Positions 1 to 64,000 of a stretch of 64,000 bases of DNA are shown in pieces (position 1 is the first letter of the stretch; each line of letters starts with the position of its first letter). The notes under the pieces are model-generated. The model was not told the origin of the DNA and searched no databases. It saw only the letters and a program-made list of their open reading frames with translations. This DNA comes from Betaproteobacteria bacterium. GTDB lineage: Bacteria; Pseudomonadota; Gammaproteobacteria; Burkholderiales; SG8-41. The stretch spans positions 1-64,000 of the forward strand of contig JAQGMI010000088.1 of assembly GCA_028292435.1 (NCBI GenBank), written 5' to 3'. The position numbers were made by a program, and so were the translations under genes.

Positions 1-3000
1 GCCTCGGCGTTCATGAACAGAGTGTCTGCATCCACCCCGTCTTCCGGGAACAGCGCCACGCCGGCTTTGACGGCGATACTGAATACGGATTCGTTCAGCC
101 GGAATGGATGATCGAGGAAAGCGTCCAGCGTCTTCTGCACCAGATGCTCGACGTTGCCTTCGGCCTTTACCACCGGCAGCACGACGGCAAAATGATCGGC
201 GCCCACTCGCGCCGCGAGATTTTTGTCGCCCACGTTTTGCGTAAGCCACACCGCAACCTGTTTCAGCAGCGCGTCGCCGGCCGGCTGGCCGAGGCTGTCG
301 TTGATGTTCTTGAACCGTTCCAGGTCTAAGAGACCGACGGCAAGCTTGTGCCCGCCCGCGACCGCGCTGCGCATGTACTGTGCGACGCGCTCTGTAAACA
401 GAGTGCGATTGGCCAGGCCGGTGAGCACATCATAGTAAGAAAGGTATTCCAGTTTCTTCTGCTTCTCGATCGACTGCAGCGCGAACGAAACATCCGACGC
501 CAATTCGGTGAGCAGGGCTACCTCTTCGTCATCGAAGTAGTTCTGGCCAGCTGCGAACAGAATGATGGCCGCCACGACGACGTCATCTACCATGAAGGGG
601 ATGCATACAGTCGAACGATAACCTTTCGTCATTGCCTCCTCGCGCAAAGCGCCCGCCCGCATTTCTGTATCCAGATTGTTGCGAACGGCCACTTTGCGGG
701 TGCGCATGACCTCCGCGAGAGTTACGCCCGGCCGGTTGAGTCTGTCCCAAGTCAAATCGTGCGCGGCTTCGGTCGAGAATCCTTCCCACGCAACCGGCTC
801 GATGTGCTGGTTTGCATGGTCCACCGTACCGATCCACGCCATGTCGAACTTGCCGTGCTCGACCGCGATGCGGCAGGTCTCGCGCAACAGCGCCTCACGG
901 TCGTTTATACGCACGATGGCAGCATTGATCTCGCTCGATACGGCCCGGATCCGCGACAGCTTATCGAGTTGCTCGCGGCGCGCGATCGATTGCAAGGCCA
1001 GCGAGATGTCCGAAGCCACCTCGCTGAGCAAAACCAGCTCATCCTGATCGAAAAAATTAGTCCCGTGCGCGTAGAGAATGATGACGGCCTCGACGATTTC
1101 ATCGACCACCAGAGGTAGACTGACGGTTGAAAAGAAGCCCCTTTTAATCGCATCTTCGCGCAGCACGCCCGAGCTCGCCTGCGCGACGATATCGTTGCGC
1201 ACCGACAATTTTGTGGTGCGGATGGATTCAGCGATGACCCCTTTTGCCCCGCTAATGGCTTTCCAGTCGACCGCGTGCGCAACTTTAGAAGGGAATCCGG
1301 CCCACACAACCGGGCGGACTTTATCCGTCTTGCGGTCGAGCGCGGCGATCCAGACCAGCTCGAACTTGCCGGATTCCACGGCAATGCGGCAGACTTCTTT
1401 CAGCAACGCATCGTGCGTCGTAACTCGTACGATGGCGGCATTGATCTGACCTGACACCGCGCGGATGCGCGACAGCTTTTCGAGTTTCTTCTGGCGCTCG
1501 ATGTTTTCGAGCGCGAATGAAATGTTGCACGCCACTTCGTTAAGCAGCTTCAACTCGCCCTCGTTAAAAAACACGGCTTCGCTCGCATACAGGGAAAGAT
1601 GCCCGACTACGGTATCCGCGATTACAAATGGCACGACGACTAAAGAATTGAAGCCTTTGCGTATGGCTTCGGCACGTCGCCGGGTTTGCACAACGACGCC
1701 TGATGCTATGTCATTGTCGAAAACCGCTTGTTTTTCCCTTATCGCACGGCTGACAACGCCGCTTCCGCTGACGACGTCGATGGACGAGACCGCTCTGGCG
1801 CAAGCGAGGCTCTCTCCAGCGCGCCCCGCCCAGGCGACCGGCGTCACCTGCTTGTCCTGAGAGTCAAACGTGCCGATCCACGCCGTTCCGAACTTGCCCT
1901 CGTCGACTGCAATGCGACATGCCTCGTTGAACAACTCCACTCGGTCGCGCGCGCGCACAATCGCGGAATTGATGCCGCTCATCAAAGCCTGAATACGGCT
2001 CAGGCGGGCGATCTTCTCTTCTTTTTCGAAATTGCCGAGCGCGAACGAGACGTTCGCCGCAACTTCATTGAGCAGCGCGACTTCTTCGTTGTCAAAAAAC
2101 CCCGCGCCCTGCGCATAAAGCACGATCAGGGCCGCCAATTGGTCGGCCGCCATCAGGGGCAGACATACCATGGACAAATAGCCTTGCTGTGCCGCTTCGT
2201 ATCGAAGACCGCGGGTGCGCGTTTCGACATTCGCATCGCTGCGCATCGACGGTTGCCGCGTCCGAATCGCCTCGGCTAGCGTTCCACCGACAGCGCAGAT
2301 GCTCGCCCAATCGATTTTGTGCGCGGACTCGGGCGAGAATCCGTTCCACGCTACGGTCCGGATTTGCTGTTTTATCTCGTCGACCGCTGCTATCCATACG
2401 AAGCGGAATTTTCCATGTTCGACGGCGATACGGCAGACTTCCAGCAGCAGCGCATCCCGGTTGAGAGCGTGCACGATGGCGACGTTGATTTCACCCGATA
2501 CCGCGCGGATGCGTGACAACTTCTCCAGTTTTTCCTGGCGCTCGATGTTTTCGATCGCAAACGAAATATTGCCAGCCAACTCTGTGAGCAGCGTGATTTC
2601 CTCGGCATCGAAAAAATCGGGCTCGCTGGCGAACAAGGAAAGGGTTCCCAGCACGGCGTCCCCGGCGAGCAGCGGCAATGCAATCAGCGAGCGATAGCCG
2701 CGCCGAATCGCCTCTTTGCGCCCGCCGCCGCCGATGTAGGGCTTGTCAGTGAGATCGTTTTCGAAAACCGCGGTTTTCCCCCTGACCGCGCGCGCGGCGA
2801 GCCCCTGGCCAGCCGGTGAATCCACGCGCGTACAGCGCCGCGCATTCGTTTCGTTGGCCTCGATTCCGGCCCATGCAACCGGCGTTATCTCTTCAGCCGC
2901 GGGATCGAACTTGCCGATCCACGCGATGCCGAATCCGCCGCTTTCGACGGCTATACGGCATGCTTCGTTGAAAAGCTCCTGACGATCGCGCACGCGCACG

Positions 3001-6000
3001 ATCGCGGAGTTGATGCCGCTCATGAGTGCCTGAATGCGGCTGAGGCGCGCGATCTTATCTTCTTTTTCGAAATGCTCGAGCGCAAAGGAGACGTTCGCCG
3101 CCACTTCGCTTAACAGCGCAATTTCTTCATTGTCGAAAAATCCCACGCCCGGCGCAAAGAGCACGACGATCGCCGCCGCTTTGCCGGCAACTAACAGCGG
3201 CAGCGATATGGTAGACCGGCATCCCTTCTCTAACGCTTCGTGGCGCAGTCCGCTAGACTTTTTTACTCCCTCTATGTCGCTGCGTGTCGCCGGCTGGCGG
3301 GTCGATATCGCTTCCCCGAGCGTTCCGGCGGCGGCTGTAATGCTCGACCAACTCACCGCGCCGGCGGTTTCCGTCGAAAATCCCTCCCATGCGACGGGCC
3401 TGACCTCCTGCTTTGCCGCATCGAGCGCGGCTATCCACACCAGCTCGAACCTGCCGTGTTCGACAGCGATTCGGCACACTTCCCGCAGCAATGCGTCGTG
3501 CTCGGGAATGTGCACGATCGCGACGGCGATTTCGCGCGAGACCGCGCGGATTCGCGACAGCTTTTCCAGCTTTTCCTGGCGCTCGATATTTTCGATCGCG
3601 AACGCGATGTCACCGGCGATTTCATTGAGCAACTTCAACTCGTCGGCATTGAAAAAATCAGGCTCTTTCGCGAACAGCGTAAGGCTGCCGACTGCCGTCC
3701 CCGCCACGAGCAAAGGCAGAACGATGCTTGACCGGTAGCCGCGCCTTATTGCCTCCCTCCTGCGCTCGCCCCCCACGTCGGCGCTGGCGGTAAGGTCATT
3801 GCTGTAGACGGCGCTTTTCTCTCTGATCGCGCGGCCAAGTTCGCCCTCGCCCAGCAGGGAGTCCGACCGCGCCGTGGATTTGTACTGCAGCAGAAACTCC
3901 GACTCAACGCCGGCGCAGGCTAGTGGCGAAACCTCCATGCTCGCAGGATCGAGCTTGCCGATCCATGCCAATCCGAAGCCGCCGAGTTCAACCGCGATAC
4001 GGCAGGCTTCATTGAACAATGACTGCCTGTCCACGATGTGCACGATCGCCGAGTTGATGCCGCTCATGAGTGCCTGGATGCGGCTCAGGCGCGCAATTTT
4101 TTCCGCCTTGCCGATATGGTCGAGCGCAAACGAAATGTTTTCGGCGAGCTCAGTAAGAAGCGCAACCTCTTCTTCGACGAAGAAGTCCGGCTCCATGGCG
4201 TACATCGTCAGCGTCCCCACGACCGGGACGCCTTCGAACAACGGCAACGTAATCTGCGACTTGAAACCGAGCGTCACAATCTGCTTGAGACGCGGTCCGC
4301 CGAACGGGTGGTTGACAATGTCATTGTTGAATATCGGGGTGCGTTCATGGATGGCGCGCGCAACTGCGCCTTGTCCCTGCGGCGTGTCGGTCCGCGCGGA
4401 GGACTTTGTCCGCGTAAGTTCTTCCGCGCTCTCGCCCGCCCAGGCGACCGGCGTGACGTCCTGTGTCGGCGGGTCGAGCGCGCCTATCCACGCCAGCCCG
4501 AGCTTGCCGTCCTCGACCGCGATGCGACACGCTTCGTCGAACAGCTCCTGGCGGCCCTTGACGTGCACGATCGCGGCGTTGATGCCGCTCATGACCGCCT
4601 GGATCCGGCTCAGGCGCGCGAACTTTTCCTCTTTCGCGATATGCGCAATCGCAAACGAAATGTCGCCGGCGAGTTCTGCGAGCAGGGTCAGCTCTTCGTG
4701 GTCGAAAAATCCGGCCTCGCCCGAATAGAGAGCAAGAATGCCAACCGCGTCGCCGTCGACGATTAACGGCAACAGCGCCATCGAACGGACCCCGGCTTCG
4801 TTAAACGTCCTGCTGAAGACGACCCTGGGGTCGCTTTGTGTGTCGTTGGAGATGACGATCTCTTTGTTCTTGATCGCCGCCGCGGCTAGGGAAGTCTTCA
4901 GCGACGCGTCCCCGGTCAACGACAATGAAAAGCGTTCCTTGATTGCGTTCAGGGTTTCGTCATTCACGCCGGTCGAGGCGACCGGCACCAGGTTCATCTT
5001 GCAGCGATCGAGAATGCCTACCCACGCCATCTGGAATTTTCCGTGCTCGACGGCGATGCGGCACGCCTCCGTGAAAAGCCCGGCACGGTCGGTAGCGCGC
5101 ACGATGAGCGTATTAATCCCGCTCAGCACTGCGTATACGCGGTTCAGGCGCTTGATCCGGATTTCGGCGCGTTTCTGCTCGGTGATATCTTCGCCGATGC
5201 TGGCTGTTCCAGTCACCTCACCGACACCCGACCGCAATACCGAGTTGTTCCAGCGTATCAGCCGGCGCTCGCCGGAACGCGTGAGAATTTCATTCTCATT
5301 GTGCGACGCACTGGACACATCGGCCAGCAGCGCCGCGAAAACCGCTTTCATTTCGCCGGCTTCGGGCGGAATGAAAACCTCAAACCAGTCGCGGCCGATC
5401 ACGTCGTCCTGCTGCCAACCGGTCAAACGAAGAAAATATTCGTTGCAGTATGTAATACGCGCTTCGCTGTCGATCATCACCGATACAAGTTCGACGTTTT
5501 GCAGCAGGTCGCTGAAGCGCCGCTCGCTTTCGAGCAATTCCTGGGCGGCGTATTTGCTGGCAGTGATATCGACCGCAAGACCGGCGATCCGCTGCAAGCT
5601 GCCCATATCGTCGCGGATCGGGTAGCCGCGCACTCGGACCCAGCGCTGCGCGCCGTCCGGCCGCAGGATGCGGTATTCATGATCGAAATGTCCGGTGACG
5701 GCTCCCGCGGCGAGGGTTTGATCGACGCGCGTGCGGTCTTCCGGATGGATGGCGTCGTTCCACGACTGCGGATCCGCATAGAGGCTTGCGCAACTGCGTT
5801 CCCAGATTGCTTCGTACGCGGGGCTCACGTAGAGCATCCGCTGGTCATCCGCGCTGATCAGAAAAAAGACATCGCGGATGTTTTCGGCCATCTGCCTGAA
5901 TCTCGATTCGCTTTCGCGCAGGCGCTCTTCGATCTGCCGCGCGACCGTGACGTCAAGATGCATGATCACCGCACCATTCGGACGTCCCTCGGACAGCGGG

Positions 6001-6494
6001 ATTACCGTCAGCTGAAAGCGGCGTTTTTCGGCCGGGAGGTGGCCCGGATATTCGAGGGCGAAGCGCTTCGTCTCGCCATTCAATATCGCGCGGATGCCGG
6101 CGGCGACATCATGAGCTTCGGGCGCGTCTTCGCCGCGCGCCGCATCGCATGCGTCGAGGTAATTGACGCCGATCGCGTAGCCGGGATCCTGAATGGCATT
6201 CGCGCGCACGAAACCCTGCCATGCCTCGTTCACCGAAATGATGACACCTCGCGGGTCGAGCAACGCGATATGCGCAGGCAAGGCGTTGAGAATTGCGGCC
6301 TGCCTGGCTGATTCGATCTGGCGCAGTTGTTCTTGGGCGCCACGCAGTAAAAATGCCTTGCCATCGTGACCCGCGACTGCATCGACCTCGCCGGCGGTCA
6401 ATTCTTCGATGCGTTGCCCGGTTTTGTGCAGCGTCGCAATTAACGCGGCAACTTCCGCAGTCGCCCCGTCTGTGAGAATCGACTCTACGGTCAT
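1..6494 (-). CDS. Giant PAS(3)-GAF(9)-GGDEF sensory protein, 3' end outside window
   Basis: This is a cytoplasmic multi-sensor protein of the cyclic-di-GMP type. At least 2164 residues are visible and no membrane segment is seen. The start is the ATG at 6494 (reading MTVESILTDG); an ATG further upstream at 6529 meets a stop after 12 codons. Order: an N-terminal segment typical of PAS proteins, three PAS/PAC domains (about residues 64-430), then nine GAF domains (about 455-2018), each opening with an 'EACRIAVE' or 'EVCRIAVE' helix, then a GGDEF domain from about 2020 ('YYDVLTGLANRTLF'). The signature loop reads GADHF instead of GGDEF, and no RxxD inhibitory site is seen, so cyclase activity is unlikely. 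Many proteins of this type continue into an EAL phosphodiesterase, which would lie beyond position 1. It is transcribed behind kaiB with a 52-base gap. Confidence 0.9.
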   Translation of the reverse strand, partial: MTVESILTDGATAEVAALIATLHKTGQRIEELTAGEVDAVAGHDGKAFLLRGAQEQLRQIESARQAAILNALPAHIALLDPRGVIISVNEAWQGFVRANAIQDPGYAIGVNYLDACDAARGEDAPEAHDVAAGIRAILNGETKRFALEYPGHLPAEKRRFQLTVIPLSEGRPNGAVIMHLDVTVARQIEERLRESESRFRQMAENIRDVFFLISADDQRMLYVSPAYEAIWERSCASLYADPQSWNDAIHPEDRTRVDQTLAAGAVTGHFDHEYRILRPDGAQRWVRVRGYPIRDDMGSLQRIAGLAVDITASKYAAQELLESERRFSDLLQNVELVSVMIDSEARITYCNEYFLRLTGWQQDDVIGRDWFEVFIPPEAGEMKAVFAALLADVSSASHNENEILTRSGERRLIRWNNSVLRSGVGEVTGTASIGEDITEQKRAEIRIKRLNRVYAVLSGINTLIVRATDRAGLFTEACRIAVEHGKFQMAWVGILDRCKMNLVPVASTGVNDETLNAIKERFSLSLTGDASLKTSLAAAAIKNKEIVISNDTQSDPRVVFSRTFNEAGVRSMALLPLIVDGDAVGILALYSGEAGFFDHEELTLLAELAGDISFAIAHIAKEEKFARLSRIQAVMSGINAAIVHVKGRQELFDEACRIAVEDGKLGLAWIGALDPPTQDVTPVAWAGESAEELTRTKSSARTDTPQGQGAVARAIHERTPIFNNDIVNHPFGGPRLKQIVTLGFKSQITLPLFEGVPVVGTLTMYAMEPDFFVEEEVALLTELAENISFALDHIGKAEKIARLSRIQALMSGINSAIVHIVDRQSLFNEACRIAVELGGFGLAWIGKLDPASMEVSPLACAGVESEFLLQYKSTARSDSLLGEGELGRAIREKSAVYSNDLTASADVGGERRREAIRRGYRSSIVLPLLVAGTAVGSLTLFAKEPDFFNADELKLLNEIAGDIAFAIENIERQEKLEKLSRIRAVSREIAVAIVHIPEHDALLREVCRIAVEHGRFELVWIAALDAAKQEVRPVAWEGFSTETAGAVSWSSITAAAGTLGEAISTRQPATRSDIEGVKKSSGLRHEALEKGCRSTISLPLLVAGKAAAIVVLFAPGVGFFDNEEIALLSEVAANVSFALEHFEKEDKIARLSRIQALMSGINSAIVRVRDRQELFNEACRIAVESGGFGIAWIGKFDPAAEEITPVAWAGIEANETNARRCTRVDSPAGQGLAARAVRGKTAVFENDLTDKPYIGGGGRKEAIRRGYRSLIALPLLAGDAVLGTLSLFASEPDFFDAEEITLLTELAGNISFAIENIERQEKLEKLSRIRAVSGEINVAIVHALNRDALLLEVCRIAVEHGKFRFVWIAAVDEIKQQIRTVAWNGFSPESAHKIDWASICAVGGTLAEAIRTRQPSMRSDANVETRTRGLRYEAAQQGYLSMVCLPLMAADQLAALIVLYAQGAGFFDNEEVALLNEVAANVSFALGNFEKEEKIARLSRIQALMSGINSAIVRARDRVELFNEACRIAVDEGKFGTAWIGTFDSQDKQVTPVAWAGRAGESLACARAVSSIDVVSGSGVVSRAIREKQAVFDNDIASGVVVQTRRRAEAIRKGFNSLVVVPFVIADTVVGHLSLYASEAVFFNEGELKLLNEVACNISFALENIERQKKLEKLSRIRAVSGQINAAIVRVTTHDALLKEVCRIAVESGKFELVWIAALDRKTDKVRPVVWAGFPSKVAHAVDWKAISGAKGVIAESIRTTKLSVRNDIVAQASSGVLREDAIKRGFFSTVSLPLVVDEIVEAVIILYAHGTNFFDQDELVLLSEVASDISLALQSIARREQLDKLSRIRAVSSEINAAIVRINDREALLRETCRIAVEHGKFDMAWIGTVDHANQHIEPVAWEGFSTEAAHDLTWDRLNRPGVTLAEVMRTRKVAVRNNLDTEMRAGALREEAMTKGYRSTVCIPFMVDDVVVAAIILFAAGQNYFDDEEVALLTELASDVSFALQSIEKQKKLEYLSYYDVLTGLANRTLFTERVAQYMRSAVAGGHKLAVGLLDLERFKNINDSLGQPAGDALLKQVAVWLTQNVGDKNLAARVGADHFAVVLPVVKAEGNVEHLVQKTLDAFLDHPFRLNESVFSIAVKAGVALFPEDGVDADTLFMNAE
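440..5165 (-). repeat. Array of nine tandem GAF-domain repeats
   Basis: Nine coding repeats of roughly 520-530 bp (about 175 residues) lie inside the large sensory gene. The conserved start of each unit (Ile-Asn or Ile-Ala-x-Ala-Ile-Val) falls near positions 5115, 4583, 4057, 3533, 3015, 2487, 1973, 1443 and 927. Two subtypes are visible. Type A begins 'LSRIQAxMSGIN' and has 'EACRIAVE'. Type B begins 'LSRIRAVS' and has 'EVCRIAVE' or 'ETCRIAVE'. The order from the N-terminus is A A A B A B A B B, which suggests amplification of an A-B pair. Confidence 0.85.
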
Positions 6495-6546
6495 ATTGAT
6501 TGCCCGAATGGCGCGGAGCGTGTCGGCATGCGTTTAACTTTCCCCG

Positions 6547-6858
6547 CTATTCGGCGGCCACCAACCCGAGGGCCAGCAACACCGGCCCGGTCTGACTGAG
6601 GGTTCCGACGATTCGGCGTGGCGACGGCGCGGGAGCGAGCTTGACTAGCGTAGGCGTCATCAGGATGCCATCAGCGAGCGCGCGCTTGGGCTCTCGAAAG
6701 ACGTTGACTAGTTCAACAGAATGCCGATCCGGCAAGTAGGCGCGGCACAGCGCGGTCAGATTGGCTACCGCTTGTGCCGAATTCTGCGCGTCGCCGGCGA
6801 CATACAGGCGAAACCGGAACTTGGCATGCACGTTTCTGGCTTTAGTCCGTGCTTTCAT
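6547..6858 (-). CDS. kaiB: KaiB-like circadian clock protein
   Basis: A 103-residue protein of the KaiB family, which has a thioredoxin-like, fold-switching structure. In cyanobacteria KaiB binds the KaiC ring and opposes its phosphorylation. Visible hallmarks are 'RLYVAGDAQNS' near residue 17, the middle 'VELVNVFREP' strand, 'TPTLVKLAPAPSPRRIVG' and a closing 'LALGLV' helix. The length matches the family. Its ATG overlaps the kaiC stop codon (ATGA at 6855-6858), so the two are translationally coupled. No kaiA gene lies nearby, as expected outside cyanobacteria. In such bacteria the pair may act as a damped timer or in stress signalling; that role is inference here. Confidence 0.92.
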   Translation of the reverse strand: MKARTKARNVHAKFRFRLYVAGDAQNSAQAVANLTALCRAYLPDRHSVELVNVFREPKRALADGILMTPTLVKLAPAPSPRRIVGTLSQTGPVLLALGLVAAE

Positions 6859-8588
6859 TTGCGCCCCGCAATCGCCACGTCGGCGCCGCGCAGTTCCTCC
6901 ATTTGCGCACGGCCACGCGACAGTTCTCCCGCCCGGACTTTTGTAGTGCTGATCAGCAAGGCTTTCTCGACCTGCTTGGCCTGCAACTCAACCTGCAGCG
7001 ACTTCACCCGCACTTCGAGTTCGGCCTCTTCGGCATCAAGCCTGACGCGCTTTAACTTGCCGGCAACCTCGGTGACTTCGGTCGCGACACGCTCGGCGCC
7101 TTCCTTCTCCCAGCGCAGCGTCCCCATCAGTACTTCGCCGCCCGCGGTGTAGGTATCGGCGAGCGTGACACCCGAATCGCTCAGAATCAGTTCGCGCACC
7201 TGATTGGAATGCGCCGTGCCGCGGGATTTGATGATCGACAATCCCCGGTTGCGCTCGCCGGCCTGCATCAGATAGCTCAGTTGAATCCAGGTGTCGGCCA
7301 GCGTCGACATCTGCAATGATGTTCCGCTTTCCGCCTGACCCGCCATCTCGTCGGTCAGGCTGGTGCACACGAGGGTGATGCCGTTGGCCTTCGACCAGTC
7401 GGTCAGGCGCTCAGCCACGCTGTGCGCATTGGAGTCATTGCCGGACTTCGACCATGTCGACATGGGGTCGATCACCAGGCAACGCGCCCTGTGCTCGGTC
7501 GCAAGCGTCTTGATGCGCACCAGATAAGTCTCCGCGCTGCCGGTAATGCTGCGCGCAGACGCCATGCGCAGGCACCCGCTTTTAACGTAACGCCCGAGCT
7601 GAATTCCCACCGACGCAAGGTCGCGGATCACCTCGTTCGAATCGGAATCGAAGCTGATAAAGAGCGTGCGCTCGCCGCGCCGGCACGCGGCCTCGGCGAA
7701 AGCGCCGGCCAACGTCGTCTTGGCAGTGCCGGGGAAACCGGTAGTCAGAACGCAGGCGCCGCGGTAGTAGCCGCCACCCAGCATCGTATCGAGCCGCTTG
7801 ACGCCGCTCGATACGCGCTCGTTGCTTACCTTGGCGATCACGCGGTCCGGAGTACGCGTGCCGTCGACCTCGAGTCCGCGCGCGCCGATCAGGAACGGCG
7901 ATTCGTTCTCGTCGAAGCTGGAGCCGCGATACTTCTGCACGCGCAGATTGCGCTGCGAAACGCCCTGCACCACGCTGTGGTTCAGGATCACCGCGCAATC
8001 GACCATAAATTGCATGAAGCCGAATTGTTGCTGATTGAACGAGCTCACGTCATCCCCGCCCGCTTTGGCAGTGATGAGACCCGTTAAACCGCGCGCCAGC
8101 AACCACTCATGCAGGCGATAGACCTCGCGCCTTTTCGCCGCCGCGTCGGGCAGCAGCGCCAATACGACATCGAGCGCATCGAATACGATGCGCTTCGCTC
8201 CCATAGCCTCGGTCTGGGCCTCGAGCATGGCCAGCATCCCGCTCAGATCAAAACTTCCAGACTGGACCATGTCTGACAACGGCTGGGCATCCATGAAATA
8301 CAATTTTTTCCGCCGCAAACCATCCAGGTTCCAGCCGAAGCTTTCAGCATTGGCCACGATGCGCTTGGCGGATTCTTCGAAGGCGACGAAGACCCCCGGC
8401 TCTTTGCAATGCTGCGCGCCATGCACGAGAAACTGGAGCGAGAGTATCGTCTTGCCGGAGCCCGGACCGCCCAGCAACAGCGTCGTGCGGCTGCGCGGCA
8501 ATCCCCCGCCGGTGATTTCATCAAACCCGATGATGCCCGTCGGCGCTTTCGCCACGGCGTGGCTTTTTTTCCCGTTAGTCCGTTTCAT
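6855..8588 (-). CDS. kaiC: KaiC-like double P-loop ATPase
   Basis: KaiC is a two-lobed RecA-type ATPase, and in cyanobacteria it autophosphorylates as a hexamer. I chose the ATG at 8588 because an AGGAA box sits 8 bases upstream, giving 577 residues. A longer start at 8618 would add 10 residues; the numbers below use that longer form. CI lobe: Walker A GGPGSGKT (50-57) and catalytic E81-E82. CII lobe: Walker A GFPGTAKT (294-301), with Ala replacing the usual Gly before Lys. The CII glutamate pair is replaced by D324-S325. The Ser-Thr phosphorylation pair is kept (S438-T439 in 'QMSTLADT'). A Glu/Lys-rich helix of about 70 residues at the C-terminus looks like a coiled coil. The start overlaps the upstream receiver gene by 14 bases and the stop overlaps kaiB. 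Confidence 0.93.
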   Translation of the reverse strand: MKRTNGKKSHAVAKAPTGIIGFDEITGGGLPRSRTTLLLGGPGSGKTILSLQFLVHGAQHCKEPGVFVAFEESAKRIVANAESFGWNLDGLRRKKLYFMDAQPLSDMVQSGSFDLSGMLAMLEAQTEAMGAKRIVFDALDVVLALLPDAAAKRREVYRLHEWLLARGLTGLITAKAGGDDVSSFNQQQFGFMQFMVDCAVILNHSVVQGVSQRNLRVQKYRGSSFDENESPFLIGARGLEVDGTRTPDRVIAKVSNERVSSGVKRLDTMLGGGYYRGACVLTTGFPGTAKTTLAGAFAEAACRRGERTLFISFDSDSNEVIRDLASVGIQLGRYVKSGCLRMASARSITGSAETYLVRIKTLATEHRARCLVIDPMSTWSKSGNDSNAHSVAERLTDWSKANGITLVCTSLTDEMAGQAESGTSLQMSTLADTWIQLSYLMQAGERNRGLSIIKSRGTAHSNQVRELILSDSGVTLADTYTAGGEVLMGTLRWEKEGAERVATEVTEVAGKLKRVRLDAEEAELEVRVKSLQVELQAKQVEKALLISTTKVRAGELSRGRAQMEELRGADVAIAGRK

Positions 8589-9027
8589 TATTCTGTTCCT
8601 GTTGGGTATGGACGTCATTTTTCGACAGTGGCTGATTCGTCACTTTGGGTTTCGCGTTCTCGCTGGCCAGATCCGCAATGAGTTCGCGGATTTTTTCCGC
8701 AAATTCGCGCTTCGGAATCAGGCCGTCAGCGCCGTTTTTTATCGCCTCGGCCAGAAAATCCGCGGAATCATGCATGGTGATCGCGTACATGACCGGCACC
8801 ACGGCGCAGTCACGCACAGCTCGCAGCACTTCGAATCCGCTCATGCCCGGCATCATGACGTCTACCAGCATGAGGTCTGGACAAAATGCGGCGAGCTTGG
8901 CCAACGCGTCGGCGCCAGACCTCACGTACTCGGCGCATGCCACTTCCGGAAGCACTGATAGAACATTCCGTGCCGCTCCAAGAAACAGCGCGCTGTCATC
9001 GACGACCAGTACGCGCAACTTGCGCAT
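8575..9027 (-). CDS. CheY-like single-domain response regulator
   Basis: A 150-residue receiver domain with no output domain. Visible are the acidic pocket D10-D11 in 'VLVVDDSAL', the phospho-acceptor D56 in 'LMLVDVMMPGMSGFEV', T84 and the conserved K106 ('LIPKRE'). After about residue 125 it ends in a polar tail rich in Asn, Gln and Glu. The gene overlaps the kaiC start by 14 bases, so it is the first gene of a receiver-kaiC-kaiB operon. A link between phosphorelay input and the Kai proteins is inferred from this arrangement. The cognate kinase cannot be assigned from sequence, but several orphan hybrid kinases lie just upstream. Confidence 0.9.
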   Translation of the reverse strand: MRKLRVLVVDDSALFLGAARNVLSVLPEVACAEYVRSGADALAKLAAFCPDLMLVDVMMPGMSGFEVLRAVRDCAVVPVMYAITMHDSADFLAEAIKNGADGLIPKREFAEKIRELIADLASENAKPKVTNQPLSKNDVHTQQEQNNETD

Positions 9028-9216
9028 TAGCGGGGCCTTTTATTCAGTGGGATTTTTAGCCATGCCATAAGGGCAGTGATCGTGCGCCCGGCAAGCGTTC
9101 AAAGCTATCGGTGCAGCCCCTGTGCGGCACTGCTAAATACCTTAGGCTAGCCCCGATATTCGGTGTCCCGGCAGTTGCGGGCGGGTCCAGCGAATCGCGC
9201 CGGAGGCGCCAAAAAT

Positions 9217-9870
9217 TTAACTGTCGGCGCTGATCAACCCGCTGCGAATCGCGAAGCGCACGAGGCCGGCGACATCGTGTATGTTCAGCCGCTCCATGAT
9301 CTGGGCGCGGTGAGTTTCGACCGTTTTCACGCTCAGCCCCAGACGAAATCCAATATCTTTGGTCGTGTGCCCGCGTGCGATCGATTCCAGAATTTCGCGC
9401 TGGCGAGGTGTTAGCAGATCGAGCGGCCCGGCAACCGCTTCTGCGTTGCGCATGTAACTTTCGACGACCACGCGCGAGATCTGCGGGCTCAAATAGATCT
9501 CCCCGCGCATGACCGCGGTAATCGCCGCTTTGAGTTCGGTCACCGCCGAATCCTTGAGCAGGTAGCCCACGGCGCCCGCTTTCAATGCCTGCTGCACATA
9601 GTCTTCCGAGGCGTGCATTGAAAGTATGATTACGCGCGTCTCAGGCAGTTCGCGCCTGATCTGGCGAGTCGCCTCCAGACCATTCAGAGTCTTCATCGTG
9701 ATGTCCATCAGCACCAGGTCCGGGTGGTGCTCTATGGCCAGTTTTAATGCCTGGGCGCCATCGGTTGCTTCGCCGACAAGGATGAACCCGTCGATTAAAT
9801 CGCATACGGAACGGATGCCGGCACGCACCAGTGCGTGGTCGTCCGCCAGCAAAATTCGTAAGGAGGTCAA
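9217..9870 (-). CDS. NarL/LuxR-family response regulator
   Basis: A 217-residue DNA-binding regulator. The receiver domain (about 1-120) has D10-D11 in 'LLADDHALVRAG', phospho-acceptor D56 in 'LVLMDITMKTLNGLEA' and Lys in 'GYLLKDS'. A GerE-type helix-turn-helix (about 150-215) shows 'LTPRQREILESIARGHTTKD' followed by 'LSVKTVETHRAQIMERL'. The start codon is TTG and overlaps the TGA of the upstream sensor kinase (TTGA at 9867-9870). This coupling makes it the obvious partner of that kinase. The 189 bases downstream, before the receiver gene of the kai operon, hold no recognisable gene. Confidence 0.93.
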   Translation of the reverse strand: MTSLRILLADDHALVRAGIRSVCDLIDGFILVGEATDGAQALKLAIEHHPDLVLMDITMKTLNGLEATRQIRRELPETRVIILSMHASEDYVQQALKAGAVGYLLKDSAVTELKAAITAVMRGEIYLSPQISRVVVESYMRNAEAVAGPLDLLTPRQREILESIARGHTTKDIGFRLGLSVKTVETHRAQIMERLNIHDVAGLVRFAIRSGLISADS

Positions 9871-11912
9871 GCCGCGCCAGAGGGCGATTGCGTCGGCCCG
9901 CGGGGAAATATCGCGCGCACCGTAGTGCCCTTACCGGCCACCGTAATGAACTCGATGCGGCCATCCGCGAGCGCTGCGCGTTCTTCCATACTGAGTAAAC
10001 CGACGCTGTCGCCGTGCAGTGCAAGCCGGTGCGCTGTTGCCAGGTCGAAACCGATGCCGTCATCGCGCACGGTCAGTATCAGTGAATGCGCTTCCACGGC
10101 AAGCTCGATCCATACATTGCGTGCGCGCGCATGGCGCAAAACATTGGTCAGCGCTTCCTGCATGATTCGAAAACATACGATGTCGAGCGTTTTCAGAGCT
10201 GGCGGCGGCACCGCCGGCCCTTCGAAATGCAGTGTGACACCAGCCGGGGCAAGCAAGCGCTCGGCGTGCGAGCGCAGAGCAACGGGCAGATCGAGCTCGT
10301 CAAGTTGCGGCGGCCGCAGATCGAACACCAATGTGCGTACCTGCTGTATTGCGTCGTCCGCGATCTGAACGCATTCGCCTATCTTCGATGCAACCGGCTT
10401 TGCGGCGGGCTGGCGGCCAATGACCTGCAGATTAATTTTGAGTGCAGTCAACGCCTGCCCCACCTGATCGTGCAGATCGCGCGCGAGACGGCTGCGCTCG
10501 TCTTCCTGCACCTGGAGGAGCTTTCGCGACAGCGCTAACAATCTGCTCGAATAATTGCGGACGTCTTCCTCGGTCCGTTTCCGCTCGGTGATATCGCGGC
10601 CCACTTTTGACGCTCCTACGATCTCGCCGGCCTCGTTATGGAGGGGCACGGTCGTAATCACGACATCGACCAGGCGTCCGTCCTTAGCCACCCGCACAGT
10701 TTCAAAGTGCTCGATGCGCTCGCCGCGCCTGATCCTCGACAGAATGAGCTCTTTCTCATCGCTGCGCGCCGGTGGAATCAACTGCGCAATCGAGCGGCCG
10801 ATCATCTCATCAGCCGTATATCCGAAAAGTCTTTGCGCACCGGCATTCCAGCCGGAAATTACCCCGTTGAGATCCTTGGTAATGATAGCGTCATCTGACG
10901 ATTCGACCATTGCAGCCATGCGGGCATCGCTGCGCGTCGCGCCCGCTGCCGCACGACGCTGCCTTGCCAGGGCGTGCATCAGCAGGAGAGCGAAGCCGAT
11001 TATCACTGCGGTCGCCGCTGCGTTTGCCCGCCAGTACTCGGTCTGGCGACGATAGAACTCGGCCATGACATCCGACTCTGCCGTCCCGACGATAGCGGTC
11101 AGCGGATAATTGGCCAGTGCCCGGTAGCTATAGAAGCGGGGAACGCCATCGACCGAACCGGCGGCGAAATAGTTGCCCGCGGTGCCCGCCGCCGTTTTGC
11201 CGGCCGGCACGCTGCTGCCGGTATCTCCCTGCCAGCTTGCCGACGAGCCCCTTGAGAGCGCCCTGGCGATGCCGTCGGCGCCGACGAGCGAAATCGTGTC
11301 GAGGGTGCGCATTTCCGAGACCTTCAGAAAGTCCATGAAACGGACAGGCTCCAGCAACGCCATTGCGACACCGCCGAACGTGCCGTCGGCGTTGTTGATC
11401 CGGCGCGTGACGGGGATCAGGGGCCGCCCGCTGATGCGACCAGTAATCGCCGGTTCGATAAACACCTTGCCGTCATTGCGATTGACGTGGGATTTAAAAT
11501 ATTGGCGGTCGGCCACGTTGAGAGATTGCGAGGCTGCCGGATAGCCGGCAGTCCGGGCGTTGCCCCACTCGTCTGCCAGGGCCAGTCCGGACAGCCTCTC
11601 GCTCGCGACGGCGTATTCCGTATTGGATTTGCCCATGTCCATGTGCCGGCCAACACGCGCGTATTCACGGATCATGTAGCGGATAGCTGCGTCCGCATTT
11701 TCGATGTTGCGAACGGCGTAGAGCTCGAACGAGATTGCAAGCAAATCGTTCTTCTGGATCGCAGCGCGGATCGTGTCCGCGCGTTCCACCCGCAATGTCG
11801 CGAACATGGACGCCCACAAGGCGCCGATGAGCACTGCGTTGAAAACTACAATTAAAACGTAGATTCGGGCATTGGCCGGAATAAAGCGCTTCAATGCGAG
11901 GAAGGGATTCAT
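9867..11912 (-). CDS. Membrane sensor histidine kinase (Cache-PAS-HisKA_3)
   Basis: A NarX/DegS-type kinase that phosphorylates the coupled NarL-type regulator. The ATG at 11912 is preferred; an in-frame GTG at 11936 would add eight residues, and neither has a strong ribosome site. Numbering below uses the longer form. One membrane helix (about 25-47), a periplasmic Cache-like sensor (about 50-300, with 'GRPLIPVTRRI'), a second helix (about 304-324), a PAS domain (about 338-455), then the HisKA_3 helix 'EDERSRLARDLHDQVGQALT' with H489 as phospho-acceptor. The ATPase domain has N598 ('QEALTNVLRHA') and 'DDGIGF' at 625-630. The periplasmic domain suggests a small-molecule ligand, which cannot be named. 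Confidence 0.92.
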   Translation of the reverse strand: MNPFLALKRFIPANARIYVLIVVFNAVLIGALWASMFATLRVERADTIRAAIQKNDLLAISFELYAVRNIENADAAIRYMIREYARVGRHMDMGKSNTEYAVASERLSGLALADEWGNARTAGYPAASQSLNVADRQYFKSHVNRNDGKVFIEPAITGRISGRPLIPVTRRINNADGTFGGVAMALLEPVRFMDFLKVSEMRTLDTISLVGADGIARALSRGSSASWQGDTGSSVPAGKTAAGTAGNYFAAGSVDGVPRFYSYRALANYPLTAIVGTAESDVMAEFYRRQTEYWRANAAATAVIIGFALLLMHALARQRRAAAGATRSDARMAAMVESSDDAIITKDLNGVISGWNAGAQRLFGYTADEMIGRSIAQLIPPARSDEKELILSRIRRGERIEHFETVRVAKDGRLVDVVITTVPLHNEAGEIVGASKVGRDITERKRTEEDVRNYSSRLLALSRKLLQVQEDERSRLARDLHDQVGQALTALKINLQVIGRQPAAKPVASKIGECVQIADDAIQQVRTLVFDLRPPQLDELDLPVALRSHAERLLAPAGVTLHFEGPAVPPPALKTLDIVCFRIMQEALTNVLRHARARNVWIELAVEAHSLILTVRDDGIGFDLATAHRLALHGDSVGLLSMEERAALADGRIEFITVAGKGTTVRAIFPRGPTQSPSGAA

Positions 11913-12314
11913 CCGCGGCGCCGCCGAGATGGGCACGCTTTGCAGTTAAAGTGATGGAGGCCGCAGGCCGCGAGCGCGGATACAGCCGCGTCAAAAAGGA
12001 TCGCCAATCCTGAGCCTGGAGCGCCGGTACTAATGTGGTGATCTCCTCAAAGGAAAATCTGACGGCGTAGATCAGGTGCTATCGGCGGAAGTGCGCGCGG
12101 AAACATAACGATCCGCATCCGCTTAAGACGGTTTGCGCCCGGCCGGCCGGTTAAAGCAGTGCAGGGGTTGTGGCGGTTTGAGTATAGGCCGGTTCATCGG
12201 CGCTGTGTCCCGCCCCGCGCACAAGCGACGATGGCAACCCAGTGTGATATGTGGGCGTCACGAGAAGATTTATGCAGGAGAACCGGCGGGTCTTTTTCAC
12301 GAATCTCCGCGGCT
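11913..12314. other. Intergenic stretch upstream of the sensor kinase
   Basis: About 400 bases lie between the kinase start and the end of the CheB/CheR gene. I see no coding frame with convincing composition, no strong hairpin with a T-tract and no tRNA. It presumably holds the promoter of the kinase-regulator pair, but I cannot point to clear -35/-10 boxes. Confidence 0.4.
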
Positions 12315-15300
12315 TCAGTTCCCAGCAAACAATTGAATGAGCTCCCGCGGGTCGACCGGTTTGGTGAGATGGTGGTCGAAACCGGCGACCAGAGACAGAC
12401 GTTTGTCGTTCTCCTGGCCCCAGCCGGTCAAGGCAATCAACAGCATGTTGCTGCCCCAGGCTTCGAGGCGGATCCGTCTTGCGAGGTCATAGCCGGTGAT
12501 GTCGGGCATGCCGATATCGAGGATTGCGATGTCAGGCCGTACGCGCGCGGCCAGCGCGAACGCTTCCTGGCCGGTATGCGCAATATGAATCTCATGGCCC
12601 TCGAGTTTAAGAAACATTCCCAGCGTATCGGCTCCATCCACGTTGTCGTCGGCAATCAGCACGCGCTTCGCGACTTGCGGGCCGCTGTCAACATGCAGCG
12701 CGGCGGGGGTTGCGAGCGGTTCGTCAATCACCAGCGCGCGCGGCAGCGAGACCACGAATTCGCTACCCTTGCCGAGCCCTTCGCTGTGCGCCTCGATGCG
12801 GCCGCCATGCAGCTCGACGAGCCCTTTGACAAGGGCCAGGCCTATGCCCAACCCGCCGTCGGCGCGGCTGCTTTCGGACTCCACGCGCGCAAACATCGAA
12901 AATATCTGCTTGCTCATTTCCCGCGCAATGCCCGCACCGTTGTCGCGCACGAAAATGATCACGGCGTCGCTCTCGATGCGCCATCCCAGCACGATCCGGC
13001 CCTTCTCCGGCGTATATCTGACAGCGTTGGTCAGGAGGTTAGTCACCACTTGAGTCAGGCGTATGGCGTCGATTTCCATGATCACCGGTTCGGCCGGGCG
13101 CTCCATGCGCAGTATATGCCCGCGCGTATCGATCGCCGGCTGCACGGCTTCCACGGCATCTTCGATCAACCGTTCAATGTCGACATAGGTTTTTTTCAAC
13201 GCTAAAAAGCCGCGCGTGATGCGTGATAGATCGAGCAGATCGTCGAGCAGGGAGCTCATGTGGACGACTTGCCGCGATATCACGGCCCGGCACTGGGCCA
13301 ATTGGGCATTGGAGAGCTCAGCGGACTCGAGCAGGCGCGCCGCGGTCCTGATCGGCGCCAGCGGATTGCGCAATTCATGCGACAGGGTGGCGAGAAACAC
13401 ATCTTTGCGCAGATCCGCTTCGCGCAGCGTGGTTTCGGCCTGCACGATACTGGTCACGTCGAGAAATGTAATCAGCACGCCGCTGACCGTGCTGTCGGGC
13501 TCGCGATAGGGCAGGATCCGCATGACGTAATGCGTGGACTTGTCCTCGCGCGCGATCCGCCGCTCCAGCGGCTGCATCGTATCGAGCACCCGGACGACAT
13601 CCTCGCGCACGCCGTCGTAGCGCAGCTTGGTCACGATATCGGTCAGCGGCCGGCCGAGATCGCTGGGGATCAGGTTGTAGAGCGCCGCGATCGCCGGCGT
13701 GAAGCTGCGCACGAGCAGGTTGCGGTCGAGGAATATGGTCGCGATTTCCGTGCTGTCGAACAGGTTGCGCAGGTCGGAGTTGGTGGCATCGAGCTCCTTC
13801 ACCTTGTCGGACAGCCGCGCATTGACCGTTTGCAGTTCTTCGTTGACCGACTGCAATGCGTCCTTCGACGTTTCCAGTTCCTCGTTGGTCGATTGCATTT
13901 CTTCGTTGACTGACTGCAGTTCCTCGTTGGAGCTGCGCAGCTCTTCGAGCGCGGTCTGGTGCTCTTCAGCCAATGCCTGCAGTTCCTCATGCGAGCTCAA
14001 GAGCTGGAATCGCAGGTGATGGATCTCCGGCGTGCCCGGAAAGATACGCCGCCACAGGACGCCGATGCCCGACAGCCGCGCGGGAGGTTCGATCACCGGT
14101 ACTGCCTCAGGAGGAAGCTCCGGTTTGCTGCGACGCTCGCTCGTGCCGAAGACCGCTGAACGGTATTCCGGGCTGCGCGCATAAGCGCTGGGCGGATGCG
14201 CCGCGCGCGAGCCCGACCTGCTGGTTGCGAAGCCCGGCGAGGTGAGATCGAGGGCGTCGGTCAGCAGGTTCAGTGGCGGGCTTCTACCCTCCCGCCGCTG
14301 AAAGATCCGCGATCGCTTGTCGATCGGCGCGAAGAGTTCGGCGTGCTTGGACGCCGATTCGGCGCTGCCGAGCAACAGAATGCCGCCGGGCTCCAGTGCA
14401 TAGTGAAAGACGGGAATCACCGCTTCCTGCAATGCCGCGTCGAGATAAATAAGCAGGTTGCGGCACGAGACCAGGTCCATCCGCGAGAACGGCGGATCGC
14501 GCAGCAGGTTGTGTGCAGAGAAGGTGCAGCACTGGCGGATATCCCGCGCGACCGCGTAGCCGTCCTGCGTTTTGTTGAAAAAACGTTCCAGTCGCGCAGG
14601 CCCAAGACCTTCGACGAGAGTAGACGGATAAATGCCCAGACGCGCGGTAGTGATGGCCGCGTCGTCGATATCGGTGGCGAAGATCTGGACTCTTGGCGGC
14701 CCGACCACGTTATCCATATGCTCATGCAACAGCATGGCCAGCGAATACGCTTCTTCGCCGGTAGCGCAGCCGGGAACCCACAGGCGCACAGTACTGTCGG
14801 CGCGCTTGCCGGCGAAGAGACGCGGTATGACCTCGCTTTGCAGGACCTCGAACGTCGCCTTATCCCGGAAGAAACTCGTAACGCGGATCAGGAGATCGCG
14901 AAACAGCCCAATGACTTCAGCGGAGTCAGCGCGCAACCGGATTACATACTCGCCGAGCGTGCTGATGTTCACCACCTGCATGCGCCGCCGCACGCGGCGC
15001 ATGAACGTTTTGTCGCGGTAGCCGCTGAAATCGTGCCCGAGCTGGTGGCGCAGAATCGCGCAGATCGTGAGCCGCGCCTCATCGATCTGGCGCGCGGAGT
15101 CGGCGGGGGTGGGCAGCGTCGCGAGGCGGCCGCCTTTCATCCGCAACAGGTGGCCGGCGATATCCTCAATGGTGGCGACGAGGTCGACGGCGCCGGTCGC
15201 AATCGCGCGGGCGGGCATTTGATCGTTGACGGCGGCGGCGTTCGCCGTCAACTGCGCAAGCGTGAGGCCGCCGCATTCCTTGATGGCCTTGATGCCAAGC

Positions 15301-15755
15301 GCCCCGTCGGCGCCGGTTCCGGACAGCACGATTCCCACGGAATGTTCGCGCCGCTCCTTTCCCAACGCATCGAAAAAAGTATCGATCGGACGGAAGGTTT
15401 TCTCCTCGTTGCGCTGCGGCGGCCTGACCCGGAGACACCCATCCTCCAGCGTGACGGAGGTATGCGCCGGCGGGACATAGACGCAATTGGCTGCGATGCG
15501 CGTACCGTTCGGCGCGTCGAGTACCCGCATCGAGGTCCAGCGCGCGATTATTTCGCGCAGCATGCTCGTGCGCTCGACAGGCAGATGCAGTATCACCACG
15601 AATGCCATGCCGGAATCGGCCGGCATATTCGCGAAAAAAGTATGGAACGCTTCGACGCCGCCGGCGGACGCGCCGATGCCGACAACGGGAAAGCTGACCT
15701 CATTCATCGACGTTTCCGGATCATCCATGTTTTTTGGCTCCGCCGTTGCGGCCAT
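12315..15755 (-). CDS. CheB-CheR fusion hybrid histidine kinase
   Basis: A 1146-residue cytoplasmic signalling protein combining chemotaxis-type and kinase modules. It has a CheB methylesterase domain (about 22-205) with S30 in 'GIGASAGG', H57 in 'VILHLP' and 'SGTGADGALG'. This is followed by a CheR methyltransferase domain (about 225-490) with the SAM loop 'GCATGEEAYSLAM' and 'SCRNLLIYLD'. A long coiled coil rich in 'SNEELQSVNEEMQ' (about 590-650) leads to a PAS domain, a HisKA helix ('SHELRNPLAPIRTA'), a HATPase ('DNGAGI', 'GLGIGLALVKGL') and a C-terminal receiver (about 1030-1146, 'IAILDIGMPD'). The start at 15755 has an AGGAGG box rather far upstream (about 18 bases); internal ATGs at 15728 and 15707 are possible. 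There are no methyl-accepting proteins nearby, so a chemotaxis role is doubtful. Confidence 0.93.
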   Translation of the reverse strand: MAATAEPKNMDDPETSMNEVSFPVVGIGASAGGVEAFHTFFANMPADSGMAFVVILHLPVERTSMLREIIARWTSMRVLDAPNGTRIAANCVYVPPAHTSVTLEDGCLRVRPPQRNEEKTFRPIDTFFDALGKERREHSVGIVLSGTGADGALGIKAIKECGGLTLAQLTANAAAVNDQMPARAIATGAVDLVATIEDIAGHLLRMKGGRLATLPTPADSARQIDEARLTICAILRHQLGHDFSGYRDKTFMRRVRRRMQVVNISTLGEYVIRLRADSAEVIGLFRDLLIRVTSFFRDKATFEVLQSEVIPRLFAGKRADSTVRLWVPGCATGEEAYSLAMLLHEHMDNVVGPPRVQIFATDIDDAAITTARLGIYPSTLVEGLGPARLERFFNKTQDGYAVARDIRQCCTFSAHNLLRDPPFSRMDLVSCRNLLIYLDAALQEAVIPVFHYALEPGGILLLGSAESASKHAELFAPIDKRSRIFQRREGRSPPLNLLTDALDLTSPGFATSRSGSRAAHPPSAYARSPEYRSAVFGTSERRSKPELPPEAVPVIEPPARLSGIGVLWRRIFPGTPEIHHLRFQLLSSHEELQALAEEHQTALEELRSSNEELQSVNEEMQSTNEELETSKDALQSVNEELQTVNARLSDKVKELDATNSDLRNLFDSTEIATIFLDRNLLVRSFTPAIAALYNLIPSDLGRPLTDIVTKLRYDGVREDVVRVLDTMQPLERRIAREDKSTHYVMRILPYREPDSTVSGVLITFLDVTSIVQAETTLREADLRKDVFLATLSHELRNPLAPIRTAARLLESAELSNAQLAQCRAVISRQVVHMSSLLDDLLDLSRITRGFLALKKTYVDIERLIEDAVEAVQPAIDTRGHILRMERPAEPVIMEIDAIRLTQVVTNLLTNAVRYTPEKGRIVLGWRIESDAVIIFVRDNGAGIAREMSKQIFSMFARVESESSRADGGLGIGLALVKGLVELHGGRIEAHSEGLGKGSEFVVSLPRALVIDEPLATPAALHVDSGPQVAKRVLIADDNVDGADTLGMFLKLEGHEIHIAHTGQEAFALAARVRPDIAILDIGMPDITGYDLARRIRLEAWGSNMLLIALTGWGQENDKRLSLVAGFDHHLTKPVDPRELIQLFAGN

Positions 15756-15843
15756 CCCCGGGCGCGCCCGCTGCCTCCTGTTTCGACAGCCAACGGCGAG
15801 GCTACATGGTAGCGATGACGCAATCCGGGGTCAAAGCTCGCGG

Positions 15844-18810
15844 TCAGGCGCGGGCGGCCTCGGTTTTGTTTGCCGCATGGTCGAGCGCTACGTCTAGCGT
15901 CTCCATGAACTCATTGACCTTGATCGGCTTGGTCAAATACCGGAAGAAGCCTGCCTCCAGGCCTTTTTCGATGTCGTGCGGAATCGCATTTGCGCTCAGC
16001 GCCACGATGGGAATGTGCGCAGTGCGCGGGTCGTTGTGCAGAATCTGCATCGCGTCTATGCCGCTCATGCCCGGCAGATTGATGTCCATCAGGATCACGT
16101 CGGGGAGCACGTTGTACGCGAGTTCGATGCCGAGGGGGCCGTTCACCGCCGTAATGAGCCGCATGTCGGAACGCCGCTCGATCAATTGCGCGACGAGTTG
16201 GAGGTTGGCCGGATTGTCCTCGACATAAAGCAGTGTGTGCAATGGCGCGTCGTGCTTCACATGCGTAACGGCAGCGGCTGGCAACTCGCGGTTGGCGTTC
16301 TCGAACGCCGGAGCGCTCGCCGAGTTGAGCTCGACCCAGAACACGCTGCCGGTGCCTACCGTACTTTCGACGCCGATCACGCCGCCCATCAGTTCGACCA
16401 GCCGCTTGGTGACGACCAGGCCGATGCCGGTGCCTTCCTCCGCGCTTGCCTCCTGCCCGAGGCGGTTGAAAGGCTGGAACAATTGCGCAAGCTTCTCAGG
16501 CGACAATCCGGCCCCGGTGTCTCTGATGCTGATGCGAATGTTGCCGGGCGGACTGGCGGCGCATTCGACGACCACCGAGCCTTCGTTCTGGTTGTACTTG
16601 ATCGCGTTCGAAAACAGGTTGATCAGGATCTGCTTGACGCGCGTGCGGTCCGCATAGACGAAATACGCGTGGTCGAAATTGGGAAAGCTCATGCGAATGC
16701 CGCGCTTGGTTGCCTGCGGCTCGATCATCGACTGGCATTCGAGCATCAGCTCGTTCAGGAAAACGGGCTCGCGCGATATCGAGAGCTTGCCGGACTCGAT
16801 CAGGGCGAGATCGAGAATTTCGTTAATGAGCTCGAGCAGATACCAGCCGGCTTGCAGGATCTGGTCGATACTCGCCTTCTGCGCCGGGGTCGGCGCCGGC
16901 ACATCCGACTCCATCAGCTGACCGAACCCGAGAATCGCATTGAGCGGCGTGCGCAATTCGTGACTCATGCTGGACAGAAAATTGGACTTGGCCAGGTTGG
17001 CCTTGTCCGCCGCTGCGATCGCGCTTTCCAGCGCGACGTTGTTTTCCTGCAGCGTGAGCTCGAAGCGTTTGCGCTCGGTGACGTCGCGCGCCGCGGCAAA
17101 CACGCCGCGCAGCTTGCGATTACGGTCGTGGAGCGTCGTCGCGTTATAAGACACCACGGTTTCCTTGCCATCGCGCGCGCGGGCGGTCAATTCGTAATTG
17201 GTGACCTTGCTTTCGCGCAGAACCTGTTTGATGCCCGCCTCGGCCCGCTCGGGATCGGTGAAATAGTTCTTGAACGGCGCGCCGATCAGTTCGTCGCGCG
17301 TGCAGCCGGTGAGCGCCTCCATCTGCTGATTGACGTCGGTGATAATGCCGCGCAGATCGGTGGTCATCAGCGCGTCTATGTTGGATTCGATCAGCGAGCG
17401 CGTATAGAACTGCTGGTCGCGCAGCCGTTGATCGAGCAGCATCTGCTCCGCCTCGACCTGTTTGCGCGCGGTATTGTCGGTGCCGATCAGCAGGTAGCCG
17501 ATGATGCCGCCCTGGGCATCGCGCAGCGCGGTGACGGAGACGACGGCCGGAAAGCGGCTGCCGTCCTTGCGGATATAGGTCAGTTCGTAAATGTCTTCGA
17601 TGCCGCGCGACGCCTTGAAAACGAGCGCCTCGAAGCCCGGCGTGATCGGCGTGGCCAGTTCCGCCGACAGCGCATTGGCACGCACGATCAGTTCCTGCGG
17701 ATCCGAAATATCGGCCGGCGTGATCGTGTTCATGACTTCGGCCGCCGTGTAGCCCAACATGCGCTCGGCGCCCACGTTGAAAATCTGGATGACGCCCTTG
17801 GCATCCGTCGCGATGCTCGAGAAATTGGCGCTGTTGAAAATCGCGCTTTGCAGCGCGCCGGCTTTGACCAGTGCCTCTTCCGCCTGCTTCCTTGCAGTGT
17901 TGTCCGTCCCGATCAGCAGGTAGCCGATGATGCCGTCCTGGGCATCGCGCAATGCGGTGACCGAAACAACGGCCGGAAAGCGGCTGCCGTCCTTGCGGAT
18001 ATAGGTCAGCTCGTAGATGTCTTCGATACCGCGCGACGCCTTGAAAACGAGCGCCTCGAAACCCGGCGTGATCGGCGTGGCCAGTTCGAGCGACAGCGCT
18101 TTAGCACGCACGATCAATTCCTGCGGATCCGAAATATCGGCCGGCGTGTTCTTGTTCATGACTTCGGCCGCCGTGTAGCCCAACATGCGTTCGGCGCCGA
18201 CGTTGAAAATCTGGATGACGCCCTTGGCGTCCGTCGCGATGCTCGAGAAGTTGGCGCTGTTGAAAATCGCGCTTTGCAGCGCGCCGGCTTTGACCAGCGC
18301 CTCTTCTGCCTGCTTCCTCGCAGTATTGTCGGTGCCGATCAGCAAATAGCCGATGATGTCACCCTGCGCTTCACGCAGCGCCGTGACGGAAACAACGGCC
18401 GGAAAGCGGCTGCCGTCCTTGCGAATGTAGGTGAGTTCGTAAATGTCTTCGATACCGCGCGACGCCTTGAATACCAGCGCCTCGAAGCCCGGCGTGATCG
18501 GAGTGGCCAGCTCGGTCGACAGCGCTTTCGCGCGCACGATGAGCTCCTGCGGGTCGGAAATGTCGGCCGGCGTAATCCGGTTTACTACATCGGCCGCTGC
18601 GTAACCAAGCATGCGCTCGGCGCCGACGTTGAACAACTGGATGACGCCCTTTTCGTCGGTCGCGATCGATGAGAAGTTCGCGCTGTTCAGGATCGCGTTC
18701 TGCAGCGCGCCGGTTTTCAGAAGCGCAGCTTCGCGCCGCACCTCCGCAATGACTTCGCCGGTTCCCGCGTCATCGTCGTGGACATCGGACTCGAATACGC
18801 TGGTGGACAT
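15844..18810 (-). CDS. PAS(4) hybrid histidine kinase with triplicated PAS domain
   Basis: A soluble hybrid kinase of 988 residues. The ATG at 18810 is chosen because an AGGAAGG box lies about five bases upstream; an in-frame start at 18858 would add 16 residues. Three nearly identical PAS/PAC units ('FNVGAERMLGY', 'SRGIEDIYELTYIRKDGSRF', 'IGYLLIGTDNTARKQ') fill roughly residues 33-455. A fourth, unrelated PAS follows ('SNIDALMTTDLRGIITDVNQ'), then HisKA at about residue 610 ('SSMSHELRTPLNAILGF'), HATPase ('DTGAGL', 'GTGIGLVVTKRLVE') and a receiver ('LPDVILMDINLPGMSG'). The kinase-receiver half closely resembles the kinase at 20261-22351, so the two are paralogues. Confidence 0.93.
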   Translation of the reverse strand: MSTSVFESDVHDDDAGTGEVIAEVRREAALLKTGALQNAILNSANFSSIATDEKGVIQLFNVGAERMLGYAAADVVNRITPADISDPQELIVRAKALSTELATPITPGFEALVFKASRGIEDIYELTYIRKDGSRFPAVVSVTALREAQGDIIGYLLIGTDNTARKQAEEALVKAGALQSAIFNSANFSSIATDAKGVIQIFNVGAERMLGYTAAEVMNKNTPADISDPQELIVRAKALSLELATPITPGFEALVFKASRGIEDIYELTYIRKDGSRFPAVVSVTALRDAQDGIIGYLLIGTDNTARKQAEEALVKAGALQSAIFNSANFSSIATDAKGVIQIFNVGAERMLGYTAAEVMNTITPADISDPQELIVRANALSAELATPITPGFEALVFKASRGIEDIYELTYIRKDGSRFPAVVSVTALRDAQGGIIGYLLIGTDNTARKQVEAEQMLLDQRLRDQQFYTRSLIESNIDALMTTDLRGIITDVNQQMEALTGCTRDELIGAPFKNYFTDPERAEAGIKQVLRESKVTNYELTARARDGKETVVSYNATTLHDRNRKLRGVFAAARDVTERKRFELTLQENNVALESAIAAADKANLAKSNFLSSMSHELRTPLNAILGFGQLMESDVPAPTPAQKASIDQILQAGWYLLELINEILDLALIESGKLSISREPVFLNELMLECQSMIEPQATKRGIRMSFPNFDHAYFVYADRTRVKQILINLFSNAIKYNQNEGSVVVECAASPPGNIRISIRDTGAGLSPEKLAQLFQPFNRLGQEASAEEGTGIGLVVTKRLVELMGGVIGVESTVGTGSVFWVELNSASAPAFENANRELPAAAVTHVKHDAPLHTLLYVEDNPANLQLVAQLIERRSDMRLITAVNGPLGIELAYNVLPDVILMDINLPGMSGIDAMQILHNDPRTAHIPIVALSANAIPHDIEKGLEAGFFRYLTKPIKVNEFMETLDVALDHAANKTEAARA
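17465..18742 (-). repeat. Three tandem 426-bp PAS-coding direct repeats
   Basis: Each unit encodes 142 residues and the reading frame is kept throughout. Unit borders fall near 17465, 17891 and 18317. By eye, the second and third protein copies differ at only about five residues, and the first differs from them at about fifteen. The conservation extends to the DNA, which points to recent intragenic duplication or gene conversion rather than ancient domain shuffling. Confidence 0.9.
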
Positions 18811-19010
18811 GGCCCCTTCCTGCTGCGTGACTGGAAGGCGCTTTCGCCTTGCCGTCATATTGGATTACGGCCTGGTGAATACCCGGACTCGTTGACACTG
18901 GTTCATGCCTTGCGGTTGTGACCCAAGGCTCGTCTTGTTATACACGATCGGTTCGTTTGAATAAGAGAAAGTTTTGGGTCGGCCGCTTTCGGTATTGGCG
19001 CAGGCAGACA

Positions 19011-20264
19011 CTAGGACGCCGCTCCGGCCAATTTTTCCGCGGCCAGCACGACCTGATTGCGCCCGCCGCGCTTCGCCTGATAAAGCGCAACGTCCGCCGC
19101 CTTGATGATCGCTGTTGCCGCGTCCGCATGGTCGGGAAAAGTCGCGACGCCCAGCGAAATCGTAATGGCACCGAGGTCACGATTGGCGTGCGTCACGCTC
19201 AACAACGCCGCACCTTCGCGGATCTTCTCGGCGCGCTGGCGCGCGCCCTCCACCGTCACCGGCGACAGAATCAGGATGAACTCTTCCCCGCCGTAACGAC
19301 AGGCGACATCGCTGCCGCGCACGTGCTTCTTGAGGAACGCGCCGAGCGCGCGCAACACCGCGTCCCCGGCATCGTGGCCAAAGTTGTCGTTATAGCTTTT
19401 GAAGTGGTCGATATCGATCATGATTACCGCCAGCTGCAAATCGGCGCGCTTGCTGCGATGCAGTTCCTGGCCCAGCGCCTCTTCCATGTAACGGCGATTG
19501 AAGAGGTCCGTCAGCGGATCGCGGATCGAAAGGCTGCGCATCGACTCGCGAAGCTTGAGATTCGCAATGCCCAGGCCGATGTTGTCCGCAAGGATCTTGG
19601 CGAGCCGGCTTTTGTCGTGCATACGAGCTTCATCAGCCGGACCGTTTTTCGCTGCGCCGTCGAGTATATGCAGCACGCCGAGCGTTTCACCTTGCGCCAG
19701 CAGCGGCAGGCACACATACATGTGCCCGTCGTCATTGACGTGGGGACACTGGCGCTCGTTGTTCAGGGCGACATGCGCCTGGCCGCGCCGATGGCCCCAG
19801 CACTCATTCGGCGGAAAAATCACATTCGCCGGCGGCAAGGGGCCCCACACCGCCGCGGCTTCCAGCATGCTGCGCGAGGCACTCAATACGAATACGGCGC
19901 CCGAATCCTCGGGAAACAACTGCGTCACGACGTCCGATATGACGGCATACGCCTCGGCCTCGGTCGTGCTCGTCTGCAGAAAATCGTTCATCTTGCTGAA
20001 GAGCGAAATTTCCTGGTTGCGCCTGGACAGCTCGGCCGCTTGGGTTTTAAGTTCGTGGTTGGCTCGCCGCAAGTCTGCCGTGCGTTCTTCGACCTTGACT
20101 TCCAGATTCGATTTCTCCTGCGCGAGTTCCGCGGTGCGCTCCGCTATCAAGGTCTCGAGCCCGCGTCCGTAGGTGAGCAGCTTGTCCTGGGTGTCCTTAA
20201 GATCGGCGGCACTGCTGCCGAAGGCGGCAGCCAGCGTGCCGATCTCATCGCGTGGCTGAGTCAT
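19011..20264 (-). CDS. GAF-GGDEF diguanylate cyclase with HAMP remnant
   Basis: This 417-residue protein is predicted to make cyclic-di-GMP from two GTP. The catalytic domain (about 245-410) has 'DPLTDLFNRRYMEE', 'DIDHFKSYND', the active-site GGEEF at 325-329 and an inhibitory RxxD site five residues before it (R316-D319), so product inhibition is likely. A GAF domain (about 85-235) precedes it, and before that comes a coiled coil (about 25-85). The first 17 residues, 'RDEIGTLAAAFGSS', match the end of a HAMP domain, yet there is no membrane helix. The ATG overlaps the stop of the upstream hybrid kinase (ATGA at 20261-20264), so the two proteins are co-translated. Confidence 0.93.
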   Translation of the reverse strand: MTQPRDEIGTLAAAFGSSAADLKDTQDKLLTYGRGLETLIAERTAELAQEKSNLEVKVEERTADLRRANHELKTQAAELSRRNQEISLFSKMNDFLQTSTTEAEAYAVISDVVTQLFPEDSGAVFVLSASRSMLEAAAVWGPLPPANVIFPPNECWGHRRGQAHVALNNERQCPHVNDDGHMYVCLPLLAQGETLGVLHILDGAAKNGPADEARMHDKSRLAKILADNIGLGIANLKLRESMRSLSIRDPLTDLFNRRYMEEALGQELHRSKRADLQLAVIMIDIDHFKSYNDNFGHDAGDAVLRALGAFLKKHVRGSDVACRYGGEEFILILSPVTVEGARQRAEKIREGAALLSVTHANRDLGAITISLGVATFPDHADAATAIIKAADVALYQAKRGGRNQVVLAAEKLAGAAS

Positions 20265-22351
20265 CGACGGTCAGGCGCCGGGCTGGCTTTTTGCGCCGCG
20301 AATTCAAGCGCCACATCGAGCGTCTCCATGAACTCGGCGACTTTGATCGGCTTGGTCAGGTAACGGAAAAATCCGGCTTCGATGCCGCGCTCGATGTCGC
20401 GCGGGATGGCGTTGGCGCTCAGCGCCACCACCGGAATGTGCGCGGTTGCCGTATCGGCGTGCAGCGTCTGCATGGCCTTGATGCCGCTCATGCCCGGCAG
20501 ATTGATGTCCATCAATATGACGTCGGGGCGCGCGCTGCGCGCGAGCGCAATCCCGAGCGGCCCGGTACGCGCGCTCAAAAGCCGCATATCCGGACGGCGC
20601 CCGATGATTTGTTCGACCAGTTGCAGGTTGGCGGGGTTGTCTTCCACATAGAGCAGGGTGCGCGGCGGCGCATCCGCGGCGATCGCGGGCTGTGCGAGCG
20701 CAACGAGCTGGGCGTCAGCGGGTGCAAGTTGCGGCGCCTGCGCTGCAACCAGTTCGATCCAGAACACGCTGCCCTTGCCGACATGGCTGCGCACGCCGAT
20801 AGAGCCGCCCATGAGTTCGACCAGCCGCTTGGTGACGACCAGGCCGATGCGTGCATCGGGCGCGGCGCTCGTCTCCTGCCCGACGCGGCTGAACGGGCGA
20901 AATAGCTGCTCAAGCTGAGCGGGCTGCAATCCCGCGCCGGTATCGGTGACGCTGACGCGAATGCGTTGTGCGTTGCTGGCACTGCATTCGACGACGACCG
21001 AGCCGCCGGGCTGGTTGTACTTGACGGCATTGGACAGCAGGTTATCGAGCACCTGCTTCACGCGGGTCCGGTCGGCCTTCACGAAGCACGGCGCGTCGAA
21101 TCCGGTAAAGGACATTCGTATGCCGCTTTTTTGCGCCTGCGGTTCAATGCCGGCCTGACAGTCGAGCATCAGATCGGCGAGCGAAGTGGGCTCCAGCGAC
21201 CAGGCGAGACGCCCCGCCTCTATCGTGGCCAGATCATGTATTTCGGTTGCCAGCTCGAGCAAGTACCATCCCGCCTGCTCGATTTTGGCGATGCCTTCTT
21301 TTTGCGCGGACGTGGGCGGCGGCGAATCGGTCCCCATGAGCTGCGCGAAACCGAGAATGGCGTTGAGTGATGTGCGCACTTCATGACTCATGCCCGATAG
21401 AAACTCGGCATTGGCAATCTGGTTTTTTTCCGCGAGTGTTTTGGCGTTCGCCGCGGCGGCCTCGGCTTCGCGTCGCTCGGTCAGATCACGGCTCAGTGCT
21501 CCGAATCCGCGCAATTTTCCGAGCGGATCGCGAATCGCGGTAACCGCCACATACGCCCGGAATTGCGTGCCGTCTTTACGCACGCGCCAGCCCTCGCCAT
21601 CGCAGCGCCCTTGTGCCGCGGCCGCGTCGAGGTCGCGCTGCGGGACGCCGCCTTCGACATCCGCATTCGCATACAAACGGGAATAATGGCGGCCGACGAT
21701 TTCATTCTCGGGATAGCCGTGCAGCCGTTGAGCGCCCGCGTTCCAGCCTGTCACCATGCCTTGCGGGTCGAGCACGACGAACGCGCAGTCGGTTACGCTG
21801 TCAACGATCAGGCGAAAACTTTCTTCGCTCCAGCGCAGTTGCTCCTCAACCTCTTTGCGCGTTGAATTGTCGGCGCTGACGAATAAGTAGCCGATGATTT
21901 TTCCGGCCAGGTCATGCAACGCGCTGACCGAGACGATGGCAGGCACCCGGCCGCCGTCTTTGCGGATGTGGGTCAGTTCGTAACTGTCATCACTGCCGCG
22001 CGCGGCCTTGAAGACCAGTGTCTCGAAGCCCGGCGAAACGGGCGCGTCCGCCTCGCGGCTCATGACGACGGCGCGTGCCAATACTTCAAGCGAATCGGAA
22101 AGAATGGCCGGCGTGCTTTTATTGATGAGTTCGTCAGCCTGGTAGCCAAACATGCGCTCGGCGCCGGCGTTGAAAAGCTGAATGACGCCCATCTCGTCCG
22201 TGCAGATGATCGAGAAAGCGGCGGTATTGAAGATCGCGGCTTGCAGCGTGCCGGCTTTAAGCAGGGCGGCAGAGCGCAGGCTTTCCTGAACGGGCGCTGG
22301 CGCGGCGCCAGCCATGCTGAGTACGGCGGAGTCCAATTGGGTCGCGGGCAT
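20261..22351 (-). CDS. PAS(2) hybrid histidine kinase
   Basis: A soluble hybrid kinase of 696 residues; an AAGGA box lies upstream of the ATG at 22351. The first PAS ('FNAGAERMFGYQ', 'YELTHIRKDGGRVP') resembles the triplicated PAS of the neighbouring kinase. A second PAS follows ('GWNAGAQRLHGY'), then HisKA near residue 320 ('SGMSHEVRTSLNAILGF', with Ser where Pro is usual), HATPase with 'DTGAGL', and a receiver ('RPDVILMDINLPGMSG'). The ATP-lid G2 box, GTGIGL in the paralogue, reads DARIGL here. Loss of the two glycines may weaken ATP binding or kinase activity. It is coupled to a downstream diguanylate cyclase, so its output may be cyclic-di-GMP. Confidence 0.92.
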   Translation of the reverse strand: MPATQLDSAVLSMAGAAPAPVQESLRSAALLKAGTLQAAIFNTAAFSIICTDEMGVIQLFNAGAERMFGYQADELINKSTPAILSDSLEVLARAVVMSREADAPVSPGFETLVFKAARGSDDSYELTHIRKDGGRVPAIVSVSALHDLAGKIIGYLFVSADNSTRKEVEEQLRWSEESFRLIVDSVTDCAFVVLDPQGMVTGWNAGAQRLHGYPENEIVGRHYSRLYANADVEGGVPQRDLDAAAAQGRCDGEGWRVRKDGTQFRAYVAVTAIRDPLGKLRGFGALSRDLTERREAEAAAANAKTLAEKNQIANAEFLSGMSHEVRTSLNAILGFAQLMGTDSPPPTSAQKEGIAKIEQAGWYLLELATEIHDLATIEAGRLAWSLEPTSLADLMLDCQAGIEPQAQKSGIRMSFTGFDAPCFVKADRTRVKQVLDNLLSNAVKYNQPGGSVVVECSASNAQRIRVSVTDTGAGLQPAQLEQLFRPFSRVGQETSAAPDARIGLVVTKRLVELMGGSIGVRSHVGKGSVFWIELVAAQAPQLAPADAQLVALAQPAIAADAPPRTLLYVEDNPANLQLVEQIIGRRPDMRLLSARTGPLGIALARSARPDVILMDINLPGMSGIKAMQTLHADTATAHIPVVALSANAIPRDIERGIEAGFFRYLTKPIKVAEFMETLDVALEFAAQKASPAPDRR

Positions 22352-22858
22352 GATTTGATTCCTTCATGAAGTGAGCGGGCCGGGGCGGCACGTTGGAAGC
22401 CTTGCTGCGCTTCCGCCGCTCACCGCCTCCGCGCACGCTGTGACCGGATGTCAAGTCGCGCACCGTGCCCAAGTTATACGCCGCCGCCTTAAGAAACCTG
22501 CGTTCGGTAGCGCACCCTTAGGGGCGTTTTTTCGGTTCGCGAGCGTGCGAGGCGGCTGGCCGGTACTGACGCGGCTCAGTTTCCGAACTCGATTGGAATG
22601 AGTCTGATGCCCGAGCCGATGCGGTCGAGCGCGAGTTGCCGCTCCGGTGCGCTCAGTTGCACGCCTGAATCGGGCGCGCGCACGCCGGCTGCATCGCTAT
22701 CGGCAAGCGCGCGATCATGTCAATTGCATACATCCCGGAGAAGGAATCACTGCTTCGGCATAAGGCGGGGCGCGCCGGCCACGCAGTTCGTTTGGAGTGG
22801 TGCGCCGGCGATTGCACAGAGGCCGCACGGTCAGTGCATGCCCCTCTGCAAAATACGG
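22352..22858. other. 507-base intergenic region between hybrid kinase and mlaC
   Basis: No complete gene is supported here. On the minus strand, roughly 22715 down to 22578, an open stretch of 47 codons ends 'LALDRIGSGIRLIPIEFGN' and then a TGA. Its residue use looks protein-like, but a stop lies just upstream and no good start exists. It may be the 3' remnant of a decayed gene. The right part, next to mlaC, shows nothing recognisable. Confidence 0.35.
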
Positions 22859-23548
22859 CTAGGTGCCGCCCTGCAGCAGCGCCCGCGCGAGCGCGGAGAA
22901 TGTCGCATTTTGCGTTTGATTAATGCCGGCGCGGGCATCGCGCTGATGGTTCTTGTCTGCCAGCGACTTGATCAGACCATCAACGCCGCCGCTGCGTACT
23001 CTTTCCGCGAACGATTCCCGATACGTCGTGATCAGGCTCACGCCGTCGATCTTGATGTCATAAACCTTCCATCCCGACGGCGTTTTTTCCATGTCGTAGT
23101 CGATGGTCAGCGGATCCGTCCCGGATTGCTTGACGACCGATTTAACCGTGACCTCCGTATCGCCGGGCGCCGCGCGCAGCGGCTTGAATTCGATGACCTG
23201 GTCGCGATAGCTCGACAGCGCGGTCGAATAAGTGCGCACCAGCAGCGTTCTGAATTCGGTGGTAAGCGACGCCTGCTGTTCCACGGAAGCACCTTTCCAG
23301 TTGCGTGCGACTGCGAGACGTGTCATGTGCGCGAAGTCGAACAACGGCAGGATTCGCGTTTCAACGACGTCAGCGACCTTCGCCGGATTGCCCGCCTGAA
23401 TTTCCTTGTCCTGCCGCACGAGCGCGATCACGTCGACCGTTACGGCTTTCAACAGCACATCGGGTGCCGCGCCGTCGGCGAAAGCCGCCGGCATCGCAGG
23501 AACGAGAATGAGCGCCAGTGCTAATCGAAGATGGGTTTTGAAGTTCAT
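22859..23548 (-). CDS. mlaC: MlaC/Ttg2D-family phospholipid-binding periplasmic protein
   Basis: A 229-residue periplasmic carrier. MlaC ferries phospholipids between the outer-membrane MlaA complex and the inner-membrane MlaFEDB transporter, which keeps the outer membrane asymmetric. A signal peptide covers residues 1-24 ('LALALILVPAMPAAFA'). Family features visible are 'ILPLFDFAHMTRLAVARNW', 'LLVRTYSTAL' and 'GWKVYDIKIDGVSLITTYR'. The ATG follows a strong GGAGG box. No mlaA, mlaD, mlaE or mlaF gene is present in the window, so this is an isolated copy. It may be an accessory paralogue or one subunit of a dispersed system. Confidence 0.88.
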   Translation of the reverse strand: MNFKTHLRLALALILVPAMPAAFADGAAPDVLLKAVTVDVIALVRQDKEIQAGNPAKVADVVETRILPLFDFAHMTRLAVARNWKGASVEQQASLTTEFRTLLVRTYSTALSSYRDQVIEFKPLRAAPGDTEVTVKSVVKQSGTDPLTIDYDMEKTPSGWKVYDIKIDGVSLITTYRESFAERVRSGGVDGLIKSLADKNHQRDARAGINQTQNATFSALARALLQGGT

Positions 23549-23592
23549 GCTTCCTCCGGTCGTTAACGCCCGTCAAGGGCGTGTCTTTTTAA

Positions 23593-24045
23593 TTACAGGT
23601 CGGCAAGCGCGAGCTGCGCACCGTCATGCGTAAGCTTCTTGCCGGGCGGCAGCTTGAGATAAGCCGCCGCTTCGATGGGTCCGAGCCCGTACACGAAGCT
23701 CAGCGAGCTGAGAGCGGAATTACCCGCGCCAAAGCCGGTGAACGTCGACAAACGCTTGAACTGAAAGGTTGCCGCTGTGCCATCGCTGCACGCCAATTGC
23801 CCGCTGCCGCTTTGCGCGGCATTCGACGTAAATTCACCGCGGCAACTGACGGCCGGATTGCTTTGCGAGCGCAGCATCAGGGTTCCGGCGCCGCTGAGAT
23901 GGCCGACGGCCTCGCCGATATACAACTCGTCGGCGACGATCGCGATGACCGTGCGGGTCGCCGACAACATGTCCGCGCTTGCGCCTGATGGCAGGCCGCC
24001 GATTGCGGCAACCGCGATGAGTAGTGCAACTGGAGAATTCAACAT
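23593..24045 (-). CDS. Small exported protein of unknown function
   Basis: I do not recognise a named family. The ATG at 24045 opens a clear signal peptide ('VALLIAVAAIGGLPSGASA', cleavage near residue 24), giving 150 residues. The mature part is Ser/Gly/Ala-rich and beta-prone, with two cysteines ('AVSCRGEF' and 'QLACSDG') that could form a disulfide. A longer reading frame begins at 24129 but would bury the signal peptide, so it is rejected. The gene lies 44 bases downstream of mlaC on the same strand in transcriptional order exported gene then mlaC's reverse side; that is, it is transcribed first toward mlaC. A periplasmic or outer-membrane location is likely. The function is unknown. Confidence 0.7.
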   Translation of the reverse strand: MLNSPVALLIAVAAIGGLPSGASADMLSATRTVIAIVADELYIGEAVGHLSGAGTLMLRSQSNPAVSCRGEFTSNAAQSGSGQLACSDGTAATFQFKRLSTFTGFGAGNSALSSLSFVYGLGPIEAAAYLKLPPGKKLTHDGAQLALADL

Positions 24046-24384
24046 GGCGCACGCCTTTATTATTTTTTTGTCCGACTGCAGAGCATCTGGCACTCGACTG
24101 GTGACCGAGTATGGCCTTCGCCCGCGCAATTACCGTGCGTTGGCGTACGCAACTTCACGATAGTTGGCGAGAACACGCCGAAAATCACCGAGAGACGACG
24201 TGCTCGCTGCAGATGAACGAACGAGAGCCGCGATCTGATCGCGGCAGAGACGCGCTATATAAAGCCGACTGGAAGCAAGCGCGCCTCGAAAGGAGAGCCG
24301 TTTGCAAGCGAGCGCTGGTTCGTTAAGGCAAGCGGACGCAAGGGCGAAGACAGGTTACGCAGGTGGGCAGCGCCCGGCAGCGGA
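24046..24384. other. 339-base intergenic region with a perfect inverted repeat
   Basis: No gene is supported here. A perfect 8-bp inverted repeat with a 3-base loop (GCCGCGAT, CTG, ATCGCGGC) lies at 24227-24245, about 180 bases upstream of the exported-protein start. It has no T-tract, so it is not a typical terminator. It could be an operator or be fortuitous. Nothing else is recognisable. Confidence 0.4.
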
Positions 24385-25341
24385 TCACTCCGCCTTGATA
24401 CCGGCGTCGTCCATCACCTTCGCCCATTTTGCGTATTCGGATTTGAGGTAAGCCGTGAATTGCTCGGGCGACGGACTCGCCTGCAGCTCAACGCCCTGGC
24501 TTGCGAAACGATTTCTGATTTCCGGCGTAGTCGTGAACTTCACAATCTCGGCATGCACGCGAGCGAGAATCTCAGGCGGCGTGGCGGCGGGTGCGACCAT
24601 GCCGTTAAAAATGCTCATCTGATAGCCGGGCACCGTCTCGCTGATGGCGGGCACGTCCGGCAGCAGCGCGCTGCGCGTCGGACTCGTGACGCCGAGCGCG
24701 CGCAACTGGCCGGCGCGCACGTGCGAGAGCGCGGTGCTCACGTTGTCGAACTTCATCGGCACCTGGCCGCCGAGCAGATCGATGATTGCGGGCCCGTCGC
24801 CGTTGTACGGAATGCGCGTGATGCGCACGCCCGCCATACGGTTGAAGAGTTCGAGCGCGAGATGAGAGCCGGAACCGTTGCCGGATGAACTGCAGTTCAG
24901 CTCGCCCGGCCGCGCCTTGGCAAGCGCGACCAGCGCTTTCACGCTCGTGATGGGCAATGATTTATGAACGACGAGCAACTGCGGTAACGTCGCGATCAAG
25001 CTGACGCCGGCGAAGTCGCGCACCGGATCGTACGGCGGATTGCGCATCATCATCGCCGCGATCAAGCCGCTTTGCGCGAGCATGACGAAGGTGTAGCCGT
25101 CGGGCGCGGCGCGTGCGACGGCGCCCAAACCGATCGTGCTGTTGGCGCCCGGACGGTTTTCGACATACATGCGCTGACCGAGACCTTCGCTGACTTTTTC
25201 CGCAACCGATCGCCCCATCAGGTCGAGGTTGCCGCCGGGTTGCACCGAAACCACGAGCCGGACCGGCTTGGCCGGATACGTTTGCGCGGCCGCATGCGCG
25301 GTCCAGCAACACGCAGCCGCGATGGTCAGTGCCGTTCGCAC
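24385..25341 (-). CDS. Bug/TctC-family periplasmic solute receptor
   Basis: A Bug-type receptor, the extracytoplasmic binding component of tripartite tricarboxylate transporters, which bind small carboxylates. The start is inferred as the GTG at 25341, four bases after the stop of the thioesterase gene. That places a signal peptide ('ALTIAAACCWTAHAAAQ') at the N-terminus and gives 318 residues. Starting further upstream would add an implausible basic extension. Ligand-loop features are 'VQPGGNLDLMGR' and 'NRPGANSTIG', and the Asp of the PGGxxD motif is present. It is the last gene of an amidohydrolase-thioesterase-receptor run, so its ligand may be the substrate of that pathway. No TctA/TctB membrane subunits are nearby. 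Confidence 0.9.
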   Translation of the reverse strand: MRTALTIAAACCWTAHAAAQTYPAKPVRLVVSVQPGGNLDLMGRSVAEKVSEGLGQRMYVENRPGANSTIGLGAVARAAPDGYTFVMLAQSGLIAAMMMRNPPYDPVRDFAGVSLIATLPQLLVVHKSLPITSVKALVALAKARPGELNCSSSGNGSGSHLALELFNRMAGVRITRIPYNGDGPAIIDLLGGQVPMKFDNVSTALSHVRAGQLRALGVTSPTRSALLPDVPAISETVPGYQMSIFNGMVAPAATPPEILARVHAEIVKFTTTPEIRNRFASQGVELQASPSPEQFTAYLKSEYAKWAKVMDDAGIKAE

Positions 25342-25345
25342 GTGA

Positions 25346-25816
25346 TTACTTCTTTTTCTTCGCGGCGCCACCGTCGGCCCGCGGTGACAGCACCATCTGA
25401 GTCTGCGTGACGACGGCGACGACACGGCCATCCTGGTTCTTCAACGTCGTCTGCCATACGTTGGTGCTGCGTCCGATATGTAGTGGCTTCGACACGCCGG
25501 TAATCACCGGTTCAGCGCCTGCCGCAAAAAAATTCGTCTTCGATTCGAGCGTCGTCGTCAGGTGGCCAGGCGGCAGGTTGGCGACCGTGCCGACGGCGCC
25601 CATCGCATCGGCGAATGCCATCAGCGCGCCGCCGTTCACGCGGCCATTGCGATTCATGTGACGCTCGTCGACGCGCATTTCGGCAACGACTTTTTTAGGC
25701 GACACCGAGAGCACGCGCATGCCGAGCGTGCGCGCCACGCCGTTTTGCATCACGCGATGCGGATCGTGCGCCGGCGCCGCCGCTTTTTTGACCGGCTTTT
25801 TTTTCGTCGTTGTCAT
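25346..25816 (-). CDS. PaaI-type hotdog-fold thioesterase
   Basis: A 156-residue hotdog protein predicted to hydrolyse acyl- or aryl-CoA thioesters. The ATG at 25816 overlaps the stop of the amidohydrolase gene by one base. A longer frame upstream is only a shadow of that gene. After a Lys-rich start comes the core: 'MNRNGRVNGGALMAFADAMGAVGTVANL', in which Asn-Gly-Gly-Ala resembles the usual active-site 'HGG' loop with Asn for His. Then 'TTLESKTNFFAAG' and 'HIGRSTNVWQTTLKNQDGRVVAVVTQTQ' follow. The C-terminus is a short Lys tail. Loss of the His may alter activity. The substrate is unknown; it probably acts in the same pathway as the adjacent amidohydrolase. Confidence 0.82.
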   Translation of the reverse strand: MTTTKKKPVKKAAAPAHDPHRVMQNGVARTLGMRVLSVSPKKVVAEMRVDERHMNRNGRVNGGALMAFADAMGAVGTVANLPPGHLTTTLESKTNFFAAGAEPVITGVSKPLHIGRSTNVWQTTLKNQDGRVVAVVTQTQMVLSPRADGGAAKKKK

Positions 25817-26646
25817 CAGATTTGCCACCCCAGCCATTCGCACACGCCGCGGCCCATGATCCACTCCTTGTCGCCGGACGAGAGCCACGAAATTTCTTCC
25901 GTGAACATGGTCACATGCTGGCGGTACGGAATCGGCGAGCGCGACAAGTCGGTGCCCCAGAACATGCGCTGCGGCCCGAATGCGTCGTACACGCGGCGAA
26001 TGTAGCCCTGCAATTCCTTGTACGGATATTTGCCGGTCGAGTACGACGGCAGCGCGCTGACCTTGGCCGCGACATTCGGCCGCTTCGCGATTGCGAGCAG
26101 CAGGTCGAGATCGCGGAACGCATCGGCGTCTTTCTTGCCGCTCGGTATCGACAAATGGTCCATCGTCAGCTTGAGGTGCGGATATCTTTCCGCGACCTTG
26201 TCGATCAGGTGCACGAGCGGTTGCGGCACGAGCACGTAAATCGGCACACCGGCGTCCTCCGCCTCGCCCCATACCCAATCCATGTGGCCTTCAGTCAACA
26301 GCGTGACGAGCTCGGGAATGTGAAACGTGAAGCGCAAACCGAGCATGCCCGACTGCTGACGCCAGGTTTTGAGCTGCCCGCGCGATTTCGGATCCTGCGG
26401 ATCGAGCCGTCCCATCACCGCATAGCGATTCGGACGCGCTGCAGCGGCTGCGATGCCGAGGTCGTTGCGATCGCCTTCCCACGACGGCGGCACGATGACG
26501 ACGCGATCGACGCCCGCTTCATTCATTTCGCGCAGCAGATCGTCGGCGTCGAGTGGAATCGGCCGCTGCGCGGCGGCGCGCTTCGGCCACGGACGCTGCG
26601 GGGTGTCTGCGCCCCAGATGTGAACTTGCGAATCAACCACCAGCAT
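25816..26646 (-). CDS. Amidohydrolase-2 family TIM-barrel hydrolase
   Basis: A 276-residue member of the amidohydrolase_2 superfamily, which includes lactonases such as 2-pyrone-4,6-dicarboxylate hydrolase. The ATG at 26646 follows an AGGGAG box. Visible motifs are 'VVDSQVHIWGADTPQRPWP' at the N-terminus, 'MDHLSIP' in the middle and 'MFWGTDLSRSPIPYRQ' near the end, the last carrying the conserved Asp. The first metal motif, usually HxH, is QxH here. Low-metal or metal-independent lactonases occur in this superfamily, so it can still be active. It is translationally linked to the thioesterase and followed by a Bug receptor. The natural substrate cannot be read from sequence. Confidence 0.85.
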   Translation of the reverse strand: MLVVDSQVHIWGADTPQRPWPKRAAAQRPIPLDADDLLREMNEAGVDRVVIVPPSWEGDRNDLGIAAAAARPNRYAVMGRLDPQDPKSRGQLKTWRQQSGMLGLRFTFHIPELVTLLTEGHMDWVWGEAEDAGVPIYVLVPQPLVHLIDKVAERYPHLKLTMDHLSIPSGKKDADAFRDLDLLLAIAKRPNVAAKVSALPSYSTGKYPYKELQGYIRRVYDAFGPQRMFWGTDLSRSPIPYRQHVTMFTEEISWLSSGDKEWIMGRGVCEWLGWQI

Positions 26647-26724
26647 GCCGGCTCCCTGAAATTTTTTGATTGGACCCGCGGAGTTTAACGCAACCGCGCC
26701 GCCAAAAAATCAGCACGCGAAAAC

Positions 26725-27702
26725 TTACTCGACTTTCAGGTTCGCCAGTTTGATAGCCTGTCCGAAGCGCGCGTATTCCTCGTTGATAAATTTTATAAAC
26801 TCGACCGGCGTGTTGGTCGCCGGATCGCCGCCCTGCCGTTCGAGCAGTTCGCGCGTCGCCGGCTGATTGACGACTTTGACGAGCGTTGCATACAGCTTGT
26901 CGAAAATGGGTTTGGGCACACCCTTCGGTGCCATCAATCCTGCCCAGCCCGTCGATACATAGCCGGGGACGCCGGCTTCGCTGATGGTCGGCAAGTCCGG
27001 TGTTTGCGGCGAACGCCTGTCGCCGCCAGTTGCGAGTGCGCGCATGCGCCCTGAGCGCACATGCGCCATCACAGAAGGTCCGGGCGCAATCGTGAACTGC
27101 GATTCGTTGCCGATCACTGCGATCAACGACGCGCCGCCCTTGTACGGCACCTGATGCACGTCAATGCCCGTCGCGTGCATGAACAGCACGCCGGCGAGAT
27201 GGCTTTGAAAGCCCGCGCCCGCGTTCGACATATTGAGCTTGCCGGGATTCGCCTTCGCGTAGGCGATCAGTTCCTTGACGCTGGTGACCGGCACGGCCGG
27301 GTTGACGACGAGAATGTTTTGGGTGACCGCGAACAGCGACAGCGGCGCGAAAGATTTTATCGGGTCGTAATTCAGTTTCTTGTAGATCTGCGGCGTGATC
27401 ACCTGCATACCGGTCGAACTTATCAGCAGCGTGTAGCCGTCCGGCGGCGAATTGGCGACGATTTCCGCGCCTATCAGCCCGCCCGCGCCGCCGCGGTTGT
27501 CGGATACAACTTGCTGGCCCAACTCTTCGCCGAGCCGCACGCCGAGAACGCGCGCCAGGGTATCCACCGACGTGCCGGTCGTGTTCGCGATGATCAGCCG
27601 AATGGACTTGGTCGGGAAATTTGTCGCCGGGTCAGCCGCCATCGAGTGCGTTGCAATCGCTGCAAGGACCGCACTGATCGTGCGCCGGGCAAGCGCTGTC
27701 AT
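26725..27702 (-). CDS. Bug/TctC-family periplasmic solute receptor
   Basis: A 325-residue Bug receptor with a signal peptide over residues 1-23 ('ISAVLAAIATHSMA'). The first ligand loop is unusual: the family's PPGGxxD is replaced by 'NTTGTSVD', keeping only Gly and Asp. The second loop 'DNRGGAGGLIGAEI' is standard. The start overlaps the stop of the YgiD-type dioxygenase by four bases (ATGA at 27699-27702), so the two are co-translated. The changed loop suggests a ligand different from those of the other receptors in this window. An aromatic-derived acid is a reasonable guess from the dioxygenase link, but it is only inference. Confidence 0.9.
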   Translation of the reverse strand: MTALARRTISAVLAAIATHSMAADPATNFPTKSIRLIIANTTGTSVDTLARVLGVRLGEELGQQVVSDNRGGAGGLIGAEIVANSPPDGYTLLISSTGMQVITPQIYKKLNYDPIKSFAPLSLFAVTQNILVVNPAVPVTSVKELIAYAKANPGKLNMSNAGAGFQSHLAGVLFMHATGIDVHQVPYKGGASLIAVIGNESQFTIAPGPSVMAHVRSGRMRALATGGDRRSPQTPDLPTISEAGVPGYVSTGWAGLMAPKGVPKPIFDKLYATLVKVVNQPATRELLERQGGDPATNTPVEFIKFINEEYARFGQAIKLANLKVE

Positions 27703-28490
27703 GATCCGCTGTTACCCACCACGACCGACAACATGCTGATCGACGCGTTCTGTATGCCATCGACCAATACGCCCGCGGATTCGCCCGGTTGCTGTGCGCC
27801 GAGCACGTACAAGAGCGGCAGATAATGCTCGGGCGTCGGGATGGCCAGCTTGCCGTCGGCGCCGAGCTTTGGATAATCGACAAGCGGTTCGTGCTCGCGC
27901 TGCAGAATATGCCCGCGCACCGTGTCGCTGAAACGCACGGCCCAATCATGCGCAGGCGCTTCGTCTTTCCAGTTCAGCATGCGCAGGTTGTGCACGATGT
28001 TGCCGAGGCCGACGATCAAAATGCCTTCGTCCCGCAGCGGCGCAAGACGTTCACCGAGGTCGTAGTGGAATGACGGCGGTTGCATCGAATCGATGCTCAA
28101 CTGCACCACGGGTATTTCGGCCTGCGGGTACACATGCGTCAGCACCGACCAGGTGCCATGATCGAGGCCCCATTCCTCGTCGGCGCGCACCGCGAGCGGC
28201 GCCAGCAGTTCGCTCACGCGCTTTGCCAGCGCCGGACTGCCCGGCGCGGGATACTGAAAATCGAACAGCGCCTGCGGGAAGTTGCCGAAGTCGTGAATCG
28301 TCTTGGGCTTAAGCATTGACGTCACTGCGGTGCCCGGCAGAAACCAATGCGCCGATATCGCGAGTATCGCCTTGGGACGCGGTGCGGTCCGGCCAAATTG
28401 CTGCCACGCTTGCGTATATTTATTTTGCGCGAACGTATTCATCGGACTGCCGTGTCCGATGAATACTGCCGGCATGCGCGCTTGCGCCAT
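27699..28490 (-). CDS. ygiD: YgiD-type extradiol dioxygenase
   Basis: A 263-residue member of the LigB/DODA superfamily. E. coli YgiD cleaves L-DOPA to 4,5-seco-DOPA using a single metal ion. I chose the ATG at 28490 ('MAQARMPAVFIGHGSPMN'), which has an AGGAG box upstream. Metal-site and catalytic histidines are visible: H13 in 'IGHGSPMN', H48 in 'AISAHWF', and later ones in 'WGLDHGTWSVL', 'GNIVHNLR' and 'PTPEHYLPLLYV'. The length fits the family. It is coupled to the Bug receptor downstream and is divergent from another receptor gene at 28585. Activity on DOPA itself is uncertain; other catechols are possible. Confidence 0.9.
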   Translation of the reverse strand: MAQARMPAVFIGHGSPMNTFAQNKYTQAWQQFGRTAPRPKAILAISAHWFLPGTAVTSMLKPKTIHDFGNFPQALFDFQYPAPGSPALAKRVSELLAPLAVRADEEWGLDHGTWSVLTHVYPQAEIPVVQLSIDSMQPPSFHYDLGERLAPLRDEGILIVGLGNIVHNLRMLNWKDEAPAHDWAVRFSDTVRGHILQREHEPLVDYPKLGADGKLAIPTPEHYLPLLYVLGAQQPGESAGVLVDGIQNASISMLSVVVGNSGS

Positions 28491-28584
28491 GGATTGATAT
28501 ACTCCTGAACACACTTCTAATTGGAGCGCCGGCACCTATGCAGCCATGCCGCCCGTTGCTCCCAATTAAATCGTATTCTAAAAC

Positions 28585-29562
28585 TTGAATTCCGCATTGT
28601 CGTGTTGTTTAGTCGCCGGCGCTGTTCTCATCGCAGCGCCGCTCGCGCGCGCGCAAACTCCGGCGTGGCCGAATAAACCCATCCGGCTGATCGTGCCGGT
28701 CGCACCCGGCGGCGGCACCGATATCGTGGCGCGACTCGTGGCGCAAGGTCTCACCGAGCGCTGGGGCCAGTCGGTCGTCGTCGATAATCATGGCGGCGGT
28801 GGCGGCGTGATTGGCGTGTCGATGGTGACCAAGGCGCCGCCGGACGGCTATACGATGCTGCTCGGCAGCAACGGGCACATTACGTTCGCGCCCGCGCTCT
28901 ATCGTAATCTGCCGTACGACACGCAAAAAGATCTCGCGCCGATTTCGCTCGCGGCGAACCAGCCCTTCGTGCTCGCCGTGCATCCGTCGCTGCCGGTACG
29001 TTCGGTCGGCGAACTCATCGCACTCGCGAAAAAAAATCCCGGCCGCATTACTTACGGCTCGGGCGGCAGCGGCGGCGCCTCGCATCTCGGCACCGAACTG
29101 CTGCAGATCACGACGGCAACGTCGCTGGTGCATGTGCCATATAAGGGAACAGGCCCGGGCATGACGGCGCTGCTTTCAGGTGAGGTGCAGATTTCAATTA
29201 TCGGCGTCGCAACGGTACTCCCGCACATGAAGACCGGCAAAATTCGCGCACTCGCCGTGACCGGCGCCAGGCGCTCGCAGGCGGCGCCCGACCTGCCGAC
29301 GATCAGCGAAGCGGGTGTCGCCGGCTATGAATTCGACGTGTGGTACGGCCTGCTGTTTACCGCCGGCACGCCGCGCGACATCGTAGTCAAAACCAACGCG
29401 GAAATCGCGCGAGTGCTGAAAACACCGGCGGTCGCCGAACGCTACGCGAGCGCCGGCCTCGAGCCGGTCGTCACGACGCCGGAAGAGTTTGCCGCGATGA
29501 TCAAAAACGAAATCCCGAAGTGGCAGAAGGTCGTTGCCGCGGCCGGACTCAAGCCCGAATAA
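28585..29562 (+). CDS. Bug/TctC-family periplasmic solute receptor
   Basis: A 325-residue Bug receptor. The likely start is a TTG at 28585, because no ATG lies before the signal peptide ('CCLVAGAVLIAAPLARAQ'); no strong ribosome site is seen, so a slightly later start is possible. Loops 'PVAPGGGTDIVARL' and 'DNHGGGGGVIG' carry the standard binding Asp and Gly run. It is followed after 27 bases by a CMD protein, so the two probably form a small operon reading away from ygiD. The same pairing of receptor and CMD protein recurs at 60200-61604. Confidence 0.9.
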   Translation: MNSALSCCLVAGAVLIAAPLARAQTPAWPNKPIRLIVPVAPGGGTDIVARLVAQGLTERWGQSVVVDNHGGGGGVIGVSMVTKAPPDGYTMLLGSNGHITFAPALYRNLPYDTQKDLAPISLAANQPFVLAVHPSLPVRSVGELIALAKKNPGRITYGSGGSGGASHLGTELLQITTATSLVHVPYKGTGPGMTALLSGEVQISIIGVATVLPHMKTGKIRALAVTGARRSQAAPDLPTISEAGVAGYEFDVWYGLLFTAGTPRDIVVKTNAEIARVLKTPAVAERYASAGLEPVVTTPEEFAAMIKNEIPKWQKVVAAAGLKPE

Positions 29563-29589
29563 CGCATCGAAACCAACGAGGACAACGCG

Positions 29590-30033
29590 ATGAATGACAA
29601 GCTGGCAGACCTGATGAAAGACGAACTTTTCGCCAAGGGTTACGAAATCCGTCGTAGAGCCTTCGGCGACGAGGTCGTCGCGGCCGACACCGACAAGCGC
29701 ATGAACGACGAGTTCCAGCAGCCGATGTGGCAGCACGGCGTGCAAGCCGCGTGGGGCCTGATCTGGTCGCGGCCGGGGCTCGATGCGCGAGCACGCAGCA
29801 TCGCGACCCTGAGCGCGCTCGTTGCATTGAACGTTCCCGACGAAATCGAAAAGCACGTGCGTGCGGCCGTCAGCAACGGCGTCACTGAAGTGGAACTGCG
29901 CGAACTGCTGCTGCATCTTTCGACTTATTGCGGATTTCCGAAAGCAGCCGCGGCGTTCAAGATTGCGAGTGAGGTCATGAAGGAGCCGGCGGTCAAAAAG
30001 CGCGCCGCGGAAAACGCCGGCCAGAAAAAATAA
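29590..30033 (+). CDS. Carboxymuconolactone decarboxylase (CMD)-family protein
   Basis: A 147-residue all-helical CMD/AhpD-fold protein. Family members either decarboxylate gamma-carboxymuconolactone in the protocatechuate pathway or act as peroxidases with a CxxC motif. The CMD core is visible as 'LDARARSIATLSALVALN' and 'HVRAAVSNGVTEVELRELLLHLSTYCGFPKAAAAF'. Only one cysteine is present in the core, so an AhpD-type peroxidase is unlikely and the decarboxylase/isomerase branch fits better. A GAGGA box precedes the ATG. It follows the Bug receptor and ends seven bases before the convergent ABC transporter gene. Confidence 0.88.
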   Translation: MNDKLADLMKDELFAKGYEIRRRAFGDEVVAADTDKRMNDEFQQPMWQHGVQAAWGLIWSRPGLDARARSIATLSALVALNVPDEIEKHVRAAVSNGVTEVELRELLLHLSTYCGFPKAAAAFKIASEVMKEPAVKKRAAENAGQKK

Positions 30034-30039
30034 ACGGCT

Positions 30040-31818
30040 TCAAGCCGCGACTTCGCCTTCAGCGGCAAACTGCAATCTCGCGAGATGCGCGTAGAGCCCG
30101 TCCGCGCGCAGCAACTCCTGATGGGTGCCAATCGAGTGTATGCGGCCGCGCTCGATCACGACGATGCGATCGGCGTTGCGCACAGTCGCAAGCCGATGCG
30201 CGATCACCAATGTGGTGCGGCCGCTTTCGAGTTTTTCGAGCGCCGCTGCGACGAGCCGTTCGCTTTCCGCATCGAGCGAACTCGTTGCTTCGTCAAGCAG
30301 CAGAATCGGCCGGTCGGCCAGCAGTGCGCGCGCAATCGAAATGCGCTGGCGCTGGCCGCCGGATAACTTCACGCCGCGTTCGCCGAGATCCGTCTCGAAC
30401 CCCTGCGGCAACCGCTCGATGAATTCCATTGCCTGCGCCGCAACACATGCATCGCGGACTTCGGTGTCGCTCGCATCCGGCCGCCCGAAGCGCACGTTCT
30501 CGATCACGCTCGCCGCAAAAATGACTGGATCCTGCGGCACCAGCGCAATCGCGCGCCGCAGTTCAAACGGATCGCAATGCCGGATGTCGGCGCCATCGAT
30601 CAGAATGCGCCCGGACGCCGGATCGTAAAAGCGCAAAATCAGCGCAAACACGGTGGACTTGCCGGCGCCGGAAGGACCGACGAGCGCAACGCGTTCGCCG
30701 GGATTGACACTCAACGACACGGGTCCCAGCGCGACCGTATTGGGCCGCGTCGGATACGCGAACGTCACGTCGTCGAAATGAATCGATCCGCTGACCCGCG
30801 ACGGCAGCTTAAGCGCGGGCTCGGCGACAACGATAGACGGCTTCACATCCAATAATTCCATCAGCCGCTCGGTGGCGCCGGCGGCGCGCTGGATTTCACC
30901 CCACACTTCCGAGACGACGCCGGCGCTCGCCGCGACAATTGCCGCGTAGAACACGAATGCGGACAGTTCGCCCGCGGTGAGCCGCCCTTCGAATACGTCG
31001 TGCCCGCCGATCCACAGGATTACGCCGACCGCGCAGAAGCCGATCAGCATCACGAGCGAAATCAGCCACGCTTTCACGCGAATGCGATCGACGCCCGCGA
31101 GATACGCCGCTTCTGTCGCGGCGGCGAAGCGCGCGTTGGTGCGCTCTTCGTGGCGATACGCCTGCACCGTGCGAATTTCGTGCAGCGATTCGTCGATGTG
31201 CGCAGACACGTCGGCGACGCGATCCTGATTGACGCGCGATAGCCGGCGCACGTGCCGGCCCATCAGCAGAATGGGAATCAGCGTCGCCGGCACGCCGAGT
31301 ACGATGAACGCAGCGAGCTTGGCGCTCGTCGCGAACAGCATCGCGAGCGCGCCGATCATCATGAGCCCGTTGCGCAGGAACATCGAGACGCCAAAACCGA
31401 TGACCTGGCGCATCTGTTCGCTGTCGTTCGTCAGGCGGGATGAAATCTCACCCGTGCGCGACGCATCGAAAAACGCCGGCGACAGCGTCAGCACGTGCGC
31501 AAACCCGGCCTGGCGGATATCGGCGATGACACGCTCGCCGACGCTCATCATCAGGTAAAAGCGCGTCCACGTCGCCGCCGCGAGCAGCAGCGCCACGCCG
31601 ACCACCGCTGCGAGCGCGATGTTAAGCAGGTTCGGGTCGCGGCTACCGAAGCCGGCGTCGATCACATGCCGCAGTCCCTGCCCCAGCGCTAAAACGCAGC
31701 CGGCGGCGGTGACGAGCGCGATGAACGCAATCACGAGCCGCCAGCGATACGGCGAGAGGAAACGCCACAGTCGCATTAAGTGCGCGACATCGCCTTTAGG
31801 CGGCGGGTTGGCGATCAC
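30040..31818 (-). CDS. MsbA-like ABC exporter (fused membrane and ATPase domains)
   Basis: A 592-residue half-transporter. The N-terminal membrane domain has about six helices (residues 20-310). The ATPase domain has Walker A 'GPSGAGKST', Q-loop 'ALVPQDPVIF', signature 'LSGGQRQRISIARALL', Walker B plus catalytic Glu 'PILLLDEATSSLD' and switch His 'VIAHRL'. The start at 31818 is a GTG; an ATG at 31776 ('MRLWRFLSPYRW') is a good alternative, and neither has a strong ribosome site. It would act as a homodimer exporting lipid or hydrophobic compounds. It stands alone, convergent with the CMD gene. Confidence 0.92.
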   Translation of the reverse strand: MIANPPPKGDVAHLMRLWRFLSPYRWRLVIAFIALVTAAGCVLALGQGLRHVIDAGFGSRDPNLLNIALAAVVGVALLLAAATWTRFYLMMSVGERVIADIRQAGFAHVLTLSPAFFDASRTGEISSRLTNDSEQMRQVIGFGVSMFLRNGLMMIGALAMLFATSAKLAAFIVLGVPATLIPILLMGRHVRRLSRVNQDRVADVSAHIDESLHEIRTVQAYRHEERTNARFAAATEAAYLAGVDRIRVKAWLISLVMLIGFCAVGVILWIGGHDVFEGRLTAGELSAFVFYAAIVAASAGVVSEVWGEIQRAAGATERLMELLDVKPSIVVAEPALKLPSRVSGSIHFDDVTFAYPTRPNTVALGPVSLSVNPGERVALVGPSGAGKSTVFALILRFYDPASGRILIDGADIRHCDPFELRRAIALVPQDPVIFAASVIENVRFGRPDASDTEVRDACVAAQAMEFIERLPQGFETDLGERGVKLSGGQRQRISIARALLADRPILLLDEATSSLDAESERLVAAALEKLESGRTTLVIAHRLATVRNADRIVVIERGRIHSIGTHQELLRADGLYAHLARLQFAAEGEVAA

Positions 31819-31887
31819 CGGCGCATTACTGCGGGCTTGCAGCCGGCTTGATCAAGAGCGCTGACGTGATGCCACACGTGCCATCGA

Positions 31888-32367
31888 TCAAAGCCGGAGT
31901 TCAGACAAGCCCGGATGATCGTCCGGACGGTGGCCGGACGGCCAGTGAAATTTTCGGTCGGCCTCTTTGATGGGCATGTCGTTAATGCTGGCGATGCGCC
32001 GCTGCATGAGCCCCTGTTCATCGAATTCCCAGTTTTCGTTGCCGTACGAACGAAACCAGCTGCCCGAATCGTCGCGCCATTCGTACGCAAAACGCACGGC
32101 GATGCGCGCGCCGTCGAATGCCCACAGTTCCTTGATCAGGCGGTAGTCGAGCTCGCGCACCCATTTGCGCTGTAGAAATTGCACGATCGCCGCGCGTCCG
32201 CTCAGAAATTCGGCGCGATTGCGCCACGTGCTGTCGACGGTATAAGCGAGCGAAACACGTTCGGGATCGCGCGAATTCCAACCGTCCTCTGCCATGCGCA
32301 CTTTCTGCACCGCGGTTTCTCGGGTAAACGGCGGCAATGGCGGACGGCCGGTCGTATCGACACTCAT
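31888..32367 (-). CDS. DUF1348 (NTF2-like fold) protein
   Basis: A 159-residue protein of the NTF2-like DUF1348 family, whose biochemical role is not established. Family signatures visible are '[18 protein letters not shown]', '[19 protein letters not shown]', '[17 protein letters not shown]', '[16 protein letters not shown]' and '[17 protein letters not shown]'. The length is normal. It lies between the ABC exporter and a small cupin gene on the same strand, but the spacing does not force an operon. No signal peptide is present, so it should be cytoplasmic. Confidence 0.85.
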
Positions 32368-32398
32368 AGTGATCTTTCGCGTTAAATTTATTCCGAAT

Positions 32399-32728
32399 TC
32401 AGTCTACAACAAAAAACTTGGCGCCTTTGCGCGTGAAGTTGCGATGCCGCTCCGCATTGTCCGCCACCTGAAAGCTCATGCCCGGCGTCAGCACAAACTT
32501 GCGCCCGTCTTCGAGCTCGATTTCGAGTTCGCCTTCGACGCAAAAGAAAATGTGCCCCTTCGCGCACCAATAGCCGGTCAAATAGCCGGGCGAGTATTCC
32601 ATGATGCGCACCCGCACGTCGCCGCATTGTTGCGTGCGCCAGAACGAGGTGCCGGTGGCGCCCGGATGCTCGGTGCGCTCGAGCTTCGACCAATCGATGA
32701 CGGAGAAAGGAAAACCGGAAAGCTGCAT
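32399..32728 (-). CDS. Small DHCW-type cupin protein
   Basis: A 109-residue single-domain cupin. The pattern '[19 protein letters not shown]' followed by '[18 protein letters not shown]' matches the small cupins known as DHCW-motif proteins; here the motif core is Tyr-Trp-Cys, so the usual Asp-His is lost. Likely metal ligands are the His in 'KGHIFF' and in 'AERHRN'. A GAGG box sits close to the ATG. Function unknown. It precedes the DUF1348 gene by 31 bases on the same strand, and the two may be co-transcribed. It is divergent from the beta-propeller gene. Confidence 0.82.
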
Positions 32729-32839
32729 GGCCTCGATTCCGCGAAGAAAGATCGCTGATTATGACAGCTGACCGCGCTCCGCTCGACCGTGCACGACAAC
32801 TTTGCGATACTAGGCGCTATAAAAACTGGAGGGTTCTGG

Positions 32840-33787
32840 ATGAAGAAGCTGTTTCGTTTCGCCTTGGCGCTGATTGCGGGCCTGATCGCTTGCGCGGCTG
32901 CCGCACAACCATTCGCATACGTCCCGAACGAAAAAACCGGCACCGTCTCGATCATCGACACCAATAAGGACACGGTCGTCGGCGAAATCAAGGCCGGTGA
33001 AAAACCGCGCGGCATCGCCGTAAGCCCGGATGGAAAAACGCTCTACGTCAGTGATCAGCCGCAACGCGCGCTGATCGTGATCGACATCGCCAAAAAAGCG
33101 ATCGTCAGCAAGATCGAGCTCGGCGAATCGCCGGAAGGCGTGGGCATTTCGTCCGACGGCAAATGGGTGATTGTCGCGGTCGAGGAAAGCAACAGCGTCG
33201 CATTTATCGATACCGCGAGCAACAAGCTCACGCTGAACCTCAAAGTCAAAGGCAAGAATCCCGAGCACGCGGTATTCAGCCCTGACGTCAAATGGCTGTA
33301 TGTCAGCGCGGAAGACGGCGACGTCGTCGACGTCATCGATGCGCGCACGCAAAAGCAGGTGACTTCAATCAAGCTCGGTCAGCGTCCGCGCGGCATTGGA
33401 TTCCTGCCCGATTCGAGCCGAGCGTACGTCGCGGCTGAAGAAGCGCATATGGTTTATTCAATCGATACCGCCAAACAAACGGTGTTGAAGACCATCAAGG
33501 CCGGCCAGCGCGCGAACGGCGTCGCCGTGCGGCCGGACGGCAAGCGCGTGTACATCTCGAACGGCACGGATGGCACCGTGTCGGTGATCGACACGGCCAC
33601 TGACGAAGTGATTGCGACGGTTCCGGTCGGCCGCCGGCCCTGGAACATGGCCATCACGCCGGACGGCAAAAAACTTTACGTCGCGAACGGCCGCTCGAAT
33701 TCGGTTTCAGTGATCGATACGGGCACGAACCAGAAAATTACCGACATACCAGTCGGGGAACTGCCGTGGGGCGTGGTTATTCGGTAG
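32840..33787 (+). CDS. PQQ-catabolism-associated YVTN beta-propeller protein
   Basis: A 315-residue exported beta-propeller. The ATG at 32840 follows a GGAGGG box and opens a signal peptide ('FALALIAGLIACAAAAQ'). About seven repeats of the YVTN/surface-layer type follow, each with a 'PDGKxxYV' hairpin and a 'VSVIDTxTxxVxxxIxVG' strand pair. It resembles the propeller proteins that accompany PQQ-dependent alcohol oxidation clusters. Its position fits: it faces the quinoprotein cluster and overlaps the cytochrome b561 gene tail to tail by 11 bases. The role in such clusters is not well defined and may be scaffolding or electron-transfer support. Confidence 0.85.
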   Translation: MKKLFRFALALIAGLIACAAAAQPFAYVPNEKTGTVSIIDTNKDTVVGEIKAGEKPRGIAVSPDGKTLYVSDQPQRALIVIDIAKKAIVSKIELGESPEGVGISSDGKWVIVAVEESNSVAFIDTASNKLTLNLKVKGKNPEHAVFSPDVKWLYVSAEDGDVVDVIDARTQKQVTSIKLGQRPRGIGFLPDSSRAYVAAEEAHMVYSIDTAKQTVLKTIKAGQRANGVAVRPDGKRVYISNGTDGTVSVIDTATDEVIATVPVGRRPWNMAITPDGKKLYVANGRSNSVSVIDTGTNQKITDIPVGELPWGVVIR

Positions 33788-34325
33788 CCCGTGTAAACCA
33801 CATTCGCCGCACGACGCCATCGCGGTCGACGAGCCAATGCTTGATTGCGGCGGCGACATGCAGCGCGATCAGCGCAATGAAAATTGTGGCGGTTATCCAG
33901 TGGACCTGGCTACTTAATTCTTTGAGGTCCGGCGCGTCCCAGCCCCATTGCGGCAGCTTGATGCCCCAGTAAAGTATCGGATACTTGGTGAACGAAGAAC
34001 CCAGGTAGCCGGACAACGGCATCACGATCATGCAGACGTACAGCAGAATGTGATTTGCCCTGGCGGCCGCGCGTTCCCACGGCGGCACCGATGCCGGCAA
34101 CGGCGGCGCGCGATGCGCCCACCGCCACAGCAAGCGCAAAATGATAAACGCCGCGAGCGTGATGCCGATCGACTTGTGCACGTTGAACCAGCCGGCGCGC
34201 ACGCCGGGCGGGGCCTTCGGAATCGTGATCATCCATAGCCCGAGCGTAATCTGCGCGAGCACGCACACGCCAACCAGCCAATGCAGTATCACCGCGGTGC
34301 GCGTGTAATTCTGCGTTTCGGTCAT
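33777..34325 (-). CDS. Cytochrome b561-type membrane protein
   Basis: A 182-residue four-helix cytochrome b561 of the bacterial CybB type, an inner-membrane di-haem electron carrier. The ATG at 34325 is chosen; a GTG three codons upstream is possible. Haem-ligand histidines are visible in helix 1 ('AVILHWLVGV'), helix 2 ('FNVHKSIGITLA'), and helix 4 ('SSQVHWITATIFIALIALHVAAAIKHW'). Four hydrophobic spans sit at about 14-36, 49-70, 92-112 and 145-166. It is the last gene after the quinoprotein dehydrogenases and a cytochrome c, so it may pass electrons between the periplasm and the quinone pool. That link is inferred. Confidence 0.92.
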   Translation of the reverse strand: MTETQNYTRTAVILHWLVGVCVLAQITLGLWMITIPKAPPGVRAGWFNVHKSIGITLAAFIILRLLWRWAHRAPPLPASVPPWERAAARANHILLYVCMIVMPLSGYLGSSFTKYPILYWGIKLPQWGWDAPDLKELSSQVHWITATIFIALIALHVAAAIKHWLVDRDGVVRRMWFTRATE

Positions 34326-34495
34326 CGCGTCCACCGTCTTGCAGATGCGCTTTGATTCATGGTGACCTCCGTTGTGTGCATGGCCTGCGAATCGTTCGGC
34401 CTGATCGCGATGCCACGAATCGCGGCATCCGAAAAAAGCTTAACACTGCTGCGCCCGCGGCACCAACAAGCAGCATTCGACGGGCGAAACATGGA

Positions 34496-34819
34496 CTAGC
34501 GCTTTTTTTCTCCGGCCATCACGTACGCCCACAGAGATTCGATTTCATCGGCGCTGAACAGCCCGCCCCACGGCGGCATGCTGTTCTTGCCCTTCGTGAC
34601 CGAATTCAGAAAGCGGTTTTTCTGGTCGGTCGGAAAAGTGCGTAAATCGAACGCGCCCTCGGGGTCTGCCATGCGCGGCCCATGACAGGGGGCGCAATGC
34701 TGCGAATACATACCCGCGCCTTGCTTGATTTTTTCCGGCGCAAATTCCTCCTGCGCCGCTGCACTGGTGCCGATCATTGCGACTGCACATCCGATTGCAA
34801 GACTGAATTTCAATTTCAT
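34496..34819 (-). CDS. Exported class-I c-type cytochrome
   Basis: A 107-residue periplasmic cytochrome c. The ATG at 34819 follows an AGAGGA box. A signal peptide ('LAIGCAVAMIGTSAAAQ') is followed by the haem site C42-x-x-C45-H46 ('CAPCHG') and a likely axial methionine M81 in 'NSMPPWGG'. It starts only 14 bases after the first quinoprotein dehydrogenase ends, so it is very probably that enzyme's electron acceptor. The next gene, cytochrome b561, lies 170 bases downstream with nothing recognisable in the gap. Confidence 0.93.
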   Translation of the reverse strand: MKLKFSLAIGCAVAMIGTSAAAQEEFAPEKIKQGAGMYSQHCAPCHGPRMADPEGAFDLRTFPTDQKNRFLNSVTKGKNSMPPWGGLFSADEIESLWAYVMAGEKKR

Positions 34820-34833
34820 TGTTCCTCTAATGT

Positions 34834-36501
34834 TTAATCCGGCATGAGTGCGAAGGTCCACACCGAGCCGCCGAGCGGAATGTCGAGCATGCCGCGGCGC
34901 TGTGAAACGGTGCCGGCGCTGCCCGAAAGAATTGTCACGTACTGTTTGCCATTGCGCGTCCAGGTGACGGGCTGCGCGTTGACCCCGGAAGGCGTTCTGA
35001 ACTGCCACAACTGTTCACCGTTGTCCGCATCGAGCGCGATGACTTCGCCGCTGTGCTTGCCGGTGAACAGCAGGCCGCCGCCGGTCGCGAGGATCGCCGA
35101 GCCGGGCAATTCGCCCATGATCGGCGTGCGCCATTTTGGCTTCGCAGTGATTGGATCGATCGCCTGGAAATAGCCGCCGACGGTCTTCGGCGTGACCGGC
35201 GAATACGTCGCTTCAACGGCCTGGTACCGGAAGCCAGGTGTAAACGGCTCGACCTTGATCAACTTGTAATTCGAATAACCTTCATTGGTCGCGGCATACA
35301 GCAAGCCGGTATTCGGGTTGAACGCCGCGTGCATCCAGTTTTTGCCGCCGCGTATGCTTGGATAAAGCTGGATCTGCTCGCCCGCGCGCAGCCGCTTTGA
35401 CGTTTCCGATTCAACCGGCCGGCCGGTCTTCATGTCGATGTGCGTCGCCCAGTTCACTTCGGTGAACGCTTTCGCCGACAGCAGCTCGCCGGTTGCGCGG
35501 TCGAGCACGTACAGAAAGCCGTTGCGATTCATCTGCATCGCGACCTTGCGCGTTTTACCGTCAACCTGGATGTCGGCAAGGATGATTTCCCACACGGTGT
35601 CCCAGTCGTATATGTCGTTGGGTACAGCCTGGTAATGCCACACGATTTCACCGGTCTTCGGCCGCACGGCGATGATCGATGCCGCGTAAAGGTTGTCGCC
35701 CTTGCGGTTTTCCGGATTGTAAGGCGCCGCATTACCGGTGCCCCAGTACATGAGATCAAGCTCGGGATCGTACGAGCCGGTGATCCAGGTGCTCGCGCCG
35801 CCGTGCAGGTAGGCTTCGGACGGCGTCCAGGTTTCATGGCCTTTTTCACCGGGGCCCGGCACGGTGTAGCGTCGCCACAAATGCGCGCCGGTGTCCGGGT
35901 CCCAGCCATCGAGGAAGCAGCGCGCGCCGAACTCAGCACCCGAGCAGCCGGTGACGACGACGCCGTTCGCGATCAGCGGCGCCAGCGTCAGCGAATAACC
36001 CTGCGTCCAGTCGGCGACTTTCTGCTTCCATAAAAGCTGGCCATTTTTCTGGTCGAGCGCGATCACGTACGCGTCGATCGTGGTGCGGATGACCTTGCCG
36101 TGATACAACGCAACGCCCTTATTCGACACGCCGCAGCAGACGATCCGCGCCGTGTCGGGCGGAAAATCGACCGCCGTGCGCCAGAGACGCTTGCCCGTCA
36201 CCGCGTCGATGGCGACCGTCCACTGCGCATCGGCGATATACATCACGCCGTCGAGCAGCATCGGTTGCGCCTGTTCGCCATAATTGCTTTCAAGCGAAAG
36301 GCTCCACACAGGCACCAGTTTCTTGACGTTGGTCTTGTTGATCTGCGCGAGCGGGCTGTAGCGATTTTGCGAGTAGCCCATGCCGTACGTGAGCACGTCG
36401 TCGGTATTGCGGCCGTCGGCTTTGAGATCATAAGCACCGGGGCCCAGCGCGCACGCGGCAAGTGTCAGCGCGGCGATCAGCAAGAGTAGCGTTCTAATCA
36501 T
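34834..36501 (-). CDS. PQQ-dependent dehydrogenase with lipoprotein signal
   Basis: A 555-residue eight-bladed quinoprotein of the methanol/ethanol dehydrogenase family, which oxidises alcohols in the periplasm. The ATG at 36501 has a GGAG box. Unlike its two neighbours, it has a lipobox: 'LTLAAC' with C17, so it is probably membrane-anchored. PQQ-site features are the vicinal pair C122-C123, metal ligands E190 ('SGAEFG') and N257 ('WGTGNAAP'), catalytic D299, and D301, where calcium enzymes have Ala, Ser or Thr. The D299-W-D301 motif marks lanthanide-dependent enzymes. It lacks a fused cytochrome domain; the cytochrome c gene 14 bases downstream supplies the acceptor. Confidence 0.92.
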   Translation of the reverse strand: MIRTLLLLIAALTLAACALGPGAYDLKADGRNTDDVLTYGMGYSQNRYSPLAQINKTNVKKLVPVWSLSLESNYGEQAQPMLLDGVMYIADAQWTVAIDAVTGKRLWRTAVDFPPDTARIVCCGVSNKGVALYHGKVIRTTIDAYVIALDQKNGQLLWKQKVADWTQGYSLTLAPLIANGVVVTGCSGAEFGARCFLDGWDPDTGAHLWRRYTVPGPGEKGHETWTPSEAYLHGGASTWITGSYDPELDLMYWGTGNAAPYNPENRKGDNLYAASIIAVRPKTGEIVWHYQAVPNDIYDWDTVWEIILADIQVDGKTRKVAMQMNRNGFLYVLDRATGELLSAKAFTEVNWATHIDMKTGRPVESETSKRLRAGEQIQLYPSIRGGKNWMHAAFNPNTGLLYAATNEGYSNYKLIKVEPFTPGFRYQAVEATYSPVTPKTVGGYFQAIDPITAKPKWRTPIMGELPGSAILATGGGLLFTGKHSGEVIALDADNGEQLWQFRTPSGVNAQPVTWTRNGKQYVTILSGSAGTVSQRRGMLDIPLGGSVWTFALMPD

Positions 36502-36548
36502 GGTTTTCTCCATTGACTGCTTGATTGCACGTGAGCCATCGGAACGCG

Positions 36549-38225
36549 CTATTGGTCCATCAGCGCGAATACCCACACCGAGCCGCCGCGCGGCACGTTC
36601 TTCAATTGCTCGCCCATACGCACCACGTTGACGCCGCCCAGCCCCGACTGAATCGCGACGTACTGCCTGCCTTTGTGCGTGAACGTAATCGGCTGCGCGT
36701 TGATGCCCGAGCTGGTCTGGAACTGCCACAGCGTTTTGCCGCTATCCATGTCGAGCGCAATGAATTCGCCGGTTTCCTTGCCGGTGAACAGCAGGCCGCC
36801 GGCGGTCGCCAGGATCGCCGAGTAATGCGGAATATCCATGATCGGCGCGCGCCACTTGTGCTTGCCGGTCAACGGTTCGATCGCATCGACATGCGCAATC
36901 GGCGAACCCGCCTCGCGCGGCGCCGGCAGATTTTTGAGACCGACGTAGCGCTGGCCGACTTTGTATTCGACGGGTTCGAACTGGACCAGCCGCGAATTGT
37001 GCATCGTGTTCGCGTAGAGCAACCCAGTTTCCGGATTGAACGCAGCGTGCGCCCAGTTCTTGCCGCCCCACTGGCCCGGCCATAATTCGATTTGTTCGCC
37101 GGCGCGTACTTTCTTGGCGACGTCTGACTCGATAGGGCGTCCGGTCTTCATGTCGACGTGTGTCGCCCAGTTGATTTTCTCGAACGGTTCGGCGGACAGC
37201 AGTTCGCCGTTGGTGCGGTCGATCACATACAAAAATCCGCCGCGCGAGAAATGCATGGCGACTTTGCGCTTCACGCCTTTGACGTTGATATCGCCGAGAA
37301 TCCATTCCCACACCGCATCGAGGTCGAACATTTCGTTCGGCACGAGCTGGCGGTGCCACACGACCTCGCCCGTCTTCGGCTTCAACGCAAGCACCGACGC
37401 CGTGTACAGATTGTCGCCCGGCCGCCCGGCGGGCGCCCAGGGTCCTGCATTGCCGGTGCCCCAGTACACGAGATCGAGTTCGGGATCGTACGAACCGGTA
37501 ATCCACGTCGACCCGCCGCCGCGCAGATACGCATCGCCTGCCGGCCACGTCTCGCTGCCTTTTTCGCCGGGCGCCGGAATCGTGTAATGCCGCCACAATT
37601 GCTTGCCGGTCTCGGGATCGAGGCCGTCGAGAAACCCGCGTACGCCGAACTCGGCGCCGGAGATGCCGGTAATCAACACGCCGTTGGCAACCATCGGTGC
37701 CGAGGTGATCGAGAAACCCTCTTTCCACTCCGCAATCTTGGTCTTCCAGAGTTGCTTGCCGGTCTTTTGATCGAGCGCAACGACATGCGCATCGAGCGTG
37801 CCGCGGTAAACCTTGCCGTTGTAGACCGCGGGACCTTTGTTGGAAATACCGCAGCACACGACGCGCGGCGTCGCCGGATCCCACTCAACCGCCGTGCGCC
37901 ACAGTTGCTTGCCGGTCGCAACGTCGATTGCGACGGTGAATTCGGCGTTGGCCACGAACATGATCCCGTCGTAAACGAGCGGCTGCGCCTGTTCGCCGTA
38001 GTTGCTGCCGAGCGACGTGCTCCACACGGGCACCAGCCGTTTTACCGTTTGCTTGTTGACCTGCTTCAACGTGCTGTAGCGGTTCTGGTTGTAGCCCATG
38101 CCATAAGTCAGCACGTTGTCAGTGCTGCCGCCGGCGCCGTCGCGCACGAGGTCCTGCTGCGTTTGCCCGAACGCGGCGACACTGCAGCCCACCGTGAGTA
38201 CAGCACTCAAAAGCAGATTTCTCAT
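36549..38225 (-). CDS. PQQ-dependent dehydrogenase, second tandem copy
   Basis: A 558-residue quinoprotein with a classical signal peptide ('LLLSAVLTVGCSVAAFGQ'); an AGGAG box precedes the ATG at 38225. It shares the family layout: vicinal C124-C125, metal ligands E192 and N259, catalytic D301 and the extra D303 ('MFDLDAVWE'), again the lanthanide-type pattern. It diverges most from the other two copies around this site (Phe-Asp-Leu-Asp rather than Tyr-Asp-Trp-Asp) and in the 'HFSRGGFLYVIDR' blade, so its substrate may differ. It lies 47 bases before the lipoprotein copy. The three dehydrogenases probably form one transcript. Confidence 0.93.
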   Translation of the reverse strand: MRNLLLSAVLTVGCSVAAFGQTQQDLVRDGAGGSTDNVLTYGMGYNQNRYSTLKQVNKQTVKRLVPVWSTSLGSNYGEQAQPLVYDGIMFVANAEFTVAIDVATGKQLWRTAVEWDPATPRVVCCGISNKGPAVYNGKVYRGTLDAHVVALDQKTGKQLWKTKIAEWKEGFSITSAPMVANGVLITGISGAEFGVRGFLDGLDPETGKQLWRHYTIPAPGEKGSETWPAGDAYLRGGGSTWITGSYDPELDLVYWGTGNAGPWAPAGRPGDNLYTASVLALKPKTGEVVWHRQLVPNEMFDLDAVWEWILGDINVKGVKRKVAMHFSRGGFLYVIDRTNGELLSAEPFEKINWATHVDMKTGRPIESDVAKKVRAGEQIELWPGQWGGKNWAHAAFNPETGLLYANTMHNSRLVQFEPVEYKVGQRYVGLKNLPAPREAGSPIAHVDAIEPLTGKHKWRAPIMDIPHYSAILATAGGLLFTGKETGEFIALDMDSGKTLWQFQTSSGINAQPITFTHKGRQYVAIQSGLGGVNVVRMGEQLKNVPRGGSVWVFALMDQ

Positions 38226-38276
38226 TGCATTACTCCTGAAAAATGGCGGTGCTCATTGCGGCCGCCTCACGGCAAA

Positions 38277-39950
38277 TCAATTATCGAACAGTGCGAACGT
38301 CCACACCGAGCCGCCGACCGGCACGTTCTTCAGCGCCTCGCGGCTGCGGGTGCCGTAAAGCCCGCCCAATCCGGACAACACCGTCAGGTACTGCTTGCCC
38401 TTGTGCGTCCAGGTGACCGGCATCGCGTTGATGCCGGAGCTCGTGCGGAATTCCCACAGCTGCTGTCCGGTGTCGGCGTCGAGCGCGAAAAACTCGCCGG
38501 TGTGCTTGCCGCTGAACAAGAGGCCGCCGCCGGTCGCGAGCATCGCCGACGCAATCTGATAGTCGCGCACTGGAATACGCCATTTCGGCGTTGCCGTCAT
38601 CGGATCGATCGCTTCGATATGGCCGACGATGTCGCCGGGATGAACGGTTGGATATGTGTTCTCGACGCCGACGTAGCGCGCACCCGGCTTGAACGGCGCG
38701 AGGTCGAGCAGGCGCACGGTCGACGGCGTGTCGTTGGTGTTTGCGTACAACAGGCCGGTGTTCGGATTGAACGCGGCGTGCGGCCAGTTTTTCGCGCCCC
38801 GCACGCTCGGCCACATCGTGAACGGCTCGCCCGCGCGATACTTTTTGGCGCCTTCGGATTCCACCGGACGGCCCGTCTTCATGTCTACGTGCGTGGCCCA
38901 GTTGAGATGGCCGAAGGCTTTGGCAGACAGCAATTCACCCGTGGCGCGATCAAGGACGTAGAGAAATCCATTGCGGTTCATCTGCATCGCGACCTTGCGT
39001 ACGACGCCGTTGACGTTGATTTCGCCGAGAATGATTTCCCACACCGAGTCCCAGTCGTAGATGTCGTTCGGTGTCGCCTGGTAATGCCAGACGATTTCAC
39101 CGGTCTTCGGCCGCACCGCGATGATCGAAGCGGCGTAAAGATTGTCGCCCTTGCGCACCGACGGATTCCACGGCCCGGCGTTACCGGTGCCCCAATACAT
39201 AAGGTCGAGGTCCGGATCGTACGAACCGGTTATCCAGGTGCTGCCGCCGCCGTGCTCATACGCATTGCGCGGCTCCCAGGTGTTATGTCCCTTGTCGTCC
39301 GGGCCGGCGGTCGTATAACGCCGCCATAAATGTTTGCCGGTGTCGGGATCCCAGCCGTCGAGAAAACCGCGGATGCCGAATTCAGCGCCGGATATGCCGG
39401 TCACGAGCACGCCGTTCGCAATCAGCGGCGCAACTGTCTGCGAATAGCCTTCAGTCCACTCGGCGGCCTTCTGCTTCCATAACTCTTTGCCGGTTTTCTG
39501 GTCAAGTGCGACGACGAATGCATTCAACGTTGTGCGGAACACTTTGCCGTTGTACAGCGCCACGCCTTTGTTCGATACGCCGCAGCACACGACGCGCGGC
39601 GTTTCCGGCGGAAAATTGACTGCCGTGCGCCAGATCTGCCGACCGCTCAGCGCATCGAGTGCAACCGTCCACTTCGCGTTGCTCACGTACATGACGCCGT
39701 TGTGAATAATCGGCTGGGCCTGCTCGCCGAATTCATTTTCGAGGCCTGCTGTCCACACCGGCACCAGGCGTTTGACGTTGTTCTTGTTGATCTGCGCAAG
39801 CGAGCTGTAGCGGTTTTGCGCATATCCCATGCCGTAAGTCAGCACATTGTCGGGATTCTTGCCGTCGTTTTGGAGATCGTCGAGCGTCTGGGCCGATGCG
39901 GTGGCGATGCCGAGCAGCATGAGCGACGCCGTGAATGCAGTTTTTTTCAA
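38277..39950 (-). CDS. PQQ-dependent dehydrogenase, first tandem copy
   Basis: A 557-residue quinoprotein. The start is TTG at 39950, supported by a GGAGG box seven bases upstream; the first internal ATG (39920) would destroy the signal peptide ('ASLMLLGIATASAQ'). PQQ-site residues are C122-C123, E190, N257, catalytic D299 and lanthanide-type D301 ('IYDWDSVWE'). It is closest to the lipoprotein copy, sharing long identical runs such as 'YAASIIAVRPKTGEIVWHYQ'. It is transcribed first of the three, after a 128-base gap from the amidohydrolase gene. There is no XoxG or XoxJ homologue beside it, so the exact alcohol or aldehyde substrate is open. Confidence 0.93.
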   Translation of the reverse strand: MKKTAFTASLMLLGIATASAQTLDDLQNDGKNPDNVLTYGMGYAQNRYSSLAQINKNNVKRLVPVWTAGLENEFGEQAQPIIHNGVMYVSNAKWTVALDALSGRQIWRTAVNFPPETPRVVCCGVSNKGVALYNGKVFRTTLNAFVVALDQKTGKELWKQKAAEWTEGYSQTVAPLIANGVLVTGISGAEFGIRGFLDGWDPDTGKHLWRRYTTAGPDDKGHNTWEPRNAYEHGGGSTWITGSYDPDLDLMYWGTGNAGPWNPSVRKGDNLYAASIIAVRPKTGEIVWHYQATPNDIYDWDSVWEIILGEINVNGVVRKVAMQMNRNGFLYVLDRATGELLSAKAFGHLNWATHVDMKTGRPVESEGAKKYRAGEPFTMWPSVRGAKNWPHAAFNPNTGLLYANTNDTPSTVRLLDLAPFKPGARYVGVENTYPTVHPGDIVGHIEAIDPMTATPKWRIPVRDYQIASAMLATGGGLLFSGKHTGEFFALDADTGQQLWEFRTSSGINAMPVTWTHKGKQYLTVLSGLGGLYGTRSREALKNVPVGGSVWTFALFDN

Positions 39951-40078
39951 GAGACCTCCAAAGTAGCGCGACGAGCTTGCGCTGATTGCCGCTTTTGCTG
40001 AGGGCTGCGGCTTTTAAAAATAGTAACAGTTACGCCGACTGAACGCCAACAAGACGGCGCAAATTCAAACGCCGGCGC

Positions 40079-41179
40079 TCAGGTTTTCCAGCGCGGCAAC
40101 AGACGCAGCGCGTTGCCGCGCTCGATTGCCTCGAGTTCGGCAGCTGAAAATCCATAACCGGAGATGCCCTCAACTTCTTCGGCGCCCGGCCGAAACGGGT
40201 AATCAGTGCCGAACAAGACCTGCGAGAGCGGCGTAATCTTGAGCAGCGCCTGAATAGCGCCCGCATGATTGGCCTGTGCGGTTTCGTAGTAAAACTTTTT
40301 GATTTCGTACGCAACGCCATTCGGCAGATACTTGGCGCGATCCTTCATTGCCGCTTCCTGCCGCGTGTAGCGGCTGTAGACGAACGGCAGCACGCCGCCG
40401 CCGTGCGAGAAGATCCAGCGAATGTCGGGAAAGCGCGCCGCCGCGCCGGTGAACAACAAGCTCGCGATCGTGCGCGACGTATCGGCCGGATATTCGATCG
40501 CCGACGCAGACAGCAGCGATGGAATCGGATTCTTGCAGCACGCCGGCTGCAGCGGGTGTGTATACACCACGGCGCGCCGCCGGTTCAGTTCCTCGAGCAC
40601 CGGCCAGAACGCAGCGTCGCCGAGATAGCGCGTGTCGAAACTCGTCATCAGCGCGAAACCGTCGGCTTTAAGCACGTCGAGCGCATATTCGATTTCTTTC
40701 AGCGAGCCTTCGACATCCGGCAGCGCGAGCGTCGCGAACAGGCCGTAGCGTCCAGGGTAATCGCGCACGAGCTCGGCGCCGTAATCGTTGACCATGCGGC
40801 CGAGGCGTCGCGCGAGCGCGACGTCGCCAAACCACACGCCTTCCGGAATGATCGAGCCGATTGAAAGCGCAATGCCGTTGCGGTCCATGTCTTCGAGCGA
40901 CAACGCCGGCGTCCACGCCGGCGGCGTGCCGGATGCGCGCGCCCGCGGGATTGCGGCCAGATAACCGGGCGGCACGTAGTGATGGTGAACGTCGATGCGC
41001 CGCGGCTTGCCGGCGGCGAGCGCGCCCGGCGCGCTGTCGGTCGCGCAGCCGGGCAGCAGGGTGCCGGCACCTAACGCAGCGAGGCTCGCCAGAAACGAGC
41101 GGCGCTGCAATTGGCCGATCGACGACGGGACGATGATGTTGCCGCGCGATGCCTGAATGAATTTTTTTGAATCCTGCAT
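40079..41179 (-). CDS. Tat-exported amidohydrolase-2 / ACMSD-like decarboxylase
   Basis: A 366-residue TIM-barrel metal enzyme related to aminocarboxymuconate-semialdehyde decarboxylase and similar amidohydrolases. The ATG at 41179 follows an AGGGGAG box. A twin-arginine signal ('QRRSFLASLAALGAG') ending in a lipobox-like 'LLPGC' indicates export of the folded, metal-loaded protein, possibly as a lipoprotein. Metal-site motifs are 'RIDVHHHYVPPGY' (HxH), 'VVYTHPLQPACC', 'IFSHGGGVLPF' and 'LFGTDYPFR'. A periplasmic location places it with the quinoproteins transcribed after it, so it may decarboxylate or hydrolyse a compound in the same pathway. This is inference. Confidence 0.88.
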   Translation of the reverse strand: MQDSKKFIQASRGNIIVPSSIGQLQRRSFLASLAALGAGTLLPGCATDSAPGALAAGKPRRIDVHHHYVPPGYLAAIPRARASGTPPAWTPALSLEDMDRNGIALSIGSIIPEGVWFGDVALARRLGRMVNDYGAELVRDYPGRYGLFATLALPDVEGSLKEIEYALDVLKADGFALMTSFDTRYLGDAAFWPVLEELNRRRAVVYTHPLQPACCKNPIPSLLSASAIEYPADTSRTIASLLFTGAAARFPDIRWIFSHGGGVLPFVYSRYTRQEAAMKDRAKYLPNGVAYEIKKFYYETAQANHAGAIQALLKITPLSQVLFGTDYPFRPGAEEVEGISGYGFSAAELEAIERGNALRLLPRWKT

Positions 41180-41394
41180 GTTCTCCCCTATGAAACAGGT
41201 TTTTAGTTGTGTCGCAAGAATAGCCCAGACGCATCTCAAAGACCAGACATCTGCGCCGGACCGACTTACGCAATTGCCGCCGCGTGTCCTGCCCGGAAGC
41301 CGCATTCTTCTTACGGGAAAATCGGGGAGCACCTTACAGTTAAATATGCGGACGAGTGACATTCTTGATCACCGCCCTTGCCGCATGAAGTACG

Positions 41395-41853
41395 ATGAAC
41401 CGGTTTTGTCTTTGGGTAAGTTTTTTGTTCGCGACCGTTCCTTTGCATGGCAACGCGGCAATCTATAAGTGCACCGGCAGCGGCGCATCGGTGGTCTATC
41501 AGGACAAACCCTGCGTGAACGGATACGCCTCGGAACTCGTCGTCCCCGATTACCGGCCTGAATACCGATCTGGCTACCGGCCTGAAACCGAAACGGCCGA
41601 GACGACCGAACCGCCGAGCCGGTCTTTGTTTCTAAATTCCAGGCTGGCACTCGGCATGTTCGACACGCAGGTGCTGAACCTGCGGGGCTGGGGCCGTCCC
41701 GCCAAAATTACACGCGCAAGATTGAAGCGCGCGTGGCACGAAGAATGGACCTATCCTTCGGCGACGGACGGTGAACGCCAGCTGCAATTCGTCAACGGCC
41801 GCCTGGCGGCGATTACATCCTCGTCTGGCACGCTGGTGCTCGCGACCGACTAG
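41395..41853 (+). CDS. Exported DUF4124-domain protein
   Basis: A 152-residue exported protein. A signal peptide (about 1-22) is followed by a DUF4124 domain, visible as 'AIYKCTGSGASVVYQDKPC', which has two cysteines likely to form a disulfide. The rest has a Pro/Thr/Glu-rich linker and then a domain with 'LGMFDTQVLNLRGWGRP' and 'KRAWHEEWTYPS', reminiscent of the SmpA-like repeats that start 'GMxxxxVxxxxGxP'. The function is unknown; such proteins are common in beta- and gammaproteobacteria. It is divergent from the amidohydrolase across a 215-base region that presumably carries both promoters. Confidence 0.78.
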   Translation: MNRFCLWVSFLFATVPLHGNAAIYKCTGSGASVVYQDKPCVNGYASELVVPDYRPEYRSGYRPETETAETTEPPSRSLFLNSRLALGMFDTQVLNLRGWGRPAKITRARLKRAWHEEWTYPSATDGERQLQFVNGRLAAITSSSGTLVLATD

Positions 41854-41964
41854 AAGCCGCGTGCCGATAGGCGGCGAGATGACGCGAGTGGCCGGTGGTG
41901 ACCGCCCGCGCGCCGTGATACGCTTCACTCGCCGCGATCGTCAGAGTCGCCGCGAGGAGGCTCC

Positions 41965-42930
41965 ATGCGAATCACGTTGCGTACTATCCTGTTCGCGGCC
42001 GCTGTACTTGCCGCCACGGCGCATGCACAGCCATATCCGAATCGGCCGGTGCGCGTCTACATTCCGTTTACCGCCGGCAGCGCCGCCGACATCATCATGC
42101 GCGCGCTCGAACCGCAGATGCGCGAAAAGCTCGGTCAATCCTTTATCATCGACAATCGCGGCGGCGCCGGCGGCAATATCGCCGCTGAGTTGACGGCAAA
42201 AAGTCCCGCCGACGGATACTCCGTCATGATGGCGACCGTCGGCACCCACGCCATCAATCTCGCGCTGTATTCGAAACTGCCGTTTCACCCGCAGCGCGAC
42301 TTCACACCGGTCGCACTCGTCGGCGAGAATCCGAACATACTCGTCATCAATCCGGTCGTGCCGGCAAAATCGATCCAGGAATTGATCGCGCTCGGCAAGG
42401 CGCGGCCCGGACAACTTAACTACGGCTCCTCGGGCTCAGGCACGACCGTGCATTTATCGGGCGAACTCTTCGCCAGCGTGGCCGGCATAAAAATGGTTCA
42501 TGTGCCTTACAAAGGCGCGACCGAATCGTTGACGGCATTGCTCGGCGGGCAGCTCGATTTGATGTTCGCGAGCCTCTCGTCGGCGATTCCGCTCGTTAAA
42601 GCAGGCCGCCTGCGTGCATTCGGCGTGACGGGCGAACGCCGTTCGCCGTCGATTCCGGAAATGCCGACGATTGCTGAAGCCGCGTTGCCCGGTTATTCAG
42701 CGAGCGCGTGGTTTGGCATCGTGGGCCCGGCCGGCATGCCGCCGGCGGCAGTCACTGCGTTAAGCAACGCGGCACTCGCGGCGCTGCAAACACAGGAAGT
42801 GAAAGACCGCTTGTTTGCTTCCGGCGTTGAAGTGAGGCCAATGCCGGCGGACGAATTCGCACGGCTGATCGACAGCGAAATCAAAAAATGGGCGCAGGTG
42901 GTGAAAGCATCCGGCGCAAAAGTGGATTAA
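41965..42930 (+). CDS. Bug/TctC-family periplasmic solute receptor
   Basis: A 321-residue Bug receptor; the ATG follows a GAGGAGG box. Signal peptide 'TILFAAAVLAATAHAQ'. The first ligand loop is 'IPFTAGSAADIIMR', lacking the double Gly of the PGGxxD motif but keeping Asp, and the second is 'DNRGGAGGNIAAEL'. It is followed by a second receptor gene after 39 bases, making a tandem receptor pair on one transcript. The pair has no transporter membrane genes beside it. Confidence 0.9.
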   Translation: MRITLRTILFAAAVLAATAHAQPYPNRPVRVYIPFTAGSAADIIMRALEPQMREKLGQSFIIDNRGGAGGNIAAELTAKSPADGYSVMMATVGTHAINLALYSKLPFHPQRDFTPVALVGENPNILVINPVVPAKSIQELIALGKARPGQLNYGSSGSGTTVHLSGELFASVAGIKMVHVPYKGATESLTALLGGQLDLMFASLSSAIPLVKAGRLRAFGVTGERRSPSIPEMPTIAEAALPGYSASAWFGIVGPAGMPPAAVTALSNAALAALQTQEVKDRLFASGVEVRPMPADEFARLIDSEIKKWAQVVKASGAKVD

Positions 42931-42969
42931 CGAGCGGGCTCGCGGATCAAAGCATTGGGGATCAAGGAC

Positions 42970-43944
42970 ATGCAAAAACACTTGAACAGAAATTTCATTG
43001 CGATGGTTATTGGATTTTTCGGCGTTGCGATTGCCGCGTCCGCGCAACAATATCCGAGCAAGCCGATTCGGCTCGTCGTCGGCTTTGCCGCGGGCGGCCC
43101 GAGCGACGTCGCGGCGCGCACCATCGGGCAGAAGCTCACCGAAAAATGGGGCCAGCAAGTCATCATCGACATCCGGGCGGGCGCCGGCGGCAACATTGCA
43201 ACGGAGATCGTCGCCAAAGCGCCGGCCGACGGCTACACCTTGCTCGAACCGGCGTTCGCGCACGCCGTAAATCCTTTCCTTTACAGCAAACTCCCGTTCG
43301 ATGCGGTCAAGGATTTTGCCCCGGTGCTGTTGTTCGCATCGATTGCGAACGTCCTCGCCGTGCATCCATCAATTCCCGCGCGCTCGGTGAATGAATTGAT
43401 CGCGTTCGCGAAAGCGCATCCTGGTCAGTTGACGGCCGGGTCTTCGGGCAACGGCACCGCATCGCACCTTGCGATCGAACTCCTGAACATGATGGGCGGC
43501 ATCAAGACCACGCACATTCCCTATAAGGGATTAGCACCCGCGCACACGGATTTGATGGGCGGCCAGATCATGATGCTGTTTGACGGCATCGTCACCGGCA
43601 TGCCTGCAGTCAAAGCCGGGCGCCTGCGTGCACTCGCCGTCACGACGGCCAAGCGCTGGCAGGGCACGCCGGACATTCCGACGATGGCTGAATCGGGACT
43701 CGCGGGATTCGAAGTCAATTCATGGTACGGACTGCTCGCGCCGACCGGCACGCCGCGCGAAATCATCACGCGGCTCAATTCCGAAGTCGGGCGCGCACTG
43801 CGTGAGCCCGACGCGCGCGAGCGGCTTTACTCGATCGGCGCCGAACCGATGAATGGCACGCCGGAAGAATTCGCCGCTTACATCCAGGCCGAAATGGCGA
43901 AGTGGTCGAAGGTCGTCAAGACGGCTAACTTGCGCGCAGATTGA
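42970..43944 (+). CDS. Bug/TctC-family periplasmic solute receptor
   Basis: A 324-residue Bug receptor, counting from the ATG at 42970, which has an AAGGA box just upstream; an in-frame TTG at 42955 is less likely. Signal peptide 'FIAMVIGFFGVAIAASAQ'. Ligand loops are 'VGFAAGGPSDVAAR' and 'DIRAGAGGNIATEI'. It is the second gene of a tandem receptor pair. A strong bidirectional terminator hairpin follows 57 bases after its stop. Confidence 0.9.
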   Translation: MQKHLNRNFIAMVIGFFGVAIAASAQQYPSKPIRLVVGFAAGGPSDVAARTIGQKLTEKWGQQVIIDIRAGAGGNIATEIVAKAPADGYTLLEPAFAHAVNPFLYSKLPFDAVKDFAPVLLFASIANVLAVHPSIPARSVNELIAFAKAHPGQLTAGSSGNGTASHLAIELLNMMGGIKTTHIPYKGLAPAHTDLMGGQIMMLFDGIVTGMPAVKAGRLRALAVTTAKRWQGTPDIPTMAESGLAGFEVNSWYGLLAPTGTPREIITRLNSEVGRALREPDARERLYSIGAEPMNGTPEEFAAYIQAEMAKWSKVVKTANLRAD

Positions 43945-44001
43945 TGCTGACGCGCCAATGCCTATAAGCTTAATCTCTGGCTTGTCCGAATCCTTAGCAA
44001 T

Positions 44002-44029
44002 AAAAAAGCCGCGTCGCCGCGGCTTTTTT
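44002..44029. terminator. Bidirectional intrinsic terminator
   Basis: A perfect 12-bp stem (six A-T pairs below GCCGCG) with a TCGC loop. The A-run on one side and T-run on the other give a T-tract for both directions. It sits between the tandem receptor genes (reading right) and the outer-membrane barrel gene (reading left) and should end both transcripts. Confidence 0.93.
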
Positions 44030-44045
44030 GGATGCACAACCCGAA

Positions 44046-44690
44046 TCAGAACCGATACAGCAAACTGCCGCTGACGAGATTCACGTTGACCTCGCTGTTG
44101 ATACCATCGCTCACGCGGTAACGTTCCCACTCCGCGCGCACGCCGATGTTCTTCGTAAAATCGTATTCCGCGCCGGCCCCGTACTTGTAGCTGACCTTGT
44201 TTTTGCTCGGCGACGGGTTCGTGAGCGCGGTCGCAGCGCCCGTGCCGTTGAATAAATCGCTGGTCTTCGAGCTTTGCACGCCCACGCGCCCAAGCAGCGA
44301 GAATTTGTCGTTGAAGAGCGGCAAACTGCCAACCGCATCGAGATTCCAGCCGGAGCGGTTTTTGTAACTGCCGTGCAGCGTGCCGGCGGGTGTCGTCGTC
44401 GCGTCGAACGTGAAGTCGCCGAGCCGGAAATAGCCGCCTTCCGCCGCGATGTACTTATTAAACTGGTAACCAAGGAATGCTTTCGCACCGGTTGACGTGC
44501 TGTCGCCGCTCGTGGCAACTGAAGTAACCGGCGTGCCGACGACAACCGCTGCGGTATTCGGCGTATCTGCGCGCGCTTGACCGGCGCCGGCGCCGATATA
44601 CCAATTGCCGATCGTTTCGGCGGCCGTGGCGGGCAGCGCCGCCGAGCCGGCAATCAGAATCACTGAATTTAGAATCTTTTTAACCTGCAT
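44046..44690 (-). CDS. Outer-membrane beta-barrel protein (OmpA-like transmembrane type)
   Basis: A 214-residue small barrel. The ATG at 44690 follows an AAGGAGG box and opens a signal peptide ('ILIAGSAALPATAAE'). The mature part has alternating hydrophobic strands, for example 'NWYIGAGAGQAR', 'AFLGYQFNKYIAAEGGYF', 'FSLLGRVGVQSSK' and 'YKYGAGAEYDFTKNIGVRAEWERY', and ends in the C-terminal 'SGSLLYRF' signature that targets barrels to the BAM complex. About eight strands fit the OmpA/OmpX size. Ligand or role unknown. Confidence 0.9.
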   Translation of the reverse strand: MQVKKILNSVILIAGSAALPATAAETIGNWYIGAGAGQARADTPNTAAVVVGTPVTSVATSGDSTSTGAKAFLGYQFNKYIAAEGGYFRLGDFTFDATTTPAGTLHGSYKNRSGWNLDAVGSLPLFNDKFSLLGRVGVQSSKTSDLFNGTGAATALTNPSPSKNKVSYKYGAGAEYDFTKNIGVRAEWERYRVSDGINSEVNVNLVSGSLLYRF

Positions 44691-44740
44691 ATCGCCTCCT
44701 TGGCACTGCGTGAAGCCTGAAAACGCAAGTGTACCCCAAA

Positions 44741-45337
44741 TCAACGCCGCGACCCGGATCGCGCGCGAGTGAGTTCAGCGCGCACGATTGGGGCGCCCGC
44801 GGCAAGTGCTTTCATTTTGCCCAGGGCGACTGCGCGCGGCAGCGGCACCATGCCGCAGTTGGTGCATGGGTAAAGCTTGTCGGCCGGCACGTATTTCAAC
44901 GCCGCGCGGATCGTGCGCGCCACGTCGGCGGGCGATTCGACCTTTTCGGTCGCGACGTCGATTGCGCCGACCATCACGTCCTTGCCTTTGAGCAGGCTGA
45001 TCAGCTCGAGCGGCACTTTCGATTGCGGCATTCGAGCGAGACCTGATCGATGCTCGAGCGCGCGAGCAGCGGAAAAGTGCTTTCATACTGGCGCCACTGC
45101 GAGCCGAGTGTTTTTTTCCAGTCGACGTTCGCCTTGATGCCGTAGCCGTAGCCGTAACAGATGTGGACCGCGGTCTTGCAGCGCAGGCCTTCCGCCGCGC
45201 GCTCGAGCGCATCGATGCCCCAATCCCTGACATCGTCGCGGTAAGCGTCGACATTGAACGCCGGTTCGTCGAACTGAATGACGTTCGCGCCAAGCGCGGC
45301 GAGTTCGCGCGCCTCTTTGTTGAGAAGAGAGTAAGTA
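44741..45337 (-). pseudogene. Truncated, frameshifted MetE-like methionine synthase remnant
   Basis: The sequence matches the C-terminal catalytic domain of cobalamin-independent methionine synthase (core-MetE type). It lacks the first third or more: homology begins 'DTYSLLNKEARELAALGANV' exactly where the amidase gene stops. A one-base deletion near 45031 splits it; the upstream frame runs to 'DQVSLECRN' and the downstream frame resumes at 'SKVPLELISLLKGKD'. All zinc ligands can still be recognised across the two frames: His and Cys in 'VHICYGYGYG', Glu in 'SLEC', and Cys in 'CTNCGMVPLP'. No start or ribosome site serves the remnant. A sequencing error could explain the frameshift but not the missing N-terminus. 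Confidence 0.85.
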
Positions 45338-46642
45338 TCAGGCCAGCGTCTCGTAAATGCGCTGTGCCGCTGCGAACAATGCACGGTCCTGCCCCGGTTT
45401 GCCAACGATTTGCGCACCGACGGGCAGGTTGTTGGGCCCGCGGAACAAAGGCATCGTTACTGATGGCACGTGCAAGGTCGTCCAGATCAGGCAATTATTT
45501 GCGTTGCCTGTCGCATTGAGCCCGACGGGCGCTTCGCCGGTCGCCGAAGCCGTGAGCAGCACGTCGTAATCGGCGACGACTGAGGTGAACGCGCGCCGGC
45601 ACTCGACGGCAATCTCACGCGCTTCCTGATAGCGCTCGAAGCTGCACGCAAGGCCGCTCTTCAGGCGGTTTTCGCGCAAGGTTGTGCTGATCATTTCCCA
45701 ATGATGCTGGATTTCGTAGGTAAAGTTGCGCGAAAATTCGAAGCTTGAAATTGCAAGATGCGCATCCATTAGCTGCTCAAAATTCGCCGGCAGTTCGACG
45801 TCGCGCACCTCAACACCGGCGCGTGAGAGGTTCTGCGCCGCCTCTTCGAGCAGCTTTTGAGTCGTCGGCTCGACCTGCGGCCACACATGCGTGCGGCAAA
45901 AGCCAACCTTCAATGCGCCGGTATGCTCTTTGACCGGTTGCGGTTCGACGCCAATCAGCACATCGCGGTAAAGCGCAATGTCGGCGACCGAGCGCGCGAG
46001 CAAGCCGAGCGTATCGAGCGAGCCCGCCGCTTCGCGCACGCCCGAGCAGCGCAGATCGCCCCACGTCGGACGGTAGCCGAACGCGCCGCAAAACGACGCC
46101 GGGCGTATGGTCGAGCCGGTCGTCTGCGTACCGATTGCAAGCGGCACCATGTGGTCACCGACCGCCGCAGCGGAACCGCTCGACGAACCGCCGGGCGTGC
46201 GCGCGGGATCGAACGGATTGCGCGTTTTGCCGGGATGCCGGTTGGCGAATTCGGTCGTAACGGTTTTTCCCATCAGCAAGCCGCCCGCCTTGCGGGTGAG
46301 CGCAACGCAGGCTGCTTCGTTTTTCGGCTGATTGCCTTTGTATATGGGCGAGCCGTACTCGGTGGGCATGTCGGCAGTGTCGATGATGTCTTTGATGCCG
46401 AACGGCACGCCGATCAACGGCCCGCGCCTGCCGCTCTTGTCGAGCGCAATTGCCTGTCCCAGCACCTGTTCGCGGTCGAGGTACTGCCAGGCCTGCACTT
46501 TCGGCTCGCGTATCTGAATCTGCTCGAGACAGGCGCGAGCGACGGCTTCGCAGGTCGTGTCGCCGGCGTTGATGGCAGCGACGATTTCGGTGGCAGTCAA
46601 TTCGTTAAGCTTGACTGCGGTTTTTTTGAGCGACGGTTCCAT
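45338..46642 (-). CDS. Amidase-signature family hydrolase
   Basis: A 434-residue enzyme of the amidase-signature family (GatA/AtzF type), which hydrolyses amide or carbamoyl bonds with a Ser-cisSer-Lys triad. I use the ATG at 46642 ('MEPSLKKTAVKLNELT'); an upstream in-frame start has no support. The catalytic Lys lies in 'GVPFGIKDIIDTADMPT' and the serines in 'TPGGSSSGSAAAV' and 'GTQTTGSTIRPASFCG'. The C-terminal 'LPVGAQIVGKPGQDRALFAAA' is typical, so the enzyme looks complete even though its stop codon marks the breakpoint with the MetE remnant. No signal peptide; cytoplasmic. The substrate cannot be assigned. Confidence 0.9.
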   Translation of the reverse strand: MEPSLKKTAVKLNELTATEIVAAINAGDTTCEAVARACLEQIQIREPKVQAWQYLDREQVLGQAIALDKSGRRGPLIGVPFGIKDIIDTADMPTEYGSPIYKGNQPKNEAACVALTRKAGGLLMGKTVTTEFANRHPGKTRNPFDPARTPGGSSSGSAAAVGDHMVPLAIGTQTTGSTIRPASFCGAFGYRPTWGDLRCSGVREAAGSLDTLGLLARSVADIALYRDVLIGVEPQPVKEHTGALKVGFCRTHVWPQVEPTTQKLLEEAAQNLSRAGVEVRDVELPANFEQLMDAHLAISSFEFSRNFTYEIQHHWEMISTTLRENRLKSGLACSFERYQEAREIAVECRRAFTSVVADYDVLLTASATGEAPVGLNATGNANNCLIWTTLHVPSVTMPLFRGPNNLPVGAQIVGKPGQDRALFAAAQRIYETLA

Positions 46643-46885
46643 TGTGACGTTTTCCCTGGTATCAGTTAATTGCGGCGCCGCGCAGCGCGGTACGCTCGCT
46701 GGACTCAGCACGCAAGTGTAGAACAAAAGTCACCCGCGCGTTGACGGCCGCCGGCGCGCTGCGTCTTTCACGGCAAGGAATTTTTAAAGCGTGATGCATT
46801 TCCTGCGCAAATTAATTTTGTCCGTTTAAAGTACATCGATGCGAGTGACACGTAACATTTACAATAACAATTCGAAAGGGAAACA

Positions 46886-47335
46886 ATGAAGCTGTCCCGC
46901 TGCATGGCGTTTTTATTTTTGTTCGCCGCCGGCAACGCATTGGCGCAAACCGAAGCGCAAGACGAAGTAAGGCTCATGTTCGACCGCTACATCAAAGCCG
47001 AAAACGAACACAATCTCGCCGCGGTAGGGCAGGCGCTGCAGGATTCCGCCGAAATGTTGTGGGTAGCGCCGCGCAGCATCCCGGTGTGGGGCCGCGACAA
47101 CGTCATGATGGAACTGACGAAGCGTTATCAAGGCGCATGGAAACTAGAACCCGAGATGGCAGCGTTGAAGCTCACTGTTTACGGCGACACGTCGGCGCGG
47201 CTGGTCGTGCCCGTCTACTATACGAGCGGCCCTTCGGCCAGTCGTGAGCGCTATCTGCTTCAGCAAACGTACGTCAAAACACCAATCGGCTGGCGAATCG
47301 CGGCGATGATTCCGGCGCCGCTGCCGACGCCCTAG
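46886..47335 (+). CDS. Exported SnoaL/DUF4440-like protein
   Basis: A 149-residue exported protein of the NTF2-like superfamily. A GAAAGGG box precedes the ATG, and a signal peptide covers residues 1-20 ('FLFLFAAGNALAQ'). The mature fold shows 'MFDRYIKAENEHNLAAVGQAL', 'WVAPRSIPVWGRDNVMMEL' and 'TYVKTPIGWRIAAM', a layout common to DUF4440/SnoaL-like proteins. Function unknown. It lies alone, divergent from the amidase across a 243-base AT-richer region likely to hold both promoters, and convergent with the MaoC gene. Confidence 0.75.
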   Translation: MKLSRCMAFLFLFAAGNALAQTEAQDEVRLMFDRYIKAENEHNLAAVGQALQDSAEMLWVAPRSIPVWGRDNVMMELTKRYQGAWKLEPEMAALKLTVYGDTSARLVVPVYYTSGPSASRERYLLQQTYVKTPIGWRIAAMIPAPLPTP

Positions 47336-47347
47336 ACGGGTTGCGGC

Positions 47348-47788
47348 TCACACGCTGCGCACGATAATTTTGGCGTCGGCTTCAACCACGATTTCATCTT
47401 GCTGGTTGCGGCATTCGCCTTTGAGCACCACAAGGCCGCCGCCGTGTTTGGGCTTGTCGTGCTTCTCCGCGATCGTCCACCTCGTGGTTAAGGTATCACC
47501 GGGCCGCACCGGCGCGGTGAAACGGCAGTTGTGCTCGAGATACGCAATGCCGGTGCCGGCAAAGTAAGTGCCGACCGGCCCGCCGACGAGCGCGCCCGTG
47601 AACACGCCATGCAGGACGCGCCCGCCGAAACGCGTCTGTTTCGCAAACTCCTCGTTGATATGCAACGGATGGCTGTCGCCAATCAGTCCCGCAGCGAGCA
47701 CAAGGTGCGTCTCGGTGACGGTGACGGCGGCGCCAAAGCTGTCGCCAATCGCGATCTCGTTGTAGCCCTTGCCTGGAAACACAGTCAT
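47348..47788 (-). CDS. MaoC-family hydratase
   Basis: A 146-residue MaoC-like hotdog protein, a family of (R)-specific enoyl-CoA hydratases and mesaconyl-CoA hydratases. The active-site region is seen in 'AAGLIGDSHPLHINEEFAKQTRFGGRVLHG', which contains the catalytic Asp-His pair (D and H in 'DSHPLH'). Further along come 'YLEHNCRFTAPVRPGDTLTTRWTI' and a C-terminal strand 'EIVVEADAKIIV'. The length is normal for a single-domain member. It lies 31 bases downstream of the saccharopine-dehydrogenase-like gene on the same strand and is probably co-transcribed with it. Confidence 0.88.
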   Translation of the reverse strand: MTVFPGKGYNEIAIGDSFGAAVTVTETHLVLAAGLIGDSHPLHINEEFAKQTRFGGRVLHGVFTGALVGGPVGTYFAGTGIAYLEHNCRFTAPVRPGDTLTTRWTIAEKHDKPKHGGGLVVLKGECRNQQDEIVVEADAKIIVRSV

Positions 47789-47819
47789 CGCCCGGCTCTC
47801 CGTTCAATATCAAATACCA

Positions 47820-48914
47820 TCATGCCGGACCTTCGCGCACGACGGTTGCGATGTTCCACCGCTTGAACTCCGCTTCGAAATCGGGCAACGCGAGAAATCC
47901 CATGCAGGGGAAGGCGCCGCGCGTCGCGATTTCGCCCTGCGCGAGTTTCTGCGCAAGCATGATCGCCGCCATGCATGGAATCTCCGGACCGTGATTCGAT
48001 TCGGCGGTCAGATGCCATTCAATGCGCGCGCGGCTGCCGTCGTGCCGCGTGCCGGCAACGCTGACGGACATGCCGCCGCGATCGCTGCCGAATACATTCA
48101 ATGCGTTCACGACGCGGCCCAGCGCGAGCACCCAGCGCTCGAGCGGTAGCTCATTGTTCCGCCGCCGCAACGCCGCGGCGCACCACAAACCGAGATGCAG
48201 GATTCGCAGTTCAAGTGCAGCCCGGAATTCGACCGTGCCAACACCGGGATAGCGTGCCGGTAATAGCGCGAGATCCGGCACATCGCACGCTGCCGACCAG
48301 CGCGATCGCAAGCCATCGAACCCGGCACGCCGCAATTCCTGCCAGCCATAAGCATCGACCCATTGTCCGCCCGATAACCATTTGAATGGTTTGCCGGCGT
48401 AGCTCACAACGCCGGCGAGCGTCGCTGTTCCACGCGTTCCGCGCTGTGCCGGCGCGATCACAATGCGAATTTCGTCGACGCGGTCCAGGCGGCGCGCAAC
48501 GCTATCGACAACGGCCGACGATAAAGCGGGCAGCGTGCTTGCGCCCGACACGGCGAGTACGCCGGCCGCGCGCGCCGGTTTGTTCATGCGCTCGGCGAAA
48601 TTGGCGACGAAATCGCGCCCGTCGGCAAGATCGATGTAATGCGCGCCGGCCAGCAGTGCGGCTTCGGCGACATGATAGCCCTGCCCCTGAAACGGCCCCG
48701 CGCAATGCACGACGATCGACGGCGACAAATCGGCGAGAGAACCGGCGAAATTACGCGCGCCGAGATCGAGTTTCGCGCGCCCGATACCCGCCGGTAGCCG
48801 GCTGCCGTCAGGATCGCGCCCGGCCGCGATGATCTGCGCGCCGGAACGCTCTGCCAGCGCGCGGCAGATGCGCGCGCCGAAATTTCCGTATCCACCCAAT
48901 ACAACTATGCGCAT
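47820..48914 (-). CDS. Saccharopine-dehydrogenase-like NAD(P)-binding protein
   Basis: A 364-residue protein with an N-terminal Rossmann fold ('RIVVLGGYGNFGARICRALA', GxGxxG-type with 'GGYGNFG'). It also shows 'SIVVHCAGPFQGQGYHVAEAALLAGAHYIDLADGRDF', the hallmark of the saccharopine dehydrogenase NADP-binding domain. The C-terminal half is less conserved. Members include reductases and trans-acting enoyl reductases of unknown substrate, so a true saccharopine dehydrogenase is unlikely. It is transcribed ahead of the MaoC gene, and the pair hints at a CoA-thioester or fatty-acid-like pathway. It is divergent from a Bug receptor gene at 49030. Confidence 0.82.
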   Translation of the reverse strand: MRIVVLGGYGNFGARICRALAERSGAQIIAAGRDPDGSRLPAGIGRAKLDLGARNFAGSLADLSPSIVVHCAGPFQGQGYHVAEAALLAGAHYIDLADGRDFVANFAERMNKPARAAGVLAVSGASTLPALSSAVVDSVARRLDRVDEIRIVIAPAQRGTRGTATLAGVVSYAGKPFKWLSGGQWVDAYGWQELRRAGFDGLRSRWSAACDVPDLALLPARYPGVGTVEFRAALELRILHLGLWCAAALRRRNNELPLERWVLALGRVVNALNVFGSDRGGMSVSVAGTRHDGSRARIEWHLTAESNHGPEIPCMAAIMLAQKLAQGEIATRGAFPCMGFLALPDFEAEFKRWNIATVVREGPA

Positions 48915-49029
48915 TGCATGTTGTTTATTATCCGAATGCAGACATTGTACAGGTTCGTTCTGCCTGCGCCTTGTGTATGTGGATTCGCCCGCTTAGACTG
49001 GCTGGAACTTCTCGACCTGCGGAATCTTT

Positions 49030-49995
49030 ATGCACGTTCGCCTGCTCTTATGTATGTACGCCGTTGCTTCGCTGTTGAGCGCGTCTGCATTCGGCGCTTA
49101 TCCCGACCGGCCGATTCGTTACATCGTGCCATCCGCAGCCGGCGGCGGCGCCGATGCGCTCGCGCGCATCCTCGCCGGCGAACTCACGAAGCAGTTGGGG
49201 CAGCAGGTGGTCGTCGACAATCGCGCGGGTGCGAGCGGCGCAATCGGCATGGACATGATCGTGCGTGCGCCATCGGACGGGTACACGATCGGCTACGGCA
49301 ATACACCGCTGCTCGCGATCAATCGCAGCCTGCTTTCCAACTGGCCGTATGAAGCGGGGCGCAATTTGCAGCCCGTCGCACGCCTGACCAACTCGCAAAA
49401 CCTGCTTGCGGTGACGCCGTCGCTGCCGGTCAAGTCGGTGCGCGAACTCATCGATTACGCAAAAAGCAATCCGGACAAGCTTGCTTATGCGTCGCCCGGC
49501 AGCGGCACAACGATACACTTGAGCGCCGAACTTTTCCGCCAGATGGCGGGTGTACGCATGGTGCACATCCCGTACAAAGCGATTACCGTCGCGCATACGG
49601 AAATGATCGCGGGGCAGGTCCAATTGATTTTCGACAATCTGACTTCTATCACCACGCTCGTAAAAGCGGGACGATTGCGCGGGCTGGCGGTCACCGGCAC
49701 GACGCGTGCCGGCCCGTTTCCCGAGCTGCCGACGATCGCTGAAGCCGGTTTGCCCGGCTACAACGTGACGGTCTGGACAGGCGTCACCGTGCCCATGGGC
49801 GTGCCGCCGGCGATCGTCGCGCGGCTCAATACCGAAATTAACAAGGCGTGCTCGTCACCGTCGCTGCTGGAAAAATTTGCGACGTTCGGCAATAACTGTC
49901 TCGGCAGCACGCCGGCTGAATTTTCGGACCTCATCAAGAAAGAAACCGTGAAATGGGCCGAGGTCGTGAAGATTTCGGGCGCCAAGGCGGATTAG
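49030..49995 (+). CDS. Bug/TctC-family periplasmic solute receptor
   Basis: A 321-residue Bug receptor with a signal peptide ('LLLCMYAVASLLSASAFG'). Ligand loops are 'VPSAAGGGADALARI' and 'DNRAGASGAIGMDM'. Near the C-terminus a Cys pair ('KACSSPS', 'GNNCLGS') could form a disulfide, which is not seen in the other receptors here. It is divergent from the saccharopine-dehydrogenase-like gene and is followed by an inverted-repeat element at 50017-50155. Confidence 0.9.
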   Translation: MHVRLLLCMYAVASLLSASAFGAYPDRPIRYIVPSAAGGGADALARILAGELTKQLGQQVVVDNRAGASGAIGMDMIVRAPSDGYTIGYGNTPLLAINRSLLSNWPYEAGRNLQPVARLTNSQNLLAVTPSLPVKSVRELIDYAKSNPDKLAYASPGSGTTIHLSAELFRQMAGVRMVHIPYKAITVAHTEMIAGQVQLIFDNLTSITTLVKAGRLRGLAVTGTTRAGPFPELPTIAEAGLPGYNVTVWTGVTVPMGVPPAIVARLNTEINKACSSPSLLEKFATFGNNCLGSTPAEFSDLIKKETVKWAEVVKISGAKAD

Positions 49996-50016
49996 AGCTC
50001 ACTGGATCAAAGCTTC

Positions 50017-50155
50017 ACCGCAAAGGACGCGAAGGACAACAACATTTAGCTAGGCAGTCTGGGCATTGATACCATCGACCAGCCCATGCATCTTTTCGAG
50101 ATTAATTACTGTTGGTTTCCGTTGCGTCCTTTGCGTCCTTTGCGTCCATTGCGGT
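50017..50155. repeat. Dispersed-type palindromic repeat element
   Basis: Two inverted arms of 21 bases (50017-50037 and 50135-50155), differing at two positions, enclose about 97 bases. The arms are built from the heptamer GCAAAGG and the word GGACGC or its complement. The right side carries an additional tandem copy (GCGTCCTTT twice just before the arm). This 'CCGCAAAGGACGCAAAGG' style of repeat is known between genes in betaproteobacteria; the function is not established. It lies between the stop of a Bug receptor and the stop of the flavin monooxygenase, where a transcription stop is expected. Confidence 0.65.
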
Positions 50156-50162
50156 TCCAGGG

Positions 50163-51401
50163 TTATACCGGTGCGGCGAGCTCGCTGATATTAGCGAGCT
50201 TGGCGCCGATTTCACGCAGCACCACTTCAGGCCGCTGATCGCATTCTTCCGGCGTGCGCAGTTCGGGCGGCTTCAATTGCGCTTCGATATAAGCGCCGAG
50301 CCGGCGCGAGCGGGCAACGACACGCGTGCCGAATATACGGCGTTCCCTATCGTAGTTGTCGAGTGCCGCATTGAGATCGTCAGGCGCCGCGGCGATTGCC
50401 TGCGCCAGCGATTGCGCATCGAGCGCAGCCTTGGTAACGCCCATGCCGACATGCGGCCGCGCCACGAACGCGGCGTCGCCTAACAATACGACCCGGCCGA
50501 CGGTCATGCGCGGTGATTCGAGATCGAATATCGCCTGGAAAAACGGCTGCGGCGCGCGCTCGACGATTTCGTATATCTGCGGCGCGAGCAATGCTTCGGC
50601 CTCGGCGCGCATCTCGGCGATGACTTGCGGCGTAATCAGCGGCGGCGGAATCGCAACACCGTGACAGCGCCCGCTCGCATCAGTGGCGAGCCGAGGCAGT
50701 TTCTTATCGAAGTCGACCGGCCGGTACCAGACAAAGTTAGAACTGCGTCGTCCCGGTTCGACTGCATTGTCCCGCCCCGGCACCGGATAGACGAGCATCA
50801 TTTCGCCGACCGGCAATCCGAACGCATAGCGCTCGAAGATTGCCGCATGCGTAGCCGGCGAGACCGCCGACTCGTCGACCACGCCGCGCCACGCGACGTA
50901 GCCCGCATAGTGCGGCTCCGCTTCGGGCATCAGCTGCGCACGAACGGCTGAACGAATGCCGTCGGCGGCGACGAGCAGGTCGCCGCGTGCGCTTGTGCCG
51001 TCGGTGAAATGCGCCGTCACGCCCTTTGCATCCTGCTCGACGCGCGCCAGGTTGATGCCGAAGTGATAATTCGCTGCTGGCAGCAAATCCTTTAGCGGCC
51101 GGTAAACGCGCGCCCACGCCGTCATCATTTGCGGCAGTGCGACGCGGTGCAAGACTGCGCCGGAATGATCGAGGCAGATTCGCTCGCTGACTTCGACGCC
51201 GATCGATGCGTCCACCTCGATACCGAGCCGGCGCATCACCGCAAATAGTTCGTCATGCGTGCCGATGCCGGCGCCCCGCGTCGCAAGATCGTCGACAACG
51301 CGCTCGAACACTTCAACGTGCCAGCCGATCGCGTGCAGCATATTGGCGGCGAACAAACCGCCGAGGGAACCGCCGACAATCAGCGCGCGCTGTTTGCTCA
51401 T
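50163..51401 (-). CDS. FAD-dependent aromatic-hydroxylase-type monooxygenase
   Basis: A 412-residue class-A flavin monooxygenase related to p-hydroxybenzoate and dihydroxypyridine hydroxylases. The ATG at 51401 is chosen; the upstream extension is antisense to the divergent gene. The N-terminal FAD site is 'ALIVGGSLGGLFAANML' (G10-G15), the NADPH/FAD motif 'LLVAADGIRSAVRAQL' and the FAD ribityl motif 'VVLLGDAAFVARPHVGMGV'. It probably inserts oxygen into an aromatic or N-heterocyclic substrate, using NAD(P)H. It is divergent, by only 34 bases, from the selenoprotein-partner paralogue at 51436, so the two may share a promoter region. Confidence 0.9.
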   Translation of the reverse strand: MSKQRALIVGGSLGGLFAANMLHAIGWHVEVFERVVDDLATRGAGIGTHDELFAVMRRLGIEVDASIGVEVSERICLDHSGAVLHRVALPQMMTAWARVYRPLKDLLPAANYHFGINLARVEQDAKGVTAHFTDGTSARGDLLVAADGIRSAVRAQLMPEAEPHYAGYVAWRGVVDESAVSPATHAAIFERYAFGLPVGEMMLVYPVPGRDNAVEPGRRSSNFVWYRPVDFDKKLPRLATDASGRCHGVAIPPPLITPQVIAEMRAEAEALLAPQIYEIVERAPQPFFQAIFDLESPRMTVGRVVLLGDAAFVARPHVGMGVTKAALDAQSLAQAIAAAPDDLNAALDNYDRERRIFGTRVVARSRRLGAYIEAQLKPPELRTPEECDQRPEVVLREIGAKLANISELAAPV

Positions 51402-51435
51402 CGCGTTATCATAACGACAATTCATAAACGGCGGG

Positions 51436-52503
51436 ATGAACATGGACGTGTGGCACGGCAGCAACGACGCGGCGTGGGACCGCGCGCAGGAGGAATTGTT
51501 TGCGGCGGGCGTCACTGACGGCCTGCCGGTAACGCCGCCCACGCGCGAACGCGTTGAAGCGATGCTCGCGCATTGCGGCATCGAAGGCGATCAAGTTATC
51601 GGCATGCTGCCGCCCGCATTCGGCGAAGTGACGTGGCGCGACATTGCGATCAACGCGGTGATGGCCGGCTGCCTGCCGGCTCATCTGCCTGTCGTCGGCG
51701 CAGCGGTGGATGCGCTTGCTGCGTCCGAGTTCAATCTGATCGGCGTGGCGACGACGACCGGTTCGGCATGGCCGATCATCATCGTCAACGGTCCTATCGC
51801 GGCCGAACTCGGCATGAACGCCGAGGGCAACGTGCTTGGGCCCGGTAATCGCGCCAATGCCGTAATCGGGCGCGCCATGAATCTAGCGCTGCGCAACATC
51901 GGCGGCGCGCTGCCTGGCGAACTGGACATGGCAACGCTGGGTCAACCCGCGAAGTACACGTGCTGTTTTCCCGAGAATGAATCGGCAAGTCCGTGGGCCG
52001 CACTCCACGTCGAGCGCGGCTTCAGCAAAGAATCGAACGTCGTGACCATCGTGGGCATCGCCGGTTCGGTTGAGATCGTCGACTCGGCCAGCAACACGCC
52101 CGAGAACCTGGCCCAGACCTTCGCGCAATCGATGCTGATTGCGGGCAGCGCAGGCGGCGGCGGATTCGGACTTTTGGGCGGCGGCGAGCCGCTGCTGCTG
52201 ATGCCGCCTGAAATCGCCAACACGTTCGAGCGCGGCGGCTGCAACAAAGCTCAGGCAAAAGCGCTGATCTGGGAACGCGCCGTGCTGCCGCTCGACCGGC
52301 TGTCGCCCGCGGTTCGCGAACATCAGCGCGAGCTGCGAGTCGCCGCTGAAGACGGCACCGTTGACGGTCCATTGCGAATCGCACGCAAGCCCGACGACGT
52401 CATGATCGTCGTCACCGGCGGTGTCGGCATCAAAGCCGCGTACATGCCGACGTGGGGCGGCACGACGAAAGCAGTGAGCCGGCTCATTCGCGAAAGCCGT
52501 TAA
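51436..52503 (+). CDS. Paralogue of the UGSC-selenoprotein partner family
   Basis: A 355-residue protein of a family I cannot name, homologous along its length to the gene at 54967-56088 that overlaps the UGSC selenoprotein. Shared landmarks are 'DGLPVTPPT' near residue 29, C47, 'NAVMAGCLP' with C79, 'IIIVNGPIAAEL', 'LGPGNRANAVIGRA', 'AKYTCCFPENE' with C176-C177, and the C-terminal 'VVTGGVGIKAAYMPTWG'. Three cysteine positions are conserved between the two. No signal peptide or membrane helix is apparent. It may be an enzyme with a thiol-dependent step. Two ATGs lie six bases apart (51436 and 51442). It is divergent from the flavin monooxygenase. Confidence 0.75.
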   Translation: MNMDVWHGSNDAAWDRAQEELFAAGVTDGLPVTPPTRERVEAMLAHCGIEGDQVIGMLPPAFGEVTWRDIAINAVMAGCLPAHLPVVGAAVDALAASEFNLIGVATTTGSAWPIIIVNGPIAAELGMNAEGNVLGPGNRANAVIGRAMNLALRNIGGALPGELDMATLGQPAKYTCCFPENESASPWAALHVERGFSKESNVVTIVGIAGSVEIVDSASNTPENLAQTFAQSMLIAGSAGGGGFGLLGGGEPLLLMPPEIANTFERGGCNKAQAKALIWERAVLPLDRLSPAVREHQRELRVAAEDGTVDGPLRIARKPDDVMIVVTGGVGIKAAYMPTWGGTTKAVSRLIRESR

Positions 52504-52558
52504 CTAGTCTTCACTCGCTTTCCCGAGCGGATTTAACGCGGCCAACGAACGACGCGAT

Positions 52559-53788
52559 TTATTTGTTCAGCGCCGCGCCCGCCATCCACCCGACCGCGCC
52601 AAGCGTAGTTTGGGCGGCGTTCAAGCCGAGACGGAAATCGTGATCGGAGTACGAGCTATAGCGATCCGTCGGCTGATGATAGTGAGGGTTCCAACCGGCG
52701 CCGATCTGCATTCCGCGCTCGTTCTCGCGCACGCTCAGCGATGGCGCGAAATCCTCGAACGCCGTCGAGTCGGTATTGCTCATGTGATGGCCGACTGCGG
52801 CCGGATAGTCGGTCGCGTAGCGTTCGTTGGCGTCGCGCATGACGACCGCGAGCCGCATGGCCTGATCCGCGAACTTCGAGTTCGCCTGATATTCGATGTT
52901 GACGTCCGCCTCCGGCCGCTGCTCGGGGCTCACCGTGCCGTCGGCGCGCGGCATGCCGTGATCCCACAGCATCATGTCGTGCTGAATCATCACGAGCCAC
53001 CGCGGTTCCGGATAACGGCCTGATTTGGGCGGATCTTCGTTCCCCTGCAACGCGGCGCGCTGCTCAATATAAGCACGGGCGCCGTGAAGGCCCGTTTCCT
53101 CGTTGTTCCACAGCACGAACCGGATCGAACGTTCCGTCGTCACGTCAGGACTGCTGAAAGCACGCGCGAGTTCCATTACGAGCGCGGTGCCCGATGCGTC
53201 GTCGTCGATCGCTTCGCCAAAACCGCGCCCGTCCATATGGGCGGCGACGATGAACATCTCATCCGGGCGCGTCGCGCCGACCTTGGTGCAATACACCTGC
53301 TCGCGCGGACCGGCGACCGGCGCCTGCGAGTCGAGCGCGCGCAGCGCGGCATCCGGTAGTGCGTTCGGATCGTTATTCGGAACGACGGACCGCGTCATGC
53401 CGCGCATGCGCGCCCCGCCGACGCCCATGCGGATTTCTCCGCTCGCAATCCTGCTCGCGGGCGTCGGCGCGGCGATGGCCTGCGCCGGCGCCTGATCGAA
53501 CGAGAACTTCATGCGCTCGACGGGCGCGCATCCATAGCTTTTGAGTTGAGCTTCGATCCAGTTCACCGCCGCGCGATTGCGGTCCGTGCCGTGCAGCCTG
53601 TCGCCAAACCGGGCAAGGCCTCGCAACGTGCTCTTGTACTTTTCGAGGTCGAGTCGGCGGACGAGCACCCCAACGGAATCGCCGGTCGCGCTGCCTGCCG
53701 ATTGAGCTGGCGCATCGACCGCGGCGGCGACGCTGATTCCGGCGATTACGACCAACTGCGCCGCAAATCGAAACGGTTTCCCTTGCAT
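52559..53788 (-). CDS. Exported M28-family zinc metallopeptidase
   Basis: A 409-residue aminopeptidase-like enzyme. The ATG at 53788 follows an AGGAGG box and opens a signal peptide ('LVVIAGISVAAAVDAPAQS'). Zinc ligands visible: H184 ('FIVAAHMDGRG'), the bridging Asp in 'AIDDDASGTALVMELARAF' (D195-197), E230/E231 ('LWNNEETG'), D271 and H371 ('NPHYHQPTD'). The layout and length fit peptidase family M28 without an added PA domain. It should act in the periplasm on peptides or N-acyl amino acids. It is convergent with the selenoprotein-partner paralogue and lies downstream of the enolase-superfamily gene. Confidence 0.9.
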   Translation of the reverse strand: MQGKPFRFAAQLVVIAGISVAAAVDAPAQSAGSATGDSVGVLVRRLDLEKYKSTLRGLARFGDRLHGTDRNRAAVNWIEAQLKSYGCAPVERMKFSFDQAPAQAIAAPTPASRIASGEIRMGVGGARMRGMTRSVVPNNDPNALPDAALRALDSQAPVAGPREQVYCTKVGATRPDEMFIVAAHMDGRGFGEAIDDDASGTALVMELARAFSSPDVTTERSIRFVLWNNEETGLHGARAYIEQRAALQGNEDPPKSGRYPEPRWLVMIQHDMMLWDHGMPRADGTVSPEQRPEADVNIEYQANSKFADQAMRLAVVMRDANERYATDYPAAVGHHMSNTDSTAFEDFAPSLSVRENERGMQIGAGWNPHYHQPTDRYSSYSDHDFRLGLNAAQTTLGAVGWMAGAALNK

Positions 53789-53838
53789 GACTGACCTCCT
53801 GGCTTCGCATGGCCGGGGGCAAGACAACCCCATACGCC

Positions 53839-54936
53839 TTAACTCACCGCAAAGCGCCGCACGCGCGCTTCGTCGACTTCGATGCCGAGGCCGAGACCGT
53901 CCGGAACTTGCGCATGCCCGTCATTAATAATCAGCGGGCACGCGAGCACATCTTCGGCGAGATACTGGCTCGTCAGCGACACGCCCCACGCTAGCGACGG
54001 CACCGCGGCGGCGAGGTGCAAAACGGCGGCAGTCGCTATGCCCGATTCTGCAATCTTGCAGGCGAGATTGACTTGCATACCGAGCTCGTCGCACAGCCTG
54101 GAAGCGTCGTACATCGTGCGCAATCCACCAAGCTTGATGGCTTTGAGACTCACGCCGCTTGCGGCTTGGCCGGCATGATGGCGGCGGATGTCGGCGAGAG
54201 TGTGCACGCCTTCGTCGCAGCCGATTGGAATGCGCGTCGCCGCCGCGATCTCGGCCATGCCTTCGAGATCGCCCGCCATGACCGGTTGCTCGAGAAAATT
54301 GAGTGAAGTCGCGGCAACCGCACGCACGTATTCGAGGGCCTGTCCGACCGTCCAGTTCTGGTTCGCGTCCGCGGACACCAGCACATCGTTGCCGAGTGCT
54401 GCGCATACCGCTCGCGTGCGCTGGATGTCGTGTTTGACGGGCCCGGCGCCGACTTTGATTTTGTATGCGACGAAGCCGTCCGCTTTGCAACGCTTCGCTT
54501 CAGCGGCGTCGGCGTCCGCATTGCCCGAAGCAATCATGCGCAATGCAGAGATGCGGTTGCGGCGCTTTTCGCCGAAGAGCTGATACACCGGCTTGCCGAG
54601 CAGTTTGCCGAATGCGTCGTGCGCAGCCATGTCGATCGCCGCCTTGGCGCCGGAATTGCCGTAAAGATTGCCGTCCATCAAACGTGACAGCTGCGCGATA
54701 TCGGTGATATCGGCGCCGTTCAAAAATGGCGCGAGATGATTGACCGCCGCAACCATGCTCGCGGTAAATTCACCGGTCATCGTCGGCGCCGAGCCCGCCT
54801 CGCCCCAGCCGACGACACCGTCGGCTTCGATGCGCACGAGCACATTGTCGGCAGTGGTCAGCACGCCTTTCGACCGCTTGATCGGCTGGCTGAGCGGCAG
54901 GCTGACCGCAATGGCTTCGATGCGCTGTATTTTCAT
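53839..54936 (-). CDS. Enolase-superfamily (mandelate racemase/muconate lactonizing) enzyme
   Basis: A 365-residue MR/MLE-type enzyme that abstracts a proton alpha to a carboxylate and stabilises the enolate with Mg2+. Catalytic features are the K159-x-K161 pair ('AYKIKVG'), metal ligands D190 ('SADANQNW'), E216 ('FLEQPV') and D241 ('GCDEGV'), and K268 ('AIKLGGL') on the opposite face, the muconate-lactonizing/dipeptide-epimerase pattern. Typical reactions are cycloisomerisation or racemisation; the substrate here is unknown. It lies 30 bases after the UGSC partner gene and 50 bases before the M28 gene, on the same strand, so all four genes from the selenoprotein on are probably one operon. 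Confidence 0.9.
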   Translation of the reverse strand: MKIQRIEAIAVSLPLSQPIKRSKGVLTTADNVLVRIEADGVVGWGEAGSAPTMTGEFTASMVAAVNHLAPFLNGADITDIAQLSRLMDGNLYGNSGAKAAIDMAAHDAFGKLLGKPVYQLFGEKRRNRISALRMIASGNADADAAEAKRCKADGFVAYKIKVGAGPVKHDIQRTRAVCAALGNDVLVSADANQNWTVGQALEYVRAVAATSLNFLEQPVMAGDLEGMAEIAAATRIPIGCDEGVHTLADIRRHHAGQAASGVSLKAIKLGGLRTMYDASRLCDELGMQVNLACKIAESGIATAAVLHLAAAVPSLAWGVSLTSQYLAEDVLACPLIINDGHAQVPDGLGLGIEVDEARVRRFAVS

Positions 54937-54966
54937 CGCAAGCGGCGCGCCGGCTTCAGATACGCT

Positions 54967-56088
54967 TTAGCGACGGCGAAATTCTTCGACCGACTTCGCG
55001 AACTTGCCGTCGTGCGTCTTCAACGGCAACGTCACCGGATGCGTCGCACCGAAGGTCGGCACATAAGCCGAATGCTTGCCGGCGCCGCCGATGACGAACA
55101 CGTACGCGTTGTTCGGGTCTTTCATCACCGGCACCAGACGATCGAGACCGGCTTCCGCAAATTCGCCATTGAATACCGGCCATTGGCGAATGCGGCGTTC
55201 GATGTTCTCGTCCGAAAGCGCGCCGAGCGGCACGCGTCCGTGCTCGAACAGATATTTCTTCACATCGGCCTTGGAATAACCGTCCTTCGCGATGGTCGCC
55301 GCATGCTCGGGTCCGAAAATGAACGCGGGCGCGCCGTCGAAGTACAAGTTGTTAGCGCCGGTCGTGGCCACGACACCTGCCATCATCTTGAGCAGGCCGA
55401 TTCCGGTGAGGCTCTCGTGATCGTTCAGATTGTGCGGGCTTTCCGCACCGAAGACGCTGACGGTGCTGGTGTCCCGTGAAAAGCCGAGTTCGACCTGCAG
55501 CGGCTCCCACGGACTTTCATCTTCATTCTCCGCGGCGCAGAAAGTGTATTTCGACGGCGTGCCGAACGTCGCCATATCGCCTGCGGCGGGAACCGCGCCG
55601 GCGATGTTCAGCATGGCGAGGCGCACCGCGCGGCCGATCGTCGCGTTCGCCTGGTTGCCGGGGCCAAATGCGTTGTGGCCCGAATTCATTTTCAGTTCTT
55701 GGGCGACCGGCCCGTTGACGATAATCATCGTCGCGCACGGATGCGTGGTCGCGTTCACGCCGTAAAGATTGTATTTTTCATCCGCGAGCGCGTCGATCGC
55801 GAGCATCACCAGCGGAAAATATTCAGGCTTGCAGCCGGCCATCACTGCGTTGGCGGCGAGCCGTAGCGGTGTCGCCTCGCCGTAACGCGGTGCGAGCAGG
55901 CCCATTGCTTGATCGAGCGGCCGGTCACAGTAGCCGAGCATTTTTTCGACGCGCTTCGCGGTTGGCGGCACGATCGGCAAACCATCGCCCCAGCCTTTTT
56001 CGATGTACAGCGCGTTGATACGCTCGAAGTCGTCTTCGGCTTCAAGGCCGGCGCCCGGTGCTTTTATCAAGTCGCTAAGGTCGCTCAT
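54967..56088 (-). CDS. UGSC-selenoprotein partner protein, unnamed family
   Basis: A 373-residue protein whose ATG overlaps the stop codon of the UGSC selenoprotein gene (ATGA at 56085-56088), so the two are made together. I do not recognise a characterised family. Conserved with the paralogue at 51436-52503: 'DGLPIVPPT' near residue 35, C54, 'NAVMAGCKP' with C86, 'TMIIVNGPVAQEL', 'GPGNQANATIGRA', 'SKYTFCAAENEDESPW' with C184, and 'VFVIGGAGKHSAYVPTFG'. There is no signal peptide or membrane helix. The conserved cysteines and tight coupling make a redox partnership with the selenoprotein plausible. This is inference. Confidence 0.78.
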   Translation of the reverse strand: MSDLSDLIKAPGAGLEAEDDFERINALYIEKGWGDGLPIVPPTAKRVEKMLGYCDRPLDQAMGLLAPRYGEATPLRLAANAVMAGCKPEYFPLVMLAIDALADEKYNLYGVNATTHPCATMIIVNGPVAQELKMNSGHNAFGPGNQANATIGRAVRLAMLNIAGAVPAAGDMATFGTPSKYTFCAAENEDESPWEPLQVELGFSRDTSTVSVFGAESPHNLNDHESLTGIGLLKMMAGVVATTGANNLYFDGAPAFIFGPEHAATIAKDGYSKADVKKYLFEHGRVPLGALSDENIERRIRQWPVFNGEFAEAGLDRLVPVMKDPNNAYVFVIGGAGKHSAYVPTFGATHPVTLPLKTHDGKFAKSVEEFRRR

Positions 56089-56624
56089 GACACGTTCGCC
56101 TTCACGACTTTGGCGAATTGCGGCGCCGCTTCACCGGCGCGCGATTTGACATCGTCGATTGAGATGCCGCCCAACGGATGGGTTATTTCGACCAGCGGCA
56201 GTTCCGGCACACCAAAAGTGCGCGCCTGATTGCGGCCGAGCTTTTCGAACGGCCCCGAGTAAATGACGGCAGTAACGAGACCGCGCTTTCTCAGTTCACA
56301 CATGTCGTGGACACTCCACGACGTGCATGACCCTCAATCGCCCATCGCGGAGATGACGAAATCGCACTCCGCAGTCAGGCGATCGAGCACGGCCGCCGGC
56401 GCCGGCGTGCTGGGATTGTTTTTGCGCATCACGAGCACCGACGAAATGTTCAATACCTTTTGCAGGTTCTCGACCACGAATGCGAGCAGATGATCGGCGT
56501 TACCTTTCGTGTTATCGAGCGTGCCTAAGCGAATGCCGCCCGCTTTGATCTTGCGCTTGTCGCCCGCGCCCGCAAACTGATGCGGCGGCGCTTCGGGCGA
56601 AATCAGAAAAACCGTTCCGCTCAT
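56085..56624 (-). CDS. UGSC-family selenoprotein (in-frame TGA as selenocysteine)
   Basis: The reading frame from the ATG at 56624 (AAGGA box seven bases upstream) reaches a TGA at 56334-56336. In the same frame it continues to a TGA at 56085, giving 179 residues with Sec at 97. The junction reads 'FVISAMGD-U-G-S-C-TSWSVHDMCELRKRG', the hallmark of UGSC (seleno)proteins, first noticed in metagenomic selenoproteome surveys. A SECIS-like hairpin follows immediately. The N-terminal part ('SGTVFLISPEAPP', 'LGTLDNTKGNADHLLAF') and C-terminal part ('PFEKLGRNQARTFGVPELPLVEITHPLGG') are one protein by homology pattern. U97-x-x-C100 resembles a redox motif. Automated callers would break it into two genes of about 101 and 72 residues. 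Confidence 0.88.
56297..56329 (-). promoter_or_regulatory. Bacterial SECIS-like hairpin for selenocysteine insertion
   Basis: The hairpin starts four bases after the TGA at 56334-56336. Two 14-base arms (56316-56329 and 56297-56310) form seven perfect pairs next to the loop (GTCGTGG with CCACGAC), one C-A mismatch and then six further pairs including two wobbles. The apical loop is AGTGT, with a G among its first two bases, and it begins 18 bases after the TGA. This agrees with the published general bacterial SECIS rules (loop 16-37 bases from UGA, early loop G). It would recruit SelB with Sec-tRNA. Confidence 0.85.
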
Positions 56625-56727
56625 CGCTCTATCCTTCATCGTGTATTTGACTGGCGGATTCTAATGGACTTTGTCGCGCAGGCGCAAAGAACGTATATTG
56701 ATTGCACGCAATCATGCGGACGCCCTC

Positions 56728-57648
56728 ATGAAATCAGTAGTCATAAAATTCGGCGGCTATCAGCAACCCACTTCCATCCATACGCGCGCTGCCGCGCGGT
56801 TCGGCGAGATAGTGAAGTCGCGGCTGGGCAACCGCGTCGAGTTCGAATTGATCGCGGACGTGCTCGCGCTCGGGCGCGGCTCCGGCGATCTGTTGCCGAT
56901 GGTCGAGCGCAGCGAGTTATCGTGCTGTTATATATCGACAGTGCGGCTCACGACCGCGGTGCCCGATTTCAAGCTGCTCGAACTGCCGTTCATCATAAAA
57001 AGCCGCGCGGCCATCATTAACGCGCTCAACGGCGAACTCGGCGGGCACTTTAAGCGCCGGGTTCACGCGTCCACGCCGTTTCACATCGGCGGCTTCTGGG
57101 ACAATGGTTTTCGCCATTTCTCGAATCGCGTGCGCGCGATCCGCACGCCGGACGACTGCCGTGGCCTGCGCATCCGCACGCAAATGAGCGAGCTGCACGG
57201 CGAAGTGTTTCGCCAACTCGGCTTCGAACCGGTCGCGGCGGACATCAAGGAATTCGTCGCCGAAATTGCCGCGGACAAGTTTGATGCGCAGGACAATCCG
57301 CTGACGAATATCTACAACTTCGGCGTGCACCGGCATCATCGCTACCTCACGCTCTCTGGCCATTTTTTCGGCGCCAGCGTACTGGCGTTCAATGCGCAAA
57401 CCTATCAAAGCTGGCCACCCGACGTTCGGATAGCGGTCGACGCTGCAGCGCTCGAAGCCACCGCACTTCAGCATCAACTTGCCGCCGCCGAAGATGCCGA
57501 AATCATGGCGAAGTTCGATGCGCGCACGAATGAAGTCATCCGTTTGACCGCGACCGAACGCGCGGCATTCGTTGATGCGGTCGCGCCGGTCGTGGCGAGA
57601 CACCGCGGCGAGATCGATCCGATGTTGTTCCGTCATATCGAAGGCTAG
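56728..57648 (+). CDS. TRAP-receptor (DctP)-like protein without signal peptide
   Basis: A 306-residue protein of the DctP fold, the binding component of TRAP transporters, which bind carboxylates through a conserved Arg. Family-like stretches include 'TRAAARFGEIVKSRLGNRVEFELI', 'LPFIIKSRAAII', 'FHIGGFWDNGFRHFSNRVRAIRTPDDCRGLRIRTQ' (with the ligand Arg) and 'FDAQDNPLTNIYNFG'. Unusually, it begins directly at the mature-like strand ('MKSVVIKFGGYQQP') and no hydrophobic signal is found upstream in frame. It may be a cytoplasmic binding protein, or the start has been lost. No DctQ or DctM subunits are nearby. It is divergent from the UGSC gene across 103 bases. Confidence 0.78.
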   Translation: MKSVVIKFGGYQQPTSIHTRAAARFGEIVKSRLGNRVEFELIADVLALGRGSGDLLPMVERSELSCCYISTVRLTTAVPDFKLLELPFIIKSRAAIINALNGELGGHFKRRVHASTPFHIGGFWDNGFRHFSNRVRAIRTPDDCRGLRIRTQMSELHGEVFRQLGFEPVAADIKEFVAEIAADKFDAQDNPLTNIYNFGVHRHHRYLTLSGHFFGASVLAFNAQTYQSWPPDVRIAVDAAALEATALQHQLAAAEDAEIMAKFDARTNEVIRLTATERAAFVDAVAPVVARHRGEIDPMLFRHIEG

Positions 57649-57655
57649 GCCCGCG

Positions 57656-57675
57656 GCGCCTGCCGGCGCTTTTTT
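57656..57675 (+). terminator. Intrinsic terminator after the DctP-like gene
   Basis: A GCGCC stem arm, TGCC loop and GGCGC arm are followed by six T residues. It starts eight bases after the stop codon of the DctP-like gene. Confidence 0.85.
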
Positions 57676-57758
57676 CTTGTTTTACGCGTGCGAGCGTTTG
57701 GATTACGCTCTTCGTGCACCGACTCGAAACATCACAACTCGAACATTCAGGAGGACGT

Positions 57759-58169
57759 ATGCACAAACTTCAATCGATCGTCGCTTGCATTCTGCTGCTG
57801 GCGGTGCCGGTGGTTGCGGTCGCGCAAACCGCCGCGCCGCAATCGAGCCGCAAGGCGCTGATGGCGAAGGACCTGTCCGATTTCCCGGGCAAGGAAGCGA
57901 TGGTTTATATCGTCGAATATCCGCCCGGCACCAGCAACGTGCCGCACCGGCATAATGGGCACGTGTTCCTGCACATTCTCGAAGGCCAGTTGAACGCGCA
58001 GGTCAAAGGCGGTGAACTGACGGTATTGAATCCAGGCGACACGTATTACGAATCACCGACCGACATTCACATCGTCTCGCGCAATCCGAGCGCGACCACG
58101 CCGGCCAAGGCGATGGTATTTTTAATTCACGAAAAAGGCGCGGCGCTTTCCGTTCCTGTCAAAGAGTGA
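57759..58169 (+). CDS. Exported cupin-domain protein
   Basis: A 136-residue periplasmic cupin. The ATG at 57759 follows a strong AGGAGG box and opens a signal peptide ('IVACILLLAVPVVAVAQ'). The cupin metal site is visible as 'PHRHNGHVFLHILEGQL', which supplies three histidines and a Glu, and a second motif 'VLNPGDTYYESPTDIHIVSRN' with His. Small exported cupins of this kind are common and mostly uncharacterised. It probably binds a divalent metal. It lies alone, between the DctP-like terminator and the receptor cluster reading the other way. Confidence 0.87.
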   Translation: MHKLQSIVACILLLAVPVVAVAQTAAPQSSRKALMAKDLSDFPGKEAMVYIVEYPPGTSNVPHRHNGHVFLHILEGQLNAQVKGGELTVLNPGDTYYESPTDIHIVSRNPSATTPAKAMVFLIHEKGAALSVPVKE

Positions 58170-58173
58170 CGAC

Positions 58174-58200
58174 GCGCGCAGGCGTTATCCGCTTGCGCGC
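58174..58200. terminator. Hairpin between convergent genes, probable terminator
   Basis: An 11-bp stem with one G-T wobble (GCGCGCAGGCG with CGCTTGCGCGC) and a TTATC loop lies in the 42 bases between two convergent stop codons. It lacks a clean T-tract, so termination may be weak or Rho-assisted. Confidence 0.55.
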
Positions 58201-58211
58201 GAATTTAATCG

Positions 58212-59177
58212 CTACTCAGCGCGCGCGCCTGACGCCTTCACCACGATGGCCCACTTGCTGATTTCGGCTTTGAGATAAGCGCCGAATTGTTCAGGCGTGC
58301 CGCCGACGGGATCGAGCCCCTGCCCGACGAAACGTTCTTTGACCGCGGGCTGCGCCAGAATGCGCGCGATCTCGGCATTGAGTTTCACCACGACATCGTG
58401 CGGCGTCGCGGCCGGCGCCAACACGCCGTGCCAGGTGCTCGTTTCGTAGCCCTTTAATCCCGCTTCGGCGATGGCCGGCACTTCCGGCATCAGCGCAGTA
58501 CGGCGAGCGCTGGTCACGCCCAGCGCGCGCAATTTTTTCGCTTCGACGAGCGGCAAGGCCGCCGGCACCGTCGCGAAATAGAGGTCAACCTCGCCCGACA
58601 ACAGCGCCGTGACAGCGGGGCCGGTACCCTTGTACGGCACATGCACGATGTCGACGCCGGCCAGCGACTTCAATAATTCTCCTGACAGGTGCGTCGCGCT
58701 GCCGCCGCCCGCCGACGCGTAGTTGAGCTGCCCCGGCCGCTTTTTCGCCAGCGCAGTCAATTCCACGGCGTTCTTCGCGGGCACCGCCGGATGTGCGAGC
58801 AGCACGTAGGGCGTCGTCGCGAGCTGTATCACCGGGGTGAAGCTTGTGACGAGGTCGTAGCCGAGCTTCGGATACAACGTCGCACCTATCGCATTCGCTA
58901 CGTTGACTTGAAACAGTGTGTAGCCGTCGGCAGCGGCACGCGCCGCCGTTTCGGCCGCAACGTTACCGCCTGCGCCCGGCCGGTTCTCAATCAACACCGG
59001 TTGACCCCAGCTTTCCGTCAGTTTCTGTCCCACCAGCCGGGCGACGATATCGGTGCTGCCACCCGGCGGAAAAGGCAGAATCAGCCGGATTGGTTTCGCG
59101 GGATACGCTTGCTGCGCGCTGGCCGGTAAATGCCACGTGAGGACGACACATCCAGCCAACACTGCGCTGCGCCACAT
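58212..59177 (-). CDS. Bug/TctC-family periplasmic solute receptor
   Basis: A 321-residue Bug receptor. The ATG at 59177 is preferred; a TTG directly before it (59180) is an alternative with better spacing to a GGAG box. Signal peptide 'AVLAGCVVLTWHLPASAQ'. Ligand loops 'LPFPPGGSTDIVARLV' and 'ENRPGAGGNVAAET' match the family consensus. It is the last of three tandem receptor genes, 25 bases after the second. Confidence 0.9.
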   Translation of the reverse strand: MWRSAVLAGCVVLTWHLPASAQQAYPAKPIRLILPFPPGGSTDIVARLVGQKLTESWGQPVLIENRPGAGGNVAAETAARAAADGYTLFQVNVANAIGATLYPKLGYDLVTSFTPVIQLATTPYVLLAHPAVPAKNAVELTALAKKRPGQLNYASAGGGSATHLSGELLKSLAGVDIVHVPYKGTGPAVTALLSGEVDLYFATVPAALPLVEAKKLRALGVTSARRTALMPEVPAIAEAGLKGYETSTWHGVLAPAATPHDVVVKLNAEIARILAQPAVKERFVGQGLDPVGGTPEQFGAYLKAEISKWAIVVKASGARAE

Positions 59178-59202
59178 CAAAGGCGCTCCGGCTTACGTAA
59201 CG

Positions 59203-60171
59203 TCACTGCGCTTCGATCTTTGCCGCGCGCACGATATCTGCGTATAACTTGATATCAGCGGTGAAAATTTTCCGGAATTCTTCAGGCGAATCGGCGCGCG
59301 GTTCGTAACCGCCGGCGATCAGGTAGTCGCGAAGCTTCTGGTCTTTTAACGCATCGCGAATCGCCGCATACAATTTGTTGACGATGGCAGGCGGCGTTTT
59401 TACCGGCGCGAACCACGCGTGCCAACCCGAATCAAAACGATAGCCCAGTACGCCGGCTTCGGCGATCGTCGGCACGTCGGGCAATGAGGCAACCCGCGTT
59501 GCGCCGGTGAAGCCGAGCGCACGCAGCTTGCCGGCTTTCACATGCGATGCGCCGACGGCGACGGCGGGAAACGTGATCTGCACTTCGCCGCCGAGCACCG
59601 CGTTGAGCGCGGGACCGCCGCCTTTATACGGCACATGCAGCAGTTGTATTCCGGCCTTGGTCGCGAACAGTTCGGCTGCCAGATGCTGGCCGTTGCCGAT
59701 GCCCGGCGTGCTATAGCGCAATCCCTCGCTGCTGCTCTTTGCAAGCGCGATGAGTTCCCTGACCGACTGCGCGGGCACCGAAGGATTGACCGTCAGCAAA
59801 TAGCCGAGTCCCCACGCAAAGTTGGTGATCGGCACGAAATCCTTTTCGCTGTCGTACGGCAGTTTTTTATACATGCCGGCGTTGACGACGAACGCAATCG
59901 AAGTGCCGAGCAAGGTGTAACCGTTGGGCGCCGCTTTGGCGACGAGATCGGCGCCGACGATGCCGTTCGCACCGCCGCGGTTGTCGATGACGATCGGCTG
60001 CGCCAGTTGAACCTCGACCTGGCGCGCGAGCACGCGCGCGAACGAATCGACATTGCCGCCGGGCGGAAACGGCACGACGAGGCGGATCGGTCGATCGGGA
60101 AACGGCTGGGCTGTCGCAATCGACGCAAATGCAAACGCCGCCATCGTGATGGGCATAGTACCGTGTCGCAT
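59203..60171 (-). CDS. Bug/TctC-family periplasmic solute receptor
   Basis: A 322-residue Bug receptor; the ATG follows a GAGGAG box. Signal peptide 'ITMAAFAFASIATAQ'. Ligand loops are 'VPFPPGGNVDSFARVL' and 'DNRGGANGIVGADL'. It is the middle gene of the receptor cluster, 28 bases after the first receptor. By eye it is clearly diverged from its two neighbours, so the cluster does not look like a recent duplication. Confidence 0.9.
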   Translation of the reverse strand: MRHGTMPITMAAFAFASIATAQPFPDRPIRLVVPFPPGGNVDSFARVLARQVEVQLAQPIVIDNRGGANGIVGADLVAKAAPNGYTLLGTSIAFVVNAGMYKKLPYDSEKDFVPITNFAWGLGYLLTVNPSVPAQSVRELIALAKSSSEGLRYSTPGIGNGQHLAAELFATKAGIQLLHVPYKGGGPALNAVLGGEVQITFPAVAVGASHVKAGKLRALGFTGATRVASLPDVPTIAEAGVLGYRFDSGWHAWFAPVKTPPAIVNKLYAAIRDALKDQKLRDYLIAGGYEPRADSPEEFRKIFTADIKLYADIVRAAKIEAQ

Positions 60172-60199
60172 GACTTTCTCCTCGAACCCTCGCGCCGTA

Positions 60200-61168
60200 T
60201 TACTCGGCTTTTATTTTTGCTTCGCGTACCACTTTGCTCCACAACGCGACCTGGCTCCTGATGTACTCCGCACACGCCTCGGTAGTGCCGCCGGCGATCT
60301 GCACGTCCTGGCTTTGAAATAGTTTTCGGACTTCGGCAGTGCCGAGTATGCGATTGATCTCCGTATTGAGCCTGGCCACGACGTCTTTCGGCGTCGCCGC
60401 CGGCGCGACTGCTCCCCACCACGTGTTCGCTTCAAACCCGTTAACGCCGGCTTCACTCATGGTTTGCACCTCAGGCAGCACTTCAATACGTTTAGGCGCG
60501 GTAACCGCAAGTGCGCGCAGCTTGCCCGATTGCACGTGCGGCAATCCGTTGGGCAGGTTGGCGAACATGATCGGCACCTGTCCGCCGAGCAGATCGATCA
60601 TCGCCGGCCCATTGCCCTTATACGGCACGTGCACCAGCGACGTTTCCGTCAGCGACTTGAAGAGCTCCATAAAGAGATGCGCCGACGAGCCGTTGCTGGT
60701 CGATGCGTAGAGCAGCGTCGCCGGTTTTGCTTTTGCCGCGGCGATGAGTTCACGCACGGTTTTGTACGGCATAGCGGAATTGGCGACGAGCAGCGACGGC
60801 GCATAGCCGACGTAATTGAGCGCTGCGAAATCTTTGACGACGTCGACCTTTGACGCCGGGTACAAGGCGTTCATCACTGAGAAGGGAAACGATACGACCA
60901 GTACCGTGTAGCCGTCGGGAGACGACCTGGCGACGAGCTCGGTGCCGATGACGGTGCCGGCACCCGGCTTGTTGTCGGCATAAGAGCCCGGCGCGAAACC
61001 GTCATTGAAGCCCTGAACCAGTACGCGCGTGACGACGTCGTTAAACCCGCCGGGCGGATACGGCACGACGACGCGGATGGCTTTGTTCGGAAACGGCTGC
61101 GCTGAGACGGCGGCAACAGCCGCGCATAACAGCGCCCCGGCAAACCAGCGCGCGGCGTGGAGGCTCAC
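60200..61168 (-). CDS. Bug/TctC-family periplasmic solute receptor
   Basis: A 322-residue Bug receptor starting at a GTG (61168) one base after the CMD gene stop, so it is translationally coupled to that gene. Signal peptide 'FAGALLCAAVAAVSAQ'. The first loop 'VPYPPGGFNDVVTRVL' is standard, but the second, 'DNKPGAGTVIGTEL', has Lys in place of the usual Arg. First of three tandem receptors. Confidence 0.9.
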   Translation of the reverse strand: MSLHAARWFAGALLCAAVAAVSAQPFPNKAIRVVVPYPPGGFNDVVTRVLVQGFNDGFAPGSYADNKPGAGTVIGTELVARSSPDGYTVLVVSFPFSVMNALYPASKVDVVKDFAALNYVGYAPSLLVANSAMPYKTVRELIAAAKAKPATLLYASTSNGSSAHLFMELFKSLTETSLVHVPYKGNGPAMIDLLGGQVPIMFANLPNGLPHVQSGKLRALAVTAPKRIEVLPEVQTMSEAGVNGFEANTWWGAVAPAATPKDVVARLNTEINRILGTAEVRKLFQSQDVQIAGGTTEACAEYIRSQVALWSKVVREAKIKAE

Positions 61169-61169
61169 C

Positions 61170-61604
61170 TTAGCTGCGCTTGTTTTTTTTCGGCTTGGTT
61201 TTAGTATTTTTTTTGCCGGTCCCGGGTTTCCAGTCGGTGACCTGCATCAGGATATTGATCGCCTGACGAAACGGCGGCGAACCTACCGGCGTCAATGCAG
61301 TCTCGAGCGCTTCGAGCAATTCCTGTTCCGTGCAGCCGAGACGCAGCGCGCGCTCCATGTGCGGTTTCACGCCCCACATGCGCGACTGCCCGATCATTGC
61401 GGCGATTGCGACGAGTTCACGATATTTAGCCGGCAGTTGCTTGCCCTCGGTCGGAAAGCCTTCGTGCAGCAGGCTCAATCCCGAAAGGCGGTTATATGCA
61501 TCGAGAAAGACCGGGTCCTTCTCGGCGAGGTATTCCCATTCCGGATAACTGTATCCGCGTGTCTTGGCCAGGCGTTTGGCAACTTCTGCCGGTTTTTCCT
61601 TCAA
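61170..61604 (-). CDS. Carboxymuconolactone decarboxylase (CMD)-family protein
   Basis: A 144-residue CMD-fold protein with start codon TTG at 61604, preceded by a GGGGGA box. Core: 'LPAKYRELVAIAAMIGQSRMWGVKPHMERALRLGCTEQELLEALETAL', where the single Cys and the missing CxxC argue against an AhpD-type peroxidase. The C-terminus is a Lys-rich tail ('KKNTKTKPKKNKRS') that could bind nucleic acid or membrane lipids, or be disordered. It leads an operon with three Bug receptors and mirrors the receptor-CMD pair at 28585-30033. Confidence 0.88.
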   Translation of the reverse strand: MKEKPAEVAKRLAKTRGYSYPEWEYLAEKDPVFLDAYNRLSGLSLLHEGFPTEGKQLPAKYRELVAIAAMIGQSRMWGVKPHMERALRLGCTEQELLEALETALTPVGSPPFRQAINILMQVTDWKPGTGKKNTKTKPKKNKRS

Positions 61605-61757
61605 AGCGGTTCCCCCGTTAGATGATCATTAGATGTGTGTTATTGCCGCGCGAAACGCGGCAACGGGCGACATCTTATCAAACGTTGGACGCCGGCAGGC
61701 GAACGCGCCCGTCGCCGGCACGCCGGCCGCGCCGCCGACCTGACAACTGCTGCGGCG

Positions 61758-61964
61758 CTACTTCCAGCGCATGCTTCGATTGACGGAAATGGGATCGTCG
61801 ACGAAGTGCGACCCGTAGTTCTCATCGACGTATTTGGCAATCGGGTCGGTTTGCGGGGCAACGCCGGCGACCGGCGCGTCGCCGCGCACAAACGTCAGAA
61901 TCGCGTGCGCAATGACCCAGGCGAGCGCGACAAATACGCCCAAAACAATAAGGATTTCGATCAT
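61758..61964 (-). CDS. Small single-pass membrane protein
   Basis: A 68-residue protein with one hydrophobic helix at residues 2-27 ('IEILIVLGVFVALAWVIAHAILTFV') and a soluble polar tail ('DPIAKYVDENYGSHFVDD'). The ATG follows a perfect-looking TGGAGG box, and codon choice resembles its neighbours, which supports a real gene. No family recognised. It could be a small regulator or subunit of a membrane complex. Gaps of about 150 bases on the CMD side and about 100 bases on the other hold nothing recognisable. Confidence 0.7.
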   Translation of the reverse strand: MIEILIVLGVFVALAWVIAHAILTFVRGDAPVAGVAPQTDPIAKYVDENYGSHFVDDPISVNRSMRWK

Positions 61965-62063
61965 AAGGCCTCCAGCGGTGACTGCGAGGATCTCGCCAGG
62001 AGACCAGAATATTCGGCCGGTGCTGCATGCACCAGACGACTGATGGCCTATTGCCGCTATGAC

Positions 62064-62753
62064 CTAAGGTTTATTGACGACCAGCTCGAACAAATCCCAA
62101 TCGCCGCGCACCGGTCTGCATGCAGACATTTCATCGCTGCATTGCGCCTGATCCATGTAACCGGAAGTGCGTTCGAGGCGCACCGCGCGGCCCAATGCCG
62201 GCGCATACCACTCGGTTTCCGTGATATTGGTTTCGGAACGCGTGCCGTCGAAATCACCCGCATAAATCCGGCGCTTGATCTTGACCGTATCGAACGCACC
62301 GGCGGGCGTCGTGACCTGCTCGCTGCCCAATACTTCGCCATCGACGCGCACGCTGGCACTGCGGCCGCTTGCCGCGTTGACGGCTTTGACGCGCAACGAC
62401 CATGACTTGCCCGGCGTGAGAGGAAATTCGTAAGCGGGGTAAGGCTGCGCGAACTCGTATATCACCGGTTGATCGTGATTGATCAGCGGGTGCTTCAACC
62501 ATCTGCCGTCGCTGGTATACACATCAATTCGCGGCAGGCCGAGTGCGACGACGTCGCTCGACACCGCCACGGCGAAACGGTCCGCGTCGACTTTGTCGAC
62601 GCGATACTCAACGTTGCCGCGGACTTCATTGTTGTACCGATTGACGACGCGATATCCCCAGCTGTCGCCGGCGGTCGGCGCGGCAGCCGTTGCGCTGACC
62701 GATGTCGCCAGCAGTATCGCGCCGGCGAGGTAAAAAGACTTTAGTGCTTGCAT
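62064..62753 (-). CDS. Exported protein of unknown function
   Basis: A 229-residue exported protein; the ATG follows a GGAGGA box and a signal peptide ('FYLAGAILLATSVSATAAA'). The mature part is rich in beta strand, for example 'SWGYRVVNRYNNEVRGNVEYRVDKV', 'YEFPLTPGKSWSLRVKAVN' and 'VTTPAGAFDTVKIKRRIYAG', the latter resembling the DUF3108-like pattern in which a GTFDT/GAFDT turn precedes a paired strand. Two cysteines near the C-terminus ('AQCSDEMSACRP') may form a disulfide. A family name cannot be given safely. It is divergent from the oxaloacetate-decarboxylase-like gene. Confidence 0.75.
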   Translation of the reverse strand: MQALKSFYLAGAILLATSVSATAAAPTAGDSWGYRVVNRYNNEVRGNVEYRVDKVDADRFAVAVSSDVVALGLPRIDVYTSDGRWLKHPLINHDQPVIYEFAQPYPAYEFPLTPGKSWSLRVKAVNAASGRSASVRVDGEVLGSEQVTTPAGAFDTVKIKRRIYAGDFDGTRSETNITETEWYAPALGRAVRLERTSGYMDQAQCSDEMSACRPVRGDWDLFELVVNKP

Positions 62754-62931
62754 TGCATTCCTCCGTCGGGGCGGGGCAGGGTCGGATCAGGCGGGATTTG
62801 CTATTATGCCCGCCACTGCAGGTGTCAACACTCCATCCATTGGAATTATTCCTGACCCGATTAAGCCACGAACGTCCCGCCCGGGCGGTCGCTCGTTTTC
62901 GTTCTCATTCATCAAACAAGAGGGAATCATC

Positions 62932-63789
62932 ATGAACCATACCGAACAACGCAAGCGCCTGCGCGCAATCCTTGCCGGATCGCAATGCCTGTCACCGGCG
63001 AGCGTATATGACGCATTGTCGGCCCGCGTTGCCGAGGCTGTCGGTTACCAGATCGGCATGCTGGCGGGCTCGACCTCGTCGAGCACGACGCTTGCGGCGC
63101 CGGATCTCATCGTGCTGACGTTAACCGAATTTGCCGATCAGGTGCGCCGCATCATGCGTGCCTGCAATCTGAGCCTGATCGTCGATGCCGACCACGGCTA
63201 CGGCAATGCGCTCAATGCGATGCGCACGGTGCAGGAGCTCGAACACGCCGGCGTTTCCGCGATGAGCATCGAGGACACCGTATTGCCGACACCCTTCGGA
63301 CAGACCAAGGAAACGCTGACCTCTATCGCCGAAGGCGAAGGCAAGCTGCGCGCGGCCGTCGCCGGTCGCAGCGATCCGTCGCTGATCATCGCGGGCCGCA
63401 CGTCATCGCTCAAAATCGAAGGCGTCGAAGGCACGCTGGCGCGGGTCAAGGCCTATTCAAAAACCGGGGTCGATGCGATATTTATCGTGGGTCTCGAGAA
63501 ACTCGATCAGCTTGACGCAATTCATGCCGCAACGAAATTGCCGATCATCATCGGCTCGGCGCCCGCATCGCTCAAGCGCGAAGAACTCGCCGCGCGCGGC
63601 GCGCGCATTGTGCTGCAGGGCCATCAGCCTGTCGCGGCGGCAGTCAAAGCGCTGCACGCGTGCTACTCGCACCTCTTCAATGGCGGCGCACCGGCCGACC
63701 TGACAGCGACGATCGCGTCCGCTGAAGAAATGGAAAAGGTGACTCGCGCGGCGGACTACAAACAGTGGCAGAGCGATTACCTGCGCTGA
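62932..63789 (+). CDS. Oxaloacetate decarboxylase-like enzyme (isocitrate lyase/PEP mutase superfamily)
   Basis: A 285-residue TIM-barrel enzyme. The ATG at 62932 follows a GAGGGA box; an upstream in-frame start at 62806 lacks support. Mg2+-site and catalytic residues are D85-x-D87 in 'LIVDADHGYGNALNAMRTVQ' and E114 in 'SAMSIEDTVLPTPFG'. The Gly-Tyr-Gly loop and the late His in 'VLQGHQPVAAAV' match the subgroup of oxaloacetate decarboxylases typified by Pseudomonas PA4872, rather than PrpB or true isocitrate lyase, which carry a KKCGH-type loop. The predicted reaction is oxaloacetate to pyruvate and CO2. It is convergent with the rhomboid gene, 11 bases away. Confidence 0.87.
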   Translation: MNHTEQRKRLRAILAGSQCLSPASVYDALSARVAEAVGYQIGMLAGSTSSSTTLAAPDLIVLTLTEFADQVRRIMRACNLSLIVDADHGYGNALNAMRTVQELEHAGVSAMSIEDTVLPTPFGQTKETLTSIAEGEGKLRAAVAGRSDPSLIIAGRTSSLKIEGVEGTLARVKAYSKTGVDAIFIVGLEKLDQLDAIHAATKLPIIIGSAPASLKREELAARGARIVLQGHQPVAAAVKALHACYSHLFNGGAPADLTATIASAEEMEKVTRAADYKQWQSDYLR

Positions 63790-63800
63790 AGACAGCTGGA

Positions 63801-64000
63801 TTAACGCCCGCCGAAAGGCGGGCGGCTGCGCCAGTTCTGAATCAGCAGCCACGCGCCGAGCATGCCGCCCAGGTGAGCGAAATGGGCGACGCCCGCGGCG
63901 GTGCCGGTGACGCCGAAGTAGAGTTCGATCAATCCATATAGCGTGACAAACAGCCACGCCGGCATCGGGATCGGCGGGAACAACAGAATCAAAGTCCGGC
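63801..64000 (-). CDS. Rhomboid-family intramembrane protease, C-terminal part
   Basis: Only the last roughly 66 codons are in the window; the start lies beyond 64000. Two hydrophobic segments are visible ('MPAWLFVTLYGLIELYFGV' and the following helix), and the second contains 'GVAHFAHLGGMLGAWLLI', in which the first His is the catalytic base that pairs with a Ser in an earlier helix outside the window. The end 'NWRSRPPFGGR' is cytoplasmic. A GC-rich 8-bp hairpin with a GAAA tetraloop (63805-63824) overlaps the last codons and the short gap to the convergent gene; without a T-tract it may only be incidental. Confidence 0.85.
   Translation of the reverse strand, partial: RTLILLFPPIPMPAWLFVTLYGLIELYFGVTGTAAGVAHFAHLGGMLGAWLLIQNWRSRPPFGGR

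Follow-up and report, generated by a model that had tools for sequence, protein, structure and literature searches.

The minus strand of the window, by which we mean the whole 64,000-nucleotide stretch of DNA that was analysed, carries a gene for a 179-residue protein of the UGSC family (56085..56624). From its ATG at 56624-56622 the frame runs to a TGA at 56336-56334, which corresponds to residue 97, and continues for 82 more codons to a final TGA (56087-56085) that shares the tetranucleotide ATGA with the ATG (56088-56086) of the gene that follows. Reading the internal TGA as selenocysteine (Sec) gives the site U97-G98-S99-C100, in the context UGSCTSW, while standard open reading frame (ORF) calling breaks the gene into pieces of 101 and 72 residues. 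A preliminary description, made from the sequence alone, had claimed the in-frame TGA with 82 further codons, the U-G-S-C site, the ATGA overlap with the next gene and the two truncated proteins expected from gene callers; each of these held, although the strand had been left unstated. Its family assignment held too: the protein matches the Pfam UGSC family (PF24696) at 139.5 bits against a gathering cut-off of 25 (E 1.6e-40), with residues 23-174 on profile positions 19-170 of 172. To the NCBIfam model NF041046 (UGSC_fam) it scores 124.8 bits with C scored for U, 0.2 below the cut-off of 125. All 32 UGSC proteins that we aligned match both models, in a listing that extends to E values of 10 and includes some scores below the NCBIfam cut-off; P10, N38, K40, K68, U/C97, G98, D107, F126, H149 and P150 are invariant among them. 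The window gene is a member of a known but functionally uncharacterised family, and, as the preliminary description had said, the literature examined gives no function for UGSC proteins.

The gene that shares the ATGA (54967..56088, minus strand) encodes a 373-residue protein that we name DGLP, a name coined here from a sequence motif of the protein. The same-strand run continues with an MR/MLE enzyme of the enolase superfamily (53839..54936; PF13378 3.1e-51, PF02746 1.6e-21), 30 bp after DGLP, and a peptidase M28-family protein (52559..53833; PF04389 6.9e-23), 5 bp further on. Judging by this spacing the MR/MLE gene would be co-transcribed with UGSC and DGLP, and it is spacing only from which a role for the M28 peptidase in the system can be inferred. 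Divergent from UGSC lies a DctP-type TRAP substrate-binding protein on the plus strand (56728..57648; PF03480 5.7e-49), whose association with UGSC is possible but rests on position only, and beyond it a TctC/Bug-type solute receptor on the minus strand (58212..59180). A second DGLP-family gene (51436..52503, plus strand; 405 bits to the DGLP profile, 42% identity) has no UGSC gene beside it in the window.

That the TGA at 56334..56336 is decoded as Sec is supported by the genome and by the family. The window's genome (5.17 Mb in 178 contigs, 90.6% complete, 8.1% contamination) encodes all four components that the preliminary description had proposed to look for, each above its cut-off: selA (590 bits), selB (446), tRNA-Sec or selC (77) and selD (418). 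The selD gene itself contains one in-frame TGA. The same genome holds 18 UGSC matches above cut-off, each with exactly one internal TGA, and three more below it. In 18/18 the TGA occupies the same column, so that sequencing error is not a reasonable explanation, and in all 18 it falls within the motif U-G-x-[CS]. Among 88 distinct sequences from this genome and its relatives, the Sec-column codon is TGA in 74 and specifies Cys in 14, which satisfies the earlier suggestion to look for U or Cys at residue 97 of homologues; homologues ending at this codon had been named as grounds for refutation, and the relatives instead continue past it. Contigs that carry the Cys forms are titled Mycobacterium, Rhodococcus, Planotetraspora, Achromobacter, Cupriavidus, Candidimonas and Bordetella petrii. 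At the position of C100, three residues after Sec, the Cys is missing in 8/88 distinct copies; a simple UxxC redox pair therefore cannot be universal, and what is essential is Sec itself rather than that pair. We also compared 70 genomes of our choosing: selA scored above cut-off in 38 of the 40 other UGSC-positive genomes versus 7 of 30 UGSC-negative ones. Since the Fisher tests of the analysis ignore relatedness, we place no weight on their P values. Taken together, it is nearly certain that the window gene is a UGSC-family selenoprotein made via UGA recoding, an inference from sequence alone with no selenium data behind it. The selenoprotein reading of the preliminary description is thus supported but incomplete: neither the partner gene nor the likeness to glycine and proline reductases had been noticed, and it did not register how many paralogues there are.

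A SECIS-type hairpin follows the codon at 56296..56330 on the minus strand, with a conserved 8-bp core at 56304-56322, as judged by folding, a synonymous null and covariation in relatives. RNAfold gives the 49 nt from the TGA a free energy of -21.3 kcal/mol (z -3.5 against dinucleotide shuffles, one of 200 of which was as stable), with a main stem of 7 + 8 = 15 pairs around a 3-nt loop (56330-56296). The hairpin claimed earlier is present, then, but not with the 13 pairs and 5-base loop that had been counted. Because the stem doubles as coding sequence for TSWSVHD, the effects of coding and of structure are hard to separate: among 2000 synonymous recodings of the window sequence, 116 give a fold of equal or greater stability. 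Taken by itself the window hairpin does not reach the 5% level against synonymous recoding, and coding accounts for part of it. Rfam at its gathering threshold gave no match across 54000-58500.

The family is more informative. Across 74 distinct Sec genes the 8-bp core keeps a mean of 6.84 of 8 pairs versus 4.81 under synonymous recoding; 68 of the genes lie above their own synonymous null, and 58 keep seven or eight pairs. The 14 Cys genes likewise exceed their synonymous null, with a mean of 3.57 pairs versus 2.27 and 12 genes above their own null. In 40 distinct cores 79.4% of cells are paired, and 30 cells changed on both sides are still paired, values that were each reached by 0/500 shuffles; cruder covariation measures in these cores were unexceptional (70/500 for pairs with a double change, 154/500 for further pair types). 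The covariation score of the true register exceeds that of all six slid registers, but a slide by -3 yields more double-change cells (35) than the true register, and slides by -3 and +3 both yield more pair types. One core pair is C-G in place of G-C in 13 of the 40 cores. Some Sec genes do not keep the core (for example, L070, L114 and L118-L122), and predicted folds of those in the window's genome show hairpins in other registers. Over the 54 nt that follow the codon, folding z averages -0.83 for the 74 Sec genes and 0.04 for the 14 Cys genes; only 13.5% of Sec genes fall below -2, and folding energy against synonymous recoding shows no clear difference between Sec and Cys genes (Mann-Whitney P 0.052). 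Evidence beyond chance for the hairpin resides in compensatory changes across the family and not in the window sequence alone.

DGLP is as obscure in sequence as it is constant in company. Pfam and NCBIfam searches with 32 DGLP proteins returned single-member matches at chance level only (0.012 or worse), and a PDB sequence search found none. The predicted structure of a UGSC-DGLP fusion is confident (pLDDT 93.9, pTM 0.93), and searches of PDB and viral folds with this model gave no convincing match across the DGLP part; because the parts of the fusion outside residues 24-183 were barely covered by the fold search, a new DGLP fold is not shown. Two cysteines, C86 and C184, are nearly invariant.

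A DGLP scan of species genomes met at least 584 relatives, of which the 80 best were kept; a UGSC gene is present in 76 of these 80 DGLP loci. Two of the remainder (L074 and L097) start at contig ends, and in the other two, L086 and L090 (titled Poribacteria), there is no UGSC within the locus DNA examined. All 81 UGSC genes in loci with DGLP share its strand, and the widest gap between matched domains is 2392 bases. Gene order differs with the form of the protein, UGSC coming first in 61/67 Sec forms and DGLP in 14/14 Cys forms. In the window's genome 17 of the 18 UGSC genes have a same-strand DGLP, and the remaining one sits at a contig edge. The two proteins form a single open frame, with no intervening TGA, in six loci of that genome (L112 and L118-L122) and likewise in eight relatives (L040, L044, L046, L051, L052, L063, L076 and L089). 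Across 399 genomes of the order, with at most 8 UGSC and at most 5 DGLP candidates scored per genome, UGSC is matched in 44 at E 0.001 and lies above cut-off in 41; DGLP occurs in 42, among which, by hand comparison of the lists, are all 41 of the latter. The exceptions involve weak matches: one genome (G235) has DGLP with a UGSC match of only 6.9e-4, and two (G053 and G177) match UGSC only weakly and lack DGLP. That UGSC and DGLP are a functional pair is inferred from this gene pairing, and we regard it as very likely.

UGSC copies can be numerous within one genome. Those of the window's genome are mostly distant paralogues, with a median pairwise identity of 27% and a highest of 70%. Contamination could explain a few of them. 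In five relatives in which all UGSC candidates were scored, matches at E 0.001 number 58 in G293, of the same genus, 26 in G055, 24 in G140, 18 in G349 and 18 in G131, and by hand count 54, 24, 23, 18 and 17 of these, respectively, have an in-frame TGA. In G293, 51 matches, some partial, have TGA as the sole internal stop. Among these counts, placement of the TGA at the Sec column has been established for the window's genome only, not for G293 and the other four relatives; G293 is moreover a draft genome (98% complete, 2% contamination) in which strain mixing could inflate the count. The paralogue counts, 18 in the window's genome and 51 with TGA only in G293, come near the records for entire selenoproteomes, which stand at 57 and 63 genes, the 63 in a metagenome-assembled genome that possibly mixes strains (PMC13188914). 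The lineage in which these counts occur is betaproteobacterial, judging by the nearest relatives with names, and the terms Betaproteobacteria and Burkholder are absent from the text of that review. A 2016 survey table lists the UGSC-containing protein with 26 and 33, which we read as organisms and genes (PMC5029168).

Gene neighbourhoods, taken with a simple ORF caller, offer a candidate reductant. A TrxB-like profile, seeded from five UGSC-DGLP loci whose seeds are counted among its matches, finds 17 genes in 98 loci, 16 of them with CxxC. In Alphaproteobacterial loci, twelve complete CxxC-containing genes precede UGSC-DGLP at a distance of 94-181 bases, and a fragment without CxxC also lies upstream of UGSC (L104); three genes lie downstream of Cys-type pairs (L082, L088 and L102; there are 14 Cys loci in all). 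Against the NCBIfam thioredoxin reductase model, three of the upstream proteins reach 171-197 bits, below its cut-off of 343. The profile finds no TrxB-like gene in the window itself. Elsewhere in the window's genome, a collinear cluster consists of selA, selB, a trxB-like gene (CADC), tRNA-Sec, a TctC receptor and a UGSC-DGLP fusion.

Solute receptors are common neighbours as well. TctC, the commonest Pfam family near the pairs of the window's genome, accounts for 30 of 124 proteins there, and the 144 adjacent proteins in relatives include 23 TctC, 12 Pyr_redox_2 and 11 LysR. The window's genome has at least 150 TctC genes, and 10 of the top 150 receptors lie near pairs versus 4.4 expected, about twofold (P 0.013, hand count); the enrichment is modest, in a receptor-rich genome. 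Some Cys-type loci carry genes for CoA-transferase III, acyl-CoA dehydrogenase, biotin-dependent carboxylase or TPP enzymes. Such neighbours suggest a role in organic-acid catabolism.

A further clue to function is a probable kinship with the Sec subunits of glycine and proline reductases. Against NCBIfam, the 32 UGSC proteins match the GrdB model TIGR01917 in 11 cases, PrdB in 8, GrdF in 6, TIGR01918 in 4 and GrdH in 3, and other families recur in at most 4; the best E values are 3.3e-5 for TIGR01917 and 0.0053 for PrdB. When ten proteins were scanned singly, four matched TIGR01917, residues 79-175 at the widest aligning with GrdB 331-422 of 431, and three matched PrdB at 118-174 of 238. These are faint signals. 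The protein of L040, for example, aligns by residues 82-175 with GrdB 333-422 of 431 at 21.7 bits against a curated cut-off of 602.2, and the PrdB matches of the proteins scanned singly reach at most 16.2 bits against a cut-off of 300. The window protein itself matches none of the GrdB and PrdB models TIGR01917, TIGR04483 and PF07355, and Pfam reveals no link between the 32 UGSC proteins and GrdB or PrdB. Profile alignment with hhalign against six GRDB-like proteins, one of which is a Sec protein of the window's genome (L132, U158 in U-P-N-C), places Sec97 on their Sec or Cys (P 0.0021, with a probability of only 13%). GrdB has the motif UxxCxxC (PMC13188914), which is absent from the window protein, where residue 103 is W (UGSCTSW). 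Descent from a GrdB-like protein appears likely on these weak profile links but is not proven.

Structure prediction gives an indication of the fold. The model of the window UGSC protein is confident (pLDDT 90.2) and consists of five consecutive strand-helix units in a flavodoxin-like arrangement. Searches of the PDB with the UGSC sequence or profile gave chance-level matches only, and those with the model are weak, flavodoxin-, CheY- and TIR-like, with TIR and flavodiiron proteins best and query TM-scores of 0.31-0.51 in 50 rows. The fold is thus predicted, by the model and with weak PDB support, to be flavodoxin-like, unlike the thioredoxin-like (Trx-like) fold suggested for UGSC previously (PMC2398784).

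Our best explanation of the whole is that UGSC-DGLP is a protein-B-like, substrate-specific Sec enzyme acting on imported carboxylates. It is inferred from the way the system is built, with a small Sec subunit beside a larger partner, numerous paralogues, solute receptors, and a TrxB-like gene in the sel cluster. With no substrate or activity data we could as readily be wrong as right about it, and the reductive chemistry proposed for it we would rate slightly lower still. GrdB and PrdB are thought to attack the carbon beside a leaving group through Sec, a thiol then breaking the Se-C bond (PMC10298544), and GrdB-like pairs have been proposed to cleave the C-F bond of fluoroacetate (PMC10838667). 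By analogy, UGSC and DGLP would form one enzyme comparable to GrdB with GrdE or PrdB with PrdA, in which DGLP would hold a small imported carboxylate and the Sec selenolate would attack its activated carbon, displacing a leaving group, for instance an amine, hydroxyl, halide or sulfur group. Release of the product would fall to a thiol, either C100, which most copies have, or one of the nearly invariant cysteines of DGLP, and would leave a selenenylsulfide, to be reduced by the thioredoxin-reductase-like protein; C86 and C184 of DGLP may alternatively be considered as precursor of a pyruvoyl group, a possibility, like that of a resolving thiol, without processing data. In many bacteria one reductase is fed by several protein B complexes that differ in substrate (PMC10838667), and UGSC-DGLP paralogues would similarly serve different substrates and share one reductant, with TctC and DctP receptors importing the substrates. 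For the window pair, the enolase-superfamily and M28 peptidase neighbours may hint at a substrate derived from an amino acid or hydroxy acid. Known GrdB-type enzymes come from anaerobes, whereas hosts such as Mycobacterium, Achromobacter and Cupriavidus are aerobes, which counts against a GrdB-like reading.

A bolder version of this proposal is possible. UGSC-DGLP may represent a class of selenoenzyme not described before, with two subunits: a reduced form of protein B in which a free GrdB-type Sec domain works with a partner whose fold is perhaps new. Duplication in environmental Betaproteobacteria would have produced dozens of copies, each specialised for its substrate, and the class would bring reductive C-X cleavage of imported carboxylates outside the strict anaerobes. 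Were this true, no larger expansion of a single selenoprotein family is, to our knowledge, known.

The rival that survives best keeps the dependence on Sec but not the reductase: the selenolate would be the nucleophile of some other reaction in carboxylate catabolism, catalysed by an isomerase, a lyase or a group-transfer enzyme. It remains possible. In its favor, 8/88 copies dispense with the +3 Cys, whereas residue 97 is always Sec or Cys in the 32 aligned proteins, Cys-type copies lie near the CoA-transferase III, acyl-CoA dehydrogenase, carboxylase or TPP-enzyme genes already listed, and an enolase-superfamily enzyme neighbors the window pair. Against it, TrxB-like genes adjoin some Sec and some Cys versions as well as the sel cluster, and the closest relatives by profile are the reductases GrdB and PrdB. 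A second rival, following the Trx-like fold in print, holds that UGSC is a thiol oxidoreductase with DGLP or other proteins as its targets for repair or regulation. Most copies do have a UxxC motif, some loci have TrxB-like neighbors, and DGLP has two nearly invariant cysteines; but the model shows five strand-helix units of flavodoxin-like type (with weak PDB matches), the +3 Cys is not conserved, and dozens of paralogues in one genome are easier to explain by specialisation for substrates than by a general reductant, making this account unlikely. A true stop or an error, with the downstream frame decaying, could claim the break-up of the gene by standard ORF calling and a draft assembly with contamination, but is all but excluded by TGA in the same column of every UGSC gene of the genome, conserved residues on both sides of it, Cys in other lineages, full Sec machinery and ATGA coupling to DGLP. 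Artefact or pseudogene was rejected on the family-wide TGA.

How, then, does the protein-B-like reading sit beside known systems? The window protein is the UGSC family of PF24696 and NF041046 in sequence, in the placement of Sec in UGSC and in length. Aquatic metagenomes contain UGSC as one of their major selenoprotein families (PMC2398784, PMC9402790), but in the literature examined it is a single protein of unknown function, whereas here it has a partner gene and many paralogues. Relative to the literature searched, from which supplements and most subscription papers were excluded, the two-part system, its expansion and the link to glycine reductase go undescribed; the pairing is not described there except as the UGSC/Unknown_1 fusion of the GOS survey, in which UGSC is fused to an unnamed conserved domain (PMC2398784). 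Unknown_1 may be DGLP, an identity that is not shown.

Glycine reductase offers the closest template. UGSC-DGLP resembles GrdB/GrdE in having Sec at the equivalent place by profile alignment, a two-subunit layout, and substrate-specific paralogues with a common reductant (PMC10838667). GrdB also has an HPLG-type motif after its Sec, a likeness to UGSC. It differs in that UGSC corresponds to the C-terminal Sec domain only and lacks UxxCxxC, and DGLP matches no NCBIfam or Pfam family. PrdB is likewise a short Sec subunit with UxxC, and its profile is weakly matched by the 8/32 UGSC proteins noted above; no relation of PrdA to DGLP was detected with Pfam and NCBIfam in 32 DGLP proteins. FarB/FarE shares a GrdB-type Sec subunit, a partner, a transporter and proposed C-X cleavage of an imported carboxylate, but consists of GrdB/GrdE homologues in anaerobic Synergistota (PMC10838667). 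Gene callers that stop at TGA would split UGSC enzymes, and the near-constant partner, the candidate reductant and the glycine reductase link make UGSC function directly testable. Set against these systems, the UGSC-DGLP pairing points to an overlooked two-part selenium enzyme family, perhaps for organic acids in environmental bacteria.

The genome from which the window derives also holds a selenium cluster (L121, G000:C82:1-15000), in which selA, selB, a trxB-like gene, tRNASec, TctC and a UGSC/DGLP fusion follow one another on the same strand. The selD gene lies on another contig (G000:C147:54661-55587) and carries an in-frame TGA, from which we infer that the selenophosphate synthetase of this genome is probably itself a selenoprotein. 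TctC/Bug solute receptors number at least 150 across the whole genome, a lower bound with 150 of 488 candidates scored.

Within the window, a second DGLP-family gene (51436-52503, + strand) encodes a product sharing 42% identity with the first DGLP over the matched part, and no UGSC gene adjoining it was found in the window. Several Alphaproteobacterial loci, including L042, L045 and L047, present one UGSC gene followed by two or three DGLP genes in tandem, in some cases (for example, L042) with a trxB-like gene upstream. Elsewhere in the window, three consecutive, mutually similar ORFs of 631, 558 and 557 aa (34834-39950) are, by appearance, what we take to be PQQ-type dehydrogenases.

A further predicted selenoprotein of the same genome (L132:1396-2616; G000:C114, near 120 kb) bears a U-P-N-C motif with Sec as residue 158, and its N-terminus resembles GrdB/PrdB, the Sec-containing subunits of glycine and D-proline reductases.
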